Below are positions 1-64,000 of a stretch of DNA of 64,000 nt, piece by piece. Position numbers and translations under genes: made by a program. The notes below the pieces were generated by a model that was not told where the DNA came from, searched no databases, and saw nothing but the letters and a program-made list of their open reading frames with translations. The DNA lies in contig NZ_JAKGSI010000003.1 in assembly GCF_021568315.1 (NCBI RefSeq), forward strand, positions 248,001 to 312,000, read 5' to 3'. Position 1 is the first letter of the stretch; each line of letters opens with the position of its first letter. Source of the DNA: Corynebacterium uropygiale (GTDB taxonomy: Bacteria > Actinomycetota > Actinomycetes > Mycobacteriales > Mycobacteriaceae).

Positions 1-1138
1 GTGAGCGCGTGCGCTCGCCATCGCGGGTGATCATGGTAAGAGCCCGCGCCACGGTGCTGTGCGGGGGAAGGCCCGGGGACTGGGTGAGCATGACGGGGCG
101 CTCGCCGTACTCGGGGCTGAGTCCTACGGGGCGTCGGGGGTCCTCCACCCGCCCGGCGAGGGTGCTGGCCAGGGTCGATTTGCCCGAGCCATTGTCGCCG
201 ATGAGCGCGCTGAGCCGTCCTGCCGGGAAGAGCGCCTCGCCGCATCGGAGCTCCGGGCCGGCCTTCTGCGGCCGGGTGAGGGAGCGGAGGGCGTCGACGT
301 CGATCTCCCCGAGCCGCCGGGCCTTGTGCTTCGGCTCGCGGCGCGCCCCGAGCCAGGAGGGAAGGGCGCTGAGCGCGAGGACGAGGATGGCGACGCCGAT
401 GAGAAGAATCGCGAGGGCATAGGCCGCGGGTTCGTCGATTTCCCTGCTGAGGTAGATCCCCAGCGGCATCGTGCGGGTCACGCCGGGCAGGGATCCGGCG
501 AAGGTGAGGGTGGTGCCGAACTCGCCGAGGGAGCGCGCGCAGGCGACGCCGGCGCCCGTGCACAGGGGCCGGAGGATCGCCGGCAGAATGATGTGCCAGG
601 CGATGCGCCCGGGACTCATGCCGAGGGCCGCCGCCGAGGCGATCACCTCCTGGTCCATCTGGCGGAGGGCGGCGTCGACCGTCACCACGACGAAAGGCAA
701 CGTGATGACGACGTGCGCGAGGACCACCCCCGAGAAATGGAAGGCAAAGTGCAGGTGGAGGGCGTCGAGAAGGGGAGCGAGGAGGCCGCGGCGCCCGGCG
801 AGGGCACTGAGCGCCAGGCCGGCGACGACAGGCGGCATCGCGAGCGGAAGGACCACGAGAAGCCGGATGATGCCCGCGCCGCGGCGCACCGACTGCAAGA
901 CTAAGGCCAGCGGAACACCGAGGATGACGGTCACGACCGTGGCCTGGATGGCCGCTGCGATCGTGAGGATCAGCATCTCGCGGGTCTCGGGGCGGGCCCA
1001 CACCTCGGGGACCTCGGTCCAGGACACGCGCGCGAGCAACGCGACAAGCGGCCCGCAGAGCAGAAGAAGCGCGCACAGCGCGAGCAGCTGGGCGAGGACG
1101 GGCGCCCGAGTGGGCGTGCGGCGGAGGCTACGGCTCAT
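1..1138 (-). CDS. modBC: Molybdate ABC transporter, fused permease (ModB) and ATPase (ModC), 3' end outside window
   Basis: This encodes the inner-membrane channel and the ATPase of a molybdate importer in one chain. The frame reads without interruption from an ATG at 1138 to the window edge (379 residues, no stop reached). Residues 1 to about 270 are a hydrophobic permease with the EAA-type loop ASAAALGMSPGRIAWHIILP near residue 165 and the ModB/CysW signature GEFGTT. After a basic linker (RREPKHKARR) an ABC ATPase begins, with Walker A GDNGSGKST near residue 308. The Q-loop region is near the edge; Walker B and the signature motif lie beyond it. It starts 17 bases after the modA stop, so the two form an operon. 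Family assignment is secure; specificity for molybdate rather than tungstate or sulfate is inferred from modA and the cofactor genes nearby. Confidence 0.9.
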   Translation of the reverse strand, partial: MSRSLRRTPTRAPVLAQLLALCALLLLCGPLVALLARVSWTEVPEVWARPETREMLILTIAAAIQATVVTVILGVPLALVLQSVRRGAGIIRLLVVLPLAMPPVVAGLALSALAGRRGLLAPLLDALHLHFAFHFSGVVLAHVVITLPFVVVTVDAALRQMDQEVIASAAALGMSPGRIAWHIILPAILRPLCTGAGVACARSLGEFGTTLTFAGSLPGVTRTMPLGIYLSREIDEPAAYALAILLIGVAILVLALSALPSWLGARREPKHKARRLGEIDVDALRSLTRPQKAGPELRCGEALFPAGRLSALIGDNGSGKSTLASTLAGRVEDPRRPVGLSPEYGERPVMLTQSPGLPPHSTVARALTMITRDGERTRS

Positions 1139-1155
1139 CTCAGAGGCTCACGCTC

Positions 1156-1959
1156 CTAGTGCGAAGAGCCTTCGGAAGGGGTGAAGCCGTGATCGTGCCA
1201 GAGGGCGTCGGCCTCTGGGGAGGTGAGATAGGAGACGAGCGCCTCCGCGCTCTCGCCGTGCTCGGAGGAGGAGGTGCGGGCGGCGAGCAGCTCGTTGGGG
1301 AAGTCCTTCGCGCCAGGCAGCTCGACGACGTCCAGCGCGTCCTTGGAAGCCAGGTAGTCCGTGCGGTAGACGAAGGCGGCGTCGGCATCGCCGGAAAGCA
1401 CCTTGCCGAGGGCATCGGAGACGGAATGCTCGAGGGAGACCGGCTGGAAGGACCAACCATTCTCCTTCATGATCGACTGCGCGACGTTGCCGCAGGGAAC
1501 CTGGGGATCGCAGAGCACCACGTGCGTCTCGGGGGAGGAGAGAACGTCAAGGTCAGCGAAGCGTTCCCCCTGCCCGCGGGGGACGACGAGGACCATCTCG
1601 TTGGTCGCCGCCACGACGGGATCCTCAACGAGGCCGCGGGACTGCGCGTCCTTCATCGTCCGCCGGTCCGCGGTGATGAGGACGTCCCCGGGCGCCCCGT
1701 CGCTCAGCTGCTGGACGAGCGTCGAGGAGCCGGCGTTGACGAAGGAGAGCGTCGCCGGGCTGTCCAGTTCTGCGGCCGCGGCGGAGAGGTCATCGTTGAG
1801 CACGCGGGTGGAGGCGGCGCCGAGGACGGTGAGCGTCGTGGCCTCGGGGGTATCGGAGTCGGGTGCCGATCCTTCCGAGGGGGCGCAGGCGACCATGCCT
1901 GCCCCGAGCCCGAGGCTCAGCAGGGCTCCGGCGATGCGGAGAGAACGCGATCGGATCAT
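1156..1959 (-). CDS. modA: Molybdate-binding lipoprotein ModA
   Basis: Extracytoplasmic solute-binding protein that captures molybdate for the ModBC importer. The 267 residues begin with a lipoprotein signal (basic MIRSRSLR, a hydrophobic stretch, lipobox GMVAC with the lipidated Cys near residue 25). The mature part has the ModA pattern: LTVLGAAST early on, FVNAGSSTLVQQL, and GAPGDVLITADRRTM. The start ATG is preceded by AAGGAG at 5 bases. It is first in a modA-modBC operon and lies just downstream of narI, so molybdate uptake sits beside its main consumer, nitrate reductase. I see no molybdenum-cofactor riboswitch in its leader. Confidence 0.92.
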   Translation of the reverse strand: MIRSRSLRIAGALLSLGLGAGMVACAPSEGSAPDSDTPEATTLTVLGAASTRVLNDDLSAAAAELDSPATLSFVNAGSSTLVQQLSDGAPGDVLITADRRTMKDAQSRGLVEDPVVAATNEMVLVVPRGQGERFADLDVLSSPETHVVLCDPQVPCGNVAQSIMKENGWSFQPVSLEHSVSDALGKVLSGDADAAFVYRTDYLASKDALDVVELPGAKDFPNELLAARTSSSEHGESAEALVSYLTSPEADALWHDHGFTPSEGSSH

Positions 1960-2054
1960 GGCAACTCCTTAGTGGTTTGTGGGGTACCTGCGGACGGCGG
2001 TGGGTGCCCACTGGCCGAATGGAGCCGAACCCCGCAGTGCCGGGCGTCCCGAGC

Positions 2055-2060
2055 AGTATA
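2055..2060 (-). promoter_or_regulatory. Probable -10 of the modA promoter (TATACT)
   Basis: TATACT on the minus strand, in the 171-base gap between narI and modA, would start a leader of about 90 bases. The leader can form a small CACTG/CAGTG hairpin and ends in an AAGGAG ribosome site. I see no convincing -35 and no ModE-like palindrome. Confidence 0.4.
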
Positions 2061-2130
2061 AAACAGCGCGGCCCGTCGGCGACCCCCACGAGAGCTCAAC
2101 GAGAGCCCCGAGAGCGGAGCCCCTAGCGCC

Positions 2131-2931
2131 CTAGCGGAGCTCCTCGTGCGTGCGCGGGGAGGCAGCGCGGTGAATCTCCTTGTGGTGCGAGCGCACCGGC
2201 TCCCAGGCCACGTCATAGCGCGGCCGCCGCGAGGACGTACCCTGCGGGTCGCGGGAGCGATACACCACGTACGGGCGGGTGAGGTAGCCCACCGGGGCAG
2301 AGAAGGCGTGGACGAGCCGGGTGAAGGGCCACACGGCTAAAAGAAGGAAGCCACAGAGGACGTGCACCTTGAACTGCCAGGGCACATCGCTCATGAGCTC
2401 CGGCTGGGCGTTGAAGATGAAGAGCTGGCGCAGCCATGGGGAGATCGTCGCCCGGTAGTCATAGCCATGGGGGCCGCCGAAGACCTGCGTGGAGACCGTC
2501 GCCACGAATCCGGCCACCATCGTGAGGCTGAGCAGCGCGTACATGATTTTGTCCGAGACGGACGTCGCGAGGAAGACCGTGCGGTTGACCACCCGGCGAT
2601 AGAGCAGACCGATCAGCCCGAGGATCGCCGCTGTCCCGGCGATCGTTCCCGGGATCGTGGCGATGAGGTGATAGGCGTGGTCGCTGATCCCCACGGCGCG
2701 GGTCCAGGACTTCGGGAAGGCGAGGCCCATCACGTGCCCGAGGATGACAAAGACCATCCCCCAGTGGAAGAGCGGGGAGGAGAGGCGAAGGAGGCGGGAC
2801 TCGTAGATCTGCGAGGAGTGGGTCGTCCAACCGAACTGATCGGTCCGCCACCGCCAGACCAGCCCGACGATAAACGCCGCCACGGCCAGCCAGGGGAACG
2901 CGACCCAGAGGAAGAGGTCATGGGGAGACAT
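2131..2931 (-). CDS. narI: Respiratory nitrate reductase gamma subunit (cytochrome b)
   Basis: Membrane di-haem cytochrome b that oxidises menaquinol and passes electrons to NarH. I start it at the ATG at 2931 (MSPHDLFLWVAFPW), 266 residues. A longer reading frame exists but its upstream part overlaps narJ and is low-complexity. There are about five membrane helices. Haem-ligand candidates are H56 and H66 (HWGMVFVILGH), the same positions as in E. coli NarI, plus histidines in WQFKVHVLCGF and TRLVHAF. It overlaps narJ by 14 bases and is the last gene of the nar operon. Confidence 0.95.
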   Translation of the reverse strand: MSPHDLFLWVAFPWLAVAAFIVGLVWRWRTDQFGWTTHSSQIYESRLLRLSSPLFHWGMVFVILGHVMGLAFPKSWTRAVGISDHAYHLIATIPGTIAGTAAILGLIGLLYRRVVNRTVFLATSVSDKIMYALLSLTMVAGFVATVSTQVFGGPHGYDYRATISPWLRQLFIFNAQPELMSDVPWQFKVHVLCGFLLLAVWPFTRLVHAFSAPVGYLTRPYVVYRSRDPQGTSSRRPRYDVAWEPVRSHHKEIHRAASPRTHEELR

Positions 2932-3721
2932 GGTGATCCTTGAGGTGAGTGGGATACGGGAGGGGAGTTCCGAGGCCGACGAGTTCCGTCGGTGGGCCTG
3001 AACGGATGAGCTGAAGATAGGCCTCGACGGTGTCCTCGTCGATGGGAGGCAGGGCGCGGCAGAGCGCCCGCACGAGGTGGAGATAAGGCGAGTGCAGCTG
3101 CTCGAGGGCGGCGCGCAGCACCTCGACGCCATCGCGGTGGGCCGCGATGAGCTCCGTCGCCTGGGCGTGGAGCTCGCCGTGAGCGTGGGCCGCCGCCTCG
3201 AGGAGCACCGCCAGGTGATCGGGAAGCTCCTCGCGCTCGAGCTCGTAGCCGAGCGCATAGAGGGAGTGCTGAAAAGCGAGGATGGCGCTGCCGCGCTGGC
3301 GGGTATCGCCCACCGCGTAGTAGCTGAGGTAGAGGGAGCAGCGCCGCCGCTGGTCAAAGGTCTCCACGTAGTGGGTCTCCATGCCGCGGTGGCCGCGTGC
3401 GTGGGCCTCGTCGAGGAAGGCGCGGATATCGGCGCGCACCGTCTGCTCCACGCAACCGAGCTGCTCCCGCACGGCCGCCAGCCGCGCGGGGAACTCCGGC
3501 CCGGGATAATCGAGCAGCAGCGAGCACATCATGAAGAGCGTCCGGCGCTCCTCCTCGCCCATGGGAACCGCCTCGATGAGCTGCTCCGGGAGGCGGCCCA
3601 CCATCGGCTGGGGTCTCGCTCTCCGCGCCTCGGTCCGCGCCTCACCCCGGGTCTGGCCCCGGGAGCGCCTGCCCCTTGCGCCCAGCCTGCCGCGCAGGCG
3701 CGACGTCACATGGGGCATCAT
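2918..3721 (-). CDS. narJ: Nitrate reductase assembly chaperone NarJ
   Basis: Delta subunit, a cytoplasmic chaperone that helps insert the molybdenum cofactor and clusters into NarG and is not part of the final enzyme. From residue 54 it follows the family (GEEERRTLFMMCSLLLDYPG, then ETHYVETFDQRRRCSLYLSYY). The ATG at 3721 overlaps the narH stop as ATGA and has GGAGGG eight bases upstream, so coupled initiation there is the best call. It gives an unusual arginine-rich head of about 40 residues. Internal ATGs at 3604 and 3562 would remove it but lack ribosome sites. Confidence 0.92.
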   Translation of the reverse strand: MMPHVTSRLRGRLGARGRRSRGQTRGEARTEARRARPQPMVGRLPEQLIEAVPMGEEERRTLFMMCSLLLDYPGPEFPARLAAVREQLGCVEQTVRADIRAFLDEAHARGHRGMETHYVETFDQRRRCSLYLSYYAVGDTRQRGSAILAFQHSLYALGYELEREELPDHLAVLLEAAAHAHGELHAQATELIAAHRDGVEVLRAALEQLHSPYLHLVRALCRALPPIDEDTVEAYLQLIRSGPPTELVGLGTPLPYPTHLKDHHVSP

Positions 3722-5292
3722 TGCTCATCCCTCCGGGGCGGGAAGAGGTTCGACGGATGCGCGCCGGCATCCCAGCTGGCCAGGGACACGGGGCCCGCTG
3801 CACTCCCCGCACCCACCGTGCAGGCCTCGGGCGCGCCGGGGCCGAGCGGCTGCTCCCCGAAGGGATCGAGGGAGGCGATCCCCCGGGGTGTTTCGGGCGA
3901 GGAGGTGGGGATGACGTAGCGGTCATCGTACTTGGCGATGGCGAGCAGCCGGTACATGCGCTGGAGCTCCTCGCCGGTCATGCCGACGGCCTCGGCGATC
4001 TCCTCCTGGGGTTCCTGCCCCAGGTTGATGTCCCGCATGTACGAGCGCATCGCGGCGAGGCGGCGCAGCGAGAGCTCGACGGGCGCCGTGTCCCCCGCGG
4101 TGAAGAGGCCTGCGAGGTACTCGAGGGGAATGCGCATGGTGGCGAGCGTCGTGAAGAGGAGGGTGGCGTCCTCGCCGTCGGCGCCGGAGGCCGTGATGGA
4201 GTCCACCACGGGGGAGAGCGGCGGGATGTACCAGACCATGGGCAGGGTGCGGTACTCCGGGTGGAGGGGCAGGGCCAGCCGGTAGGTCTGGATGAGGGCG
4301 TAGATGGGGGATTGCTGCGCCGCCTCGATCCACGAGTAGGGGATGTCCTCCGCCCGGGCGGCCTCGATGACGCGGGGGTCGTGCGGGTCGAGGAGGAGGG
4401 AGCGCTGCGCCTCGTAGAGGTCCTTCGGGTCCTCCGTGGCGGCGGCCTCGGCGACGCGGTCGGCATCATAGAGGAGAACACCGAGGTAGCGCAGCCGGCC
4501 GACGCACGTCTCAGAGCACACCGTCGGCTGCCCGATCTCCAGGCGCGGGTAGCAGAGTGTACATTTCTCGGCCTTGCCGGTGCGGTGGTTGAAGTAGACC
4601 TTCTTGTAGGGGCAGCCCGAGACGCACATGCGCCAGCCGCGGCAGCGATCCTGGTCCACCAGGACGATCCCATCCTCCGTGCGCTTATACATCGCGCCGG
4701 AGGGGCAGGAGGACACGCAGGTGGGGTTGAGGCAGTGCTCGCAGATCCGGGGGAGGTAGAACATGAAGCTGTCCTCGATGTTCTTCTTCACCTCCATGTT
4801 CATGGTGTGAAGGACGGGGTCCTCATCCATGGTGGCGGTGGATCCACCGAGGTTATCGTCCCAGTTCGACGACCACTCGATCTTCTTCAGCTCCCGGCCG
4901 TCGAGCTGCGAGACAGGCCGGGCGGTGGGCTGGGTGCGCTGTCCGCGCGGCGCGGAGAGGAGCGCATCGTACTCGTAGGTCCAGGGCTCGTAGTAGTCCT
5001 GGATGGTCGGCAGGTTGGGGTTGTGGAAGAGGGTGGCGAGCTTCTTCAGTCGCCCGCCCGAGCGCGGCCGCAGCCTGCCCGAGGCGGTGCGGGTCCAGCC
5101 GCCCTTCCAGCGCTCCTGATCCTCCCACGTGCGTGGGTATCCCACGCCGGGGCGGGTCTCCACGTTGTTGAAGTAGATGTACTCGGTGCCAGCGCGGTTG
5201 GTCCACGCTTGCTTGCAGGTGACAGAACAGGTGTGGCAGCCGATACACTTGTCCAGGTTCATCACCATGGCGATCTGGGCCATGACCTTCAT
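3718..5292 (-). CDS. narH: Respiratory nitrate reductase beta subunit (iron-sulfur)
   Basis: Electron-transfer subunit between NarI and NarG. The 524 residues contain the four cysteine groups of NarH: CIGCHTCSVTCK near residue 16, CEHCLNPTCVSSCP, CRGWRMCVSGCP (in which Trp replaces the second Cys, as in the 3Fe-4S cluster of the family), and CTLCYPR followed by CSETC. The family start (MKVMAQIAMVMNLDKCIGCH) is conserved. Its ATG shares one base with the narG stop and its stop overlaps the narJ start, so GHJ are translationally coupled. Confidence 0.97.
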   Translation of the reverse strand: MKVMAQIAMVMNLDKCIGCHTCSVTCKQAWTNRAGTEYIYFNNVETRPGVGYPRTWEDQERWKGGWTRTASGRLRPRSGGRLKKLATLFHNPNLPTIQDYYEPWTYEYDALLSAPRGQRTQPTARPVSQLDGRELKKIEWSSNWDDNLGGSTATMDEDPVLHTMNMEVKKNIEDSFMFYLPRICEHCLNPTCVSSCPSGAMYKRTEDGIVLVDQDRCRGWRMCVSGCPYKKVYFNHRTGKAEKCTLCYPRLEIGQPTVCSETCVGRLRYLGVLLYDADRVAEAAATEDPKDLYEAQRSLLLDPHDPRVIEAARAEDIPYSWIEAAQQSPIYALIQTYRLALPLHPEYRTLPMVWYIPPLSPVVDSITASGADGEDATLLFTTLATMRIPLEYLAGLFTAGDTAPVELSLRRLAAMRSYMRDINLGQEPQEEIAEAVGMTGEELQRMYRLLAIAKYDDRYVIPTSSPETPRGIASLDPFGEQPLGPGAPEACTVGAGSAAGPVSLASWDAGAHPSNLFPPRRDEQ

Positions 5293-8200
5293 CAGTAGTC
5301 CACCTCCTGGGAGCGGCGACGGATGCGGGTGACCTCGTCGCGGTTATTGCCGGTGGGGCCGATGTAATTGAAGCCGTAGGTGAGGTGCCCGTAGCCCCCG
5401 GCGACGTGAATGGGTTTAATCATGATCCTGGTCAGCGAGTTGTGGGTGCCTCCGCGGCGGCCGGTCCGCTCGTTGAGCGGGGTGCCGGTGGTGCGCTCCT
5501 GGGCGTGGTTCATGTACACCGTGCCCTCGGGGATGCGGTGGGAGACGATCGCGCGGGCGCTCACCACGCCGTTGCGGTTATAGGCCTCCACCCAGTCGTT
5601 ATCGCTGATCCCCAGCTTCTCTGCGTCCTTGTCGGACATCCAGATCACCTGCCCGCCCCGCGAGATGGAGAGGGTATGCAGGTTGTCGAAGTACTGGGAG
5701 TGAATGGACCACTTGTTGTGCGGGGTGAGGTAGCGGACTGTCACCTCGCGGGTGCCGTCCTCGGCTTCGAGGGTCTCGCCCGGGCCCACCTCCCCGTTGA
5801 GGTGCCGGCGGTCCAGCGGCGGGCGGTAAATGGGCAGGGCCTCGCCGTAGTCGAGGAACCAGTCGTGGTCGAGGTAGTAGTGCATCCGCCCGGAGAGGGT
5901 GTGGAAGGGCTTGCCGTGTTCGATGTTGATGGAGAACGCGGTGTAGCGTCGGCCATTCTTCTTGGAGCCCGTCCACTCGGGTGAGGTGATGACCTCCGTG
6001 GGCCGCTCTTTGATGGCGTCCCAGGTGATGCGGGTCCCGACGGTGTCCGCCCACAGATCGTGGAAGTCGATCCCCGTGCGCGTGCTCTGGTTGAGGAATC
6101 CCTCGCGGGCGACGGCGCCGTTGGAGACCCCGGAGAGGTGGAGGATCGTCTCGATGGCCTTGACCTCCGTGCTGAGCTCCGGGCGCGGCCCCGCAGAGCG
6201 GGTGGGGGATTCGCCGTTGATGAGGCGAAGCTCCTCCACCTGCTCGGCCACGTTATACGCCGTGCCGTGCGTTCCCGTGCCGAGCGAGGCCGTGAGCGGA
6301 CCCAGGTGGTTCCACTTTTCCGCGATGGCGGTGTAGTCGCGCTCGACGGGGATGAGCTTGGCCATGGTCTTTCCGGGAATGTAGCCCTCGGCCTCGACGT
6401 CCGGCACGACGCCGCGAGGCATGCTCAGTTCATCGGGGCTGTCGTGCCCGAGGGGCGCGGTGATGATGTCCGTCTGGGTGCCCAGCCACGTCACCGCGAG
6501 CTCCGAGACCGCCTGGGAGAGATCCCGGAAGACGGCGAAGTCCGTCCGCGCCTCCCACGGCGGGTTGATGGCCGCGTTGAAGGAGTGGATGAAGGGGTGC
6601 ATGTCCGTCGTGGAGAGGTCGTGCTTCTCATACCACGTGGCGGCGGGAAGGATGATGTCGGAGACCAGGGTCGTGGAGGTATTCCGGAAGTCCGTGGTCA
6701 TCATGAGGTCCAACTTGCCCTCGGGGGCGGTGTCCCTCCAGCGGATGCTGGCAGGCCTCTCCTCGGGGGGAAGCTCCGTGGCGGTGGCGTCGGAATCCAC
6801 CCCGAGCATGTGGCGGAGGAAGAACTCCGTGCCCTTGGCGGAGGAACCCATGAGGTTGGTGCGCCAATTGAGGAGGATCCTCGGGTGGTTCTCCGGGGCG
6901 TCCGGGTCCTGGCAGGCGAACTGCAGCTCCCCGGAGGTGAGCTGCTCGACGACGAGATCCCGCACGTCCATGCCGCGTTCCCGGGCTTCCTCGCCGAGGC
7001 GCAGGGGGTTCTTGTTGAATTGGGGGTACGACGGCATCCAGCCGCGGGTCATCGATTCGATGAGGGTATCCGAGGTGAGTTTCTCACCAACGGTCCCGCG
7101 ATCAGCCAGCGGGCTCGCGAGCCGCGAGGCGCGCGTGTTGTCATAGCGCCACTGGTCGGTCGTGAGGTAGTAGAAGCCGGTGGTGATCATCTGGCGCGGG
7201 GGTCGCTGCCAGTCGAGGCCAAAGGCGTATTGGGACCAGCCGTTCATCGGGCGCAGCTTTTCCTGTCCCACGTAGTGGGCCCAGCCGCCGCCGTTGACGC
7301 CCTGGGTGCCGCACATGGAAGTGAGGGCCAGGAACGTGCGGTAGATGCTGTCAGCATGGAAGAAGTGGTTGACGCCGGCGCCCATGATGATCTGGGAGCG
7401 CCCGCGCGAATCCACCGCGTTCTGCGCGAATTCCCTTCCGATCCGGATGGCGGCGGCCGCCGGAACCCCGGTGAGCTCCTCCTGCCAGGCGGGGGTTCCG
7501 GGGCAGGAGGCGTCGTCGAAGCTGGCGGGCCACTCGCCGGGCAGGTGGAGATCCTCGCGGTTGACGCCGTAGTGGGCGAGCATGATGTCGAAGACGGAGG
7601 TGACCTTCACCCCGTCGACGAGGCGGTAGGGCACACCCCTGCGCACGATGCCCGCCCCCACCGGGCCCTGCCCCTCGTCCTCGGCGCTGTCCTCGCTGGC
7701 GGCGAGGTCGAAGCGCGGGAAGAGGACCTCGGCGGTGTGGCCGTCGTAGTCCTCGGCCTCCGCGATGGAAAGGACCGTGTCGAGCCCCTCCTGGTGGAGG
7801 TTCCACTTGCCTTCGCCGGCGGCGCCATAGCGGTCGGCAACCGTGCCGCCGGGGTCGACGACCCGCCCATCCCGCTGGAGGACGAGGAGCCGGTGGGTGG
7901 CGTTCTCGCTCTCGCGGAGGGCGGGATCGCTGGACGTCGCGGCCGTGAGGAACTTCCCGGGGGTGAGGGTGCCGTCGGGGCGTTCGTCGAGCTCCACGAG
8001 GAAGGGGGCGTCGGTGAAGCGCCGCATGTAGTCGAGGAAGTAGGGGGGTTTCTTCCCGACGTGGAACTCGCGGAGGATGACGTGGCCCATCGCGAAGGCC
8101 AGCGCGCCGTCGGTGCCGGGGTTGATGCGCAGCCACTCGTCGGCGAACTTCGTGTTGTCTGCGAAGTCGGGGGAGACCACCACGACCTTGGTGCCGTGGT

Positions 8201-9014
8201 AGCGGGTCTCCACCATGAAGTGCGAGTCCGGGGTGCGGGTGACGGGGATGTTGGATCCCCACATCATGAGGTAGCTGGAGTTGTACCAATCGCCGGACTC
8301 GGGCACGTCGGTCTGGTCCCCGAATGTTTGGGGCGAGGCCGGCGGGAGATCCGCGTACCAGTCGTAGAAGGAGAGCGCCACACCGCCGATCATCTGGAGG
8401 AAGCGCGTGCCCGCACCATAGGAGACCTGGGACATCGCGGGGATGACCGTGAAGCCGGCGATACGATCCGGCCCATACTGCTTGATCGTGTAGACGTGCG
8501 CCGCCGCAGCCATCTCGATGGCCTCTTCGTAGGGGATGCGCACGAGCCCGCCCTTGCCCCGCTGGGAGACGTAGGCGTGCCGCTTCTCTGGGGTCTCGAC
8601 GATGTCCTTCCACGCCAGCACCGGGTCCCCGAAGGCCTTCTTGTTCTCCCGGTACATGTCCACGAGCACCCCGCGCGCATAGGGATAGCGGATGCGGGTG
8701 GGGGAGTAGGTGTACCAGGAGAAGGAGGCTCCGCGGGGGCAGCCGCGGGGCTCATAGTCGGGGAGCTCGGAGCCGGTGCTGGGATAGTCGACGGCCTGGG
8801 ACTCCCAGGTGATGACGCCGTCTTTGACATAGACCTTCCACGAGCACGAGCCGGTGCAGTTCACCCCGTGGGTGGAGCGCACGACCTTATCGAAGGCCCA
8901 GCGGTTGCGGTAGAAGCTGTCGGCCTGGCGTCCGCCCTCGAGGAAGAGCTGTTGGCCCTCGGAGCCGGTGGAGCCGTGGCGGACGAAGCTGCCCATCTTG
9001 AAGAGAGGGTTCAT
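5292..9014 (-). CDS. narG: Respiratory nitrate reductase alpha subunit (molybdopterin)
   Basis: Catalytic subunit that reduces nitrate to nitrite with a bis-MGD molybdenum cofactor, facing the cytoplasm. The 1240 residues match the usual NarG length. The N-terminal cluster motif HGVNCTGSCSWKVY has His49 as an iron ligand, as in E. coli. GDWYNSSYLMMWGSNIPVTR carries the region of the molybdenum-ligating Asp. The C-terminal molybdopterin-binding part has NHAQERTTGTP. No twin-arginine signal for export is visible. It follows narK after 15 bases. Cofactor supply is explained by the moa/moe/mob genes upstream and modABC downstream. Confidence 0.98.
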   Translation of the reverse strand: MNPLFKMGSFVRHGSTGSEGQQLFLEGGRQADSFYRNRWAFDKVVRSTHGVNCTGSCSWKVYVKDGVITWESQAVDYPSTGSELPDYEPRGCPRGASFSWYTYSPTRIRYPYARGVLVDMYRENKKAFGDPVLAWKDIVETPEKRHAYVSQRGKGGLVRIPYEEAIEMAAAAHVYTIKQYGPDRIAGFTVIPAMSQVSYGAGTRFLQMIGGVALSFYDWYADLPPASPQTFGDQTDVPESGDWYNSSYLMMWGSNIPVTRTPDSHFMVETRYHGTKVVVVSPDFADNTKFADEWLRINPGTDGALAFAMGHVILREFHVGKKPPYFLDYMRRFTDAPFLVELDERPDGTLTPGKFLTAATSSDPALRESENATHRLLVLQRDGRVVDPGGTVADRYGAAGEGKWNLHQEGLDTVLSIAEAEDYDGHTAEVLFPRFDLAASEDSAEDEGQGPVGAGIVRRGVPYRLVDGVKVTSVFDIMLAHYGVNREDLHLPGEWPASFDDASCPGTPAWQEELTGVPAAAAIRIGREFAQNAVDSRGRSQIIMGAGVNHFFHADSIYRTFLALTSMCGTQGVNGGGWAHYVGQEKLRPMNGWSQYAFGLDWQRPPRQMITTGFYYLTTDQWRYDNTRASRLASPLADRGTVGEKLTSDTLIESMTRGWMPSYPQFNKNPLRLGEEARERGMDVRDLVVEQLTSGELQFACQDPDAPENHPRILLNWRTNLMGSSAKGTEFFLRHMLGVDSDATATELPPEERPASIRWRDTAPEGKLDLMMTTDFRNTSTTLVSDIILPAATWYEKHDLSTTDMHPFIHSFNAAINPPWEARTDFAVFRDLSQAVSELAVTWLGTQTDIITAPLGHDSPDELSMPRGVVPDVEAEGYIPGKTMAKLIPVERDYTAIAEKWNHLGPLTASLGTGTHGTAYNVAEQVEELRLINGESPTRSAGPRPELSTEVKAIETILHLSGVSNGAVAREGFLNQSTRTGIDFHDLWADTVGTRITWDAIKERPTEVITSPEWTGSKKNGRRYTAFSINIEHGKPFHTLSGRMHYYLDHDWFLDYGEALPIYRPPLDRRHLNGEVGPGETLEAEDGTREVTVRYLTPHNKWSIHSQYFDNLHTLSISRGGQVIWMSDKDAEKLGISDNDWVEAYNRNGVVSARAIVSHRIPEGTVYMNHAQERTTGTPLNERTGRRGGTHNSLTRIMIKPIHVAGGYGHLTYGFNYIGPTGNNRDEVTRIRRRSQEVDY

Positions 9015-9029
9015 GGGTGAGTCTTCCTA

Positions 9030-10364
9030 TTAACCCGGGAAGGGGGCGTGGGGGCGCGCGTAGTAGATCCACACGAGCGCCGTCGAGATGATGAAGAAGA
9101 CGATGCATCCCCACCAGAAGGCGGTGACGCTCATCGCGGAGAGGAGAACACCGACGATGAAGGGGCCGAAGGCGCCGATCGCCCCGGTCCAGCCGATGAC
9201 GCCGCCGGCCTGGCGCTTGGGGAGGATCATCGGCATCTGCTTGAACGTGCCGGCGTTAGCCAGGCCGGTGAAGAAGAACATCACGAGCATGGCGGTGAGG
9301 AAGCCGGAGAACTGGGAGGGGTCCGTGGGGGAGAGATAGAAGCTCGCCCAGATGGTGGAGAGCGTCATGCCGACGCATCCGATGAATGTCCAGATGGCCC
9401 CGCCGAAGCGGTCGCAGAGCGGGCCCCAGAGAGCACGAACGCCGGCGCCGATGAGCGGGCCGAGGAAGGCGTAGGTGGCGCCGCTGGGGAGGGAGGCCGC
9501 CGGGTGCGTGTCGGCGAAGGGGGAGGTGGCCCCGTAGAGGTTATTAATGAGGAGACCGAATTGGGCGGCGAAGCCGGAGAAGGCGCCGAAGGACATGAGG
9601 TAGACCACCGTGAGGATCCAGGTGTTCTTGTTCCCGAAGATGTCGATCTGCTCGCGGATGTTGGCCTTGATCGGCACGTCATAGAGCAGGGTCCACGCGA
9701 GGATCGCGGCGATCACCGCCCAGGGCACGAGCACGATGGCGGCGTTATGGACGAAGAGCTCCGAACCATCGCGGCTGGTCTGCGGCGCGATGAAGCCGAT
9801 TCCCAGCAGCCCAAAACCCATCACCCAGGGCCCGAGGAACTGGATGAGCGACATCCCGAAGTTCCCGATTCCCGCCTGGAGTCCCAGCGCAGTACCGGAG
9901 AGCCGCTTAGGGAAGAAGTAGCCGGTAGAGGGCATGTAGCCGGAGAACACGCCGCCGCCGATGCCGCAGAGGAAGGAGAGCACGAGCAGCCACCAGAACG
10001 GGGTGGACGTATTCTGCACAGCGAAGAACCAGCCCACCATGGGGATGATGAAGAGCAGGCTGGAGAGCGTGACGAGGCGCCGGGTCCCGATGATCGGCGG
10101 CAGGAACATAAAGAGCAGGCGGAAGAGCCCGCAGGCGAGGCCGGGGATGGCCGTGAGCCAGTAGAGCTGGCCGGCGCTCAGATCAAAGCCGATGCCCTGG
10201 AGCAGCGGGGCGACCGCCGAGACGATATACCAGGTGGAGAATCCGATGATGAGCGAAAACGTGGAGATAATGAGGGTTTTCCACGCCGTCGCGGAATCCC
10301 AGGAGCGGGAGTCTTCCGGGTCCCATCCGTGCAGGACTCGACCCTTCGTGGGCTGGGCACTCAT
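9030..10364 (-). CDS. narK: Nitrate/nitrite transporter NarK (MFS)
   Basis: Major-facilitator transporter of the nitrate/nitrite porter family; it brings in nitrate and/or exports nitrite for the reductase encoded next. The 444 residues have about 12 hydrophobic helices. Family features include FSTWYIVSAVAPLLQ in helix 1 and the glycine-rich nitrate signature GIGGGVFSGYMPS. I start it at the ATG at 10364 (MSAQPTKGRVLHGWDPED). The reading frame continues 83 codons upstream through the promoter region, but that part is not protein-like. A four-codon frame (MTTL, stop overlapping the narK ATG) lies immediately upstream. Confidence 0.93.
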   Translation of the reverse strand: MSAQPTKGRVLHGWDPEDSRSWDSATAWKTLIISTFSLIIGFSTWYIVSAVAPLLQGIGFDLSAGQLYWLTAIPGLACGLFRLLFMFLPPIIGTRRLVTLSSLLFIIPMVGWFFAVQNTSTPFWWLLVLSFLCGIGGGVFSGYMPSTGYFFPKRLSGTALGLQAGIGNFGMSLIQFLGPWVMGFGLLGIGFIAPQTSRDGSELFVHNAAIVLVPWAVIAAILAWTLLYDVPIKANIREQIDIFGNKNTWILTVVYLMSFGAFSGFAAQFGLLINNLYGATSPFADTHPAASLPSGATYAFLGPLIGAGVRALWGPLCDRFGGAIWTFIGCVGMTLSTIWASFYLSPTDPSQFSGFLTAMLVMFFFTGLANAGTFKQMPMILPKRQAGGVIGWTGAIGAFGPFIVGVLLSAMSVTAFWWGCIVFFIISTALVWIYYARPHAPFPG

Positions 10365-10462
10365 AGTGTCGTCATACCTTGTTCTTTTCGGAGGGAAGGC
10401 GCCGCCGAGAGGGATAGCCGCCCGTGGACGCACGGGGCACATGCAGCGCCTCATTGGAACCC

Positions 10463-10491
10463 AGTTTATGTGCCCTGACCTGGAAAATCTA
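10463..10491 (-). promoter_or_regulatory. Candidate narK promoter
   Basis: Read on the minus strand, TAGATT (10486-10491) and TAAACT (10463-10468) are 17 bases apart. The -35 matches the consensus poorly, which is usual when an activator is needed. Confidence 0.4.
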
Positions 10492-10499
10492 TTTTTATC

Positions 10500-10513
10500 A
10501 CGGCTCTGGCCGT
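10500..10513. promoter_or_regulatory. Inverted repeat upstream of narK -35 (ACGGC-TCTG-GCCGT)
   Basis: A perfect 5-bp inverted repeat with a 4-base centre, flanked on both sides by AT-rich arms. It sits just upstream of the candidate -35, a typical place for an operator. The protein that binds it is unknown. Confidence 0.4.
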
Positions 10514-10636
10514 ATTTATTTAAAGGTGCTTCGCTATGGGTGGTGGACCCCCTAAGAAGCGCACGATAGGCAATAAATGCGCCGCCATTTCCCTCCGCCC
10601 GCGCCCATGACAATCCCCTGTCAACCCCGCCCTATT

Positions 10637-10652
10637 GGTGAGAAATTTCACA
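10637..10652. promoter_or_regulatory. GlxR/Crp-type binding site
   Basis: GGTGA-GAAATT-TCACA matches the TGTGA-N6-TCACA palindrome of the cAMP-responsive regulator GlxR at nine of ten defined positions. It is about 180 bases upstream of the proposed narK start site and just beyond the cofactor-operon terminator, so narK is the likely target. In C. glutamicum GlxR is known to act on narKGHJI (recalled, not checked). Confidence 0.6.
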
Positions 10653-10655
10653 CGG

Positions 10656-10684
10656 AAAAGGGGACGACGCCCACCCGTCGCCCC
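10656..10684 (-). terminator. Terminator of the molybdenum-cofactor operon
   Basis: On the minus strand GGGGCGACG pairs with CGTCG-T-CCCC across a GGTGGG loop (one bulged T) and is followed by TTTT. It begins a few bases after the mobA stop. Confidence 0.75.
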
Positions 10685-10689
10685 ATTCC

Positions 10690-11304
10690 TTATCCTCGGC
10701 CCGAGTCCTCCACGTCCCCGAGCTCCCGGAGCTCCTCGAGCGTGTCGTAGTCACGCTCCTCCCCGGTGCCGGGAATGAGCGCGATGCGCCCGTGCCCGTC
10801 GAGGATGCTCTTCAGGGCGCGGTCGGTGGTCTCTATCCCGTCAAGCGTGCGCCAGAGCTCCGTGGTGTGCCACAGGGTGCACAGCGGCTGGATCCCGTCC
10901 GCGGAGGTGGACACCGCCGCGAGGCCAGCCCGGGGAGTGCTCTCCAGGGCGTCGAGCAGATCGGGGAGCAGCGCTGCCGAATGCGGGGCGTCCACCGCAA
11001 GCAGTGCGGTGTAGGCGGCCGCCTGGGCGCGCAGCGCGCGGACACCGGCGTCGAGAGCAGACAGCGGCCCGGAGAAGGGCGGATCCTCGGCGACGAGCTT
11101 GACCCCCGGGCGGACCTCGGGGCTGCGGGAGCTCACGACGGCGACCTGCTGCAGCCCGTCGAGGAGGGAGACTTCGTCCAGCAGGGTGTCCAGCAAGGTG
11201 TCTCCGTCGACGCTCACCATGGCTTTATCGCGCCCGCCCATGCGCTCCCCGCGCCCGCCGGCAAGGATGATGACATCAATTCCGGGAACGATACTCACGC
11301 CCAT
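10690..11304 (-). CDS. mobA: MobA-like molybdopterin nucleotidyltransferase
   Basis: Predicted to transfer GMP from GTP to molybdopterin, making the MGD form that NarG needs. The 204 residues begin with the nucleotidyltransferase signature IILAGGRGERMGGRDKA, followed by VAEDPPFSGPLSALDAG, which resembles the family's substrate loop. The ATG at 11304 shares a base with the moaC stop (TGATG); a GTG one codon upstream is the alternative. It is last in the operon. MobA and MocA (CTP-using) are hard to separate by eye; the neighbouring MGD enzyme favours MobA. Confidence 0.85.
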   Translation of the reverse strand: MGVSIVPGIDVIILAGGRGERMGGRDKAMVSVDGDTLLDTLLDEVSLLDGLQQVAVVSSRSPEVRPGVKLVAEDPPFSGPLSALDAGVRALRAQAAAYTALLAVDAPHSAALLPDLLDALESTPRAGLAAVSTSADGIQPLCTLWHTTELWRTLDGIETTDRALKSILDGHGRIALIPGTGEERDYDTLEELRELGDVEDSGRG

Positions 11305-11813
11305 CACTCCTCCGGGGCGGCCTCGACGAGGTGAGGAAGCTCCCGCGACCAGTCTCCGCTGCGCCCACCCGACTTCGCGACGATCCCCATGCGCCGGATA
11401 TATGCCGAGCGGTCCACCCCCTTCACCATGTCGATGATCGCCAGCGCCGCCACCGACACCGCGGTGAGCGCCTCCATCTCCACCCCGGTGCGGTCGGCCG
11501 TGCGCACCTCCGCGCGCAGGGCAATGTGCTCCTCACGGATCTCGACGTCCACCTTGGCACCATGCACCCCGATGGTGTGCGCGAGCGGCAGGAGCTCCGG
11601 CACCTTCTTCGCGGCGCTGATCCCGGCGATGCGCGCGACCGCCAGGACATCGCCCTTGGGCACCCGGCCCTCGCGCAGGGCGGCGAGGACCTCGGCGGAA
11701 CAGGCGATCTCGCCGATGGCCGCCGCCTCCCGGACGGTCGGAGTTTTGGCGGTGACGTCCACCATGTGGGCCTCGCCGCGGTGAGTGAGATGGGTGAAGG
11801 AGATATCGCTCAT
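11304..11813 (-). CDS. moaC: Cyclic pyranopterin monophosphate synthase MoaC
   Basis: Second step of molybdenum-cofactor synthesis: converts the product of MoaA to cyclic pyranopterin monophosphate. The 169 residues contain the family landmarks MVDVTAKTPTVREA near the start, LPLAHTIGVHGAKVD (usually LCHPL...), VEMEALTAVSVAALAIIDM and the active-site region VKGVDRSAYI. Overlap with mobA and the shared strand place it in the moaA-moeA-moaC-mobA operon. Confidence 0.95.
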   Translation of the reverse strand: MSDISFTHLTHRGEAHMVDVTAKTPTVREAAAIGEIACSAEVLAALREGRVPKGDVLAVARIAGISAAKKVPELLPLAHTIGVHGAKVDVEIREEHIALRAEVRTADRTGVEMEALTAVSVAALAIIDMVKGVDRSAYIRRMGIVAKSGGRSGDWSRELPHLVEAAPEE

Positions 11814-11860
11814 GGCAGTCCTTGGGATTCGAGGGATTAGGGATCAGAGGGCGCGTGCCC

Positions 11861-13171
11861 TCATCGTGGGAGGAGGAGAACGGGAAGATCCTCCCCACTC
11901 TGCACGCCGGCTCTCAGGAGGGCGAGCCCCCGCACGCCGACCAGCGAGCCCACCCGATGGCTTCCCTTGCCGCCGGGGCTAAAGGGGCGCGCCCGCAGCC
12001 CGTCTGGGGTGGTGTCGAGCAGGACGGGGACGACGAGCAGCCCGCCGCGCGGGGAGGGGAAGTCCTGCTCCGCCGGGATTCGCAGCAGCGGATAGTGGTG
12101 TGACCAGGGGAAAGGTTCGTTCTGAGGCGGGTGGGCGCTGGGGGCGTCGTCGGGAACTTCGCGGCCTGGATCCTCCCCCTCCAGCGCCGCGAGCGCCGGC
12201 CCGAGGAAGAGCCACGCACTGACAAAGCAGGCCACCGGGTTCCCCGGGAAGGCAAGGAGCATGGCCCGTCCCCAGCGGCCCACGCCCTGGGGCTTGCCGG
12301 GCTGCATGTCGACGCGCCCGCACCACACCGGGTGGGGGTGGGCGGCGCGCTCGGGGTCGATGACCTCGCGCACCACCTCGTAGGCCCCGGCGGAGATACC
12401 CCCGCTGGTGAGCACGAGGTCGGAAGTCTCCGCGCACTCCTCAAGTACGGCCCGAAACTCCGCGGTGTCATCGCGCGTGCGCTGCCGGCAGACCTGCGCG
12501 GTGGGGCACAAGGTGCGCACGAGGGCTTCGAGCATCGGCCCATTGGAGTCAGGGATCCGCGCCCCGCGCTCTCCGGGGCTGATCTCCTCCCCGCTGGAGA
12601 TCACGGCCACGTTGAGGGCTCGACGCACCGAGACGCTGTCCACCCCAGCAGAGAGCAGCGCCGCGATGCTGCCGGCGTCGAGGCGCGTTCCCGCCCGGGC
12701 CACGAGGTCTCCTTCCCCGAGGTCCTCGCCGCGGGCGCGGATGTTGCTGCGCCCGGGCGTGAAGCCCTCGATGCGCACCTCACGGGGAACCGGCCCCGCC
12801 CCGGGGCGAAGATCTGTCTGCTCGACCGGGATCACGCAGACGCTCGCGGGCAAAGACTCAGCTACCGGCGCCCCCGTCATGATGCGCAGCGCGTGCCCCT
12901 CGGGCAGGATCTGCGGCTCCGCGCCGGCTGGGACGTCGCCCGCGAGCGGAAGGGTGAACGGGGGCTCCTGCTGGAACCCCGCGGCGTCCACCAGCACCCC
13001 GTCCATCGCGGAGTGGCGGAAACGGGGAATGGGAAGGCGCGCCCGGCACTCCTCGGCTAGCACCCTCCCGAGCGCCTCCTCCGTGGGGCAGGACTCTACG
13101 GCGCGAGCGCCCGCCGCCTCGAGGGCAGTGCGGAGAACCTCGTGATAGTGCTCAACGGCTGTGCGTCGCAT
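11861..13171 (-). CDS. moeA: Molybdopterin molybdotransferase MoeA
   Basis: Inserts molybdate into adenylylated molybdopterin. The 436 residues have the MoeA order: RFRHSAMDGVLVDAAGFQ near residue 50, IMTGAPVAESLPA, the domain with SSGEEISPGE and IPDSNGPML, TSGGISAGAYEVVRE (MoCF-biosynthesis signature), and LPGNPVACFVS, then the C-terminal beta domain. It begins two bases after the moaA stop. The partner that adenylylates molybdopterin (MogA/MoaB) is not in the window. Confidence 0.95.
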   Translation of the reverse strand: MRRTAVEHYHEVLRTALEAAGARAVESCPTEEALGRVLAEECRARLPIPRFRHSAMDGVLVDAAGFQQEPPFTLPLAGDVPAGAEPQILPEGHALRIMTGAPVAESLPASVCVIPVEQTDLRPGAGPVPREVRIEGFTPGRSNIRARGEDLGEGDLVARAGTRLDAGSIAALLSAGVDSVSVRRALNVAVISSGEEISPGERGARIPDSNGPMLEALVRTLCPTAQVCRQRTRDDTAEFRAVLEECAETSDLVLTSGGISAGAYEVVREVIDPERAAHPHPVWCGRVDMQPGKPQGVGRWGRAMLLAFPGNPVACFVSAWLFLGPALAALEGEDPGREVPDDAPSAHPPQNEPFPWSHHYPLLRIPAEQDFPSPRGGLLVVPVLLDTTPDGLRARPFSPGGKGSHRVGSLVGVRGLALLRAGVQSGEDLPVLLLPR

Positions 13172-13173
13172 CC

Positions 13174-14262
13174 TTAACCTCCGATCGAGGACATGGGCCG
13201 TTGGGGCTGGAGGAAGCCGGGATCATCGATCCCGTGCCCCGCCTTCTTCTCACTCATGGTCTGCACCCATGCGCTCATGATGTCTTCGTCGCTCGCCCCG
13301 TCGCGCAGGATCTCCCGCAGGGGCGTTTCCGTGCGGCTGAAGAGGCAGCTGCGCAGGTTGCCGTCGGCGGTGAGCCGTGTGCGGTCGCAGTCCCCGCAGA
13401 AGGAGTGGGAGACCGAGGCAATGATCCCGATCATTCCGCGCAGGTCCCGACGACGGTGGCTGGCCTCCCACAGCGCGGCGGGGGCGGAGCCGCGTGGCTC
13501 TGCGGCGGGGCGGAGCTGGAAGTCCGAGCGCAGCCGCGCGAGGATCTCCTCGGCGGTGATCATCTCCTGGCGGTCCCACTGCTCGCGCGGACCGAGGGGC
13601 ATCTGCTCAATGAAGCGCAGCTGGGCGCCGCGCTCGAGGCAGAACTCCGCCAGCGGGATGATGTCCTCCTCGTTGACGCCCGGCATGACCACGGCGTTGA
13701 TCTTCACAGGTCCCAGGCCCGCAGCCATGGCCGCGTCGATGGCCTCGACGACGTGCTCGAAGCGGTGCCGCCGGGTCAGCTGCGCATAGCGCTCTGGGTC
13801 GACGGTGTCGAGGGAGATATTGACCCGATCGAGTCCCGCCTCCGCCAGCTCCTGGGCGCGGTGCCGAAGCCCCACCCCGTTGCTCGTGATCGCGGTGCCG
13901 GGCGCACGGCCCTCGTCGGTCCGCAGCGCCGTCGTGGCGCGGATGATCGCGGGAAGAGACTTGCGCAGGAGCGGTTCCCCGCCGGTGAAGCGCACCTGCC
14001 GGATCCCCAGCCGGGTGACCGCGATGCGGATGAGCCGGATGAGCTCCTCATCCGTGAGCGTGGACTCGCGGGGAAGCCAGTCGAGCCCCTCGGCGGGCAT
14101 GCAATAGGTGCACCGAAGGTTGCAGCGGTCCGTGACGCTTACGCGAAGATCGCGCGCCACGCGGCCAAAACGGTCTGTGAGCAGGGCGTGATCGCCCGGC
14201 CGGAAGCGGGGTCCGTCGGGCTTCGCCGAAGGGATCACTGGATCGGACAATGAAATGCGCAT
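13174..14262 (-). CDS. moaA: GTP 3',8-cyclase MoaA (radical SAM)
   Basis: First step of molybdenum-cofactor synthesis from GTP. The 362 residues carry the radical-SAM cluster CNLRCTYC near residue 47, the SAM-binding FTGGEPLLRKSL, the second cluster cysteines in CGDCDRTRLTADGNLRSCLF, and a C-terminal GG that the enzyme needs for activity. The ATG at 14262 is eight bases after a TAAGAT hexamer, which overlaps the stop of the upstream acyl-CoA ligase gene. moaA may therefore be both co-transcribed with that gene and started separately. Confidence 0.96.
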   Translation of the reverse strand: MRISLSDPVIPSAKPDGPRFRPGDHALLTDRFGRVARDLRVSVTDRCNLRCTYCMPAEGLDWLPRESTLTDEELIRLIRIAVTRLGIRQVRFTGGEPLLRKSLPAIIRATTALRTDEGRAPGTAITSNGVGLRHRAQELAEAGLDRVNISLDTVDPERYAQLTRRHRFEHVVEAIDAAMAAGLGPVKINAVVMPGVNEEDIIPLAEFCLERGAQLRFIEQMPLGPREQWDRQEMITAEEILARLRSDFQLRPAAEPRGSAPAALWEASHRRRDLRGMIGIIASVSHSFCGDCDRTRLTADGNLRSCLFSRTETPLREILRDGASDEDIMSAWVQTMSEKKAGHGIDDPGFLQPQRPMSSIGG

Positions 14263-14270
14263 TTGTCCCT

Positions 14271-14276
14271 ATCTTA
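14271..14276 (-). promoter_or_regulatory. Candidate -10 for moaA (TAAGAT)
   Basis: TAAGAT is separated from the moaA ATG by eight bases and contains the stop codon of the preceding gene. AGGGA lies four bases before the ATG, so a leadered reading is also possible. Confidence 0.35.
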
Positions 14277-16043
14277 AGGGGTTGCGCTCCCGCCCGTGCC
14301 ACGCCCATGCGCGGGAGCCGACTCACGGTCACGCGCGCCGGGCCCGCGCAGGGCGATGACATCAAAGCGCCCCTCCTTGAGGTGGGCCCGGAGGTCCTTC
14401 TTGTCAAACTTCGCGACGGATGTCTTGTCGATGGATCGCACGAACGTCCAATACTCCGGCAGCATCCAGCTGGGCAGGTGGGAGCGGAGCTCTTCGCGTA
14501 GCCGCTCGGCTGTCGTCGCATCCTCGGCCACGCCCTCGTGGAGCACCGTCACGGCGAGAGGGCGCTCGCCCCACTTCTCATCGGGATAGCCGATCACCGC
14601 GCACTCCACGACCTCGTGGGATTCCATAATGAAGTTCTCAATCACCGCGGAGTAAATCCACTCCCCGCCGGAGCGGATGACGTCCCGGGCCCGGTCCTGC
14701 ACGATGAGGAAGCCGTCCGAGGTCACCGTCCCGACGTCGCCGGTGCGCAGCCAGCCGTCGTCGGTGAACTTATCGAGGGCATCGTCGACGGCCTCCCCGC
14801 GGAACATGTGCGCGGATCCCTCCGCCTCCTCGGCGGGGGAATGGTAGTAGCTGCCCGTGACGAAGTTGCCGCGGACCTGGAGCTCGCCGTGGTTGCGATC
14901 GGTGGAGGAGACGATCTCGCCGTCGTTGACCACGCGGTATTCCACGGAGGCGGGGAATCGCCCCTGGCTGATGCGGTAATCGGTGCGGGCGGCGCCGGAG
15001 ACTCCGCGCGGGGGCCGGGCGACGGTCGTGGCGGTGGAGGTCTCGGTCATGCCCCACACCTGGACCACGTCCACGCCGTAGTGCTCCTCCCACATGCGGA
15101 TGAGCGCCGGCGGGGCGGGGGAGCCGCCGACGAAGATCTCCGTGAGGCTCATCCGCTTCGGTGGATGCTCAAGGTAATACACCATGAGCTGGATCCACAG
15201 CGTGGGTGCCCCGTGGGCCACGCGCGGGTGCGTGAGCTCGATGAGCGTGGTGAGGGTGGCGGGGGAGACGTCGGAGTCCGGGAGGACGAGCGGTGCGCCC
15301 GACATGAGCGCCGCGAAGGGGACACCCCAACTGAGCACGTGGTAGATGGGCACGCAGCAGAGGAATGTGTCCCCGTGAGAGATGGCGAGGGAATCCGTGG
15401 TCCTCAAGTGCATGGACTGCAGGTAGAGCGAGCGGTGGGAGTAGACCACGCCCTTCGGGGCGCCCTCGGTGCCCGTGGAGTAGCAGATGGCGGCGGCAGT
15501 AGTCTCCGGCAGGACGGGCCAGGAGTAGCGGGTGGGCCGGCCATCAAGGAGCGCCTCATAGGAGTAGACGGTCACGTGATCCGGCATGAAGGAGGAGGGC
15601 TGGGTCAGCGGCTTCGTCCCGATGAAGACGACGGCGCGCACCCCCTCGCAGCCCTCGAGGACCTCGCCCAGTTGCTCGGCGAGGCGGGGGTCGGCGATGA
15701 TCACCTCGTCGTCGGCGTGATTGACGATGTGCCGAATCTGGTCATTCATGAGGTAGCGGTTGAGCGGGTTAAACACCGCCCCCATGCAAGTCACCGCGCA
15801 GAGCGTCTCGAGGTGCTCGGCACAGTTATACATAAAGGTGCCGACGCGCTGATCCCCCACAATCCCCAGCTCCTCGCGAAGAGCGTGGGCGAGGGCCGAG
15901 GCGCGCGCCGCAATGGTGCGATAGGTGCTCGTGTGCAGCTTGCCCTCGCTATACGTGGTGACCGTCGTATCGGAGTGCACCGTTCGGGCATATTCCAGAA
16001 TCCTGGCCACCGAGAGCGGAATGTCCTGCATGGTAGAGCGCAT
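14274..16043 (-). CDS. Acyl-CoA ligase (AMP-binding, FadD-like)
   Basis: ATP-dependent activation of a carboxylic acid, probably a fatty acid, to its CoA thioester via an acyl-adenylate. The 589 residues have the phosphate loop YSTGTEGAPKGVVYSH near residue 185, GMTETSTATT, the hinge YRVVND...GELQVRGNF, DGWLRTGDVGTV, and a C-terminal Lys region DKTSVAKFDKKDLR with the catalytic lysine. The start chosen is the ATG at 16043, six bases after TAGAGT; a GTG two codons upstream is possible. Only 11 bases separate it from moaA. Chain-length preference cannot be read from sequence alone. Confidence 0.85.
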   Translation of the reverse strand: MRSTMQDIPLSVARILEYARTVHSDTTVTTYSEGKLHTSTYRTIAARASALAHALREELGIVGDQRVGTFMYNCAEHLETLCAVTCMGAVFNPLNRYLMNDQIRHIVNHADDEVIIADPRLAEQLGEVLEGCEGVRAVVFIGTKPLTQPSSFMPDHVTVYSYEALLDGRPTRYSWPVLPETTAAAICYSTGTEGAPKGVVYSHRSLYLQSMHLRTTDSLAISHGDTFLCCVPIYHVLSWGVPFAALMSGAPLVLPDSDVSPATLTTLIELTHPRVAHGAPTLWIQLMVYYLEHPPKRMSLTEIFVGGSPAPPALIRMWEEHYGVDVVQVWGMTETSTATTVARPPRGVSGAARTDYRISQGRFPASVEYRVVNDGEIVSSTDRNHGELQVRGNFVTGSYYHSPAEEAEGSAHMFRGEAVDDALDKFTDDGWLRTGDVGTVTSDGFLIVQDRARDVIRSGGEWIYSAVIENFIMESHEVVECAVIGYPDEKWGERPLAVTVLHEGVAEDATTAERLREELRSHLPSWMLPEYWTFVRSIDKTSVAKFDKKDLRAHLKEGRFDVIALRGPGARDRESAPAHGRGTGGSATP

Positions 16044-16049
16044 GATCAC

Positions 16050-16055
16050 ACTCTA
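16050..16055 (-). promoter_or_regulatory. -10 of a probable leaderless promoter for the acyl-CoA ligase (TAGAGT)
   Basis: TAGAGT, then six bases, then the ATG at 16043. No Shine-Dalgarno sequence fits between them. Confidence 0.5.
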
Positions 16056-16100
16056 CAAAGAGCACCTGTGAGGCGAAGGGGAACACCCCCAGGGGTGTTA

Positions 16101-16131
16101 TTGACCGGCACTGCCACCAATGCGCTACACT
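16101..16131 (+). promoter_or_regulatory. Candidate rho promoter (TTGACC ... TACACT)
   Basis: TTGACC at 16101-16106 and TACACT at 16126-16131 are separated by 19 bases, slightly long, but both hexamers are strong for this GC-rich genome. The start site would be near 16138. Confidence 0.5.
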
Positions 16132-16368
16132 ATCGCGCAGATCGACCAGGAAACCTCGGGGAACCGGTCCGCCCTCCGATCAACGATCGCCGCGAGCGCG
16201 GAGATCACCGTGGCTGATGAGGCGGCCTCCCGGAGAATCACGAACAATCGGTCTGCTGATTCACCCAGCCCTGCCAGATGAGGGCTCGTGAATAGTGACA
16301 ATCAGCATAAAAATACACGGACGCATCGAGGACGTGAGAGTCCTCATGTGGTCGATGAAAGGACATCT

Positions 16369-18192
16369 GTGACCGAGAAGGACACCGCCGCGAACGGTGG
16401 GGAGCAGCAGAATCTTGCTTCCCTGCGGATCCCTGAGCTGCGCCAGCTGGCCGCTCAGCGCGGAATTAAGGGAATTTACGGCCTGCGCAAGGGGGAGTTG
16501 ATCGCCGCGATCGAAGGCGCATCCCCCGCCGAGGCCCCGCGCGGCACCACCCCCCAGCCCGAGAAGGCCCAGGAGGCGCCCGCGCAGCCCGAGAAGGACT
16601 CCGAGAACGCCCAGGACAGCGACGCCACGGACACGTCCGTCGCGGCTGAGGGGACGAGCTCCGAGGAGCAGGAGGATGAGCGCCCCAAGCGGCACGAATC
16701 CCGCTCCGCTGCGCGTCGAGCCCGCCGCAACCGTGCCCGCCAGCACCACCGCGAGCAGAAGGAAGAGCGCGAGCGCGAGAAGCGCGAAAAGAAGGAAGAG
16801 CGGGAGCGGGAGAAGCGCGAGCACGCCGAGCAGGGGGAGAACGCCGAGCGCCAGGACCGCAACGGGGAGGATGAGAACGGCCGCCGGGGACGCCGCAACC
16901 GCCGTAACCGCCGCAGCCGGGACAACCGGGATAACCGCGAGCAGCGCGATCAGCGTGACTCCTCCGACGAGCGCGATGACCGGGGGAACCAGAACGGGGA
17001 CCGACAGGACAATGTCCAAGAGGTTGCCGGCATCCTGGACATCGTCGATAACAACATGGCCTTCGTCCGCACCACGGGCTACCACGCCGCGCCGACGGAC
17101 GTCTACGTCAATAACCAGCTCATTCGTCGCTGCGGCCTGCGCGCCGGCGATTACATTACGGGCACCGTCCGGATGAACCGCGGTGGCGGTGGCGGCTACC
17201 ACGGCAAGGGTGGCCGCGGCCGGAACCGCTACAACAACCTCATCCACGTGGACACGGTGAACAACATGAGCGTGGAGGAGGCGCGCCAGCGTCCCCGCTT
17301 CGCCAAGCTCACCCCGCTGTACCCGAACCAGCGCCTGCGCCTGGAGACCGAGCCGAAGATCCTCACCACGCGCGTCATCGACCTCATCATGCCGATCGGC
17401 AAGGGGCAGCGTGCGCTCATCGTCTCCCCGCCGAAGGCCGGTAAGACGACGATCCTCCAGAACATCGCCAACGCCATCACGACGAACAACCCCGAGTGCT
17501 ACCTCATGGTGGTCCTCGTCGACGAGCGTCCGGAAGAGGTCACCGACATGGAGCGCTCCGTCCGGGGCGAGGTCATCTCCTCCACCTTTGATCGCCCGCC
17601 CAGCGAGCACACCAGCGTGGCCGAGCTGGCGATTGAAAGGGCCAAGCGCCTGGTGGAGCAGGGGCAGGACGTCGTCGTCCTCCTCGACTCCATCACCCGA
17701 CTCGGGCGCGCCTACAATAACTCCTCCCCGGCCTCGGGTCGCATCCTCTCCGGTGGTGTGGACTCCAACGCGCTCTACCCGCCGAAGCGCTTCCTGGGCG
17801 CCGCGCGCAACATCGAGAACGGCGGCTCGCTGACGATCATCGCGACGGCCATGGTGGAGACCGGCTCCGCCGGCGACACCGTGATCTTCGAGGAGTTCAA
17901 GGGCACCGGCAACGCCGAGCTCAAGCTGGACCGCAAGATCTCCGAGCGCCGCGTTTTCCCGGCCGTGGACGTCAACCCCTCCGGCACCCGCAAGGACGAG
18001 CTGCTCCTTGCGCCGGAGGAGGCGCGAGTCATGCACAAGCTGCGTCGAATCCTCTCCGCGCTGGATAATCAGCAGGCCATCGATCTGCTCATCAAGCAGC
18101 TGAAGAAGACGCGCTCTAATGGGGAATTCCTCATGCAGGTGGCAAAGTCCGCTCCCATGGCGGCCGCGATTGAGGAGGAGGACTACTCCTAA
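16369..18192 (+). CDS. rho: Transcription termination factor Rho
   Basis: Hexameric RNA-dependent ATPase and helicase that ends transcription. I start it at the GTG at 16369, with GAAAGGA five bases upstream, giving 607 residues; an in-frame GTG at 16288 would add 27 unlike-protein residues. Order of parts: Rho N-domain ([20 protein letters not shown]), a long charged insertion from about residue 50 to 210 rich in Arg, Glu, Asp and Asn (typical of actinobacterial Rho), the RNA-binding domain ([20 protein letters not shown]), Walker [10 protein letters not shown] near residue 352, and [16 protein letters not shown]. Its stop overlaps the prfA start (TAATG). Confidence 0.97.
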
Positions 18193-19271
18193 TGCACGAT
18201 CAGGTCTCTGCTGTTGACGACATCCGGGCAGAATACGAGGGCTTGGAGGCGCAGCTCGCCGACCCGAGCCTTCACGATGACCAGGATGCGGCCCGGAAGG
18301 TTGCGAAGCGCTACTCGGAGCTGCAACCCGTGATCAACGTGCACAACGAGCTCACGCAGGTCACCCAGGACCTCGAGGACGCTCGGGAAATGGCCCACGA
18401 GGATCACGAGTTCCAGGCCGAGGCAGAGCGCCTCGACGCCCGCCGGATCGAGCTCGAGGAGAAGCTCGCCGACCTCCTCGCGCCGCGCGACCCGCGCGAT
18501 GGCGAGGACGTCTACCTGGAGATCAAGGCCGGCGCCGGCGGCGAGGAGGCCGCGCTCTTCGCGGGCGACCTCCTGCGCATGTACCAGCGCTACTGCGATC
18601 GCCATGGCTTTGTCACGGAGATCCTTGGCCTCTCGGAGACCGACCTCGGCGGCGTCAAGGACATCACCCTGTCGATCCGCTCGAAGAAGCCCTCCCGCGA
18701 CGGCGCCTGGAGTTTCTTCAAGTTCGAGGGCGGCGTCCACCGCGTCCAGCGCATCCCGGTGACGGAGTCCCAGGGGCGTATCCAGACCTCGGCGGCGGGT
18801 GTGCTCGTGTACCCCGAGCCGGAGGAGATGGGCGAGGTCGAGATCGATGAGAAGGACATCCGCGTCGATGTCTACCGTTCCTCCGGCAAGGGCGGCCAGG
18901 GCGTCAACACGACGGACTCCGCCGTCCGCATCACGCACCTGCCGACGGGCATCGTCGTGACCTGCCAGAAGGAGCGCTCCCAGATCCAGAACAAGGCCCG
19001 CGCCCTGCAGGTGTTGGCCGCCCGTCTGGAGCAGATGGAGCGGGAGAAGGCGGAAACCGAGGCCGCCGAAGGGCGCGCCGCTCAAGTCCGTAACCTTGAC
19101 CGTTCGGAGCGCATCCGCACCTATAACTGGCCGGAGAACCGCATCAGCGATCACCGCATCGGCTTCAAGGCCAATAACCTGGACCAGGTCCTCAACGGCG
19201 ACATGGACGCGCTCTTCGACGCGCTGAAAACCGCCGAGCGGGCCGAGCGCCTGGAAGCCGAGCACGCCTAA
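18192..19271 (+). CDS. prfA: Peptide chain release factor 1
   Basis: Recognises UAA and UAG and triggers release of the finished protein from the ribosome. The 359 residues include the catalytic GGQ at about residue 233 in [22 protein letters not shown]1 rather than RF2 is supported by the length, the absence of a programmed frameshift and the position after rho, as in relatives. The ATG overlaps the rho stop and the stop abuts the prmC start with no gap, so rho-prfA-prmC are coupled. Confidence 0.95.
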
Positions 19272-20144
19272 GTGGATCTCCGCGCGCTGCTCGTCGACGC
19301 CACCGCCCGCCTCGCTGGGGCGGGCGTTCCCTCTCCCCGGGTGGATGCCCAGGAGATCGCGTCCTTTGTCCTAGGCATCCCCCGGGAGCGGCTCATCCTC
19401 CACAGTGGGGATGAGATCAGCGCTGAGCAGGGCGATGAGATCGCCTCGCTGCTCGAGCGCCGGGCCGCCCGCGAGCCGCTCCAGCACATCGTGGGCGCTG
19501 CGCCCTTCGGGCCGCTGAGCCTGGCGGTGGGGCCGGGTGTCTTCATCCCTCGCCCCGAGACGGAGGTGCTGGCGGATTGGGCCTCGCGGGAGCTCCGCCG
19601 GCTCGAGGACACGCCGGGCAGGAGTGCTGCGCCGGTCGTCGTCGACCTCTGCACGGGCTCGGGTGCCCTCGCCGCCTTCCTTGCCGACGCACACCCGGCG
19701 GCGAGGATCGTGGCCGTGGAACTCGACCCCGTGGCGCGCCGGTGGGCCGCGCGGAACCTTCCGGAGCGAGTGGAGCTCGTCGCGGGGGACGTGACGCGCC
19801 GCGAGTGGATCGATCAGTGCCCGGGGCTTGCCGGGGCGGTCGACCTTGTGGTGAGTAACCCGCCCTATGTGCCGGCGAGCGCCAGGGCGGACCTGCCCCC
19901 GGAGGTCCACGCTGATCCGGACCGGGCCGTCTTCTCCGGCGAGGACGGGATGGACGTCATCACCGCGCTGCCGGACGTACTCGATACCCTGCTGAAGCCC
20001 GGCGGAATCCTGGGGATTGAGCACGATGACTCGACGGCCGCCGCCTGCCGCGAGCTCTTCGCGGCGGACCCGCGCTGGACGGACGTGCGTTCGCTCGCCG
20101 ACCTCAGCGGTCGTGACCGTTTCGTTATCGCGGGTAAGCTATGA
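19272..20144 (+). CDS. prmC: Release-factor glutamine methyltransferase PrmC
   Basis: Methylates the glutamine of the GGQ motif in release factors, whose gene is directly upstream. The 290 residues contain the SAM-binding region VVDLCTGSGALAAFLA near residue 125 and the substrate motif NPPY (VSNPPYVPASARADLPPEV) near residue 195. The start is a GTG immediately after the prfA stop. Confidence 0.95.
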   Translation: MDLRALLVDATARLAGAGVPSPRVDAQEIASFVLGIPRERLILHSGDEISAEQGDEIASLLERRAAREPLQHIVGAAPFGPLSLAVGPGVFIPRPETEVLADWASRELRRLEDTPGRSAAPVVVDLCTGSGALAAFLADAHPAARIVAVELDPVARRWAARNLPERVELVAGDVTRREWIDQCPGLAGAVDLVVSNPPYVPASARADLPPEVHADPDRAVFSGEDGMDVITALPDVLDTLLKPGGILGIEHDDSTAAACRELFAADPRWTDVRSLADLSGRDRFVIAGKL

Positions 20145-20222
20145 CTATTGCCACCGCGCCCACGCAGCGCGGCGGCGCATCGATGACCACGATGTCGACC
20201 ACGATGAAGGAGGAAAACCCGC

Positions 20223-20882
20223 GTGAGTGGGGTGTGGAAGTGCACGGATGAAGCCGGTCTGGAGCGAGCCCTCATGGCCGTCACCGGATCCGTCCAGCGA
20301 GGCAACCTCATCGTCATGCCGACGGACACGGTCTATGGCATCGGCGCCGACGCCTTCAACAACGAGGCCGTCGCCGCCGCCCTGCGCGCGAAGGGGCGCG
20401 GTCCCGACATGCCGATGCCCGTGCTCGTCGGGAGCTGGGACACCGCGAAGGGCCTCGTGGCGGAGTACACCGAGGACCTCGACGCCCTCATCCGCGCCTT
20501 CTGGCCGGGCGCCCTGTCGATCGTCGTCCCCCAGGCGCCCAGCCTGCCGTGGAACCTCGGCGATACGCGCGGCACCGTCATGCTGCGCATGCCCAACCAC
20601 CCGGTAGCCATCGCGGTGCTCCGGGCCGTGGGACCGATGGCGGTGTCCAGCGCCAACCTCACCGGCCACACCCCGCCGACCACCGCCGCCGACGCCCGCC
20701 AGCAACTCGGCACCTCCGTGGACATGTATCTCGACGGCGGCGAGTCCGCCGTCGGAACCCCGTCGAGCATCATTGACCTCTCCGGCCCGCAGCCGCGCCT
20801 CCTGCGCGAGGCGGCCCTCAGCGCGGAGCAGATCGCCCCCGTCCTCGCGACCACTCCCGAGATCCTGCGAGGGGAATCCTAG
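20223..20882 (+). CDS. tsaC: L-threonylcarbamoyladenylate synthase (Sua5/YrdC family)
   Basis: Makes threonylcarbamoyl-AMP for the t6A modification at position 37 of ANN-decoding tRNAs. The 219 residues carry the YrdC core: LIVMPTDTVYGIGADAFN, KGRGPDMPMPVLV, FWPGALSIVVP, VMLRMPNHPVAIAVL and PMAVSSANLTGHTPPTT. It ends shortly after the core, so it is the short TsaC-like form without a full Sua5 domain. Start is the GTG at 20223 with AAGGAGG ten bases upstream. Confidence 0.93.
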   Translation: MSGVWKCTDEAGLERALMAVTGSVQRGNLIVMPTDTVYGIGADAFNNEAVAAALRAKGRGPDMPMPVLVGSWDTAKGLVAEYTEDLDALIRAFWPGALSIVVPQAPSLPWNLGDTRGTVMLRMPNHPVAIAVLRAVGPMAVSSANLTGHTPPTTAADARQQLGTSVDMYLDGGESAVGTPSSIIDLSGPQPRLLREAALSAEQIAPVLATTPEILRGES

Positions 20883-22040
20883 ATGGGGGCCGTGGGTGTT
20901 CCCTTGCGCGAGCTGGGCCTCGTCATCCTGGCCGCTGCGATCTTCACGTATCTCACCACGGGGCTGGTGCGCTCCGCGATGGTGCGCAGCGGCCGGATTG
21001 GTGAGATCCGCCAGCGCGATGTGCACACCCAACCCACGCCGCGCATGGGCGGGGTGGGGATGTTCACCGGCTTCATCGTGGCGGTTTTCCTCGCCCATCA
21101 GCTTCCCGCGCTGACCAGGGGCTTCGAGCCGGTCACCCCGGAGATGACCGCGGTCTTGTGGGCGGCCTTCGCGATCGTCCTCGTCGGCGTCCTCGATGAC
21201 CTCTATGACCTCGACGCCATCACCAAACTCATCGGGCAAATCATCGGCGCGATCATCCTCAGCACCCTGGGCCTCAGCTGGACGATGGTCTACCTGCCCC
21301 TCAACGAGGGCATGACGCTCGCCCTCGACAACTTCCAGAGCACCATTGTCACCGCGCTCTTTACCGTCGCGCTCATCAACGCCATCAACTTCGTCGATGG
21401 GCTCGACGGCCTCGCGGCGGGCCTTGGCCTCATCGCGGGGCTCGCGATCCTCATCTTCTCGGTGACGGTCCTCCACGACCTCGGCGGCGCGGTTTCCGCC
21501 TATCCGCCTGCGATGATCGCCGCGGCGCTCGTCGGCATGTGCGGGGGATTCCTCCCGCATAACTTCGAACCCTCCCGCATCTTCATGGGGGATTCCGGCT
21601 CCATGCTCATCGGCCTGCTCCTCGCGGCGGCGGCCACCTCGGCCTCCGGGAAGATCACCATGAACCTCTATGGGGCCGCCGACTTGGTCGCGCTGCTCTC
21701 GCCCTTCGTCGTCGTTATCGCCGCGATCTTCGTCCCCATGCTTGACCTGGTCCTCGCCGTGGTGCGTCGGCTCGCCCAGGGGCGTTCCCCCTTCGCGGCG
21801 GACAAGATGCACCTCCATCACCGCCTCCTCAAGATGGGGCACTCGCACCGCAAGGTGGTCCTCGTGCTGTATCTCTGGGTGAGCGTGGTGGCGCTGAGCG
21901 CCGTGAGCTTCTCGGTGGTGCCAGTCCGCTTTGCCGTGATGATCTCGGTGGTGGCACTTGCGGTGGCGCTCGTCGTCACGTTCGTGCCCACCCTCTCCCA
22001 GCGCTCGGCCCATCGCCCGCGCGGGAGCCACGCCAGGTAG
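20883..22040 (+). CDS. wecA: Undecaprenyl-phosphate sugar-1-phosphate transferase (WecA/MraY family)
   Basis: Membrane enzyme that moves a sugar-1-phosphate (GlcNAc-1-P in the mycobacterial relative) onto decaprenyl/undecaprenyl phosphate, the first step of arabinogalactan linker synthesis in this group. The 385 residues have about 11 helices with the family loops DVHTQPTPRMGGVGMF, GVLDDLYDLDAITKL, NFVDGLDGLAAG, PSRIFMGDSGSM and the histidine motif DKMHLHHRLLKMGHSHR. It directly abuts the tsaC stop. Confidence 0.92.
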   Translation: MGAVGVPLRELGLVILAAAIFTYLTTGLVRSAMVRSGRIGEIRQRDVHTQPTPRMGGVGMFTGFIVAVFLAHQLPALTRGFEPVTPEMTAVLWAAFAIVLVGVLDDLYDLDAITKLIGQIIGAIILSTLGLSWTMVYLPLNEGMTLALDNFQSTIVTALFTVALINAINFVDGLDGLAAGLGLIAGLAILIFSVTVLHDLGGAVSAYPPAMIAAALVGMCGGFLPHNFEPSRIFMGDSGSMLIGLLLAAAATSASGKITMNLYGAADLVALLSPFVVVIAAIFVPMLDLVLAVVRRLAQGRSPFAADKMHLHHRLLKMGHSHRKVVLVLYLWVSVVALSAVSFSVVPVRFAVMISVVALAVALVVTFVPTLSQRSAHRPRGSHAR

Positions 22041-22043
22041 AAT
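22038..22043 (+). promoter_or_regulatory. -10 of a probable leaderless promoter for atpI (TAGAAT)
   Basis: TAGAAT contains the stop codon of wecA and is followed by seven bases and then a GTG at 22051. Confidence 0.5.
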
Positions 22044-22050
22044 GCCGCCC

Positions 22051-22485
22051 GTGACTGAGAACGACGCCTCCACTCCCACCTCGCCGCTCGAGGACTCGCG
22101 CCTGCCGCTGCTCGCCGCCGTGCGCAATGGCTGCTGGGGTCTCCTCGCTGTCCTCGTCCTTTCCCTTATCGGGTGGGGAGTGGGCGTGGGGATGCCCGGA
22201 GTCTGGGGTGCCCTCATCGGCGGGCTCATCGGCGGGGGATGCGTGCTTCTCACCGCTCTGAGCGTCGTCCTCACCGCGCGCAGCGCGCCCACGACGACCG
22301 CCGCCGTGATCCTCGGCGGGTGGCTGCTGAAGATCGTGCTGGTCCTCCTTGTGCTCGCCGCGTTGAAGGGGATGGATTTCTATCACCACTGGGCGCTCTT
22401 CCTCACCACCGTGCTGAGCCTGCTCGTGGTCCTCGGGGCAGAGGTCTGGGGCGTCACGAGGACCACGGTCCTCTACGTGAGCTAG
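22051..22485 (+). CDS. atpI: AtpI-like membrane protein upstream of the ATP synthase genes
   Basis: A 144-residue protein with four hydrophobic segments (for example GLLAVLVLSLIGWGVGVGMP and LVVLGAEVWGVTRT) after a charged head. Size, topology and position before atpB match the AtpI group, proposed to help assemble the c-ring or carry magnesium. Sequence conservation is low, so the name rests mainly on context. The GTG at 22051 is chosen because a TAGAAT hexamer ends seven bases before it; an ATG at 22042 would add three residues. Confidence 0.7.
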   Translation: MTENDASTPTSPLEDSRLPLLAAVRNGCWGLLAVLVLSLIGWGVGVGMPGVWGALIGGLIGGGCVLLTALSVVLTARSAPTTTAAVILGGWLLKIVLVLLVLAALKGMDFYHHWALFLTTVLSLLVVLGAEVWGVTRTTVLYVS

Positions 22486-22939
22486 GCACCCTCTTTCGGG
22501 GGTGGTCGGCGCACTGTGTGCCGTATCACGGGTGGTAGGAGGGGTCTTTTCGGGGGAGGGCAGGGTAGTGGAGGGGCTCGCACGTGTGCAGCCCGTGAAA
22601 GGCCCGGTCACGCCCATGGCCGGGGAAAAGGCGCGGCCGCGTGCGTGAATCCTGAAGGTGGGGAAGAAAGCTCCTCAGAGTGGCCTGAGCTTTCCTCTCG
22701 AGAGACGTGTGCACAGTCATGGCGATGCGGGGGTGGCTGCGTGCGAGAACGGCCATGCTCCCTGATAATGTGATGTTTGGGTCCCCTCGTTCCTCGTCAA
22801 TGGGGTGATCCCCTGCGGCGGTCCCGTTGATGTGCGACGGAGTCCGAGACAGCCGCAGTGTATTGAACGACGTCCATCGCACCGTAGGGGATCGTGAGAT
22901 CCTGTACGGCCCTGAACACGGGAGAGAACGCTGAGCGTT
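22486..22939 (+). other. 454-base region before atpB
   Basis: No credible gene: the short open frames on both strands (85 and 118 codons) are arginine/cysteine-rich and lack ribosome sites. The left part (22490-22700) is unusually purine-rich on the plus strand. A GATAAT at 22764-22769 is the best -10 for an atp promoter, though its -35 is poor. The segment just before atpB includes GGGG-TGAT-CCCC (22802-22813). Confidence 0.45.
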
Positions 22940-23752
22940 ATGACTTTGTCCTTAGAGGGGCGCTTCCACGCCCCTAATCTGGACGACGAATTTTTCCCGG
23001 GGCACAGTGGTCACTACGACATGCTCTTTGGTGATGTCGCCAATGGCATGTTCGCTCTTGACCGATTCATGTTGATCCGTATTTTGATGACGGTCATCCT
23101 GTGTGTCTTCTTCGCAGTAGGCATGCGCAATCCGAAGCTGGTGCCGAGTGGCTTCCAGAACGTCGTGGAGTACTTCCTCGACTTTGTTCGGATTCATATC
23201 GCAGAGGACATTCTGGGCAAGAAGGAGGGGCGCCGGTTCTTGCCGATCATCGCCACTACCTTCTTCGCTGTCATTGCGATGAACATTCCGGCCGTGATTC
23301 CCGGCCTCAATGTTTCTCCCAATGCTCGTATTGGTTTCCCGATCGCGCTCGCGGTCCTCGGCTACATCACGATGATTTATGCCGGGGTGAAGCGCTACGG
23401 GGCAGGGAAGTTCCTGAAGTCGTCGGTGGTGATCCCGAATCTTCCGCCGCTTCTTCACATTCTCGTGGTGCCAATTGAGTTCCTCTCGACATTCATCATC
23501 CGTCCGGTCACCCTGGCTCTTCGTCTTATGGCGAACTTCCTGGCCGGACACCTCATCCTGGTCCTGCTGTACTCTGCCACGAACTTCTTCTTCTGGCAGC
23601 TGAACGGCTGGACAGCTGTGTCTGGTGTGACGATCATCGCTGCAGTGGCTTTCTCACTGTACGAGTGCATCGTGATCTTCCTGCAGGCGTACATCTTCGC
23701 GCTGCTGGTTGCGGTCTACGTGGAACTCTCGCTCCACGCTGATTCACACTAG
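22940..23752 (+). CDS. atpB: ATP synthase subunit a
   Basis: Membrane subunit that forms the two proton half-channels next to the c-ring. The 270 residues have about six helices. The essential arginine lies in RPVTLALRLMANFLAGH, and the C-terminal helix IVIFLQAYIFALLVAVYVELSLHADSH is typical. It opens the atpBEFHAGDC operon and uses a less GC-rich codon mix than the genes before it. Confidence 0.96.
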   Translation: MTLSLEGRFHAPNLDDEFFPGHSGHYDMLFGDVANGMFALDRFMLIRILMTVILCVFFAVGMRNPKLVPSGFQNVVEYFLDFVRIHIAEDILGKKEGRRFLPIIATTFFAVIAMNIPAVIPGLNVSPNARIGFPIALAVLGYITMIYAGVKRYGAGKFLKSSVVIPNLPPLLHILVVPIEFLSTFIIRPVTLALRLMANFLAGHLILVLLYSATNFFFWQLNGWTAVSGVTIIAAVAFSLYECIVIFLQAYIFALLVAVYVELSLHADSH

Positions 23753-23787
23753 GGGTACCGTTTTCGGAGCCCAGATCAACTGAATAA

Positions 23788-24081
<294 letters not shown>

Positions 24082-24118
24082 GACCTAAGAGTTCAGAACG
24101 ACGAAGACTGGAGACCAC

Positions 24119-24682
24119 ATGACGAACGTCATTACATTGCTTGCGGAAGGTGGAGAGAAGCTCGATCAGGGCAATAACATCCTCTTCCCCAAGGCTTACG
24201 ATGTCGTCTGGTCCATCATTCCGCTCCTCGTAATCCTCGCGCTCTTCGCAATCTTCATCATTCCGAAGTTCAAAGAGGTACTGAGTGAGCGTCAGGACCG
24301 GATCAAGGGCGGAATTCAGCGCGCCGAGGCCGCTCAGGCTGAGGCGAAGTCTGCCCTGGAGAAGTACAATGCACAGCTCGCTGAGGCGCGCGCCGAGGCG
24401 GCCGAGATTCGTGAGCAGGCCCGTGAGCGCGGCAAGCAGATCGAGGCCGAAATGAAGGCTGACGCCACCGAAGAGAGCAAGCGCATTATCGAGTCCGGTG
24501 AGAAACAACTGGCTGCACAGCGTGAGCAGGTCGTGGCTGAACTGCGCCGTGAGATGGGGCAGCACTCCATCACCCTCGCGGAGCGCCTCCTGGGCGGCGA
24601 ACTGTCTGACGCCACCAAGCGTTCGGGCACTATCGACAGCTTCCTGTCCGAACTCGACGCCGTGAAGCCGGCAGGAAAGTAG
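24119..24682 (+). CDS. atpF: ATP synthase subunit b
   Basis: Peripheral stalk subunit. In the 187 residues one membrane helix ([20 protein letters not shown], near residues 36-55) is followed by a long charged coiled coil with alternating Ala, Glu and Arg. The protein is not fused to delta, unlike the second b-like subunit of mycobacteria. Confidence 0.95.
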
Positions 24683-24687
24683 GCACC

Positions 24688-25506
24688 ATGCACGCAGCAA
24701 GCCGCGACGCGCTCGCACAGGTTACCGCTCACCTGGACACCGCACTGGGAAGCTCCGGTGACACCGTCGCTACGGCGGCGCAGTTGGGCACCGAGCTTTT
24801 CGACGTGGTCGAGGTGCTCGATGGTGACCGCGGCCTGCGCGTCGCTGTCGCTAATGCTTCAGCTACCCCGGAGCAGCGCGTCCGCCTCATCGCGGACGTG
24901 TTCGGCGGGAAGGTCAGCGAGGCAACCCTGGAGATCCTCAAGGACTCCGTCGAGAAGACGTGGTCCACACCTCGTGAGTTGCGCCAGGGGCTCGTGACCA
25001 TCGGACGCCGCTCGCTGTTCCGCGCTGCCGAGCAGCAGGGTCAGCTCGAGCAGGTGGAAGACGAATTGTTCCGGTTGAGCCGGATCCTGGACCGCGAAGG
25101 CAGGCTGACGCAGCTGTTGTCCGACCGGACCGCCTCGCCGACGAAGAGGCGCGAGCTCCTCGCGAACGTCCTCTACGGCAAGGTGACGTCGGTGACGGAG
25201 GCGCTGGCGCTTCAGGCTGTCGGCCGTCCAGAGCGCACGCCCATTGACGACGTGGCCGCCCTGGCGGAAAGTGCCGCGGCACTGCGCGACCGGACGGTGG
25301 CCCACGTGGTTGCCGCCGGAGAGCTGAGTGAGACTCAGGAATCCACGCTGGCTGAGAAGCTGGGCCGGATTTATGGGAAGCAGATGTCCATCCACGCGGA
25401 GGTCGATCCCGATCTTCTCGGTGGCATGGTCATCCGGGTCGGTGACGAAGTCATCGACGGAAGCACCTCAGGCAAGTTGCAGCGGCTTCGGGCGCATTTG
25501 GTCTAG
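24688..25506 (+). CDS. atpH: ATP synthase subunit delta
   Basis: Joins the stalk to the F1 head. The 272 residues are about 95 longer than E. coli delta (177), as is usual in corynebacteria. The N-terminal part is helical, and the C-terminal OSCP motif is MSIHAEVDPDLLGGMVIRVGDEVIDGST. It starts five bases after atpF. Confidence 0.95.
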   Translation: MHAASRDALAQVTAHLDTALGSSGDTVATAAQLGTELFDVVEVLDGDRGLRVAVANASATPEQRVRLIADVFGGKVSEATLEILKDSVEKTWSTPRELRQGLVTIGRRSLFRAAEQQGQLEQVEDELFRLSRILDREGRLTQLLSDRTASPTKRRELLANVLYGKVTSVTEALALQAVGRPERTPIDDVAALAESAAALRDRTVAHVVAAGELSETQESTLAEKLGRIYGKQMSIHAEVDPDLLGGMVIRVGDEVIDGSTSGKLQRLRAHLV

Positions 25507-25561
25507 GCGCGACCACCTTTGATTGTTAATGCAGGAAGAAACTACCGAGAGCAGGAAGAAC

Positions 25562-27205
25562 ATGGCGGAGCTTACGATCTCCTCCGATGAGATCCGTGGC
25601 GCGATAGCTAATTACACCTCGAGCTACTCCGCGGAGGCCTCCCGCGAGGAGGTCGGCGTGGTTATTTCCACGGCTGACGGTATTGCCCAGGTTTCGGGTC
25701 TCCCGTCAGTAATGACCAACGAGCTGCTGGAGTTCCCGGGTGGAGTCATCGGCGTCGCGCAGAACCTGGACACCGACTCGATCGGCGTCGTGGTTCTGGG
25801 TAACTACGAGAGTCTCAACGAGGGCGACGAAGTCAAGCGGACCGGAGAGGTCCTGTCCATCCCGGTCGGGGACAAGTTCCTCGGCCGTGTCATCAACCCC
25901 CTGGGGCAGCCCATCGATGGATTGGGCGCAATCGAGGCGGAAGAGGACCGCGTCCTCGAGCTGCAGGCACCGTCGGTGCTGCAGCGTCAGCCGGTTGAAG
26001 AGCCTCTGCAGACCGGCATCAAGGCCATCGACGCAATGACCCCGATCGGTCGCGGTCAGCGTCAGCTCATTATTGGTGACCGCAAGACCGGTAAGACCGC
26101 GGTCTGCATCGACACCATCCTCAACCAGAAGGCCAACTGGGAATCCGGCGACAAGTCCAAGCAGGTGCGCTGCATCTACGTGGCGATCGGCCAGAAGGGC
26201 TCGACCATCGCCGCCGTCCGTCGCACCCTCGAGGAGCATGGCGCCCTCGAGTACACGACGATCGTTGCCGCCCCCGCATCCGACTCCGCGGGCTTCAAGT
26301 GGCTGGCGCCGTTCTCCGGTGCCGCTCTTGGCCAGCACTGGATGTACCAGGGCAACCACGTCCTCATCATCTACGATGATCTGACCAAGCAGGCTGAGGC
26401 CTACCGCGCGATCTCCCTTCTGCTGCGTCGTCCCCCGGGACGCGAGGCATACCCCGGCGACGTGTTCTATCTGCACTCCCGCCTCCTGGAGCGTGCTGCC
26501 AAGCTCTCCGATGACATGGGCGCTGGCTCGATGACGGCTCTCCCGATCATTGAGACCAAGGCCAATGACGTCTCGGCCTTCATCCCGACCAACGTCATTT
26601 CCATCACCGACGGCCAGGTGTTCCTGGAGTCCGACCTCTTCAACCAGGGTGTTCGCCCCGCGATCAACGTTGGTATCTCCGTCTCCCGTGTCGGTGGTGC
26701 CGCGCAGACCAAGGGCATGAAGAAGGTTGCCGGCTCCCTCCGTCTGGACCTGGCCGCCTACCGTGACCTCGAGGCCTTCGCTGCCTTCGCCTCCGACCTG
26801 GACGCCGCGTCCAAGGCCCAGCTGGAGCGCGGTCAGCGCCTCGTGGAGCTGCTCAAGCAGCCCGAGTCCTCCCCGCAGCCGGTCGACTACCAGATGATCT
26901 CCATCTGGCTTGCCGGCGAGGGCGCCTTCGACGTCGTTCCCGTCGAAGACGTTCGCCGCTACGAGGCCGAGCTGCACGAGCACCTGCACCAGTCCGTGCC
27001 CGAGGTGTACCAGCAGATCGAGGGCGGGGCCGCGCTGTCCGACGAGTCCAAGGAAGCCCTGCTCAAGGCCAACGACGAGTTCGCTAAGAGCTTCCGCACC
27101 TCCGAGGGCCACACCGTGATCAACGAGCCGGAGGTCACTCCGCTCGATGACTCCGAGGTTCAGAAGAACCAGCTCTCCGTCTCTCGTAAGTCTGCCAAGA
27201 AGTAG
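25562..27205 (+). CDS. atpA: ATP synthase subunit alpha
   Basis: Non-catalytic nucleotide-binding subunit of F1. I start it at the ATG at 25562 ([15 protein letters not shown]) with AGGAAGAA upstream; 13 extra upstream codons are open but not conserved-looking. The 547 residues include Walker [10 protein letters not shown] and the signature [17 protein letters not shown]. The C-terminal tail beyond the core ([14 protein letters not shown]) is longer than in E. coli, as in mycobacteria, where such a tail limits ATP hydrolysis. Confidence 0.97.
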
Positions 27206-27259
27206 AGCATTCCATGCCTAATTCGCAGATCATCAAGAGAGAAGGGAGGAAGGTGAACC

Positions 27260-29685
<2,426 letters not shown>

Positions 29686-29698
29686 GGGAGACGAGCGC

Positions 29699-30070
29699 AT
29701 GGCTGACATCACCGTGGAATTGGTCTCTGTGGAAAGGATGCTGTGGGCCGGCCAGGCCACCATCATCACCGCGCAGACCACCGAGGGTGAGATCGGCGTG
29801 CTGCCCGGCCACGAGCCCATGCTTGGCCAGCTGGTCGAGAATGGCGTCGTGACCATCCGCCCCGTGGACGGCGAGCGCAAGGTCGCAGCCGTCCAGGGCG
29901 GGTTCATCTCCGTGAGCACCGAGAAGGTGACGGTCCTCGCCGACTTCGCGGTCTGGGCCGACGAGGTTGATCAGGCGAAGGCAGAAGCCGAGCTGAAGTC
30001 CGAGGATGAGCTCATCCGCTCCCGCGCTGAGGCCGGCCTCCGCGCCCTGCGCCGCAGCCGCGAGAGCTAA
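29699..30070 (+). CDS. atpC: ATP synthase subunit epsilon
   Basis: Couples the shaft to the c-ring and restrains ATP hydrolysis. The 123 residues have the N-terminal beta sandwich ([18 protein letters not shown]) and a short helical end ([16 protein letters not shown]). It is last in the operon, 44 bases before the terminator. Confidence 0.95.
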
Positions 30071-30113
30071 GCTCCACGAGGAGCTGAGGGGCGCCACGCC
30101 TCTCCCCACACCC

Positions 30114-30145
30114 ACCACCCCCGGGATTCCCCGGGGGTGGTTTTT
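30114..30145 (+). terminator. Terminator of the atp operon
   Basis: Perfect 12-bp stem ACCACCCCCGGG / CCCGGGGGTGGT with an ATTC loop, followed directly by TTTT. Confidence 0.9.
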
Positions 30146-30196
30146 GCTCCCTGAGTGCCACCCGGCGACACATTGGGGAAGAGCTGAGAATGGTGC

Positions 30197-30202
30197 TAGA
30201 CT
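30197..30202 (+). promoter_or_regulatory. -10 for the DUF2550 gene (TAGACT)
   Basis: TAGACT just after the atp terminator would give a leader of roughly 45 bases containing the GGGAGG ribosome site of the next gene. Confidence 0.4.
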
Positions 30203-30253
30203 CAGCCCATACCATTGACTTGCCCATACCGCGCCGTTGACAGGGAGGCTGGC

Positions 30254-30703
30254 ATGGATATCCTGATGTGGCTTATCGTGCTGGTGGTGCTCGTGCTGTG
30301 CGGCCTCGGCATGTGGCGCTTTTTTATGCTTCGATCGCAGGGCAGCACCGTGGTGCTTCGCCGAATGCCCGCAGAAGGGGTGCACGGCTGGCGCCACGGG
30401 ATTATTAATTACCGGGCTGATCACCTGAGCTATTACAAGCTCCGTTCGCTGTCCCCGGTCGCTGACCTTGTGGTGCATCGCAGTGACGTCTCCGTCTCCG
30501 GCCATCGTCCGATGGCTGAGGCGGAGGCTTCTTTTTTGCCCGAGGGCATGCACATTCTCCAGCTCAGCGTGAATGGTCAGGACTATGAGATGGCCGCCCA
30601 GCCCGAGGCCGAGATGGCGCTGACCGCCTGGGTGGAGTCCGCTCCCAGCGCACGCCAGGAACGCCTGGACCGCAAGTACTGGCGCAAGCACCTGGGCTCC
30701 TAG
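30254..30703 (+). CDS. DUF2550 membrane protein
   Basis: A 149-residue protein with one N-terminal membrane helix ([19 protein letters not shown]) followed by a soluble domain. It matches the DUF2550 family, which is found after atpC in corynebacteria and mycobacteria; function unknown. Start is the ATG at 30254 with GGGAGG upstream. Conserved position suggests a link to energy metabolism or the envelope, but that is inference. Confidence 0.8.
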
Positions 30704-30754
30704 GGAAAACGCACAAAGCCCCGGGGTTCTCGACGCGCCACCACGGACGCACGC

Positions 30755-30760
30755 TAGCCT
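30755..30760 (+). promoter_or_regulatory. -10 of a probable leaderless promoter for nucS (TAGCCT)
   Basis: TAGCCT, seven bases, then the nucS ATG. GGAA inside the spacer could also act as a weak ribosome site. Confidence 0.5.
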
Positions 30761-30767
30761 AGGAAGA

Positions 30768-31460
30768 ATGCGTCTCGTGATTGCTCGCTGCTCCGTGGAC
30801 TATGTTGGCCGTCTCTCGGCCCACCTTCCCATGGCGGACCGGCTCATCCTCATCAAGGCGGATGGCTCCGTCTCCATCCATGCGGATGACCGCGCCTATA
30901 AGCCGCTCAACTGGATGACTCCGCCCTGCACCCTGGAGGAGCGCCCGGTCCTCGACGACACCGGGGAGGAGACGGACTCCCGGCTGTGGGTGGTCGAGAA
31001 CCCCAAGGGAGAGCAGCTGCGGATCACCATCGAGGCCCTCCACCATGAGCACACCTACGAGCTGGGGGAGGACCCGGGCCTCGTGAAGGATGGGGTGGAG
31101 GCCCACCTTCAGGAGCTCCTCGCCGAGCACATCGACACCCTGGGCGAGGGCTACCGGCTCATCCGTCGTGAATACCCGACGGCCATCGGCCCGGTGGACA
31201 TCCTCTGCCGGGATGAATCGGGCGCGACGGTGGCCGTCGAGATCAAAAGGCGCGGCGGAATCGACGGGGTGGAGCAGCTCACGCGGTACCTGGAGTTGCT
31301 CAACCGGGATGAGGTCCTCGCCCCCGTGCAGGGGGTCTTCGCGGCGCAGCAGATCAAGCCGCAGGCGCGGACGCTCGCGGAGGACCGGGGGATCCGCTGC
31401 GTGACGCTCGACTATGACGAGCTCCGCGGCATCGAGAGCGACGAATTGCGGCTCTTCTGA
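30768..31460 (+). CDS. nucS: Mismatch-specific endonuclease NucS (EndoMS)
   Basis: Cuts both strands at mismatches and replaces MutS-MutL repair in most actinobacteria. The 230 residues have an N-terminal DNA-binding domain ([20 protein letters not shown]) and a RecB-like nuclease domain with VDILCRD and AVEIKRRGG, which give the catalytic Asp and Glu-x-Lys. The C-terminal clamp-binding tail is short (DELRLF). Family and gene position are as in mycobacteria and C. glutamicum. Confidence 0.93.
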
Positions 31461-31747
31461 TGCCGCGGCGCCATCGTCGTCGGCCGGTGCACGGGGTGCG
31501 TCCTCTGCGGGCGGAGGGGGCCGCCTACCTCGGGGAACGACGGGAGCCGGGCCCCTCGTGGGCGCGGGAGGAGACGTTCGTCGTGCGGCCCATGGGGGCT
31601 CAGGCGGCGACGAAGACCTATATCTGCCCGGGCTGCGAGAACCCGATTCGCCCGGGGACCTCGCATATCGTGGCGTGGCCGCTCGAGTGGGCTGGGGGAG
31701 TGGCGGATCGCCGGCACTGGCACACGTGGTGTTGGGCTCGTCGGTAG
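31460..31747 (+). CDS. Small zinc-ribbon-like protein of unknown function
   Basis: A 95-residue protein whose ATG overlaps the nucS stop (TGATG). The first half is basic. The second half has TYICPGCENPIRPGTSHIVA and DRRHWHTWCW: a CxxC pair plus a later His and Cys that could hold one zinc ion. I recall the same short protein next to nucS in many actinobacteria, with no assigned function. The tight coupling suggests a role near NucS, which is only an inference. Confidence 0.7.
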   Translation: MPRRHRRRPVHGVRPLRAEGAAYLGERREPGPSWAREETFVVRPMGAQAATKTYICPGCENPIRPGTSHIVAWPLEWAGGVADRRHWHTWCWARR

Positions 31748-31763
31748 GCGGGGGCCGGGTGGT

Positions 31764-31769
31764 TATCCT
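31764..31769 (+). promoter_or_regulatory. -10 of a probable leaderless promoter (TATCCT)
   Basis: TATCCT followed by six bases and the ATG at 31776. GAGG within the spacer is too close to the start for a normal ribosome site. Confidence 0.45.
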
Positions 31770-31775
31770 CGAGGT

Positions 31776-32087
31776 ATGATCGTTGCTTTTTGTGTCGCAC
31801 CTACCCAGACCCCCACGGCCGACGCGGAGATGTCCGCGGCGGTGGCCCGCGCGGTGAAGATCGTGCGGGAGTCCGGCCTTCCCCATGAGACCAACGCCAT
31901 GTTCACCAACATCGAGGGGGAATGGGACGAGGTCATGGACGTCATCCGCCGCGCCACCGAGGCGGTCATGGAGGTGTCCCCGCGGGTCTCCCTCGTGCTC
32001 AAGGCGGATATCCGCCCCGGCTACAGTGGTCAGATAACGCAGAAGGTGGAGTCCTTGGAAGCTCGCCTTCGGGAGAACGAGAAGTAG
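31776..32087 (+). CDS. MTH1187/YkoF-family thiamine-binding-like protein
   Basis: A 103-residue protein of the former DUF77 group (MIVAFCVAPTQTPTADAEMS, TNAMFTNIEGEWDEVMDVIRR, RVSLVLKADIRPG). Members bind thiamine or related pyrimidines as dimers or tetramers. No thiamine genes are nearby, so the ligand is unproven. Confidence 0.8.
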   Translation: MIVAFCVAPTQTPTADAEMSAAVARAVKIVRESGLPHETNAMFTNIEGEWDEVMDVIRRATEAVMEVSPRVSLVLKADIRPGYSGQITQKVESLEARLRENEK

Positions 32088-32096
32088 GAGGAACAC

Positions 32097-32996
32097 ATGA
32101 CTATGCCTGATCGTTTTGCTGCTGGCGCCGTGGACCTGGGCCAGGTGAAGGCCCGGGCCGAGGCCAAGGAGAAGTCCGCCTCGCAGCCGGCGGGAAGTAT
32201 TCCCAGCTCCATTACCGTGACGGCAGAGAACCTGGAAGCCGAGGTCCTGCGCCGGAGCCTCCAGGTGCCGGTCATCGTGCTGATCGGTACCGGGCGCAGC
32301 CCCGAGTCCGAGCAGCTGCGCACCGACCTCTCGGAGCTGGCGGAGGCATCCCGGCGCGGATTCATCTTTGCTTACGTCGACGCCGACGCCACCCCGCAGG
32401 TCGCCCAGGCCTTCGGCGTCCGCGGACTCCCGACGGTCCTCGTCCTCGCCGGAGGGCGCCCGCTGACGAGCCTCGAGGGCGGCCAACCCCGCCAGGTGCT
32501 CGAGCAGTGGACCCAGCAGATTGTCAGCCAGGTGGGATCGCAGCTGGAAGGCCTCCCGCCCGAGGAGGGAAGCGAGGAGGCCGAGGAGGCCCGCGATCCG
32601 CGCTTCGATGAGGCCGAGTCCGCCGCAGGCTCCGAGGACTACGCCCGCGCGCTCTCCCTCTACGTGGACATCCTCGAGGATGATCCCGAGAATCGCGATG
32701 CCCGCCAGGCCCGCCACCAGATTGAGATCCTCCAGCGGATGAGCGAGTCGGAAGGGGAGGACCCCATCGCCGCCGCCGACGCCCACCCGGAGGACTTCGA
32801 CGCGGCCCGCGCTGCCGCCGATGCGGAGATCGCGAACGGCGACCCGGAGGCGGCCTTCCGTCGGCTCATCGCCTTCCTCCGCGGGCCGGAGCGTGACGCG
32901 GCCCGGGCCCGTCTCCTCGAGCTCTTCGAGCTCTTCGATGCGGGCGACCCGCGGGTGCTGGCTGCCCGAGGACAGATGGCCAGCGCGCTGTTTTAG
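32097..32996 (+). CDS. YbbN/CnoX-like thioredoxin-fold protein with TPR region
   Basis: The 299 residues have a thioredoxin fold (LQVPVIVLIGTGRSPESEQL, FAYVDADATPQVAQAFGV, RGLPTVLVLAGGRP) and then helical repeats (DYARALSLYVDILEDDPENR, ANGDPEAAFRRLIAFLR). The position of the redox CxxC is occupied by GRSPES, so it cannot act as a disulfide enzyme. This is as in YbbN-type holdases, which protect and hand over unfolded proteins. GGAGGA precedes the ATG. The presumed cis-proline (GLPT) is kept. Confidence 0.85.
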   Translation: MTMPDRFAAGAVDLGQVKARAEAKEKSASQPAGSIPSSITVTAENLEAEVLRRSLQVPVIVLIGTGRSPESEQLRTDLSELAEASRRGFIFAYVDADATPQVAQAFGVRGLPTVLVLAGGRPLTSLEGGQPRQVLEQWTQQIVSQVGSQLEGLPPEEGSEEAEEARDPRFDEAESAAGSEDYARALSLYVDILEDDPENRDARQARHQIEILQRMSESEGEDPIAAADAHPEDFDAARAAADAEIANGDPEAAFRRLIAFLRGPERDAARARLLELFELFDAGDPRVLAARGQMASALF

Positions 32997-33209
32997 GGGA
33001 GAGTGACGATTCTCTTACCCCTCTTCGTGGTCCTCGCCGTTGTGTGCGGCGGGGGCCACAGCCGTCTAAAGGTCTAGATCATGATGTGCTCTCTATGGAA
33101 GCACTGAGAAATAACTAAAAGGGCCATGGTGTAGGCGAGTTCTTACGCAGGGTGGGGACACATCTTTTTGACCTCAATAGAAGTGTATATTCACGAAGGA
33201 AAAGGATAT

Positions 33210-33257
33210 ATGCACTGGACCATTAAAGACTGCGGCGGTAGGTCTCCAATGGATTAA
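33210..33257 (+). CDS. Possible 15-residue leader peptide
   Basis: ATG at 33210 to TAA at 33257, encoding MHWTIKDCGGRSPMD. It is preceded by GAAGGAAAAGGA and, further up, by TATATT at 33186-33191. It could be a leader peptide controlling the downstream gene, or chance. Confidence 0.25.
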   Translation: MHWTIKDCGGRSPMD

Positions 33258-33300
33258 ACCTTTGACCAGGCATTTGTGACACGCCCGGACTTCAGGAGTG

Positions 33301-33330
33301 TTGAGGGATAAGTAAGGAATTGTGTATATT
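33301..33330 (+). promoter_or_regulatory. Promoter of the repeat-protein gene
   Basis: TTGAGG (33301-33306) and TATATT (33325-33330) with 18 bases between. The predicted start near 33337 gives a leader of about 46 bases with GAGAGG before the ATG. Confidence 0.5.
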
Positions 33331-33382
33331 TTGCAGTGGTCTCGAGGAAGGGCTTCGGGGCAACATTCAGAGAGGTATACAC

Positions 33383-33826
33383 ATGGACTTCTTGCTTCAG
33401 ATTCAGGACATCGTCGAGGGCCCGATCAAGGACCTTCTCGTTCAGCTGCACACCGCGGTTCCCCAGTTCAACCTGGTGACCCCGCCCCCGGTGAACGTCG
33501 AGCTGCCGAAGGAGCTCAACATTGGCTCCACCGTCGGTGACGTGAACGCAGGCTCGACCTTTGGTGACATCCTGGGCGGCGCTGGCTCCTCCAACCTCTT
33601 CAACAACGACGGCTCCACCGCTGGTGACATCCTCGGTGGCGCTGGCTCTACCGCTGGTGACATCCTCCCGGGTGCTGGTTCCACTGGCACCACCGGTGAC
33701 ATCCTGGGCGGCGCTGGCTCCTCCAACTTCCTCAACCAGGACGGCTCCTCCGACCTCAAGCTCCCTGAGGTCAGCAGCTCCGGCATGGGTGAGATCATCA
33801 AGGGCCTGATGGGCAGCAGCAAGTAA
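33383..33826 (+). CDS. Small Gly/Ser/Asp-repeat protein, possibly a cell-envelope protein
   Basis: I do not recognise this 147-residue protein. The ATG at 33383 has GAGAGG seven bases upstream; a longer frame from 33320 has no ribosome site. Residues 1-29 (MDFLLQIQDIVEGPIKDLLV...) look like an amphipathic helix, not a signal peptide. A short segment PPPVNVELP follows. From about residue 50 to 125 come repeats of GST-x-GDILGGAGS, two of them extended by SN(L/F)(F/L)N(N/Q)DGS. The end is GMGEIIKGLMGSSK. There are no Cys or Trp. Codons are strongly restricted to the set used by the atp genes, which suggests high expression. It stands alone, with its own promoter region and terminator. Small signal-less corynebacterial porins and mycolated proteins share this style, but no homology is claimed. 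Confidence 0.75.
   Translation: MDFLLQIQDIVEGPIKDLLVQLHTAVPQFNLVTPPPVNVELPKELNIGSTVGDVNAGSTFGDILGGAGSSNLFNNDGSTAGDILGGAGSTAGDILPGAGSTGTTGDILGGAGSSNFLNQDGSSDLKLPEVSSSGMGEIIKGLMGSSK
33563..33727 (+). repeat. Duplicated 33-bp unit within the repeat-protein gene
   Basis: The 33 bases at 33563-33595 recur identically at 33695-33727 and encode GDILGGAGSSN. Between them lie two shorter, diverged copies (GDILGGAGS and GDILPGAGS). Confidence 0.9.
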
Positions 33827-33851
33827 CTTCTTTAAGGCTCCGCGCCCGAAG

Positions 33852-33886
33852 ACACCCCCGGTGAGAATGTTTCTCACCGGGGGTGT
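33852..33886. terminator. Hairpin between convergent genes
   Basis: A perfect 16-bp stem, ACACCCCCGGTGAGAA / TTCTCACCGGGGGTGT, with loop TGT. It lies between the repeat-protein gene and the convergent glgB and could serve both. The T-run is weak on both sides. Confidence 0.75.
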
Positions 33887-33925
33887 TGCTGTGCTCCGGG
33901 CCCCGCAGAGCGGGGCGCGTGCGCC

Positions 33926-36133
33926 CTAGGCGCGGCGGAGGCGGTAGTACTGGGTACTCATCGCCGGGATGTGGAGGTGGAGCGAGTGGGGTTGGTTGTC
34001 CCAGCCTGCGTCGACAGTGTGGACGCTGCCAGGCAGGTCATTGCCCGCGCCCTGGTAGACGGCCGCATCCGTGTTGAGGATGAGGTCCCAGTCGCCTCCC
34101 ACGGGCAGCCCGAGGATGTAATCCGGCTGGGAGGTGCCGCCGAAATTGTTGACGGCGAGGATCGCGGAGCCGTCCGTGCCCCAGCGGATGTAGGCGAGGA
34201 TGTTATTCGCCGCGTCGTCGGCCTTGAGCCACTGGAAGCCGGCGGGCTCGAAGTCCTGGGTGTGGAGCGCGGGCTCCTCGCGGTGGAGTCGGTTGAGGTC
34301 GCGGACGAGGAGCTGGATGCCGGCGTGGTACTCGCCTTCCCAGCCTTCGGCGTCGTCGAAGGGGAGGGAGGTGGCCTCGGACCACTCGGAGATCTGGCCG
34401 AATTCCTGGCCCTGGAAGAGGAGCTTCTTCCCGGGGTGGGAGTACATGTAGCCGTAGAGGCTGCGCAGACCGGCGGCCTTGTTCCAGGTGTCGCCTGGCA
34501 TGCGCGTCCAGAGGGATCCCTTGCCGTGGACGACCTCGTCGTGGCTGAAGGGGAGGACGTAGCGCTCCGAGTAGGCGTAGACCATGGAGAAGGTGATCTC
34601 GTTGTGGTGGTAGGAGCGGTGGATGGGGTCGAGCCCGAAGTAGCGGAGGGTGTCGTTCATCCAGCCCATGTTCCACTTGAGGGAGAAGCCAAGACCATCG
34701 GCCCAGGTGGGGGCGGTAACCCCCGGCCAGGAGGTGGACTCCTCCGCGATGGTGAGGATCCCCGGGTAGAGGCGGTGGGCGGTGGCGTTAACCTCCTGGA
34801 GGAACTGGACTGCCTCGAGGTTCTCCCGGCCGCCGTACTCGTTGGGCAGCCACTCGCCCTCGTTGCGTGAGTAGTCCAGGTAGAGCATGGAGGCGACGGC
34901 GTCGACGCGGATGCCGTCGATGTGGAACTCCTCCATCCAGTAGAGGGCGTTGGCGACGAGGAAGTTGCGCACCTCGCGGCGGCCGAAGTCGAAGACGTGA
35001 GTGCCCCAGTCGCGCTGCTCGCCGCGGCGCCAGTCCGGGTGCTCATAGAGGGCGGGCCCATCAAAGCGGGCGAGGGCGAAGTCATCCTTGGGGAAGTGCC
35101 CGGGCACCCAGTCCATGATGACCCCGATGCCCCGCTGGTGGAAGGCGTCGATGAGGCCGCGCAGCTCGTCGGGGCTGCCCCAGCGGGCCGTCGGAGCATA
35201 GTAGCCGGACACCTGGTAGCCCCAGGATCCGCCGAAGGGGTGCTCCGCGACGGGGAGGAACTCCACGTGGGTGAAGCCCTGCTCGGCGACATAATCGACG
35301 AGCTCCGTCGCCAGATCCGCGTAGGTCTTCCCCTGCTTCCAGCTGCCGAGGTGGACCTCGTAGATGCTCATCGGCTCGCTGGCGACATCGCGGTGCGGCC
35401 GGCGCTCCATCCATTCGGAGTCGCCCCACTCGTGGGTGCTCTCCGCGACGATGGACGCCGTTCCCGGGGGAACCTCGGCGGCCTTGGCCAGCGGGTCGGC
35501 CTTCTCCTTGCGGGTGCCATCCTGCGTGAGGATGGCGAACTTGTACCGGGCGCCAGCGTGGACGTCAGGGAGGAAGATCTCCCAGACACCCGTCGACCCC
35601 AGGGCGCGCATGGGGTGCTGGGCCGGGTTCCAGCCGTTAAAGTCGCCGATCAGCGCGATGGAGGCGGCATTCGGCGCCCAGACCGCGAAGGAGGTGCCCG
35701 AGACGGAGCCCATGGTGGTCTCGTAGGTGCGGGGGTTCGCGCCGAGGACCTCCCACAGGCGCTCGTGGCGGCCCTCGTTGATGAAGTAGAGGTCCTGCTC
35801 GCCGAGGCTGGGGAGGAAGTGGTAGGGATCCGCCGTGATGACCGGCGTATCGCTGCCGGGCCAGGTGATGGCGAAGCGGTAGTCGGCGGAATCGCGCCTC
35901 TCCAGCGAGGCGATCCAGATGTCATCGCCGACCGGGGTCATGTCGATCCCGGTGCCGTCGATGAGGAGCTCGACGTGCTCAGCGCCGATGTGCCGGGTGC
36001 GAATCACCGAGCCCTCGGGCGTCGAGTGCCACCCGTAGAAGTCGTGGGGCGCCCAGTGGCTGCAGTTGCGGAGGTGATCGAGATCCGCGGCGGGGATGTA
36101 ATCAGCGGGATGGAGCTGTGCTGGATCACTCAT
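33926..36133 (-). CDS. glgB: 1,4-alpha-glucan branching enzyme
   Basis: Introduces alpha-1,6 branches into linear alpha-glucan. The 735 residues comprise an N-terminal domain, a CBM48 domain (GTSFAVWAPNAASIALIGDFN), and a GH13 barrel with VEFLPVAEHPFGGSWGYQV, DGIRVDAVASMLYLDY (catalytic Asp) and TIAEESTSWPG (catalytic Glu). AGCAGGA precedes the ATG. It follows glgE after 56 bases, so the maltosyltransferase and branching steps are co-expressed. Confidence 0.96.
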   Translation of the reverse strand: MSDPAQLHPADYIPAADLDHLRNCSHWAPHDFYGWHSTPEGSVIRTRHIGAEHVELLIDGTGIDMTPVGDDIWIASLERRDSADYRFAITWPGSDTPVITADPYHFLPSLGEQDLYFINEGRHERLWEVLGANPRTYETTMGSVSGTSFAVWAPNAASIALIGDFNGWNPAQHPMRALGSTGVWEIFLPDVHAGARYKFAILTQDGTRKEKADPLAKAAEVPPGTASIVAESTHEWGDSEWMERRPHRDVASEPMSIYEVHLGSWKQGKTYADLATELVDYVAEQGFTHVEFLPVAEHPFGGSWGYQVSGYYAPTARWGSPDELRGLIDAFHQRGIGVIMDWVPGHFPKDDFALARFDGPALYEHPDWRRGEQRDWGTHVFDFGRREVRNFLVANALYWMEEFHIDGIRVDAVASMLYLDYSRNEGEWLPNEYGGRENLEAVQFLQEVNATAHRLYPGILTIAEESTSWPGVTAPTWADGLGFSLKWNMGWMNDTLRYFGLDPIHRSYHHNEITFSMVYAYSERYVLPFSHDEVVHGKGSLWTRMPGDTWNKAAGLRSLYGYMYSHPGKKLLFQGQEFGQISEWSEATSLPFDDAEGWEGEYHAGIQLLVRDLNRLHREEPALHTQDFEPAGFQWLKADDAANNILAYIRWGTDGSAILAVNNFGGTSQPDYILGLPVGGDWDLILNTDAAVYQGAGNDLPGSVHTVDAGWDNQPHSLHLHIPAMSTQYYRLRRA

Positions 36134-36189
36134 AAATCGAATCCTGCTTCTCTTGGTTCTCAGTTCGTGGATAGGGACGGGGCCCGGAG

Positions 36190-38202
36190 TTAGGGGCGGT
36201 AGTCGGTGACCGTGCGGTAGGCGATCTCCTCTCGGTCCTCCTCTGCCACCGTGGGCAGGCGGAAGATGTGCGCGACATCGCGCATGGGCTCAAGGCGCAC
36301 GAAGTTGTGCGTGGACCAGGTGTAGGTGGCGCCCGTGACGAGGTCATGGACGGGGAAGTCCTGCGCCGACGCCAGCCCGAGCTCCTTGAGGTCCAGGTGC
36401 ACGGTGGCTTCCTGAGCGTTGCGGGGATCGAGGTTCACGACGACGAGGATCGCGTTTCCTGTCGTGGGATTCACCTTGGAGTAGGCGATGATGTGCTCGT
36501 TGTCGACCTCATGGAAGTGGAGGGTGCGCAGCTGCTGGAGGGCGGGGTTGTTCCGGCGAATCGCGTTGAGCGAGGTGATGTAGGGCTCCAGCGAGTTGCC
36601 CCGGGCGAGTTCCAGCTCGAAGTTCCGCGGCTTGAGCTGGTACTTCTCCGAGTCGAGGTACTCCTCGCTACCGGGTTTGAGAGCACGGTTCTCGTAGAGC
36701 TCATAGCCGGAGTAGACGCCCCACAGCGGGGAGAGCGTGGCGGCCAGCGCCGCGCGGATGGCGAACATCGCGCGCCCGCCGTACTGGAGGGAGGCGTGGA
36801 GGATATCGGGGGTGTTGACAAAGAGGTTGGGCCGGAAGACGTCGGCCATCTCGGCCATGTCAGTGGCGAACTCGGTGATCTCCTCCTTGGTCACCTTCCA
36901 GGTGAAGTAGGTGTAGGACTGGGAGAACCCTGCCTTCGCCAGGCCGTAGAGGCGCGCCGGGCGCGTGAAGGCTTCGGCGAGGAAGATGACCTCCGGGTTC
37001 GTGCTGTGCACTTCCTTGATGAGCCAGGACCAGAACTCCGCCGGCTTGGTGTGCGGGTTATCCACGCGGAAGGTGGTGACGCCAAGATCCACCCAGTGGC
37101 GGACGACGCGAAGAATCTCCTGGTAGATCTCCTTCGGAGCGTTAAAGAAGTTGAGCGGGTAAATGTCCTGGTACTTCTTGGGCGGGTTCTCCGCGTAGGC
37201 GATGGTGCCGTCGGCGAGGATGGTGAAGAACTCCGGGTGCTCGGTGGCCCAGGGGTGATCGGGGGCGGCCTGCAGCGCCAGGTCGAGCGCCACCTCAAGC
37301 CCCAGCCCCTTGGCGTAGTGGAGCAGCTCAACGAAGTCCTTCTCGGTGCCGAGCTTCGGGTGGATGGCGTCGTGCCCGCCCTCCTTCGCGCCGATAGCCC
37401 ACGGAGAGCCGACGTCCCCCGGCTCCGGGGTCAGCGTGTTGTTGCGCCCCTTGCGGTTGATCCGGCCGATGGGGTGGATGGGCGGGAAGTACACCGTGTC
37501 GAATCCCATGGCGGCGACGCGATCGAGCGCCTTGGCCGTCGTGGCGAAGGTGCCGTGGACGGGGTTGCCGTCCTCGTCCCAGCCGCCCGTCGAGCGGGGG
37601 AAGAGCTCATACCAGGAGTTGACCAGCGCCTCCCGGCGCTCCACGGAGACGGCGTGCGGGGTGCCGCGGCGGATCTCCTCGCGCAGCGGCTGCGCGTGGA
37701 GGATCGCGAGGGTCTCGGGGCTCATGGCCTGGGCGACTCTCTCGTGGAGGTCACCGGGGGCGGCGAGGACCTCGGCGACGGAGCGCAGGTGGGCGGCCTC
37801 CTTCCCGGTGTGCTCGGCGGCCGCGCGTCGGAAGATGTCAATGCCGTGGGCGAGGTCATTGGCCAGTTCGTCCTCGTCCTGGCCGGCCTCGAGCTTTTTG
37901 GAGACGGCCCAGCGCCAGGTGGCCATGGGATCCGACCAGGCGTCGATCTGGAAGGTCCACGTACCGACGCGGTCCGGGGTGATAATGGCATGGACGCGGT
38001 CGACGTTCTCCCGGTCCTGGGTCATCGTGATGTGCCGCGGGGTGCTCTCCCCGGGGGCGTGGACGGTGAGCGTGGCACCGACGGCGTCGTGCCCCTCGCG
38101 CCACACGAGAGCCGTGATGGGAAGCACCTCTCCGACCACGGCTTTCGAGGCGACCGTGGCGCCGGAAATCTCAGGGCGGACGTCATCGATCTGTCCGGAC
38201 AT
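36190..38202 (-). CDS. glgE: Maltose-1-phosphate maltosyltransferase GlgE
   Basis: Extends alpha-1,4-glucan with maltose from maltose-1-phosphate, linking trehalose to glycogen synthesis. I start it at 38202 (MSGQIDDVRPEISGATVASK), with AGGTGAT three bases from the ATG, giving 670 residues. Family features include AVVGEVLPITALVWREGHDA, VTTFRVDNPHTKPAEFW (nucleophile Asp), VIFLAEAFTRPARL (acid Glu) and DYWRP-like end TDYRP. An ATG at 38241, five bases after a TACTCT hexamer, would add 13 residues and cannot be excluded. The open frame continues far upstream but only as a shadow of the next gene. Confidence 0.94.
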   Translation of the reverse strand: MSGQIDDVRPEISGATVASKAVVGEVLPITALVWREGHDAVGATLTVHAPGESTPRHITMTQDRENVDRVHAIITPDRVGTWTFQIDAWSDPMATWRWAVSKKLEAGQDEDELANDLAHGIDIFRRAAAEHTGKEAAHLRSVAEVLAAPGDLHERVAQAMSPETLAILHAQPLREEIRRGTPHAVSVERREALVNSWYELFPRSTGGWDEDGNPVHGTFATTAKALDRVAAMGFDTVYFPPIHPIGRINRKGRNNTLTPEPGDVGSPWAIGAKEGGHDAIHPKLGTEKDFVELLHYAKGLGLEVALDLALQAAPDHPWATEHPEFFTILADGTIAYAENPPKKYQDIYPLNFFNAPKEIYQEILRVVRHWVDLGVTTFRVDNPHTKPAEFWSWLIKEVHSTNPEVIFLAEAFTRPARLYGLAKAGFSQSYTYFTWKVTKEEITEFATDMAEMADVFRPNLFVNTPDILHASLQYGGRAMFAIRAALAATLSPLWGVYSGYELYENRALKPGSEEYLDSEKYQLKPRNFELELARGNSLEPYITSLNAIRRNNPALQQLRTLHFHEVDNEHIIAYSKVNPTTGNAILVVVNLDPRNAQEATVHLDLKELGLASAQDFPVHDLVTGATYTWSTHNFVRLEPMRDVAHIFRLPTVAEEDREEIAYRTVTDYRP

Positions 38203-38346
38203 GTCATCACCTAACGTTTCATGGATTCGTGCAGTGTCCATCTCAAAGAGTAGTTGAGGATGGGTGGACGCACGGGCCGCCGTGGGCAATGGGGGTAAAG
38301 GGAGAACACCCGCTGTGTCCCGCCACACTCGCGGGCCCTTTTGGGC

Positions 38347-38352
38347 CATGAT
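38347..38352 (+). promoter_or_regulatory. Candidate -10 for the ABC ATPase gene (CATGAT)
   Basis: CATGAT ends six bases before the GTG at 38359. This is one mismatch from the TANNNT pattern and so a weaker case than the others; GGAGGT fills the spacer. Confidence 0.3.
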
Positions 38353-38358
38353 GGAGGT

Positions 38359-39156
38359 GTGTGTGAGTACAACGAAGACCTTCTCATCGATTTCCGTGGC
38401 GTGAGCTTCATCCGGGGCGGAAAGACCCTCGTGGGGCCCGTGGACTGGCAGGTTGAGCTCGACGAACGCTGGGTCATCATCGGCCCCAACGGCGCGGGGA
38501 AGACCACGTTGATTCGCATGGCCTCCGCGGAGGAATTCCCCAGCAGCGGCGAGGCCATCATCATGGGAGAGAGGATCGGCCGGACGGACATGCGTGACCT
38601 CCGCGCCATGATTGGCGTCTCCTCCTCGGCCGTCGGGAACCGCATTCCCCCGACGGAGAAGGTAGGCGACCTGGTGATTTCCGCCGGTTACGCGATCCTT
38701 GGCCGCTGGCGGGAGGAGTATGACACCTTCGACGAAAGCCGCTCCGAGGAGATCCTCCGCCAGGTGGGCGCCTGGCACCTGAGGGAGCGGACATGGGGGA
38801 CCCTGTCTGAGGGGGAGCGCAAGCGCGTCCTCATCGCCCGCGCCCTCATGACCAATCCCGAGCTCCTCATCCTCGACGAGCCGGGGGCGGGCATGGACCT
38901 CGGCGGGCGCGAGGACCTCGTCGCCTATCTCAAGGAGTTGGCGATGGACCCGGATGCGCCGGCCATCGTCATGATTACTCACCACGTGGAGGAGATCCCG
39001 GAGGGCTTTAGCCACGCCCTCATCCTCGATGAGGGCTCGGTGGTGGCGCAGGGGCTTATCGACGACGTCCTCACCTCCGAGAACCTCTCCACGGCCTTCC
39101 ACCAGCCGATTACCGTCGACCGGATCGGGGATCGCTTCTTCGCGCGCCGGGCATAG
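38359..39156 (+). CDS. ABC transporter ATP-binding protein
   Basis: A single ABC domain, 265 residues: Walker A GPNGAGKTT, signature LSEGERKRV (usual LSGGQ, so degenerate), Walker B LLILDEPGAGMD and switch His in MITHHVEEIP. There is no membrane domain and no permease gene nearby. The sequence resembles the stand-alone ATPases that sit between glgE and a NUDIX gene in corynebacteria. The substrate is unknown. The GTG at 38359 is preferred; a TTG at 38341 is possible. Confidence 0.8.
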   Translation: MCEYNEDLLIDFRGVSFIRGGKTLVGPVDWQVELDERWVIIGPNGAGKTTLIRMASAEEFPSSGEAIIMGERIGRTDMRDLRAMIGVSSSAVGNRIPPTEKVGDLVISAGYAILGRWREEYDTFDESRSEEILRQVGAWHLRERTWGTLSEGERKRVLIARALMTNPELLILDEPGAGMDLGGREDLVAYLKELAMDPDAPAIVMITHHVEEIPEGFSHALILDEGSVVAQGLIDDVLTSENLSTAFHQPITVDRIGDRFFARRA

Positions 39157-39200
39157 CGCTGCTTAGTACACCTCCTGTGCCCCCGCTGCGTACCCCCGGC

Positions 39201-39206
39201 TACAAT
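39201..39206 (+). promoter_or_regulatory. -10 for the NUDIX gene (TACAAT)
   Basis: Strong TACAAT hexamer; transcription would start near 39213 and include the AAGGAG ribosome site at 39231-39236. Confidence 0.5.
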
Positions 39207-39246
39207 TTGGGTGCCAGGGTCCTCGTCGGGAAGGAGCGTGATCGGT

Positions 39247-40050
39247 GTGGCGATTGCCGGTCCACGCAGCGGATATGGTGGCTCCAAGCTGGCTGCCACC
39301 GTCCTTCTCATCCGCGATGGCGCCCAGGGGCTCGAGGTGTGGATGCAAGAGCGCGTCAACACCATGCCGAACTATCCGGGCATGACGGTCTTCCCCGGTG
39401 GTGGGGTTGACCCGCGGGACTACCCCCCAAAATCGTGGGATTCGGGCCACCTGTGGACGGGGCCGTCGGTCATTTCTCTGGCGCGCACGATGGGGACGAG
39501 TAAGGACAAAGCCCATGCGCTGCTTTTCGCCGCGGTCCGGGAGACCTTCGAGGAAACGGGCACGCTCCTCGCTGTGCACGAGGAGGGCCACCCCATCACG
39601 GACGCCACCCCCTATCACGGGGATCGGCTGGGGCTGGAGTCCCATCGCCTCTCGCTCACGAGCGTTCTCGAGGCCAACTCCCTCAAAGTGGACTCGACGC
39701 TCGTGCGCCCCTTCGCCCGGTGGGTGGGGAAGGCGGACACCGGGATCTGGTTCGATACCTTCTCCTTCCTCGCCCGCCAGCCGGAGGGACAGCACCCCGA
39801 CTCGGACAATACGGAGACGGACTCCGCTGGCTGGTTCCCGCCCTCCCTCCTGCTGGAGGGCTGGCGGCACGGCCTCGTCCGCTTCGTCATTCCCACGTGG
39901 GCCCAGTTGAAGGAGCTCGCGCACTATGAGAGCGCGGCGGAGGCGCTTGCCGACGCCCATAACGCCGACATGGAGCCCCACGTCGGCGAACTCCGGGATG
40001 ACCCCCGCTACGAGGAGTTCTACACGCACACGCCCATTGACCGGATCTAG
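39247..40050 (+). CDS. NUDIX hydrolase
   Basis: Hydrolyses a nucleoside diphosphate linked to another group; substrate unknown. The 267 residues have a Nudix box split by an insertion: FPGGGVDPRD, then about 35 residues, then AVRETFEETGTLL. This split form is typical of the RNA-decapping-like (NUDT19-like) branch found in actinobacteria. Start is the GTG at 39247, ten bases after AAGGAG; GTGs at 39238 and 39211 are alternatives. Confidence 0.85.
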   Translation: MAIAGPRSGYGGSKLAATVLLIRDGAQGLEVWMQERVNTMPNYPGMTVFPGGGVDPRDYPPKSWDSGHLWTGPSVISLARTMGTSKDKAHALLFAAVRETFEETGTLLAVHEEGHPITDATPYHGDRLGLESHRLSLTSVLEANSLKVDSTLVRPFARWVGKADTGIWFDTFSFLARQPEGQHPDSDNTETDSAGWFPPSLLLEGWRHGLVRFVIPTWAQLKELAHYESAAEALADAHNADMEPHVGELRDDPRYEEFYTHTPIDRI

Positions 40051-40098
40051 CCGGGTCCCGCCGGGTCTCGCCGGCCGCGAAGGTTCCCGGCTTCGCGC

Positions 40099-40104
40099 TA
40101 TCCT
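40099..40104 (+). promoter_or_regulatory. -10 for the methyltransferase gene (TATCCT)
   Basis: TATCCT followed by 11 bases and the ATG at 40116, so the leader would be at most a few bases. Confidence 0.4.
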
Positions 40105-40115
40105 CAAAAGCTGTT

Positions 40116-41336
40116 ATGAGCTACACCCTCGACGAACTGCGCTTCCTCCGCGATACCATGCCCGACATCCAGGAGCGCTGCGCCGACCTCCAGCTGAGCG
40201 GCGGCTCCCTGGTGAGTGACGTCGCCGAGCTGCGGGCCGTCTACGGGGACTATGGGCGCGCGGCGGCGGAGCTCGTGCAAGCCCAGCGCTCCGGCGTGGC
40301 GGCGGGGAAGTTCCCGGGGGATTGGCTCGTCTGCCATGACTCCGCCCAGCAGGCCACCCCGCGGGTGGTCGCTGAGGCCCGAGCCCGGCGGATCGTCCGG
40401 GCCATGGGGGAGGGCAGCATCGTTCACGACGTCACCTGCTCCGTCGGCACGGAGGGGGCTGCCCTTCTCGACGCGGGCCTGCGCACGGTGGGCTCGGACC
40501 TTGATCCCGTTCGCTGCGCCATGGCGGCGTGGAACCTGCGCGGGCGCGGCGCGCTCATCACGCGGGCAGATGCCCTGCGCCCGAGCTCGCGGGCGGAGGT
40601 CATCGTGGCGGATCCCGCCCGACGGCACGCTGGGCGCCGCATCACCTCCCCGCGGCAGCTCATCCCGCCGCTGCCCGATGTGGTGGAGACCTATCGCGGC
40701 CGGGAGATGGCGATCAAGTGCGCCCCGGGGCTGGACTATTCCTTCTGGGAGGGGCTGGTCAGCGTGGTGAGCGTGGACGGCGGGGTGAAAGAGGCCTGCC
40801 TGTATACTCCGGGGCTCGGCGGCGGGGCGCGCCGGGAGGCGATCATCCTGCGCTCGGGATTCCGCGATCACCTCGATGATCTCCTGCCCGATGAGCCCGA
40901 GCGCGACCTCGCCGGGGAGCCCGGCACGTGGATCATCGATCCCGACGGGGCGATCGTCCGCGCGGGTCTCGTGCGCCACTATGCCGTGCGCGAGGGGCTC
41001 TGGATGCTCGACGAGCGGATCGCCTACCTCACCGGGGATCACGTCCCCGCCGGGACCAGCGGCTTCCGTGTCCTGGAGACCTGCCCGGTGAAGAAGGTGC
41101 GCCAGGTGCTGCAGCGCCGGGACTGCGGGCGCGTCGAGATCCTGTGCCGCGGGGTGGATATCGATCCGGATCGTTTGCGTCGTTCCCTCAAGCTCAAAGG
41201 CAGTCAATCCCTGGGGCTCGTGCTCACCCGGCAGGGGCGCAGTGCGGTGGCGATCGTCTGTGGTCCGCGCACGTGGGCGGAGGAGGGCCCTTCCCCGCGC
41301 CCCTCTTCTGGGACTACACTAGGCCGTCGATACTGA
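40116..41336 (+). CDS. Class I SAM-dependent methyltransferase with THUMP-like C-terminal domain
   Basis: The 406 residues have an N-terminal helical segment, a SAM-binding core (VHDVTCSVGTEGAALLDAG, TVGSDLDPVRCAMAAWN, VIVADPARRHAGRR) and a C-terminal domain (RVLETCPVKKVRQVLQRRDC, GRVEILCRGVDIDPDRLRR) of the THUMP-like family. The DPARR motif stands where tRNA/rRNA methyltransferases have (N/D)PP(Y/F). An RNA substrate is likely but unproven. The next gene's promoter lies in its 3' end. Confidence 0.8.
   Translation: MSYTLDELRFLRDTMPDIQERCADLQLSGGSLVSDVAELRAVYGDYGRAAAELVQAQRSGVAAGKFPGDWLVCHDSAQQATPRVVAEARARRIVRAMGEGSIVHDVTCSVGTEGAALLDAGLRTVGSDLDPVRCAMAAWNLRGRGALITRADALRPSSRAEVIVADPARRHAGRRITSPRQLIPPLPDVVETYRGREMAIKCAPGLDYSFWEGLVSVVSVDGGVKEACLYTPGLGGGARREAIILRSGFRDHLDDLLPDEPERDLAGEPGTWIIDPDGAIVRAGLVRHYAVREGLWMLDERIAYLTGDHVPAGTSGFRVLETCPVKKVRQVLQRRDCGRVEILCRGVDIDPDRLRRSLKLKGSQSLGLVLTRQGRSAVAIVCGPRTWAEEGPSPRPSSGTTLGRRY
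41315..41320 (+). promoter_or_regulatory. -10 for etfBA (TACACT)
   Basis: TACACT lies inside the last codons of the methyltransferase gene, with a leader of about 37 bases containing GGGAGGA before the etfB ATG. Confidence 0.45.
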
Positions 41337-41363
41337 AGAAACTCACATACGGGAGGACACTTC

Positions 41364-42176
41364 ATGCCCACCATCGTGGTGCTTGTGAAGAACGTGCCAG
41401 ATACTTGGTCCGAAAAATCCTTGGAGGAGGACTACACGCTCCTGCGCGATAGTTCGGATAGCTCGGTGGACAACGTCATTGACGAGGTCAACCAGTATGC
41501 CGTCGAGCAGGCTCTCCGGATCAAGGAAGCAGACCCGGAGGCCGGCTACCGCGTGGTCGTCCTGAGCGCCGGCCCCGAGGAGGCGGATAAGGCGCTGCGC
41601 ACCGCCCTCGCGATGGGTGCCGACGACGCCATCCACCTCTGCGATGAGCGCATGGCAGGCTCGGATGTGCTGGGCACGGCGTGGGCGCTGACCTCGGCGA
41701 TTCGCACGATTGACGACGTCCAGCTGGTCATCGCGGGCTCGGCCTCCTCCGATGGAGCCTCGGGCGCGGTGCCCGGCATCATCGCTGAGTACCTCCCCGC
41801 CGCGGCGCTCACCCACCTGAAGAGCGTGAGCGTGGCGGACGGCGTGGTCCGCGGGGTGCGCGAGACCAGCGCCGGGGAGTGGGAGCTCGAGGCCTCGCTG
41901 CCCGCCGTCATCTCGGTGGGGGAGCAGGCGGACCGCCCGCGCTACCCCAACTTTAAGGGGCTGGCGGCCGCGAAGAAGGCCACCATCACCCGCCTCCAGC
42001 TGGAGAACATTGGCGTCCTGGAGAACCAGGTGGGGCTCGCCCATGCGGCCACGGCCGTGACGGCCGCTGAGACCCGCGAGGCGCGCGGCGCCGGCACGAT
42101 CATCAGGGACAACGATCCCGCCGCGACGGCCGCCGCCATCGCCGACTTCCTCGACGAACGCTCTCTCCTTAAATAA
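41364..42176 (+). CDS. etfB: Electron transfer flavoprotein beta subunit
   Basis: With EtfA carries electrons from acyl-CoA and other dehydrogenases to the quinone pool. The 270 residues begin IVVLVKNVPDTW and show DEVNQYAVEQALRIKE and the beta-subunit signature region RETSAGEWELEASLPAVISV. It lies 29 bases upstream of etfA. No ETF-quinone oxidoreductase gene is seen here. Confidence 0.95.
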   Translation: MPTIVVLVKNVPDTWSEKSLEEDYTLLRDSSDSSVDNVIDEVNQYAVEQALRIKEADPEAGYRVVVLSAGPEEADKALRTALAMGADDAIHLCDERMAGSDVLGTAWALTSAIRTIDDVQLVIAGSASSDGASGAVPGIIAEYLPAAALTHLKSVSVADGVVRGVRETSAGEWELEASLPAVISVGEQADRPRYPNFKGLAAAKKATITRLQLENIGVLENQVGLAHAATAVTAAETREARGAGTIIRDNDPAATAAAIADFLDERSLLK

Positions 42177-42205
42177 GCCATTCCAGGAAGGTAAAGGACT
42201 ACTCC

Positions 42206-43168
42206 GTGAGTATTCTCAACGTCATCATTGACCAGCGTGAGGGCGATCTCGACGTCGCGAGCGCCGAGCTCATCGCCGCGGCCCGCCCCGCGGGGGAGGT
42301 CAACGCGATCGTCCTGGCAGGGGCTGAGAAGGCCCAGGCGTGGGGCGCGCGCCTCGGGGAGCTGGGTGTGCAAAAGGTATTCTACCGGGCCCAGGAGGGC
42401 ACCGAGGACCTCTTCGAGGTCACCGATCTCCAGTTCATCCACCACGTCGTCTACCACTACTCCCAGGGGTCGGTTGTGCTGGCCCACACCGCCGAGGGCG
42501 GGGACATCGCCGGGCGGCTCGCCGCGCGGCTCGGCTCCGGCGTGCTCACCGACGTCGTGGCCCTTCGCGCCGACGGCAGCGCCCAGCAGTCGATCTTCGG
42601 TGACAAGGTCACCATCACCGCTGCGGTCGGCGGGGCCTGCCCCGTGTACACCGTGCGCCCGGGCGCCGTCGAGCCCGAGGAGAACCCGCAGGCCGGGGCG
42701 GGGGAGCTCTGCCCGGTGGACTTCGTTGCCCAGGAGGCGCCCGGTGCCCGCGTGCTGAGCTTCACTCCGGCGGTCAAGGGGGACCGCCCCGAGCTCAGCC
42801 AGGCGAAGGTCGTCGTGGCCGGCGGCCGCGGCGTGGGGGAGGAGGAGAACTTCCACTCCGTCCTCGAGCCGCTGGCCGACGCTCTGGGTGCGGCCGTGGG
42901 CGTCACGCGCGACGTCGTCGACCTGGGCCACTACCCGGCCCAGTTCCAGATCGGCCAGACCGGCGCGACCGTCTCCCCGGATCTCTACATCGGCGCGGGC
43001 ATCTCCGGCGCCATTCAGCACACCTCCGGGATGCAGACCGCCGGGACGATCGTCGTCATCAATAACGACGAGGACGCCCCCATCTTCCAGATCGCGGACC
43101 TGGGCGTGGTGGGCGACCTCTTCGACGTGCTCCCGGCGCTGACGAAGGAAATCGAGTCCCGCCGATGA
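42206..43168 (+). CDS. etfA: Electron transfer flavoprotein alpha subunit
   Basis: FAD-binding partner of EtfB. The 320 residues have the C-terminal FAD motif KVVVAGGRGVGEEENF and LYIGAGISGAIQHTSGMQTAG, TIVVINNDEDAPIFQIADLGV. Start is a GTG with AAAGGA eight bases upstream. Its stop overlaps the ATG of the cysteine desulfurase gene. Confidence 0.96.
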   Translation: MSILNVIIDQREGDLDVASAELIAAARPAGEVNAIVLAGAEKAQAWGARLGELGVQKVFYRAQEGTEDLFEVTDLQFIHHVVYHYSQGSVVLAHTAEGGDIAGRLAARLGSGVLTDVVALRADGSAQQSIFGDKVTITAAVGGACPVYTVRPGAVEPEENPQAGAGELCPVDFVAQEAPGARVLSFTPAVKGDRPELSQAKVVVAGGRGVGEEENFHSVLEPLADALGAAVGVTRDVVDLGHYPAQFQIGQTGATVSPDLYIGAGISGAIQHTSGMQTAGTIVVINNDEDAPIFQIADLGVVGDLFDVLPALTKEIESRR

Positions 43169-44280
43169 GCCACTACCTCGATCACGCGGCCACCACGCCC
43201 ATGCGCCGCTGCGCCGTGGAGGCCCTGGCCACCCACGCGGGACTGCTCAACCCGGGAGGGCAGTACGCCTCGGGGCGCGAGGCGCGCCGGGTGCTCGAGG
43301 AATCCCGCGAGCAGATCGCCGAGCTGCTGGGGGCCGATCCCATCGAGGTGATTTTTACGGCCTCGGGAACGGAGGGGGACAACATCGCCATCCAGGGGCT
43401 CTATGCGGCCTCTCCGCTTCGCCGCGTGGTGTCCACGCCCATCGAGCACTCGGCGGTGCGTGAGACGATCAGCCACCTGCCCGGGGTGGAGTCGGAGCTC
43501 CTGCCCCTCGACGAGGGCGGACACGTGAGCGAGCTCAGCCTCCTCGATGAGCCCGCCGCCCTCGCGACCTCCATGTGGGCCAACAACGAGACCGGCGCGA
43601 TCCAGCCGGTCGCGGAGATCGCCGCCCGCGCTGCGGCCGCCGGAACGCCCGTTCATATCGACGCTGTCCAGGTGGTGGGTAAGCTGCCGGTGGACTTCCA
43701 TGCCCTCGGAGCGACGACGCTTGCCGCCAGCGCCCACAAGTTCGGCGGCCCCCGCGGGGTGGGGGTGCTCCTGGCGCGGCGTTCGCCGGCCCCCTCCGCC
43801 GTGCTCTTCGGCGGCGGGCAGGAGCGAGGAATCCGGCCCGGGACCTCGAATGTTGCCGGTGCGGCCGCCACCGCGGCGGCGCTGGCAGAAGCGAGCGCCG
43901 AGATGGAGGCGGAGGAGGCGCGCCTTCGCGCCCTGCGGGAGAGGCTGCGGGAGGGGATCCTCGCCCGGGTGTCGGACGTCGAGGTCCATACCGCTGAGCC
44001 GGCACTGCCCACGCACCTGCACCTGAGCTTTCCCGGCGCGGTGGGCGATAGCCTCATCATGCTGCTCGACGCGGCGGGAGTGGAGGCGAGCACCGGCTCG
44101 GCCTGCTCCCAGGGCGTGAACCGGGCAAGCCACGTGCTGGAGGCCATGGGGGTGAGCCTGGAGAGCGCCCGAGGGGCGCTTCGCCTCACCCTCGGCAGAA
44201 CGACGACGCAGGCCGACATCGACGCGGTGCTGGGCGTCCTACCCAGGGTGGTGGAGCGCGCCCGCGCGGCGGGGGTCTAG
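43165..44280 (+). CDS. Cysteine desulfurase (NifS/IscS-like)
   Basis: PLP enzyme that takes sulfur from cysteine. The 371 residues include the start YLDHAATTPMRR, WANNETGAIQP, the PLP lysine in ASAHKFGGPRGVG, GGGQERGIRPGT and the active Cys in ASTGSACSQGVNRAS. It overlaps etfA by four bases (ATGA). The thiouridylase MnmA, encoded 5 kb away, needs such a sulfur donor, and a role in tRNA thiolation is likely. No scaffold genes (iscU, suf) are adjacent. Confidence 0.92.
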   Translation: MSHYLDHAATTPMRRCAVEALATHAGLLNPGGQYASGREARRVLEESREQIAELLGADPIEVIFTASGTEGDNIAIQGLYAASPLRRVVSTPIEHSAVRETISHLPGVESELLPLDEGGHVSELSLLDEPAALATSMWANNETGAIQPVAEIAARAAAAGTPVHIDAVQVVGKLPVDFHALGATTLAASAHKFGGPRGVGVLLARRSPAPSAVLFGGGQERGIRPGTSNVAGAAATAAALAEASAEMEAEEARLRALRERLREGILARVSDVEVHTAEPALPTHLHLSFPGAVGDSLIMLLDAAGVEASTGSACSQGVNRASHVLEAMGVSLESARGALRLTLGRTTTQADIDAVLGVLPRVVERARAAGV

Positions 44281-44430
44281 TGCTCCTTGCGCTGGCCTTG
44301 CACTTGCCCCGCTGCCGCATCAAAGCTGGGAGAAAGCTGGGAGCCCGGGTTCTGCGGGGCCCGGTGTTCCCGTCGTCGCCCCTTGTGACCTGGGACGATG
44401 CGGCTTAATATAAAAGGTTCCTGTTAACTG

Positions 44431-44459
44431 CCGGGCGGGCGCCGGGAATGCTCGCCCGG
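44431..44459. repeat. Inverted repeat upstream of the esterase gene
   Basis: CCGGGCGGGC pairs with GCTCGCCCGG across a 9-base loop (one G-T pair). It is 16 bases upstream of the -10 and has no T-run, so it may be an operator or a weak terminator. Confidence 0.4.
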
Positions 44460-44474
44460 GCGGGGCCTGAGGGC

Positions 44475-44480
44475 TAGCCT
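44475..44480 (+). promoter_or_regulatory. -10 of a probable leaderless promoter for the esterase (TAGCCT)
   Basis: TAGCCT, eight bases, then the GTG at 44489 with no ribosome site. Confidence 0.5.
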
Positions 44481-44488
44481 CACTGGAC

Positions 44489-45862
44489 GTGAGCACCCTG
44501 GCCATGATTTCTTTGACGGACAGCAGGGCGGAGGGATTCTTCGTCCTGCTGGTCACGATTCCCCTCCTCCTTTTTCTTCTCATCGGGGTGCGTCGACGAC
44601 GCCGAACGGCCCTCATCGTGGCGCTCGTTCTCGCCGCGGTGCTGTCGCTCCTTGCGTGGCTCATCGTGGAGAAGTGGTGGCGGCCCTTCCCGGATGCGCT
44701 GCCGTGGCGGATCTGCGCGGCGGTGGCCTCGAGCCTGGCCCTCTTCATCGGGGTGTGGGTGTACCGGGGGAGGAGGGTGCTGACCGCGGTGCTCTGTGCG
44801 CTCTCCATCGTGGGGACGTGGGGGCTCATCAATGTCCAATACCAGCAGTTCGCGACAGTGGAGTCCCTCGACCCCGAGCCGGTGAGTAGCCACATGGATC
44901 TCCCCGCCTTCCAGGCGCTGCGCTCCGCACCCCGCCAGAACGGGCGGACGGTGGGGGCGCTCGTCACGCTCCCCCTGCCCGGGTATCCCGCCGCGGAGGG
45001 CGGCTCCGCATTCCCCGCCCGCGACGCCGTGGCTTATGTCCCGCCCGCCTATTGGGAGCACCCGGAGATCGCGCTGCCCGTCCTCGTCCTCCTGGCCGGC
45101 AACCCCGGGGAGCCGATGGATTGGTTCCGCGACGGCCAGGGCGAGGACACCGCGGACCGCTACCAGGCCCAGCACGGCGGGGTGGCCCCCATCATCATCA
45201 GTGTCGACGGCACGGGCAGCTGGGCGGGCAACCCCATCTGCGTCGACGGACCCGAGCTCAAGGTGCGTACCTACCTGGAGAAGGACGTTCCCCGGCGGGT
45301 GAAAGAGACCTTCCGGGTCAATGAGGACACTCGCACGTGGACGATCGGCGGGCTGAGCTACGGAGGCACGTGCTCGCTTCAGGTGGTGGCGAACTCCCCG
45401 CAGGTGTACGGCTCCTTCCTCGACTTCTCTGGTCAGGCCGAGCCGACGGTGGGGGAGCACCGGGCCACCGTCGAGCAATTCTTCGGCGGCAGCGAGGAGA
45501 AGTTCCAGGCCGTCAACCCCGAGGCCCTCCTCACGAAGGCCGCGGGCACGGACACGTATGCGGGGATCGGGGGCCGCTTCATCGCCGGGAGCGCGGACGG
45601 GGAATCCGTCGCTGCCCTGCGCCACCTCCACGAACTCGCCGGGGCGGCGGGAATCTCCTCGACGATGGAAACCGTCCCCGGCGCGCATTCCTTCCAGGTG
45701 TGGCGTCGGGCGCTGGCGGACACCCTTCCCTGGGTCGCGGAGCGCGGCGGGCTGGCAGGCGTGCCAGCCGTCGGCACGGCACCCGCCACCACCCCAGGAC
45801 CCCACGCCGTGAATGACCCGGCCGGTCAGGCTAGTGTGCAGGAGAAAGGAACGGAGAAGTGA
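44489..45862 (+). CDS. Membrane-anchored esterase (Esterase D/mycolyltransferase fold)
   Basis: The 457 residues begin with three to four membrane helices (within 1-125) and then an alpha/beta hydrolase domain. VLVLLAGNPGEPMDWF, IIISVDGTGSWAGNP and the nucleophile elbow TIGGLSYGGTCSLQV (Ser near residue 290) mark the PF00756 group; PGAHSFQVW gives the His. The hydrolase part should face outside the membrane. Its stop overlaps the start of the MprF-like gene (TGATG). In C. glutamicum an esterase paired with an aminoacyl-lipid synthase has been linked to aminoacyl-phosphatidylglycerol turnover (recalled, not checked), so removal of the amino acid is the likely role. Confidence 0.8.
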   Translation: MSTLAMISLTDSRAEGFFVLLVTIPLLLFLLIGVRRRRRTALIVALVLAAVLSLLAWLIVEKWWRPFPDALPWRICAAVASSLALFIGVWVYRGRRVLTAVLCALSIVGTWGLINVQYQQFATVESLDPEPVSSHMDLPAFQALRSAPRQNGRTVGALVTLPLPGYPAAEGGSAFPARDAVAYVPPAYWEHPEIALPVLVLLAGNPGEPMDWFRDGQGEDTADRYQAQHGGVAPIIISVDGTGSWAGNPICVDGPELKVRTYLEKDVPRRVKETFRVNEDTRTWTIGGLSYGGTCSLQVVANSPQVYGSFLDFSGQAEPTVGEHRATVEQFFGGSEEKFQAVNPEALLTKAAGTDTYAGIGGRFIAGSADGESVAALRHLHELAGAAGISSTMETVPGAHSFQVWRRALADTLPWVAERGGLAGVPAVGTAPATTPGPHAVNDPAGQASVQEKGTEK

Positions 45863-48405
45863 TGGTCAAAACGGTGGGACGCCAGCTTGGCTCGGTGAGT
45901 GTGTGGGCGCTCAAACAACTGCTCTCGACGCCCGTGAGCCTCGTGCTCCTCGTCATCCTGTGGGGCTGCCACGTGGCAAATGCCCTGCTCCCGCAGTGGG
46001 ACATGATGGACACCCTGGGGCTCAGGATGCCCTATGCCATCAGTGACCCGCGGATCCTGGTCTGCGGCCTCACCACCCTCGGGGTGGGCAGCGCCGCGAT
46101 CGCGACCGTGGGCATCCTCCTCCTCGCAGTCCCGGCGGAGAGGATCCTCGGAAGTCGGCTTTTTGCCCTCTGTGCTCTGCTGGTGCACCTCGTCGCCACC
46201 CCGATTGGGCTCATGATCGCCCGCGCCGTCGAGGAAACCGGCCTGCACTGGTGGGGCGGCGACTTCCTCAACATGGTCCTCCTCTCGCCTGCGGGATGGA
46301 TCTTCGGCTCGGTGGCGATTGCCTCCGCGCGCATGCCGCTGTTGTGGCGACGACGGGTGCGCACGCTGCTCGGCGCGCTGAGCATCACGATGGTGCTCTT
46401 CTCCGGGACGCTCTCCGATGGGGTGGCGCTCGTCGCGCTCTTTGGGGGCGTCCTCGCGGGCGCGGTCCTCGCGCCGGAGCGCCCGGGTGAGGCCCGCGTC
46501 GCCTCGCGTCGGGAGGCGAGGAAGCTGCTCAGTCTCGTGTTTTTCTGCACGGCGCTGGGGCCGGTGCTCGCCGCCTTCAACCCTCTCGCCGAGGGCGCCT
46601 TCTCCGGTGTCATCCAGCTCATCTGGGGCCCGGAGATCTCGCTGGAAACGATGTACTCCCTCTGCCGCGAGGATTCCGCCAGCCAGGATTGCACCGACGC
46701 CGTGCTCCACGCCGCCCAGACAGGCGTGGGCTCCTTCCTGCTCAACCTCATCCCGCTGCTGGTCTACGGGGTGCTTGCCCTCGGTCTCATGAAGGGCCGA
46801 CGCCTGGCCTGGCAGCTCGCCGTTCTGGCGCAGCTGGTGACCATCGCGGTGATCGGGCTGCAGCTGTGGACCATCACGGACCTGGATGAACCCGACGTCC
46901 CGCTGCTGGTGATCAATGGCCTCATGATGACCCTGCCGTGGATCGTGAGCCTGGTGTTCCTGGTGGCTCGGCGCTCCCTCTTCCGGGTGCCGCTGCGCCA
47001 TGATGCGCTCCTCCGTGCGGCCGGTGGGGCACTCGTTGCGGCGCTGCTCAGCGCGCTGCTGTGGGTGCTCGGCGGGCTTGTGCTCTCCTCCCACTTCCAC
47101 CCGCACGCGACGATCCCCCTGCTGCTCGGCGACCTCCCGGCGGTCTACCTTCCGCCCGTCCTCGGGGAGCTCTACAACTACACGCTCGTGCCCCACACGA
47201 GCTCCGGGTGGATGCTCAACAACTGGACGGGCATCCTCTTCTGGGCGATCCTCCTCGTAGTGCTCTACCGCGCACTCATGTCCGTGCCGAACCCGGAGGA
47301 GGAGGCCCACCGCGCCATGGCCCGGGAGATCATCCGCCAGGGGACGGGGGACCACCTCTCCTGGATGACGCTCTGGGAGGGCAACCGCTACTGGTTTGCG
47401 CCCCCGCGAGACGAGGGCGGGCAGCCGTCGGGATACGTGGCCTACCGGGTGGATCGCGGCATCGCGGTGACCGTGGGCGAGCCGGTGCTGGGCGCCGGGG
47501 AGGATGATCCGCAGCGGATTGCCCTCCTCTTCGAGGACTACGCGACGAATAATGGTTGGCGCACCGCCTGGTACTCGGTGCGCTCGGAGTTCGCGCGGGA
47601 CTGCGGGCGTCGGGGATTCCGGGCCGTGCACGTCGCGGAGGAATCCACGCTGGATTGCCATCACCTCGAATTCCGCGGCAAGAAGTTCCAGAACATCCGC
47701 ACCGCCCGCAACCGCGCCGTGAAGGAGGGCATCTCGACGATCTGGGCGCCCTGGCAGGACTTAGACCCCCGGGTGAAGGAGTCGATCATCGCGCTCTCCG
47801 AGCACTGGGTGGCGGACAAGACGCTGCCGGAGATGGGCTTCACCCTCGGCGGGATCTCGGAGCTCAAGGAGCCGGGAACGCGGATCCTCGTGGCCGTCGA
47901 CGAGGACCTCCGCGTCCACGGCGTGACCAGCTGGCTTCCCGTCTACGAGGGTGGCGAGCTCGCCGGCTATACCCTCGACTTCATGCGCCGCGATGCCACC
48001 GGCTTCCGCCCCGTCATCGAGTACCTCCTCGCCGAGGGCGCACAGCGGGCCCAGGACGAGGGCCTCGGCTGGGTCTCCCTCTCCGGGGCTCCGCTCTCGC
48101 GCACAGACAGCGCGGAGGAGCCGGGCATTCTCGACGCCATCCTCGAGAAGCTCGGCCGCACGATGGAGCCGCTCTACGGCTTCCGCTCGCTTGCGGCCTC
48201 GAAGTACAAGTTCCACCCCGAGCACCACCAGTGGTTCCTCTGCTACGCCGATGAGCTGGCCCTGCCTGCGATCGGGCTCGCCGTCACCCACTGCTACGTC
48301 CCCGACATGAAGATGAGCGACGCCCTCAAAGCCGCCCGCGCCTGGGGCGAGTCCATGGGAGACCACGGGGAGAAAAAGGAGAGCCTCCCGGGGCCCAGGG
48401 GCTAG
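45862..48405 (+). CDS. MprF-like aminoacyl-phospholipid synthase (DUF2156)
   Basis: Transfers an amino acid from aminoacyl-tRNA to a membrane lipid (phosphatidylglycerol or diacylglycerol), changing surface charge. In 847 residues, about 1-475 form many membrane helices. The first of them have a rhomboid-like look (LAVPAERILGSRLFALCALL). About 490-810 are the cytoplasmic DUF2156 transferase domain (GYVAYRVDRGIAVTVGEPV, CHHLEFRGKKFQNIRTARNR, FRSLAASKYKFHPEHHQWFL). The ATG shares a base with the esterase stop. Alanine is the likely amino acid by comparison with C. glutamicum, but sequence alone does not show this. Confidence 0.85.
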   Translation: MVKTVGRQLGSVSVWALKQLLSTPVSLVLLVILWGCHVANALLPQWDMMDTLGLRMPYAISDPRILVCGLTTLGVGSAAIATVGILLLAVPAERILGSRLFALCALLVHLVATPIGLMIARAVEETGLHWWGGDFLNMVLLSPAGWIFGSVAIASARMPLLWRRRVRTLLGALSITMVLFSGTLSDGVALVALFGGVLAGAVLAPERPGEARVASRREARKLLSLVFFCTALGPVLAAFNPLAEGAFSGVIQLIWGPEISLETMYSLCREDSASQDCTDAVLHAAQTGVGSFLLNLIPLLVYGVLALGLMKGRRLAWQLAVLAQLVTIAVIGLQLWTITDLDEPDVPLLVINGLMMTLPWIVSLVFLVARRSLFRVPLRHDALLRAAGGALVAALLSALLWVLGGLVLSSHFHPHATIPLLLGDLPAVYLPPVLGELYNYTLVPHTSSGWMLNNWTGILFWAILLVVLYRALMSVPNPEEEAHRAMAREIIRQGTGDHLSWMTLWEGNRYWFAPPRDEGGQPSGYVAYRVDRGIAVTVGEPVLGAGEDDPQRIALLFEDYATNNGWRTAWYSVRSEFARDCGRRGFRAVHVAEESTLDCHHLEFRGKKFQNIRTARNRAVKEGISTIWAPWQDLDPRVKESIIALSEHWVADKTLPEMGFTLGGISELKEPGTRILVAVDEDLRVHGVTSWLPVYEGGELAGYTLDFMRRDATGFRPVIEYLLAEGAQRAQDEGLGWVSLSGAPLSRTDSAEEPGILDAILEKLGRTMEPLYGFRSLAASKYKFHPEHHQWFLCYADELALPAIGLAVTHCYVPDMKMSDALKAARAWGESMGDHGEKKESLPGPRG

Positions 48406-49283
48406 GCGTCCTCCGCCCCCGAGTCATCAGAGGCGGGCTCGTCATGCCACACCTCGCCGCCGCGCAGCCGCCGGGGGAGCTGATCCCCCGGCACATAACG
48501 CGCCGGGACCGCCCCGCCGAGCAGGGACTTCATGAGCTGCGCGGCCTCCGGCGAGCCCTCGCCGGGGAGGGGACGCTTGGCGCCCAGGATGATGATGTTC
48601 CCGTAGCGGCGCCCCTTGAGCATGGGCGGATCCGCGATGACCCCCACCGAGGGGAAGACCGCGCCCACCGTCGCGATCTCCGCGGCCGCGCCCTCGAGGT
48701 CCGCGTGATCCCCGCAGTTGAGCACGTAGAGTCCCGCCTCCGAGAGGCTCGCCGCCACCTCCTTCGCGAACTCGGCCGTGCACACGTGCCTCGGAGTGCG
48801 CGCCCCGGCAAAGACATCGCGGATGACGATGTCCCGGCTGGCCGGACGGGCCCGGGCGATGACCTCCCGCGCCTCGCTCGCGCGGATCTTCAGCTGGGGT
48901 GCGCGCGGCAAATCGAAGAGCTCCCGCACCAGGGCGGCGAGCTGGGCGTCGAACTCCACCACCGTGTTCCTCGACGACGGCCACCGCGCCGCGCACCAGC
49001 GCGCCAGCGAGCAGCCCGCGCCGCCGAGGTGGGTGACGCGCAGGCGCGTGATGTCGAGGTGGGCCGGGACGTAGGACTCGAGGGCCGCGGCGATCCACCG
49101 CATGTATTCGAACTCGAGGGCCAGCGGGTCATCGAGGCACAGATGCGAGGAGGGCACCCCATTCACCGAGAGCACCCAGCTGTTCTCCCGATAGGGATCG
49201 GCCTCCACCTCCAGGGTCCCGGTGCTGATCGGGTAGCTGCCGGCGGGGGAGGGGGACGAGGATCGTTTCGGTGCGCGCATCAC
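48402..49283 (-). CDS. Spermidine-synthase-like methyltransferase-fold protein
   Basis: The 293 residues have the fold of polyamine aminopropyltransferases: RVTHLGGAGCSLARW (SAM-type loop), VVEFDAQLAALVRELFDL, and DIVIRDVFAGARTPRHVCT followed by EF. The catalytic DxxxP loop of true spermidine synthase is replaced by DVFAG, as in the broad actinobacterial fused or stand-alone homologues whose activity is unknown. Start is a GTG at 49283, seven bases after TAGGCT; an ATG follows at once (49280). Its stop shares CTAG with the convergent stop of the MprF-like gene. Confidence 0.75.
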   Translation of the reverse strand: MMRAPKRSSSPSPAGSYPISTGTLEVEADPYRENSWVLSVNGVPSSHLCLDDPLALEFEYMRWIAAALESYVPAHLDITRLRVTHLGGAGCSLARWCAARWPSSRNTVVEFDAQLAALVRELFDLPRAPQLKIRASEAREVIARARPASRDIVIRDVFAGARTPRHVCTAEFAKEVAASLSEAGLYVLNCGDHADLEGAAAEIATVGAVFPSVGVIADPPMLKGRRYGNIIILGAKRPLPGEGSPEAAQLMKSLLGGAVPARYVPGDQLPRRLRGGEVWHDEPASDDSGAEDA

Positions 49284-49290
49284 GCCCCAT

Positions 49291-49296
49291 AGCCTA
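49291..49296 (-). promoter_or_regulatory. -10 of a probable leaderless promoter for the spermidine-synthase-like gene (TAGGCT)
   Basis: TAGGCT on the minus strand, seven bases before the GTG at 49283. Confidence 0.5.
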
Positions 49297-49314
49297 GCGA
49301 GCACCCTGCCTGGG

Positions 49315-49320
49315 TAAGCT
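49315..49320 (+). promoter_or_regulatory. Candidate -10 for mnmA (TAAGCT)
   Basis: TAAGCT would give a leader of about 40 bases that contains GGGGAGAAG before the mnmA ATG. It is divergent from the neighbouring leaderless promoter, 18 bases away. Confidence 0.4.
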
Positions 49321-49365
49321 GTGGGCGTCAGTGCGAGAAGGTCTGGAAGAAAGGGGAGAAGCAGC

Positions 49366-50481
49366 ATGCGCGTACTCGCGGCGATGAGCGGTGGCGTCGA
49401 TTCCTCGGTGGCCGCTGCGCGGGCTCTCGAGGCAGGGCACGAGGTCGTGGGCGTCCACCTCGCGCTCTCGCGGGACCCGCAGGCCGTCAGGGAATCCTCG
49501 CGGGGGTGCTGCTCGCTGGAGGATTCCGCCGACGCGCGCCGGGTGTGCGACAAACTCGGCATCCCCTTCTACGTGTGGGATTTTTCCGACCGCTTCCGCG
49601 AGGACGTCATCGATGACTTCATCGAGTCCTATGCCCGCGGGGAGACCCCCAATCCCTGTCTGCGCTGCAATGAGCGCATCAAATTCGCCGCGCTCCTGGA
49701 GCGCGCCCTCGCCCTCGGCTTCGACGCCGTCGCGACCGGCCACTATGCCACCCTTGACGACGACGGCCACCTGCGCCGTTCCCCCGACGAGAACAAGGAC
49801 CAATCCTATGTTCTGGGTGTGCTGAGCGAGCGGGAGCTCGCCCACTGCCTCTTCCCCGTGGGCGATACGCCCAAGCCCGAGATCCGGAAGGAGGCCGCCG
49901 CCCACGGCTTCTCCACGGCCTCCAAGCCGGATTCCTATGACATTTGCTTCATCCCCGACGGCAACACGCAGGCCTTCCTCGGGCGCACCATCGGCCTGCG
50001 CCCGGGGATGATCGTGGACCAGGAGGGTCACGAGCTGCGCACCCACGACGGCGCCTTCAACTACACGATCGGCCAGCGCAAGGGACTGGACATCAAGACG
50101 CCCGCTCCCGATGGCCGCCCGCGCTATGTCACCGACATCGATGCCCGGACCGGCACGGTGACCGTCGGCCCCCGGGAGGCCCTGGCCGTGACGGGGATCA
50201 GCGCGGATCGCCTCAAGTACCTCCACCCCCTCATGGACGGGGACATCGAGTGCCAGGTGCAGGTCCGCGCGCACGGCTCCGTGGTGGGCTGCACCGCGCA
50301 CATCGACCGCGCCGCCGACCACATGGAGCTGGAGCTCCGGGAGCCGTTAAGCGGCGTCGCCCGCGGGCAGGCCGCCGTGCTCTACCTCCCCATGGACGAT
50401 GGCCTGGGAGACATGGTCTTAGGCTCCGGCACCATCTGCGCCACCCGCGCCGCGGCGCCGGGGGAGGATCGCGATGGCTGA
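49366..50481 (+). CDS. mnmA: tRNA-specific 2-thiouridylase MnmA
   Basis: Adds sulfur to wobble uridine 34 of Lys, Glu and Gln tRNAs. The 371 residues start at [17 protein letters not shown] (PP-loop at residues 8-14) with GGGGAGAAG upstream. The two catalytic cysteines lie in [14 protein letters not shown] and [26 protein letters not shown] is also typical. It overlaps the following gene by eight bases. The sulfur donor is probably the cysteine desulfurase encoded at 43165-44280. Confidence 0.95.
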
Positions 50482-51472
50482 GGCCTGCGCCCCCGCCCAG
50501 CTCCGGGGCACGAACTGGCTGGACACCGCGGACATCATCGGCGGGGAGACGGGTGACACCCGCGTCCTCCCGCTCCTCCCGGAGCGGGGGATCATTGCCG
50601 ACGCCGTCGCCCGCACGGTGAGCCTCCTCGACGGCCTCCACGCCGAGCGCGGCCCCCGCTCCTGGCGGCTGAGCCCGCGCCCCCAGCGGCTCACCTGGGC
50701 CGCCCGGGACCTGTGGGAACGCGACCTCGATGGGCTGGAAGAACTGTGGGGATCCTGCGGCGGCACCGTGACGATTCCCCTCCTCGGTCCGTGGAGCCTC
50801 GTCACCCGCGTCGAGCTGGCAGGCGGGCACCGCGCCCTCACGGATGGGGGAGTGCTCCGCGATCTCCCCGGGATGTATGCCCAGGCCTTCGCTGACCTCG
50901 CCCGCGCGGCGCACCGGCGATTCGGCGCCCGCTGCGCCATCCTCCTGCTGGAGCCCGAGCTTTCGGCCCTCCACGCGGGCACCGTGCCGGGGACCTCGGA
51001 CTTCGACACGATCCCGGCCATCCCTGCCCCGCGCCTCACCCGCGTCCTCCACGAGCTCCTCGAGATTGTTCCCTCGGGAGAGAGCGCCCCGGAGATCACC
51101 CTGAGCTTCGGCATGCAGCAGGTCCTCTGGGATGTGGCCGAGGGCTGCGGGGCTCATCGTGTTGACCTCGCCCTTCGCACGGTGTGGGGATCGAGAGACC
51201 TCGACGGGCTGGGCTCCCTCCTCAGCCAGGGCACCTCGCTCAGCCTCGCCCTCGATGCGGCGGCTGGGGAGGAGCCCCAGGACAGCGCGCGCCGCCTTGC
51301 CCGACTCTGGCGAACCCTTGGCTTCGACCCCTCCTCACTCTCCGGTGACGTCCTCCTTCGGGGCCGGGATGACGCGGAGGTCTCCTCCTCCGCGGGGCTC
51401 GTTCCCCTCCTGCGTAGTCTCAGCGCTAGCGCGGAGATCCTCAGCAGGGACGCGGGCAACCTCCTCCTCTGA
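50474..51472 (+). CDS. MetE-like (vitamin-B12-independent methionine synthase fold) protein
   Basis: A 332-residue protein with the pattern of the C-terminal MetE/UROD barrel: [16 protein letters not shown] early on, [55 protein letters not shown]. The zinc-binding His-x-Cys of MetE is not visible, so methionine synthesis is unlikely. The same gene lies between mnmA and ligA in mycobacteria (Rv3015c-type). Overlap with mnmA suggests a tRNA-thiolation link. Function unknown. Confidence 0.65.
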
Positions 51473-51499
51473 GCGCCAGGCGCGAGTGGCTTTTAACCC

Positions 51500-55030
<3,531 letters not shown>

Positions 55031-55230
55031 GGCAGTTTCCTTCATCGTGGGGCCTGCGGCCGAGGGGAGGTCCCTCCGAGCCGAGATCACGAGTTTTTCT
55101 GTTGACTGACGGGTATTGATGGTACCGGCTCCCCCATGTGATGCGTAGAGGGGGACTGCATGGGGGTGGCCTCGGTGAAGTAGGATGGCCCACTAGCGAC
55201 CATAGACGTGAAGATGAGGAAGAAGGACTC

Positions 55231-55533
55231 GTGGCTGAGATTTCACGTGATGAGGTAGCCCACCTCGCCAAACTGTCCCGCCTGGCGCTCTCGGAAGAGG
55301 AGCTGGCCCAGTTTGCGGAGCAGATCGACGACATTATCGACAACGTCAAGGCCGTCCAGAAGGTCGATGTGGAGGGGGTCGAGCCGATGAGCCATCCCCA
55401 CAACATCAAGACGACGATGCGCGAGGACGTCGTCGAGAAGACCCTGGGCGCGGAGCAGGCACTGGACCAGGCTCCGGAGGTCCAGGACCAGCGATTTGTT
55501 GTTCCGCGCATTCTCGGTGGGGAGGCTGAATAA
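55231..55533 (+). CDS. gatC: Asp/Glu-tRNA amidotransferase subunit C
   Basis: Small subunit that holds GatA and GatB together in the enzyme that amidates Glu-tRNA(Gln) or Asp-tRNA(Asn). The 100 residues are family-typical ([40 protein letters not shown]). Start is a GTG with AGAAGGA upstream; a TAGGAT at about 55181 could be the -10. gatA follows after two bases. Confidence 0.93.
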
Positions 55534-55535
55534 TC

Positions 55536-57044
55536 ATGACTGAACAGAATTCCTATGTGGTAGAGCAGTCCGCCAACGAACTCACCCGGCTGAGCGCCGC
55601 CGAGCTGGCCCGGCGCATCCACGGTGGCGAGGTAAGCTCCCGCGAGGTCACCCAGGCCCACCTCGACCGCATCGCGGAGACCGACGAGACGCTCCACGCC
55701 TTCCTCCACGTGAGCGCGGACTCGGCGCTCGCGGCGGCCGATGCCGTCGACGAGGCCCTTGCTCGCGGCGAGGAGCCCGCCTCCCCGCTGGCTGGCGTCC
55801 CCCTCGCGCTCAAAGATGTGTTCACGACGACGGACGCGCCGACGACCGCCGCCTCCAAGATCCTCGAGGGCTACATGAGCCCCTACGACGCGACCGTGAC
55901 GCGCAAGCTCCGCGAGGCGGGGATCCCGATCCTCGGCAAGACCAACCTCGACGAGTTCGCCATGGGCTCCTCCACGGAGAACTCCGCCTACGGCCCCACC
56001 CACAACCCTTATGACGTCGAGCGCACCGCCGGCGGCTCGGGCGGTGGCTCGGCGGCTGCGCTGGCGGCGGGCCAGGCCCCGCTGGCGATTGGCACCGATA
56101 CCGGCGGATCGATCCGCCAGCCGGCCGCGCTGACGAACACCGTCGGCGTGAAGCCCACCTATGGCACGGTGTCCCGCTACGGGCTCATCGCGTGCGCCTC
56201 CTCCCTCGACCAGGGCGGCCCCTGCGCGCGCACGGTCCTCGACACCGCACTGCTCCACAGCGTGATCGCTGGCCACGACCGCTTCGATGCCACGAGCGTC
56301 GATGAGTCGGTGGCCCCGATCGCGCCGGTCGTCGACGCCGCCAAGGAGGGCGCGCGCGGGGACCTCTCCGGCGTGACCGTGGGCGTTGTCCGCCAGTTCG
56401 ACCGCGAGGGCTACCAGCCCGGCGTGCTGAACTCCTTCCACTCGGCGGTCTCCCAGCTCAAGGAGCAGGGGGCCGAGGTCGTGGAGGTCGATTGCCCCCA
56501 CTTCGACGACGCCCTCGCCGCCTACTACCTCATCCTCCCCTGTGAGGTCTCCTCCAACCTCGCCCGCTTCGACGGCATGCGCTATGGCCGCCGCGTGGGC
56601 GATGACGGCCGCCACGACGCCGAGCAGGTCATGTCCCTCTCCCGCGCGGAGGGCTTTGGCCCCGAGGTGAAGCGCCGCATCATCCTGGGAACCTATGCGC
56701 TCTCGGTGGGCTACTACGACGCCTACTACATCCAAGCCCAGCGCGTGCGCACCCTCATCGCTCAGGACTTCGCGAAGGCCTTCGAGAAGGTTGACGTTCT
56801 GGTCTCCCCGACGACGCCGACCACCGCCTTCAAGCTGGGGGAGAAGGTCTCGGACCCGCTGTCCATGTACACCTTCGACCTCTGCACCCTGCCGCTGAAC
56901 CTCGCGGGCCTCTGCGGCATGTCGGTGCCCGCCGGCTTTGCCGAGGACAGCGGCCTGCCTACGGGCCTCCAGATCATGGCTCCGGCCTTCCAGGATGACC
57001 GCCTCTACCGCGTCGGCGCGGCCTTCGAAGCGGGGCGCTCCTAG
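55536..57044 (+). CDS. gatA: Asp/Glu-tRNA amidotransferase subunit A
   Basis: Glutaminase/amidase subunit. In 502 residues the amidase triad is visible: Lys in [10 protein letters not shown] (near 93), Ser in [10 protein letters not shown] (near 171) and Ser in [11 protein letters not shown] (near 190). [17 protein letters not shown] is also typical. Corynebacteria rely on this route for Gln-tRNA(Gln). Its partner gatB is about 6 kb downstream. Confidence 0.97.
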
Positions 57045-57083
57045 TCCCAGCGGCTACCCCGCCCCTAGCCTCCTCCCGAAAAG

Positions 57084-57102
57084 GTGGGTTATGCTTACCT
57101 CA
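57084..57102 (+). promoter_or_regulatory. DtxR-type iron box
   Basis: The 19 bases GTGGGTTATGCTTACCTCA match the DtxR consensus TTAGGTTAGGCTAACCTAA at 14 positions, including the central GGTTA and the CC of the right arm. They cover a TATGCT -10 and sit 28 bases before the start of a siderophore-interacting protein, so iron-dependent repression is likely. Confidence 0.7.
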
Positions 57103-57130
57103 TCTTTCCGATGTGAGGAGGCTCTCTTTG

Positions 57131-57982
57131 ATGTCTAAGCCGGCACGCCGACCCCGCCGCGCACACGAGGCCCGTATTGTGGCCACCAGCCAGGTCTCGC
57201 CCACGATGGTCCGTCTCACGGTGCAGAGCGATGCTCTCATCGGGGCGGACCTTCCGCACACTGACCACTACGTCAAGCTTCTCTTCGTCCCCGAGGGGGC
57301 GGACTACGCATGGCCCTTCTCCATGGAGGGCATCCGCTCCTCGCAGCCGCGGGAGTTCTGGCCGATCACCCGCACGTACACCCTGCGGCGGGTGAACACC
57401 ACGAGCGGTGTTGCCGACATTGACTTCGTCGTGCACGGGGAAGAGGGCATCGCCGGCCCCTGGGCCGCCCGCGCCGAAGTGGGGGAGACCTTCGGCTTCC
57501 TCGGGCCCGGCGGCGCCTGGCACCCGGAAGAAGGCTATGAGGCGTGCGTCCTCGCGGGGGACGACGCCGCGGCCCCGGCCATTGCCCACGCCCTGGAGAA
57601 ACTCCCGGAGGGGATGAAGGCCCTCGCCCTCATCGAGGTGGAGGATGAGGACTCGCAGTTCGAGCTCCCCGAGGGGCCAGGCATCGAGGTCCGCTGGATC
57701 CATCGGCGCGGGGCCACCCACGGCACCCCGCTCAGCGCGGCTCTCGCGGAGCTTCCCGAGACGAAGGAACGCACCTCCTGGTTCGTGCACGGGGTGGCGG
57801 AAATGATCCGGGAGGTGCGTCGAGTCCTCTTCATCGAGAGGGAGATCGCCCGGGAGGACGTCTCCATCTCGGGCTATTGGCGCCTGGCGATGACCGAGGA
57901 TCAGTGGCAATCCTCCAAGCGGGCCTTCAACGAGGAGAACGAAGCCGAGGAGGAGCGGCTGCGCGGGCTATCGTCGATCTGA
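57131..57982 (+). CDS. Siderophore-interacting protein (ferric-siderophore reductase, SIP family)
   Basis: FAD/NAD(P)H enzyme expected to reduce ferric siderophores in the cytoplasm to release iron. The 283 residues contain the FAD-binding REFWPITRTYTLRRV and HGEEGIAGPWAARAEVGETF, the NAD region CVLAGDDAAAPAIAHALEKL, and the C-terminal REDVSISGYWRLAMTEDQW of ViuB/SIP proteins. GAGGAGG precedes the ATG. The iron box overlapping its promoter fits this role. Confidence 0.9.
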   Translation: MSKPARRPRRAHEARIVATSQVSPTMVRLTVQSDALIGADLPHTDHYVKLLFVPEGADYAWPFSMEGIRSSQPREFWPITRTYTLRRVNTTSGVADIDFVVHGEEGIAGPWAARAEVGETFGFLGPGGAWHPEEGYEACVLAGDDAAAPAIAHALEKLPEGMKALALIEVEDEDSQFELPEGPGIEVRWIHRRGATHGTPLSAALAELPETKERTSWFVHGVAEMIREVRRVLFIEREIAREDVSISGYWRLAMTEDQWQSSKRAFNEENEAEEERLRGLSSI

Positions 57983-58291
57983 GAGCGCCCAGGCCGCGCC
58001 GGCGGAGGCGGCCGTGACGGTGAGGACCGCCGGCCAGGCGCCGATCTTCTTCGCCAGGGGGTGGGAGAGCCCAAAGCCCGCGAGGTAGATGCTCTCCAAG
58101 AGGGCGGTGGTGGGGCCGTCCGTCTTCGCCCACCATGAGCGGCCCGCCCACGCTGCGGCCGCGGCGAGGACGACGCCGCCCAGCGGGCGAATCCCGGTCT
58201 CCCGGGCGGTGAGCCACCCGCCGATGAGCCCCGTCGACACGACGGCGGCGGTGTTGACATTCTGGGGTTTCTTGAGATCACAGGAAGACAT
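57968..58291 (-). CDS. Small membrane protein of unknown function
   Basis: A 107-residue protein with three hydrophobic segments (for example GGVVLAAAAAWAGRSWW and AVLTVTAASAGAAWALS). It is convergent with the siderophore-interacting gene and overlaps its end by 15 bases. A cysteine lies at residue 4 but there is no lipobox. I do not recognise a function. The size, hydrophobic pattern and placement resemble a conserved corynebacterial gene in the gatA-pfkA interval. Confidence 0.6.
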   Translation of the reverse strand: MSSCDLKKPQNVNTAAVVSTGLIGGWLTARETGIRPLGGVVLAAAAAWAGRSWWAKTDGPTTALLESIYLAGFGLSHPLAKKIGAWPAVLTVTAASAGAAWALSDRR

Positions 58292-58375
58292 GCTTTTATG
58301 CTTACTCTCTAGATCGCCCGGCTGCCAGCACCTGCTGCACCCAGCCCATCCACGATGACAGGAAAAGGAAGCACG

Positions 58376-59782
58376 ATGGTCTCATCCCCCACGGAAGAGA
58401 AAATTCAGATTCCCGAGAGCCAGGCGTGGCGGGCGTTGGCGGCGCTGTGCGTGGGTTTCTTCATGATCCTGCTCGATCAGACGATCGTGGCGGTGGCCAC
58501 CCCGAATATTGAGACCGAGCTCGGGGCGTCGATTAACCAGGTCTTTTGGATCACCTCCATCTACTTACTCTGCATCGTCGTGCCGCTGCTGTTCACGGGG
58601 AGGCTCGGCGATCGCTATGGGCAGCGCAACATGTACCGCCTGGGGATGGCGCTCTTTGTGCTGTCGTCGGCGGCGTGCGGTCTGTCGCGCTCGGTGGAGA
58701 TGCTCATCGCCGCGCGGGCGGTGCAGGGCCTCGGCGCGGCCATCCTCATCCCGCAGACAATGAGCGTCATCAACCGGATCTTCGCGCCCTCGCGCCGGGG
58801 CGCCGCGCTGGGGGTTTGGGGCGCCGTGGGCGGGCTGGCCGGGGTGGTCTCCCCGGTGCTGGGCGGGGTGCTCGTGGGCGGCCCCGGCTGGGAGTGGATC
58901 TTCTTCATCAACGTCCCGCTCGGCGTGGTCTCCCTTGTCCTGGTGAGCCTGTGGGTGCCGCCGCTGCCGCGGCACGCCCGGTCGATCGATGAACTAAGCG
59001 TCCTCGTCTCCCTCGTGGCGATGTCCCTCATCGTCTTCGCCATTCTCAACGGCCCGCAGCTGGGGTGGAGCGCGCTGCTTATCGGCTGCATCGTCGTCGG
59101 CGTGGCGGGGATGGCGTGGTTTGTCCGACTCCAGGGCACCGCCGCCCGTCGCGGGAAGGATGCGCTGGTCCCCCTCGTCATTTTCCGCAATCACAACTTC
59201 TCTATCGCGAGTTTTTCGATCTCGACGATGGGCTTCTGCGTGGCGGCCATGATGCTGCCCATCATGTTTCACCTACAGGACGGGCTGGGCTACAGCCCGG
59301 AGCACGCCGGAGTCATGATGCTGCCCATGGCCGCGGTGACGATCATCGGCTCGCCCATCGTTGGCCGGCTCGCGGATCGCCTCCACCCGCGCACGCTCTC
59401 GACGGTGGGCTTCGGCCTCACCGCCTTCTCCCTCGGGTGGTTGGGCCTCACGATCATCTGGAGCTTGCCGCTCGGATGGTTCTTCGCGGGGCTGGTTCTG
59501 CTCGGCTGCGGGACGTCGTGCGTGTGGTCGCCGAACTCGACGGCCGCCATGCGCACGATGAGCCAGCGCTACATGGGCGCGGCCTCGGGGGTGTACAACA
59601 CGACGCGGCAGACCGGCTCCGTCGTGGGATCCGCTGCGGTGGGCGCGGCCATGCAGATGGCCCTGGCGCAGGGGCACGATGTCTCCGCGGCGGCGGGGCG
59701 CGCGCTGCTGCTGCCGGCGGCCGCTCTAGCCTGTGGGTTTATAGCCGTATGTTTCTTTAAATCCGAGGAAATCTCCCGATAA
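58376..59782 (+). CDS. MFS multidrug exporter, DHA2 (EmrB/QacA) family
   Basis: Proton-coupled exporter with 14 predicted helices in 468 residues. Motif A-like GRLGDRYGQRNMYRLG, motif C GGLAGVVSPVLGGVLVGGPGW and the DHA2 motif LDQTIVAVATPNIETELG in helix 1 (with the proton Asp) are clear. Start is ATG 58376 with AAAGGAAG upstream. Substrate unknown; next to an iron gene it could export a metal chelator, but most relatives are drug exporters. Confidence 0.88.
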   Translation: MVSSPTEEKIQIPESQAWRALAALCVGFFMILLDQTIVAVATPNIETELGASINQVFWITSIYLLCIVVPLLFTGRLGDRYGQRNMYRLGMALFVLSSAACGLSRSVEMLIAARAVQGLGAAILIPQTMSVINRIFAPSRRGAALGVWGAVGGLAGVVSPVLGGVLVGGPGWEWIFFINVPLGVVSLVLVSLWVPPLPRHARSIDELSVLVSLVAMSLIVFAILNGPQLGWSALLIGCIVVGVAGMAWFVRLQGTAARRGKDALVPLVIFRNHNFSIASFSISTMGFCVAAMMLPIMFHLQDGLGYSPEHAGVMMLPMAAVTIIGSPIVGRLADRLHPRTLSTVGFGLTAFSLGWLGLTIIWSLPLGWFFAGLVLLGCGTSCVWSPNSTAAMRTMSQRYMGAASGVYNTTRQTGSVVGSAAVGAAMQMALAQGHDVSAAAGRALLLPAAALACGFIAVCFFKSEEISR

Positions 59783-59817
59783 TCGGGCAGAAACGGGCAG
59801 ATTCCCGCATGGTTGAT

Positions 59818-59823
59818 TAAACT
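59818..59823 (+). promoter_or_regulatory. -10 of a probable leaderless promoter for pfkA (TAAACT)
   Basis: TAAACT, seven bases, then the pfkA ATG. AGGGA in the spacer is only two bases from the ATG. Confidence 0.5.
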
Positions 59824-59830
59824 AGGGATC

Positions 59831-60862
59831 ATGCGAATTGCGACTCTCACCTCCGGCGGCGACTGCCCCGGCCTGAACGCGGTCATCCGCGGAATTGTTC
59901 GGACCTGCAGCGCGGAGTTCAACTCCACGGTCGTCGGCTACCAAGATGGTTGGGTCGGCCTCATGGAGGACAAGCGAATCCAACTGTATGACGACGAAGA
60001 CATCGACCGGATTCTCCTGCGCGGCGGCACCATTCTGGGCACCGGCCGCCTCCACCCGGACCGCTTCAAGGCGGGACTCGATCAGATTCGGGCCAACCTG
60101 GAGGACGCCGGCGTCGACGCCCTCATCCCCATCGGCGGCGAGGGCACGCTCAAGGGCGCGAAGTGGCTCTCCGATAACGGCATCCCGGTGGTCGGCGTGC
60201 CGAAGACCATCGACAACGACGTCAACGGCACGGACTTTACCTTCGGCTTTGATACGGCCGTGTCGGTGGCCACCGACGCCATCGACCGCCTCCACACCAC
60301 TGCGGAGTCCCACAACCGCGTCATGATCGTCGAGGTCATGGGCCGCCACGTGGGATGGATCGCGCTCCACGCCGGCATGGCGGGCGGCGCCCACTACACA
60401 GTGATCCCCGAGGAGCCCTTCGACATCGCGGAGATCTGCAAGGCGATGGAGCGTCGCTTCCAGATGGGCGAGAAGTACGGCATCATCTGCGTCGCCGAGG
60501 GCGCCCTGCCCAAGGAGGGGACGATGGAAACCCGCGAGGGGGAGATCGACCAGTTCGGGCACAAGACCTTCACGGGCATCGGCCAGCAGATCGCCGACGA
60601 GATCCACAATCGCCTCGGCCACGACGTCCGCACGACGGTGCTCGGCCACATCCAGCGCGGCGGTACCCCGACGGCCTTCGACCGCGTCCTCGCGACGCGT
60701 TACGGCGTCCACGCGGCGCGGGCCTGCCACTCGGGCGACTTCGGCAAGTGCGTCGCCCTCCATGGCGAGCACATTGAGCTCATCGATCTCAACGAGGCTG
60801 TCGGCACGCTGAAGTCCGTGCCTCACGCCCGTTACGTCACCGCGAAGGCGATGTTCGGTTAG
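59831..60862 (+). CDS. pfkA: 6-phosphofructokinase
   Basis: Phosphorylates fructose 6-phosphate, the committing step of glycolysis. The 343 residues contain [17 protein letters not shown], the donor-site GGEGT (G102-G103-E104-G105) and the catalytic PKTIDND (D128 equivalent to D127 of E. coli). E. coli-type ATP enzymes have GGDG and PGTIDND; pyrophosphate enzymes have GGDD and PKTIDND. This one keeps Gly at the deciding donor position and Lys at the second, the actinobacterial combination that uses ATP. Donor choice is therefore inferred to be ATP. Confidence 0.95.
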
Positions 60863-60941
60863 ACGCTCCCCGCCGGAGTTTCTACCGAGCATCTCTCGGG
60901 TATCTCCTCAGGCCCGTGAAACCTCTTCCATTCTGTGGGAC

Positions 60942-60947
60942 TACAAT
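60942..60947 (+). promoter_or_regulatory. -10 of a probable leaderless promoter (TACAAT)
   Basis: TACAAT, eight bases, then the ATG at 60956 of the symporter-family gene. No ribosome site. Confidence 0.55.
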
Positions 60948-60955
60948 GTCACTCC

Positions 60956-61912
60956 ATGGAACGCGCATCGGAGGCCGCAGGCCGTGAATCTGGATACCTC
61001 GCTACCCTAGGGTTCCCCGTGCTTGTCATCATCGGGGGACTCCTGGGGTTCTTCTTTTCTGAGCCCGTGAGCGCCCTGGGCTCGTGGGTGAACATCCTCC
61101 TGGGCATCGTCATGTTCGGGATGGGCCTCACCCTCAAGCCGGGGGACTTCGCCTATGTGGCCCAGCGCCCGCTGCCCGTCCTCATCGGCGTCATCGCGCA
61201 GTATGTGCTCATGCCGGTGGCGGCGCTCATCGTCGTGTGGTGCCTGCACCTGCCGGCGGAGATCGCGGCGGGCGTCATCCTCGTCGGCTGCGCACCGGGC
61301 GGGACGAGCTCCAACGTCGTGAGCTACCTGGCCCGCGGCGACGTCGCCCTCTCGGTCACCATGACCGCCATCTCCACCCTCCTCGCCCCGCTGCTCACAC
61401 CGCTGCTCACCCTGTGGCTGGCGGGGCAGTACATGCCGCTCGACGCCGCCGGCATGGCGCTGTCGGTCGTGGAGGTCGTCCTCGTCCCGGTGGTGGCGGG
61501 GCTCGTCGTGCGGCTCCTTCTTCCGCGTGTGGTGACGAAGGTCCTGCCGGCCCTGCCGTGGATCTCGGTGACCGCGATTGCGCTCATCGTCGCGGCGGTC
61601 GTCGCCGGCTCGCGCGCCTCGATCCTCACAGCCGGGCTCATCGTGGCGGTGGCCGTCGTCATCCACAACGCGCTGGGCTACCTGCTGGGATTCCTGGCGG
61701 GGCGCCTCAGCGGCCAGCCGGTCCCGGTGCGCCGGACGATGGCCGTCGAGGTCGGCATGCAAAACTCCGGGCTGGCGGCCGGGCTGGCCGCGCAGTATAT
61801 GTCCCCGCTCTCCGCGCTGCCGGGCGCCCTCTTCTCTGTGTGGCATAACCTCTCCGGCGCGATCCTCGCGGCGCTGTGCCAGCGGATCGACGCCCGCCGC
61901 GCCGCCCGCTAA
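60956..61912 (+). CDS. Bile acid:sodium symporter family transporter (BASS)
   Basis: Sodium-coupled carrier of organic anions; in bacteria often for keto acids or pantothenate. The 318 residues form about ten helices with the family motifs GIVMFGMGLTLKPGDF, GCAPGGTSSNVVSYLARGD (sodium site) and AVEVGMQNSGLAAGLAAQYM. Start is the ATG at 60956. The substrate cannot be named. Confidence 0.9.
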   Translation: MERASEAAGRESGYLATLGFPVLVIIGGLLGFFFSEPVSALGSWVNILLGIVMFGMGLTLKPGDFAYVAQRPLPVLIGVIAQYVLMPVAALIVVWCLHLPAEIAAGVILVGCAPGGTSSNVVSYLARGDVALSVTMTAISTLLAPLLTPLLTLWLAGQYMPLDAAGMALSVVEVVLVPVVAGLVVRLLLPRVVTKVLPALPWISVTAIALIVAAVVAGSRASILTAGLIVAVAVVIHNALGYLLGFLAGRLSGQPVPVRRTMAVEVGMQNSGLAAGLAAQYMSPLSALPGALFSVWHNLSGAILAALCQRIDARRAAR

Positions 61913-61925
61913 AGACGCCCCCGCC

Positions 61926-63002
61926 TCAGTCCCGGGGTGCGTCGCCGCGAAGCTCCACCTCGCCGCGGAGAATGATCCGCGCGCTGCGGGCAAGCGCCAC
62001 CCAGCGCAGGCGCTCGCCCTCGAGGTGAGCGCTCACGGTGGCCTCGCCCTTCGGATGCTCGATGCGCGTCTCCTCGGCGGGAGGGAGATCGATCACCGGC
62101 GCGCCGAGGGTGCGCGCCGCTCCCAGAGCGAGGAGCCCCGTCCCGGGCAGTGCATGGTGAATGATGCCCACAGAGGTCATCCGCGCGCGCAGCCCCGCAC
62201 CGTCCTCGAGGGGCTCGACGATCGCCACCCGCGGAATCACCGCCGAATTCTCCACGCCCATGTCCCGCCCGGCGGCCTGACGCAGAGCCTCGAGGCGCTC
62301 GAGGAGCGCGGAATCCGCATTGAGCTCCGCGGGGCTGAGCCGAACATCGACCCCGATGTCGGCAGCCCGCACGATCGCCACGGGATTGGCCACGTCGATG
62401 AGCGTTGTCATAAGTCCCTCGATCTCGGTGGTGCGGAACGGGACGTCGTCGAGAAGGAAGCGCAGGTCAACGCGGGCTGCGGAGCCGGGCACGCCGTCGA
62501 GAACAAAATCACCGCTGGTGGGGAAGCGGCCGCCGTCGAGGGGGTGGTGGAGCTCGAGGGGCATGCCGGTGTTGGCGTTGTAGACGGGGAGGGTGGCCTC
62601 GGTGGCGGTGTCGGGGAAGGAGCAGAGCCCCTCGGCGAGGGCATAGGCCGAGATCGCGGCGGAGATGTTGCCGCATTGGCCGCGCCAGTCGACGCGCGGC
62701 TCGGCGGGGGAGACCTGCGCGAAGAAGCTGATGAGGTGCTCAGCCGGCAGCTCGGCGGGGATGCGGAGGCCGCGCTCGCGGGCCTCGGCGGCGGTGCCCA
62801 CGAACATGACCTTCGAGTTGGAGGAGACGCCGCCGCCCAGCCCGTCGATGGCCACGGGGTCGGGGGAGCCGATGAGGCGGAGGCAGAGCTCGTCGCGCAT
62901 GTGCGGATCCTCGGGGAGGTCGCGCAGACGACAGAAGACCGCGCGGGAGGTCCCGCCACGGATGATGGCAACGGGGAGCCGGGAGGGCAGCGTGGAGTTC
63001 AT
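61926..63002 (-). CDS. PrpF-family isomerase
   Basis: DAP-epimerase-like fold protein of 358 residues. Motifs IIRGGTSRAVFCRLRDLPED, DGLGGGVSSNSKVMFVG, WRGQCGNISAAISAYA and DVANPVAIVRAADIG match PrpF (2-methylaconitate cis-trans isomerase) and its relatives 4-oxalomesaconate tautomerase and methylitaconate isomerase. No prpBCD or acnD gene is adjacent, so the substrate is open. The ATG at 63002 follows TACCCT by six bases. It is convergent with the upstream transporter gene, 13 bases away, and an organic-acid link is possible. Confidence 0.8.
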   Translation of the reverse strand: MNSTLPSRLPVAIIRGGTSRAVFCRLRDLPEDPHMRDELCLRLIGSPDPVAIDGLGGGVSSNSKVMFVGTAAEARERGLRIPAELPAEHLISFFAQVSPAEPRVDWRGQCGNISAAISAYALAEGLCSFPDTATEATLPVYNANTGMPLELHHPLDGGRFPTSGDFVLDGVPGSAARVDLRFLLDDVPFRTTEIEGLMTTLIDVANPVAIVRAADIGVDVRLSPAELNADSALLERLEALRQAAGRDMGVENSAVIPRVAIVEPLEDGAGLRARMTSVGIIHHALPGTGLLALGAARTLGAPVIDLPPAEETRIEHPKGEATVSAHLEGERLRWVALARSARIILRGEVELRGDAPRD

Positions 63003-63008
63003 GACCCC

Positions 63009-63039
63009 AGGGTAGACGGAGAGCGAAAGGAAGTAGACT
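63009..63039. promoter_or_regulatory. Divergent promoters of prpF-like gene and gatB
   Basis: TACCCT on the minus strand (63009-63014) lies six bases from the prpF-like ATG. TAGACT on the plus strand (63034-63039) lies seven bases from the gatB ATG. Both genes may be leaderless, although AAAGGAAG at 63026-63033 could be a distant ribosome site for gatB if transcription starts earlier. Confidence 0.5.
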
Positions 63040-63046
63040 AACCGAC

Positions 63047-64000
63047 ATGACTGCAGCGATGTACGACTTGATGGATTATGACGAGCTCCTGCGCACCTAT
63101 GAACCTGTCATGGGCCTGGAGGTTCACGTCGAGCTCGCCACCGAGACCAAGATGTTTTCCGCCAGCTCCGCGCACTTCGGCGCTGAGCCCAACGAGAATG
63201 TGGACCCGGTGTCCCTCGGGCTCCCGGGGGCGCTGCCCGTCGTCAACGCGAAGGGCGTCGAGTGGGCCATCAAGATCGGCCTCGCCCTCAACTGCGAGAT
63301 CGCAGAGTTCTCCCGCTTCGCCCGGAAGAACTACTTCTACCCCGATCAGCCGAAGAATTACCAGATTTCCCAGTACGACGAGCCCATCGCCTCGAATGGC
63401 TACCTCGACGTCCTTCTCGACGACGGCACCACCTGGCGCGTCGAGATCGAGCGCGCCCACATGGAGGAGGACACCGGGAAGCTCACCCACATTGGTGGGG
63501 CGACGGGCCGCATCAGCGGGGCCACGAGCTCGCTGGTGGACTGCAACCGCGCGGGCATCCCGCTCATCGAGATCGTGACGAAGCCGATCGTCGGCGCGGG
63601 GGAGCGCGCGCCCGAGGTGGCCCGGGCGTACGTGAGCGCGCTGCGGGACCTCGTGAAGTCGCTCGGAGTCTCGGACGCCCGCATGGACCAGGGCTCCATG
63701 CGCGTCGACGCCAACCTGTCCCTGCGTCCGGTGGGCACGGAGACCTTCGGAACCCGCACGGAGACGAAGAACATCAACTCGCTGAAGTCCGTGGAGCAGG
63801 CCGTGCGCTTTGAGATGCAGCGCCAGGCCGCCTGCCTCGAGCGCGGCGAGGCCATCCGCCAGGAGACCCGCCACTACCAGGAGGCCGACGGCACCACCTC
63901 CCAGGGCCGCCCGAAGGAGACCGCCGAGGACTACCGCTACTTCAATGACCCGGACCTTCCCCCGGTGATCGCCCCGAAGGAGTGGGTGGAGGAGATCCGC
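63047..64000 (+). CDS. gatB: Asp/Glu-tRNA amidotransferase subunit B, 3' end outside window
   Basis: tRNA-binding and kinase subunit of the amidotransferase. The 318 residues present show [67 protein letters not shown], and [20 protein letters not shown]. It lacks the C-terminal YqeY-like tail, which lies outside. It is separated from gatCA by six unrelated genes. Confidence 0.97.

Follow-up and report, generated by a model that had tools for sequence, protein, structure and literature searches.

Between a ybbN-like gene and glgB in Corynebacterium uropygiale lies a small gene, and the question it raises is what kind of protein it encodes and where in the cell that protein belongs. The gene is part of the window, by which we mean the whole 64,000-nt stretch of DNA analysed, from a genome of 2.46 Mb (G000). 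The first-pass annotation of this DNA had suggested a new mycomembrane protein acylated at its Gly-Ser-Ser/Thr sites.

A solitary gene encodes a Gly/Ser/Asp-repeat protein

The gene stands alone and is convergent with glgB. The features of the locus are listed below, each with its evidence; A1 denotes an alignment of 20 rows of family N-termini.

33383..33826, + strand: coding sequence of the 147-aa protein, stop included (ORF; family profile matches in 34 of 242 genus genomes)
33383..33448, + strand: conserved N-terminal module, residues 1-22, a putative export/assembly helix (alignment A1)
33449..33520, + strand: Pro-rich linker, residues 23-46 (sequence; A1, with P27, P35 and P42 each conserved in 90% of the rows or more)
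33521..33823, + strand: residues 47-147, the Gly/Ser/Asp repeat tail, whose nine GS[ST] motifs are candidate sites of O-mycoloylation (motif counts, shuffles, DNA repeats)
33301..33330, + strand: promoter-like site TTGAGG-18-TATATT (AT content; motif; similar TATATT stretch upstream of the G132 orthologue)
33851..33887, no strand assigned: 17-bp hairpin between the convergent coding sequence and glgB, a probable terminator (folding)
32097..32996, + strand: thioredoxin/TPR (YbbN-like) neighbour, outside the system (Pfam PF14561, PF00085)
33926..36133, - strand: glgB, glycogen branching enzyme neighbour, outside the system (NCBIfam NF003811)

We place the start at the ATG because relatives start at that position, which disfavours an alternative upstream TTG start (168 aa). 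The resulting protein of 147 residues lacks both Cys and Trp, as first described. The Gly/Ser/Asp repeats with two extended copies are likewise borne out: GS[ST] occurs nine times (residues 48, 57, 68, 77, 88, 99, 112, 121 and 144) and GDIL four times (residues 61, 81, 92 and 105), and none of 2000 tail shuffles contained nine GS[ST] motifs (mean 0.64, maximum 4). At the DNA level, the repeats comprise four 44-nt copies with 68-84% identity to the first copy, and two 58-nt copies with 91% identity. The amphipathic N-terminus that had been described is moderate only, because the hydrophobic moment of residues 2-20 is above the shuffle mean (0.39 vs 0.21) with a p-value of 0.06. By eye, a signal peptide is absent; residue 2 is acidic, and neither a basic n-region nor a cleavage site is seen. 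The AlphaFold2 prediction was uninformative (pLDDT 52.5, pTM 0.14), a Pfam search gave a single sub-threshold match for the protein (E 0.49), and NCBIfam gave no match for it.

The annotation had also read the codon set as that of a highly expressed gene. When CAI was calculated against groEL2, the gene ranked sixth of 15, directly above atpA (gene names by eye). Because this bias is moderate, it lends high expression little backing. The AT-rich promoter region of its own does stand, with 51% AT upstream of the gene vs 33% for the window and the promoter-like site listed above. Downstream, the hairpin that had been counted at 16 bp is present with 17 pairs. It folds at -40.5 kcal/mol (61 nt folded; z -6), has no T-run and was not picked up by a consensus terminator scan. 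Elsewhere in the window, at 45032-45733 (+) (L136), a PF00756 esterase (mycoloyltransferase-fold) domain lies within an ORF of 457 aa, the start of which appears by eye to span the membrane.

The protein belongs to a family found in Corynebacterium

Of 242 genomes of the genus, 33 were matched by a single-sequence search and 34, at 37 places, by a profile of 20 N-termini (best E 7e-27, counting the rows from which the profile was built). G216 (E 9e-4) was found by the single-sequence search only, and G126 and G203 by the profile only. Three genomes (G030, G088 and G111) have two copies each, and a contig scan confirmed one relative, in C. mastitidis. Matches were confined to this one genus: among 301 genomes from 31 genera of the same taxonomic family, none of the 30 other genera had a match. 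No family match was found by tblastn against plasmids and phages, no Pfam or NCBIfam family matched above cut-off, and a PDB profile search with the family returned 0 matches. The annotation had proposed looking for homologues at the same ybbN-like/glgB locus, but conserved synteny there can be rejected, since G132 alone among 35 related loci has it.

The conserved part of these proteins is their start. In A1, M1, V11, P14 and D17 are invariant, and I7, I15 and L18 are present in at least 90% of the rows. Overall length ranges from 61 to 324 aa, tail length and repeat unit vary by lineage, and the 28 members analysed for composition are acidic, most of them with few Lys/Arg residues. The second copies in G111 (L095, 64 aa) and G030 (L096, 61 aa) have a Cys-Cys pair, and other members are mostly Cys-free. 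The lack of a named family is the only point in favour of a chance ORF or relic. Conservation of the start and module in 34 genomes, together with a GC3 of 0.82 for the window gene, make that explanation scarcely credible. A search of open-licence literature, covering titles and the starts of abstracts with supplements outside its scope, found no description of the family. We conclude that it is probably a new family within the signal-less mycomembrane proteins, built from a 22-residue start and a lineage-specific Gly/Ser tail.

Some relatives of the gene adjoin cmt1 or sit in the porin locus

In the window genome, the family gene shows no linkage to cmt1 or groEL2. In five other genomes (G098, G108, G123, G171 and G201), the order is lpd, family gene, cmt1 (lpd named by eye), with cmt1 in the same orientation and starting 105-121 nt past the stop of the family gene. 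A hairpin lies between the family gene and cmt1 in this group, so the two may not share a transcript. The lpd of the group is 83-84% identical to that of G000. In C. glutamicum, protein O-mycoloylation is reported to be the work of the Cmt1 isoform (PMC11066868), and the Cmt1 orthologue of G000 matches PDB entries named Cmt1 (4h18, 8qhf) with an E of 4e-141. Two further genomes, G238 and G239, have a PS1-like mycoloyltransferase 1.8-3.8 kb upstream of the family gene.

The lpd-cmt1 gap of the window genome has a 40-aa ORF with one GSS in place of the family gene, and a similar GST-bearing ORF of 36 aa adjoins cmt1 in G132. These ORFs are a further candidate small mycomembrane protein.

L177:4413-4535 = G000:C1:243412-243534, + strand: 40-aa GSS ORF beside cmt1 (ORF)
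G132:C1:375562-375672: 36-aa GST ORF beside cmt1 (ORF)

A second envelope-linked position is the groEL2-linked porH/porA locus described in PMC3792995. The family gene adjoins groEL2 in G102, G144 and G145, at the porHA site of relatives. In G144 and G145 it follows groEL2 at a distance of about 860 nt, with both genes in the same orientation. In G102, the one genome in which ppk2 was confirmed on the far side, it is on the opposite strand between groEL2 and ppk2. G102 and its relative G001 are collinear to the end of groEL2 and again from ppk2. In between, G001 has about 1.2 kb containing porHA; in its place G102 has a segment of about 4 kb containing the family gene. When PorH and PorA profiles were run across these stretches of G001, G102, G144 and G145, only G001 matched.

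Because the gene adjoins cmt1 or sits in the porin locus in some relatives, it probably encodes a lipid-modified mycomembrane protein. These loci also bear on whether the protein is instead cytosolic and intrinsically disordered, with a stress or scaffold role. The signal peptide that the eye does not find and the lack of a confident AlphaFold2 structure would fit such a protein. Known signal-less mycomembrane proteins equally have no signal (PMC12632848), however, and eight carrier genomes have the gene at envelope-linked loci, so we consider a cytosolic role quite improbable.

PorH and PorA matches are scarce in carriers of the family

The exchange at the porHA locus raises a separate proposal, compatible with a lipid-modified mycomembrane protein, that the family forms pores and takes over from PorA/PorH. 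We built PorH and PorA profiles from ORFs of the groEL2 interval; their rows come mostly from non-carriers of the family (21 of 24 and 20 of 24, by eye). In a trial of these profiles, the best E among 35 control loci was 0.066, the positive set including rows that built the profiles. PorH matched 165 and PorA 144 of the 242 genomes. PorH matches were found in 7 of 34 carriers vs 158 of 208 others (Fisher 8e-10), and PorA matches in 5 of 34 vs 139 of 208 (Fisher 1e-8).

The groEL2-ppk2 gap points the same way: of the 24 carriers in which it was resolved, 14 have a gap of 127-335 nt, and none of the 18 resolved non-carriers has one below 835 nt. In this sample, 6 of 30 carriers and 12 of 30 non-carriers gave no resolved gap and 4 of the 34 carriers lay outside it; the 30 non-carriers were picked by hand rather than at random, with one contig each and two in one case. 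Ten Pks13-positive carriers (G123, G108, G201, G171, G138, G127, G167, G060, G084 and G178) have an interval of 127-203 nt, which has no room for porHA.

Phylogeny tempers this association. A quick-method GroEL2 tree covering 60 genomes requires the family label to change 12 times, 5 of them forced by supported branches. The 5 independent pairs on supported branches divide into 2.7 for the association, 0.6 opposed and 1.7 without difference (median p 0.6), so that after correction for phylogeny it leans positive without reaching significance. The absence of PorH and PorA from carriers may also be overstated, because the profiles are made mostly from non-carriers and miss a divergent porHA-like pair that the window genome has in its own groEL2-ppk2 interval, the family gene being elsewhere; neither profile matched anything in G000. 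Phylogeny and the composition of the profiles thus weaken the absence of PorH as proof of replacement. PorH does have matches in seven carriers, and the long acidic tail is unlike a helical porin of 45-57 aa. We therefore regard pore formation as fairly unlikely, and as a weaker proposal than that of export, acylation and anchoring.

The pair in the G000 interval (G000:C5) consists of L102:6072-6308 (-) and an ORF upstream of it, signal-less small ORFs of 84 and 78 aa. The 78-aa ORF carries GSS twice, like the motifs of the window protein. A second ppk2 has a 39-aa ORF next to it, L101:4556-4675 (-) (G000:C4), which has a good ribosome-binding site, looks amphipathic by eye and may encode a further small envelope protein.

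GS[ST] motifs co-occur with Pks13 and Cmt1

We examined the tails of 36 of the 37 family members, the G144 copy being identical to that of G145. GS[ST] was present in 31 of 31 tails from genomes with Pks13 and in 0 of 5 tails from genomes without Pks13 and Cmt1. For Pks13 we used NF040607 and counted as absent no match or an E worse than 1e-18 (taken as a cross-match), with the table read by eye; on this measure, 14 of 242 genomes are without it. Two of these, G190 and G236, are incomplete assemblies (53% and 77%) yet have a Cmt1-like protein. The other 12 have weaker, paralogue-like Cmt1 matches (E 2e-21 to 7e-42). These 12 genomes (G005, G006, G083, G088, G090, G091, G124, G126, G137, G195, G203 and G235) have neither Pks13 nor a Cmt1 orthologue, yet other mycoloyltransferase-like matches occur in them.

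Four of the 12 (G088, G126, G137 and G203) carry the family, with five proteins, and their Cmt1 matches are of the paralogue-like kind only (E of the 4e-36 to 4e-37 type). By comparison, all 30 Pks13-positive carriers have a Cmt1-like match with an E of 1e-68 or better and 44-100% identity, orthology being judged from these matches. G000 has Pks13 above cut-off and a Cmt1 orthologue; 4 of the 34 carriers are without both. Because the Pks13-less carriers form one supported clade on the GroEL2 tree, their lack of GS[ST] may have arisen just once. Among the five proteins, two have the same sequence, and the tail composition of these members predicts 0.04-0.20 GS[ST] by chance. Five Pks13-positive members have a single GS[ST], and that of G167 is not above chance (8 members shuffle-tested).

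Retention of the family in four genomes that have neither Pks13 nor a Cmt1 orthologue means that it is of use in the absence of mycolates. Such retention, with tails free of GS[ST], would fit an exported surface or wall protein that is not mycoloylated and whose Gly/Ser tail serves as a flexible spacer or O-glycosylation substrate, and the acidic, mostly Lys/Arg-poor composition would suit one too. A mere spacer would not, however, predict GS[ST] in all examined members from Pks13-positive genomes, adjacency to cmt1 or a position in the porin locus, and we consider a surface protein without mycolate unlikely.

A proposed route to the mycomembrane

Taken together, the adjacency to cmt1, the groEL2 position, the co-occurrence of GS[ST] with Pks13 and the scarcity of PorH suggest a mycomembrane protein modified by Cmt1. 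We consider it reasonably likely that the window gene encodes such a signal-less protein, O-mycoloylated by Cmt1 at the GS[ST] motifs of its tail. Published O-mycoloylation sites are for the most part serines with Gly, Ala or Ser nearby; they lie in flexible stretches, and a protein often has several of them (PMC11066868). Because the GS[ST] repeats fit these preferences, we propose export via the module, acylation by Cmt1 and anchoring. The conserved 22-residue start would act as an address for export and assembly, comparable in use to the signal-less starts of PorA, PorH and ProtX. A flexible Gly/Ser tail would follow, and Cmt1 would acylate its GS[ST] motifs with mycolic acid. The mycolate would then anchor the protein in the mycomembrane and might tie it to the wall. 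We infer that export, acylation, location and function of the family protein are probably of this kind. The suggestion of a new mycomembrane protein with acylated Gly-Ser-Ser/Thr sites is thus partly supported, gaining independent genomic support from cmt1 in five genomes, groEL2 in three and the absence of GS[ST] from the clade without Pks13 and Cmt1; homology to PorA/PorH is not detectable.

More tentatively, the family may be modular throughout. The 22-residue helix alone would be the export address, the fast-evolving tail would be a multi-site mycolate anchor matched to Cmt1, the gene would drop into the porin and lpd-cmt1 slots and take over from PorA/PorH, and the mycolate-less lineage would have kept the module without the acylation motif. 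We hold this extended version to be possible, and rather doubtful as a whole.

How signal-less proteins cross the inner membrane to the corynebacterial outer membrane is described as an open question (PMC12632848), and O-mycoloylation is reported to have no strict consensus sequence (PMC11066868). This family, whose module is short and strongly conserved, whose GS[ST] sites are repeated and which in nature occurs both with the sites and the enzyme and without them, would make export and the specificity of O-mycoloylation directly testable. The 22-residue module is portable to a reporter, and the Cmt1-dependent mycolate mass shift in C. glutamicum is 478, 504 or 530 Da (PMC5310785). The family could also help explain permeability in species without recognisable PorA/PorH.

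Comparison with known systems

The PE_PGRS proteins of mycobacteria have a conserved N-terminal helical module and a fast-changing Gly-rich tail. Our family likewise joins a module to a variable Gly-rich tail, and an outer-membrane destination would be an analogy; the module is much shorter here. Membership of PE/PPE was rejected for want of a PE/PPE Pfam match at E up to 1, and RTX Ca-binding repeats were rejected in the same way, with no haemolysin-type nonapeptide match at E up to 1.

The closer comparison is with PorA, PorH and ProtX, which have no recognisable signal (PMC12632848). The same source describes PorH and ProtX as assembled at the surface of the poles and porins as modified by Cmt1. 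In ProtX the mycoloylated residue is Ser37, the earlier of the two serines that end the protein, and the PorH site lies within NFSS (PMC5310785). We compared the family with ProtX (Cg2875, C. glutamicum) by description: a start that by eye has no signal is shared and ProtX has its Ser site, but ProtX is only 38 aa long. Homology to PorA and PorH was rejected, since hhalign of A1 gave a probability of 1.4% with PorA and 0.2% with PorH. PorA and PorH are also a pair, whereas the family is a single gene for proteins of 61-324 aa with tails. The family nevertheless resembles them in being small and, by eye, signal-less, in its Ser pairs and in its groEL2-linked position in three carriers, and, like them, it would be expected to be a Cmt1 substrate.
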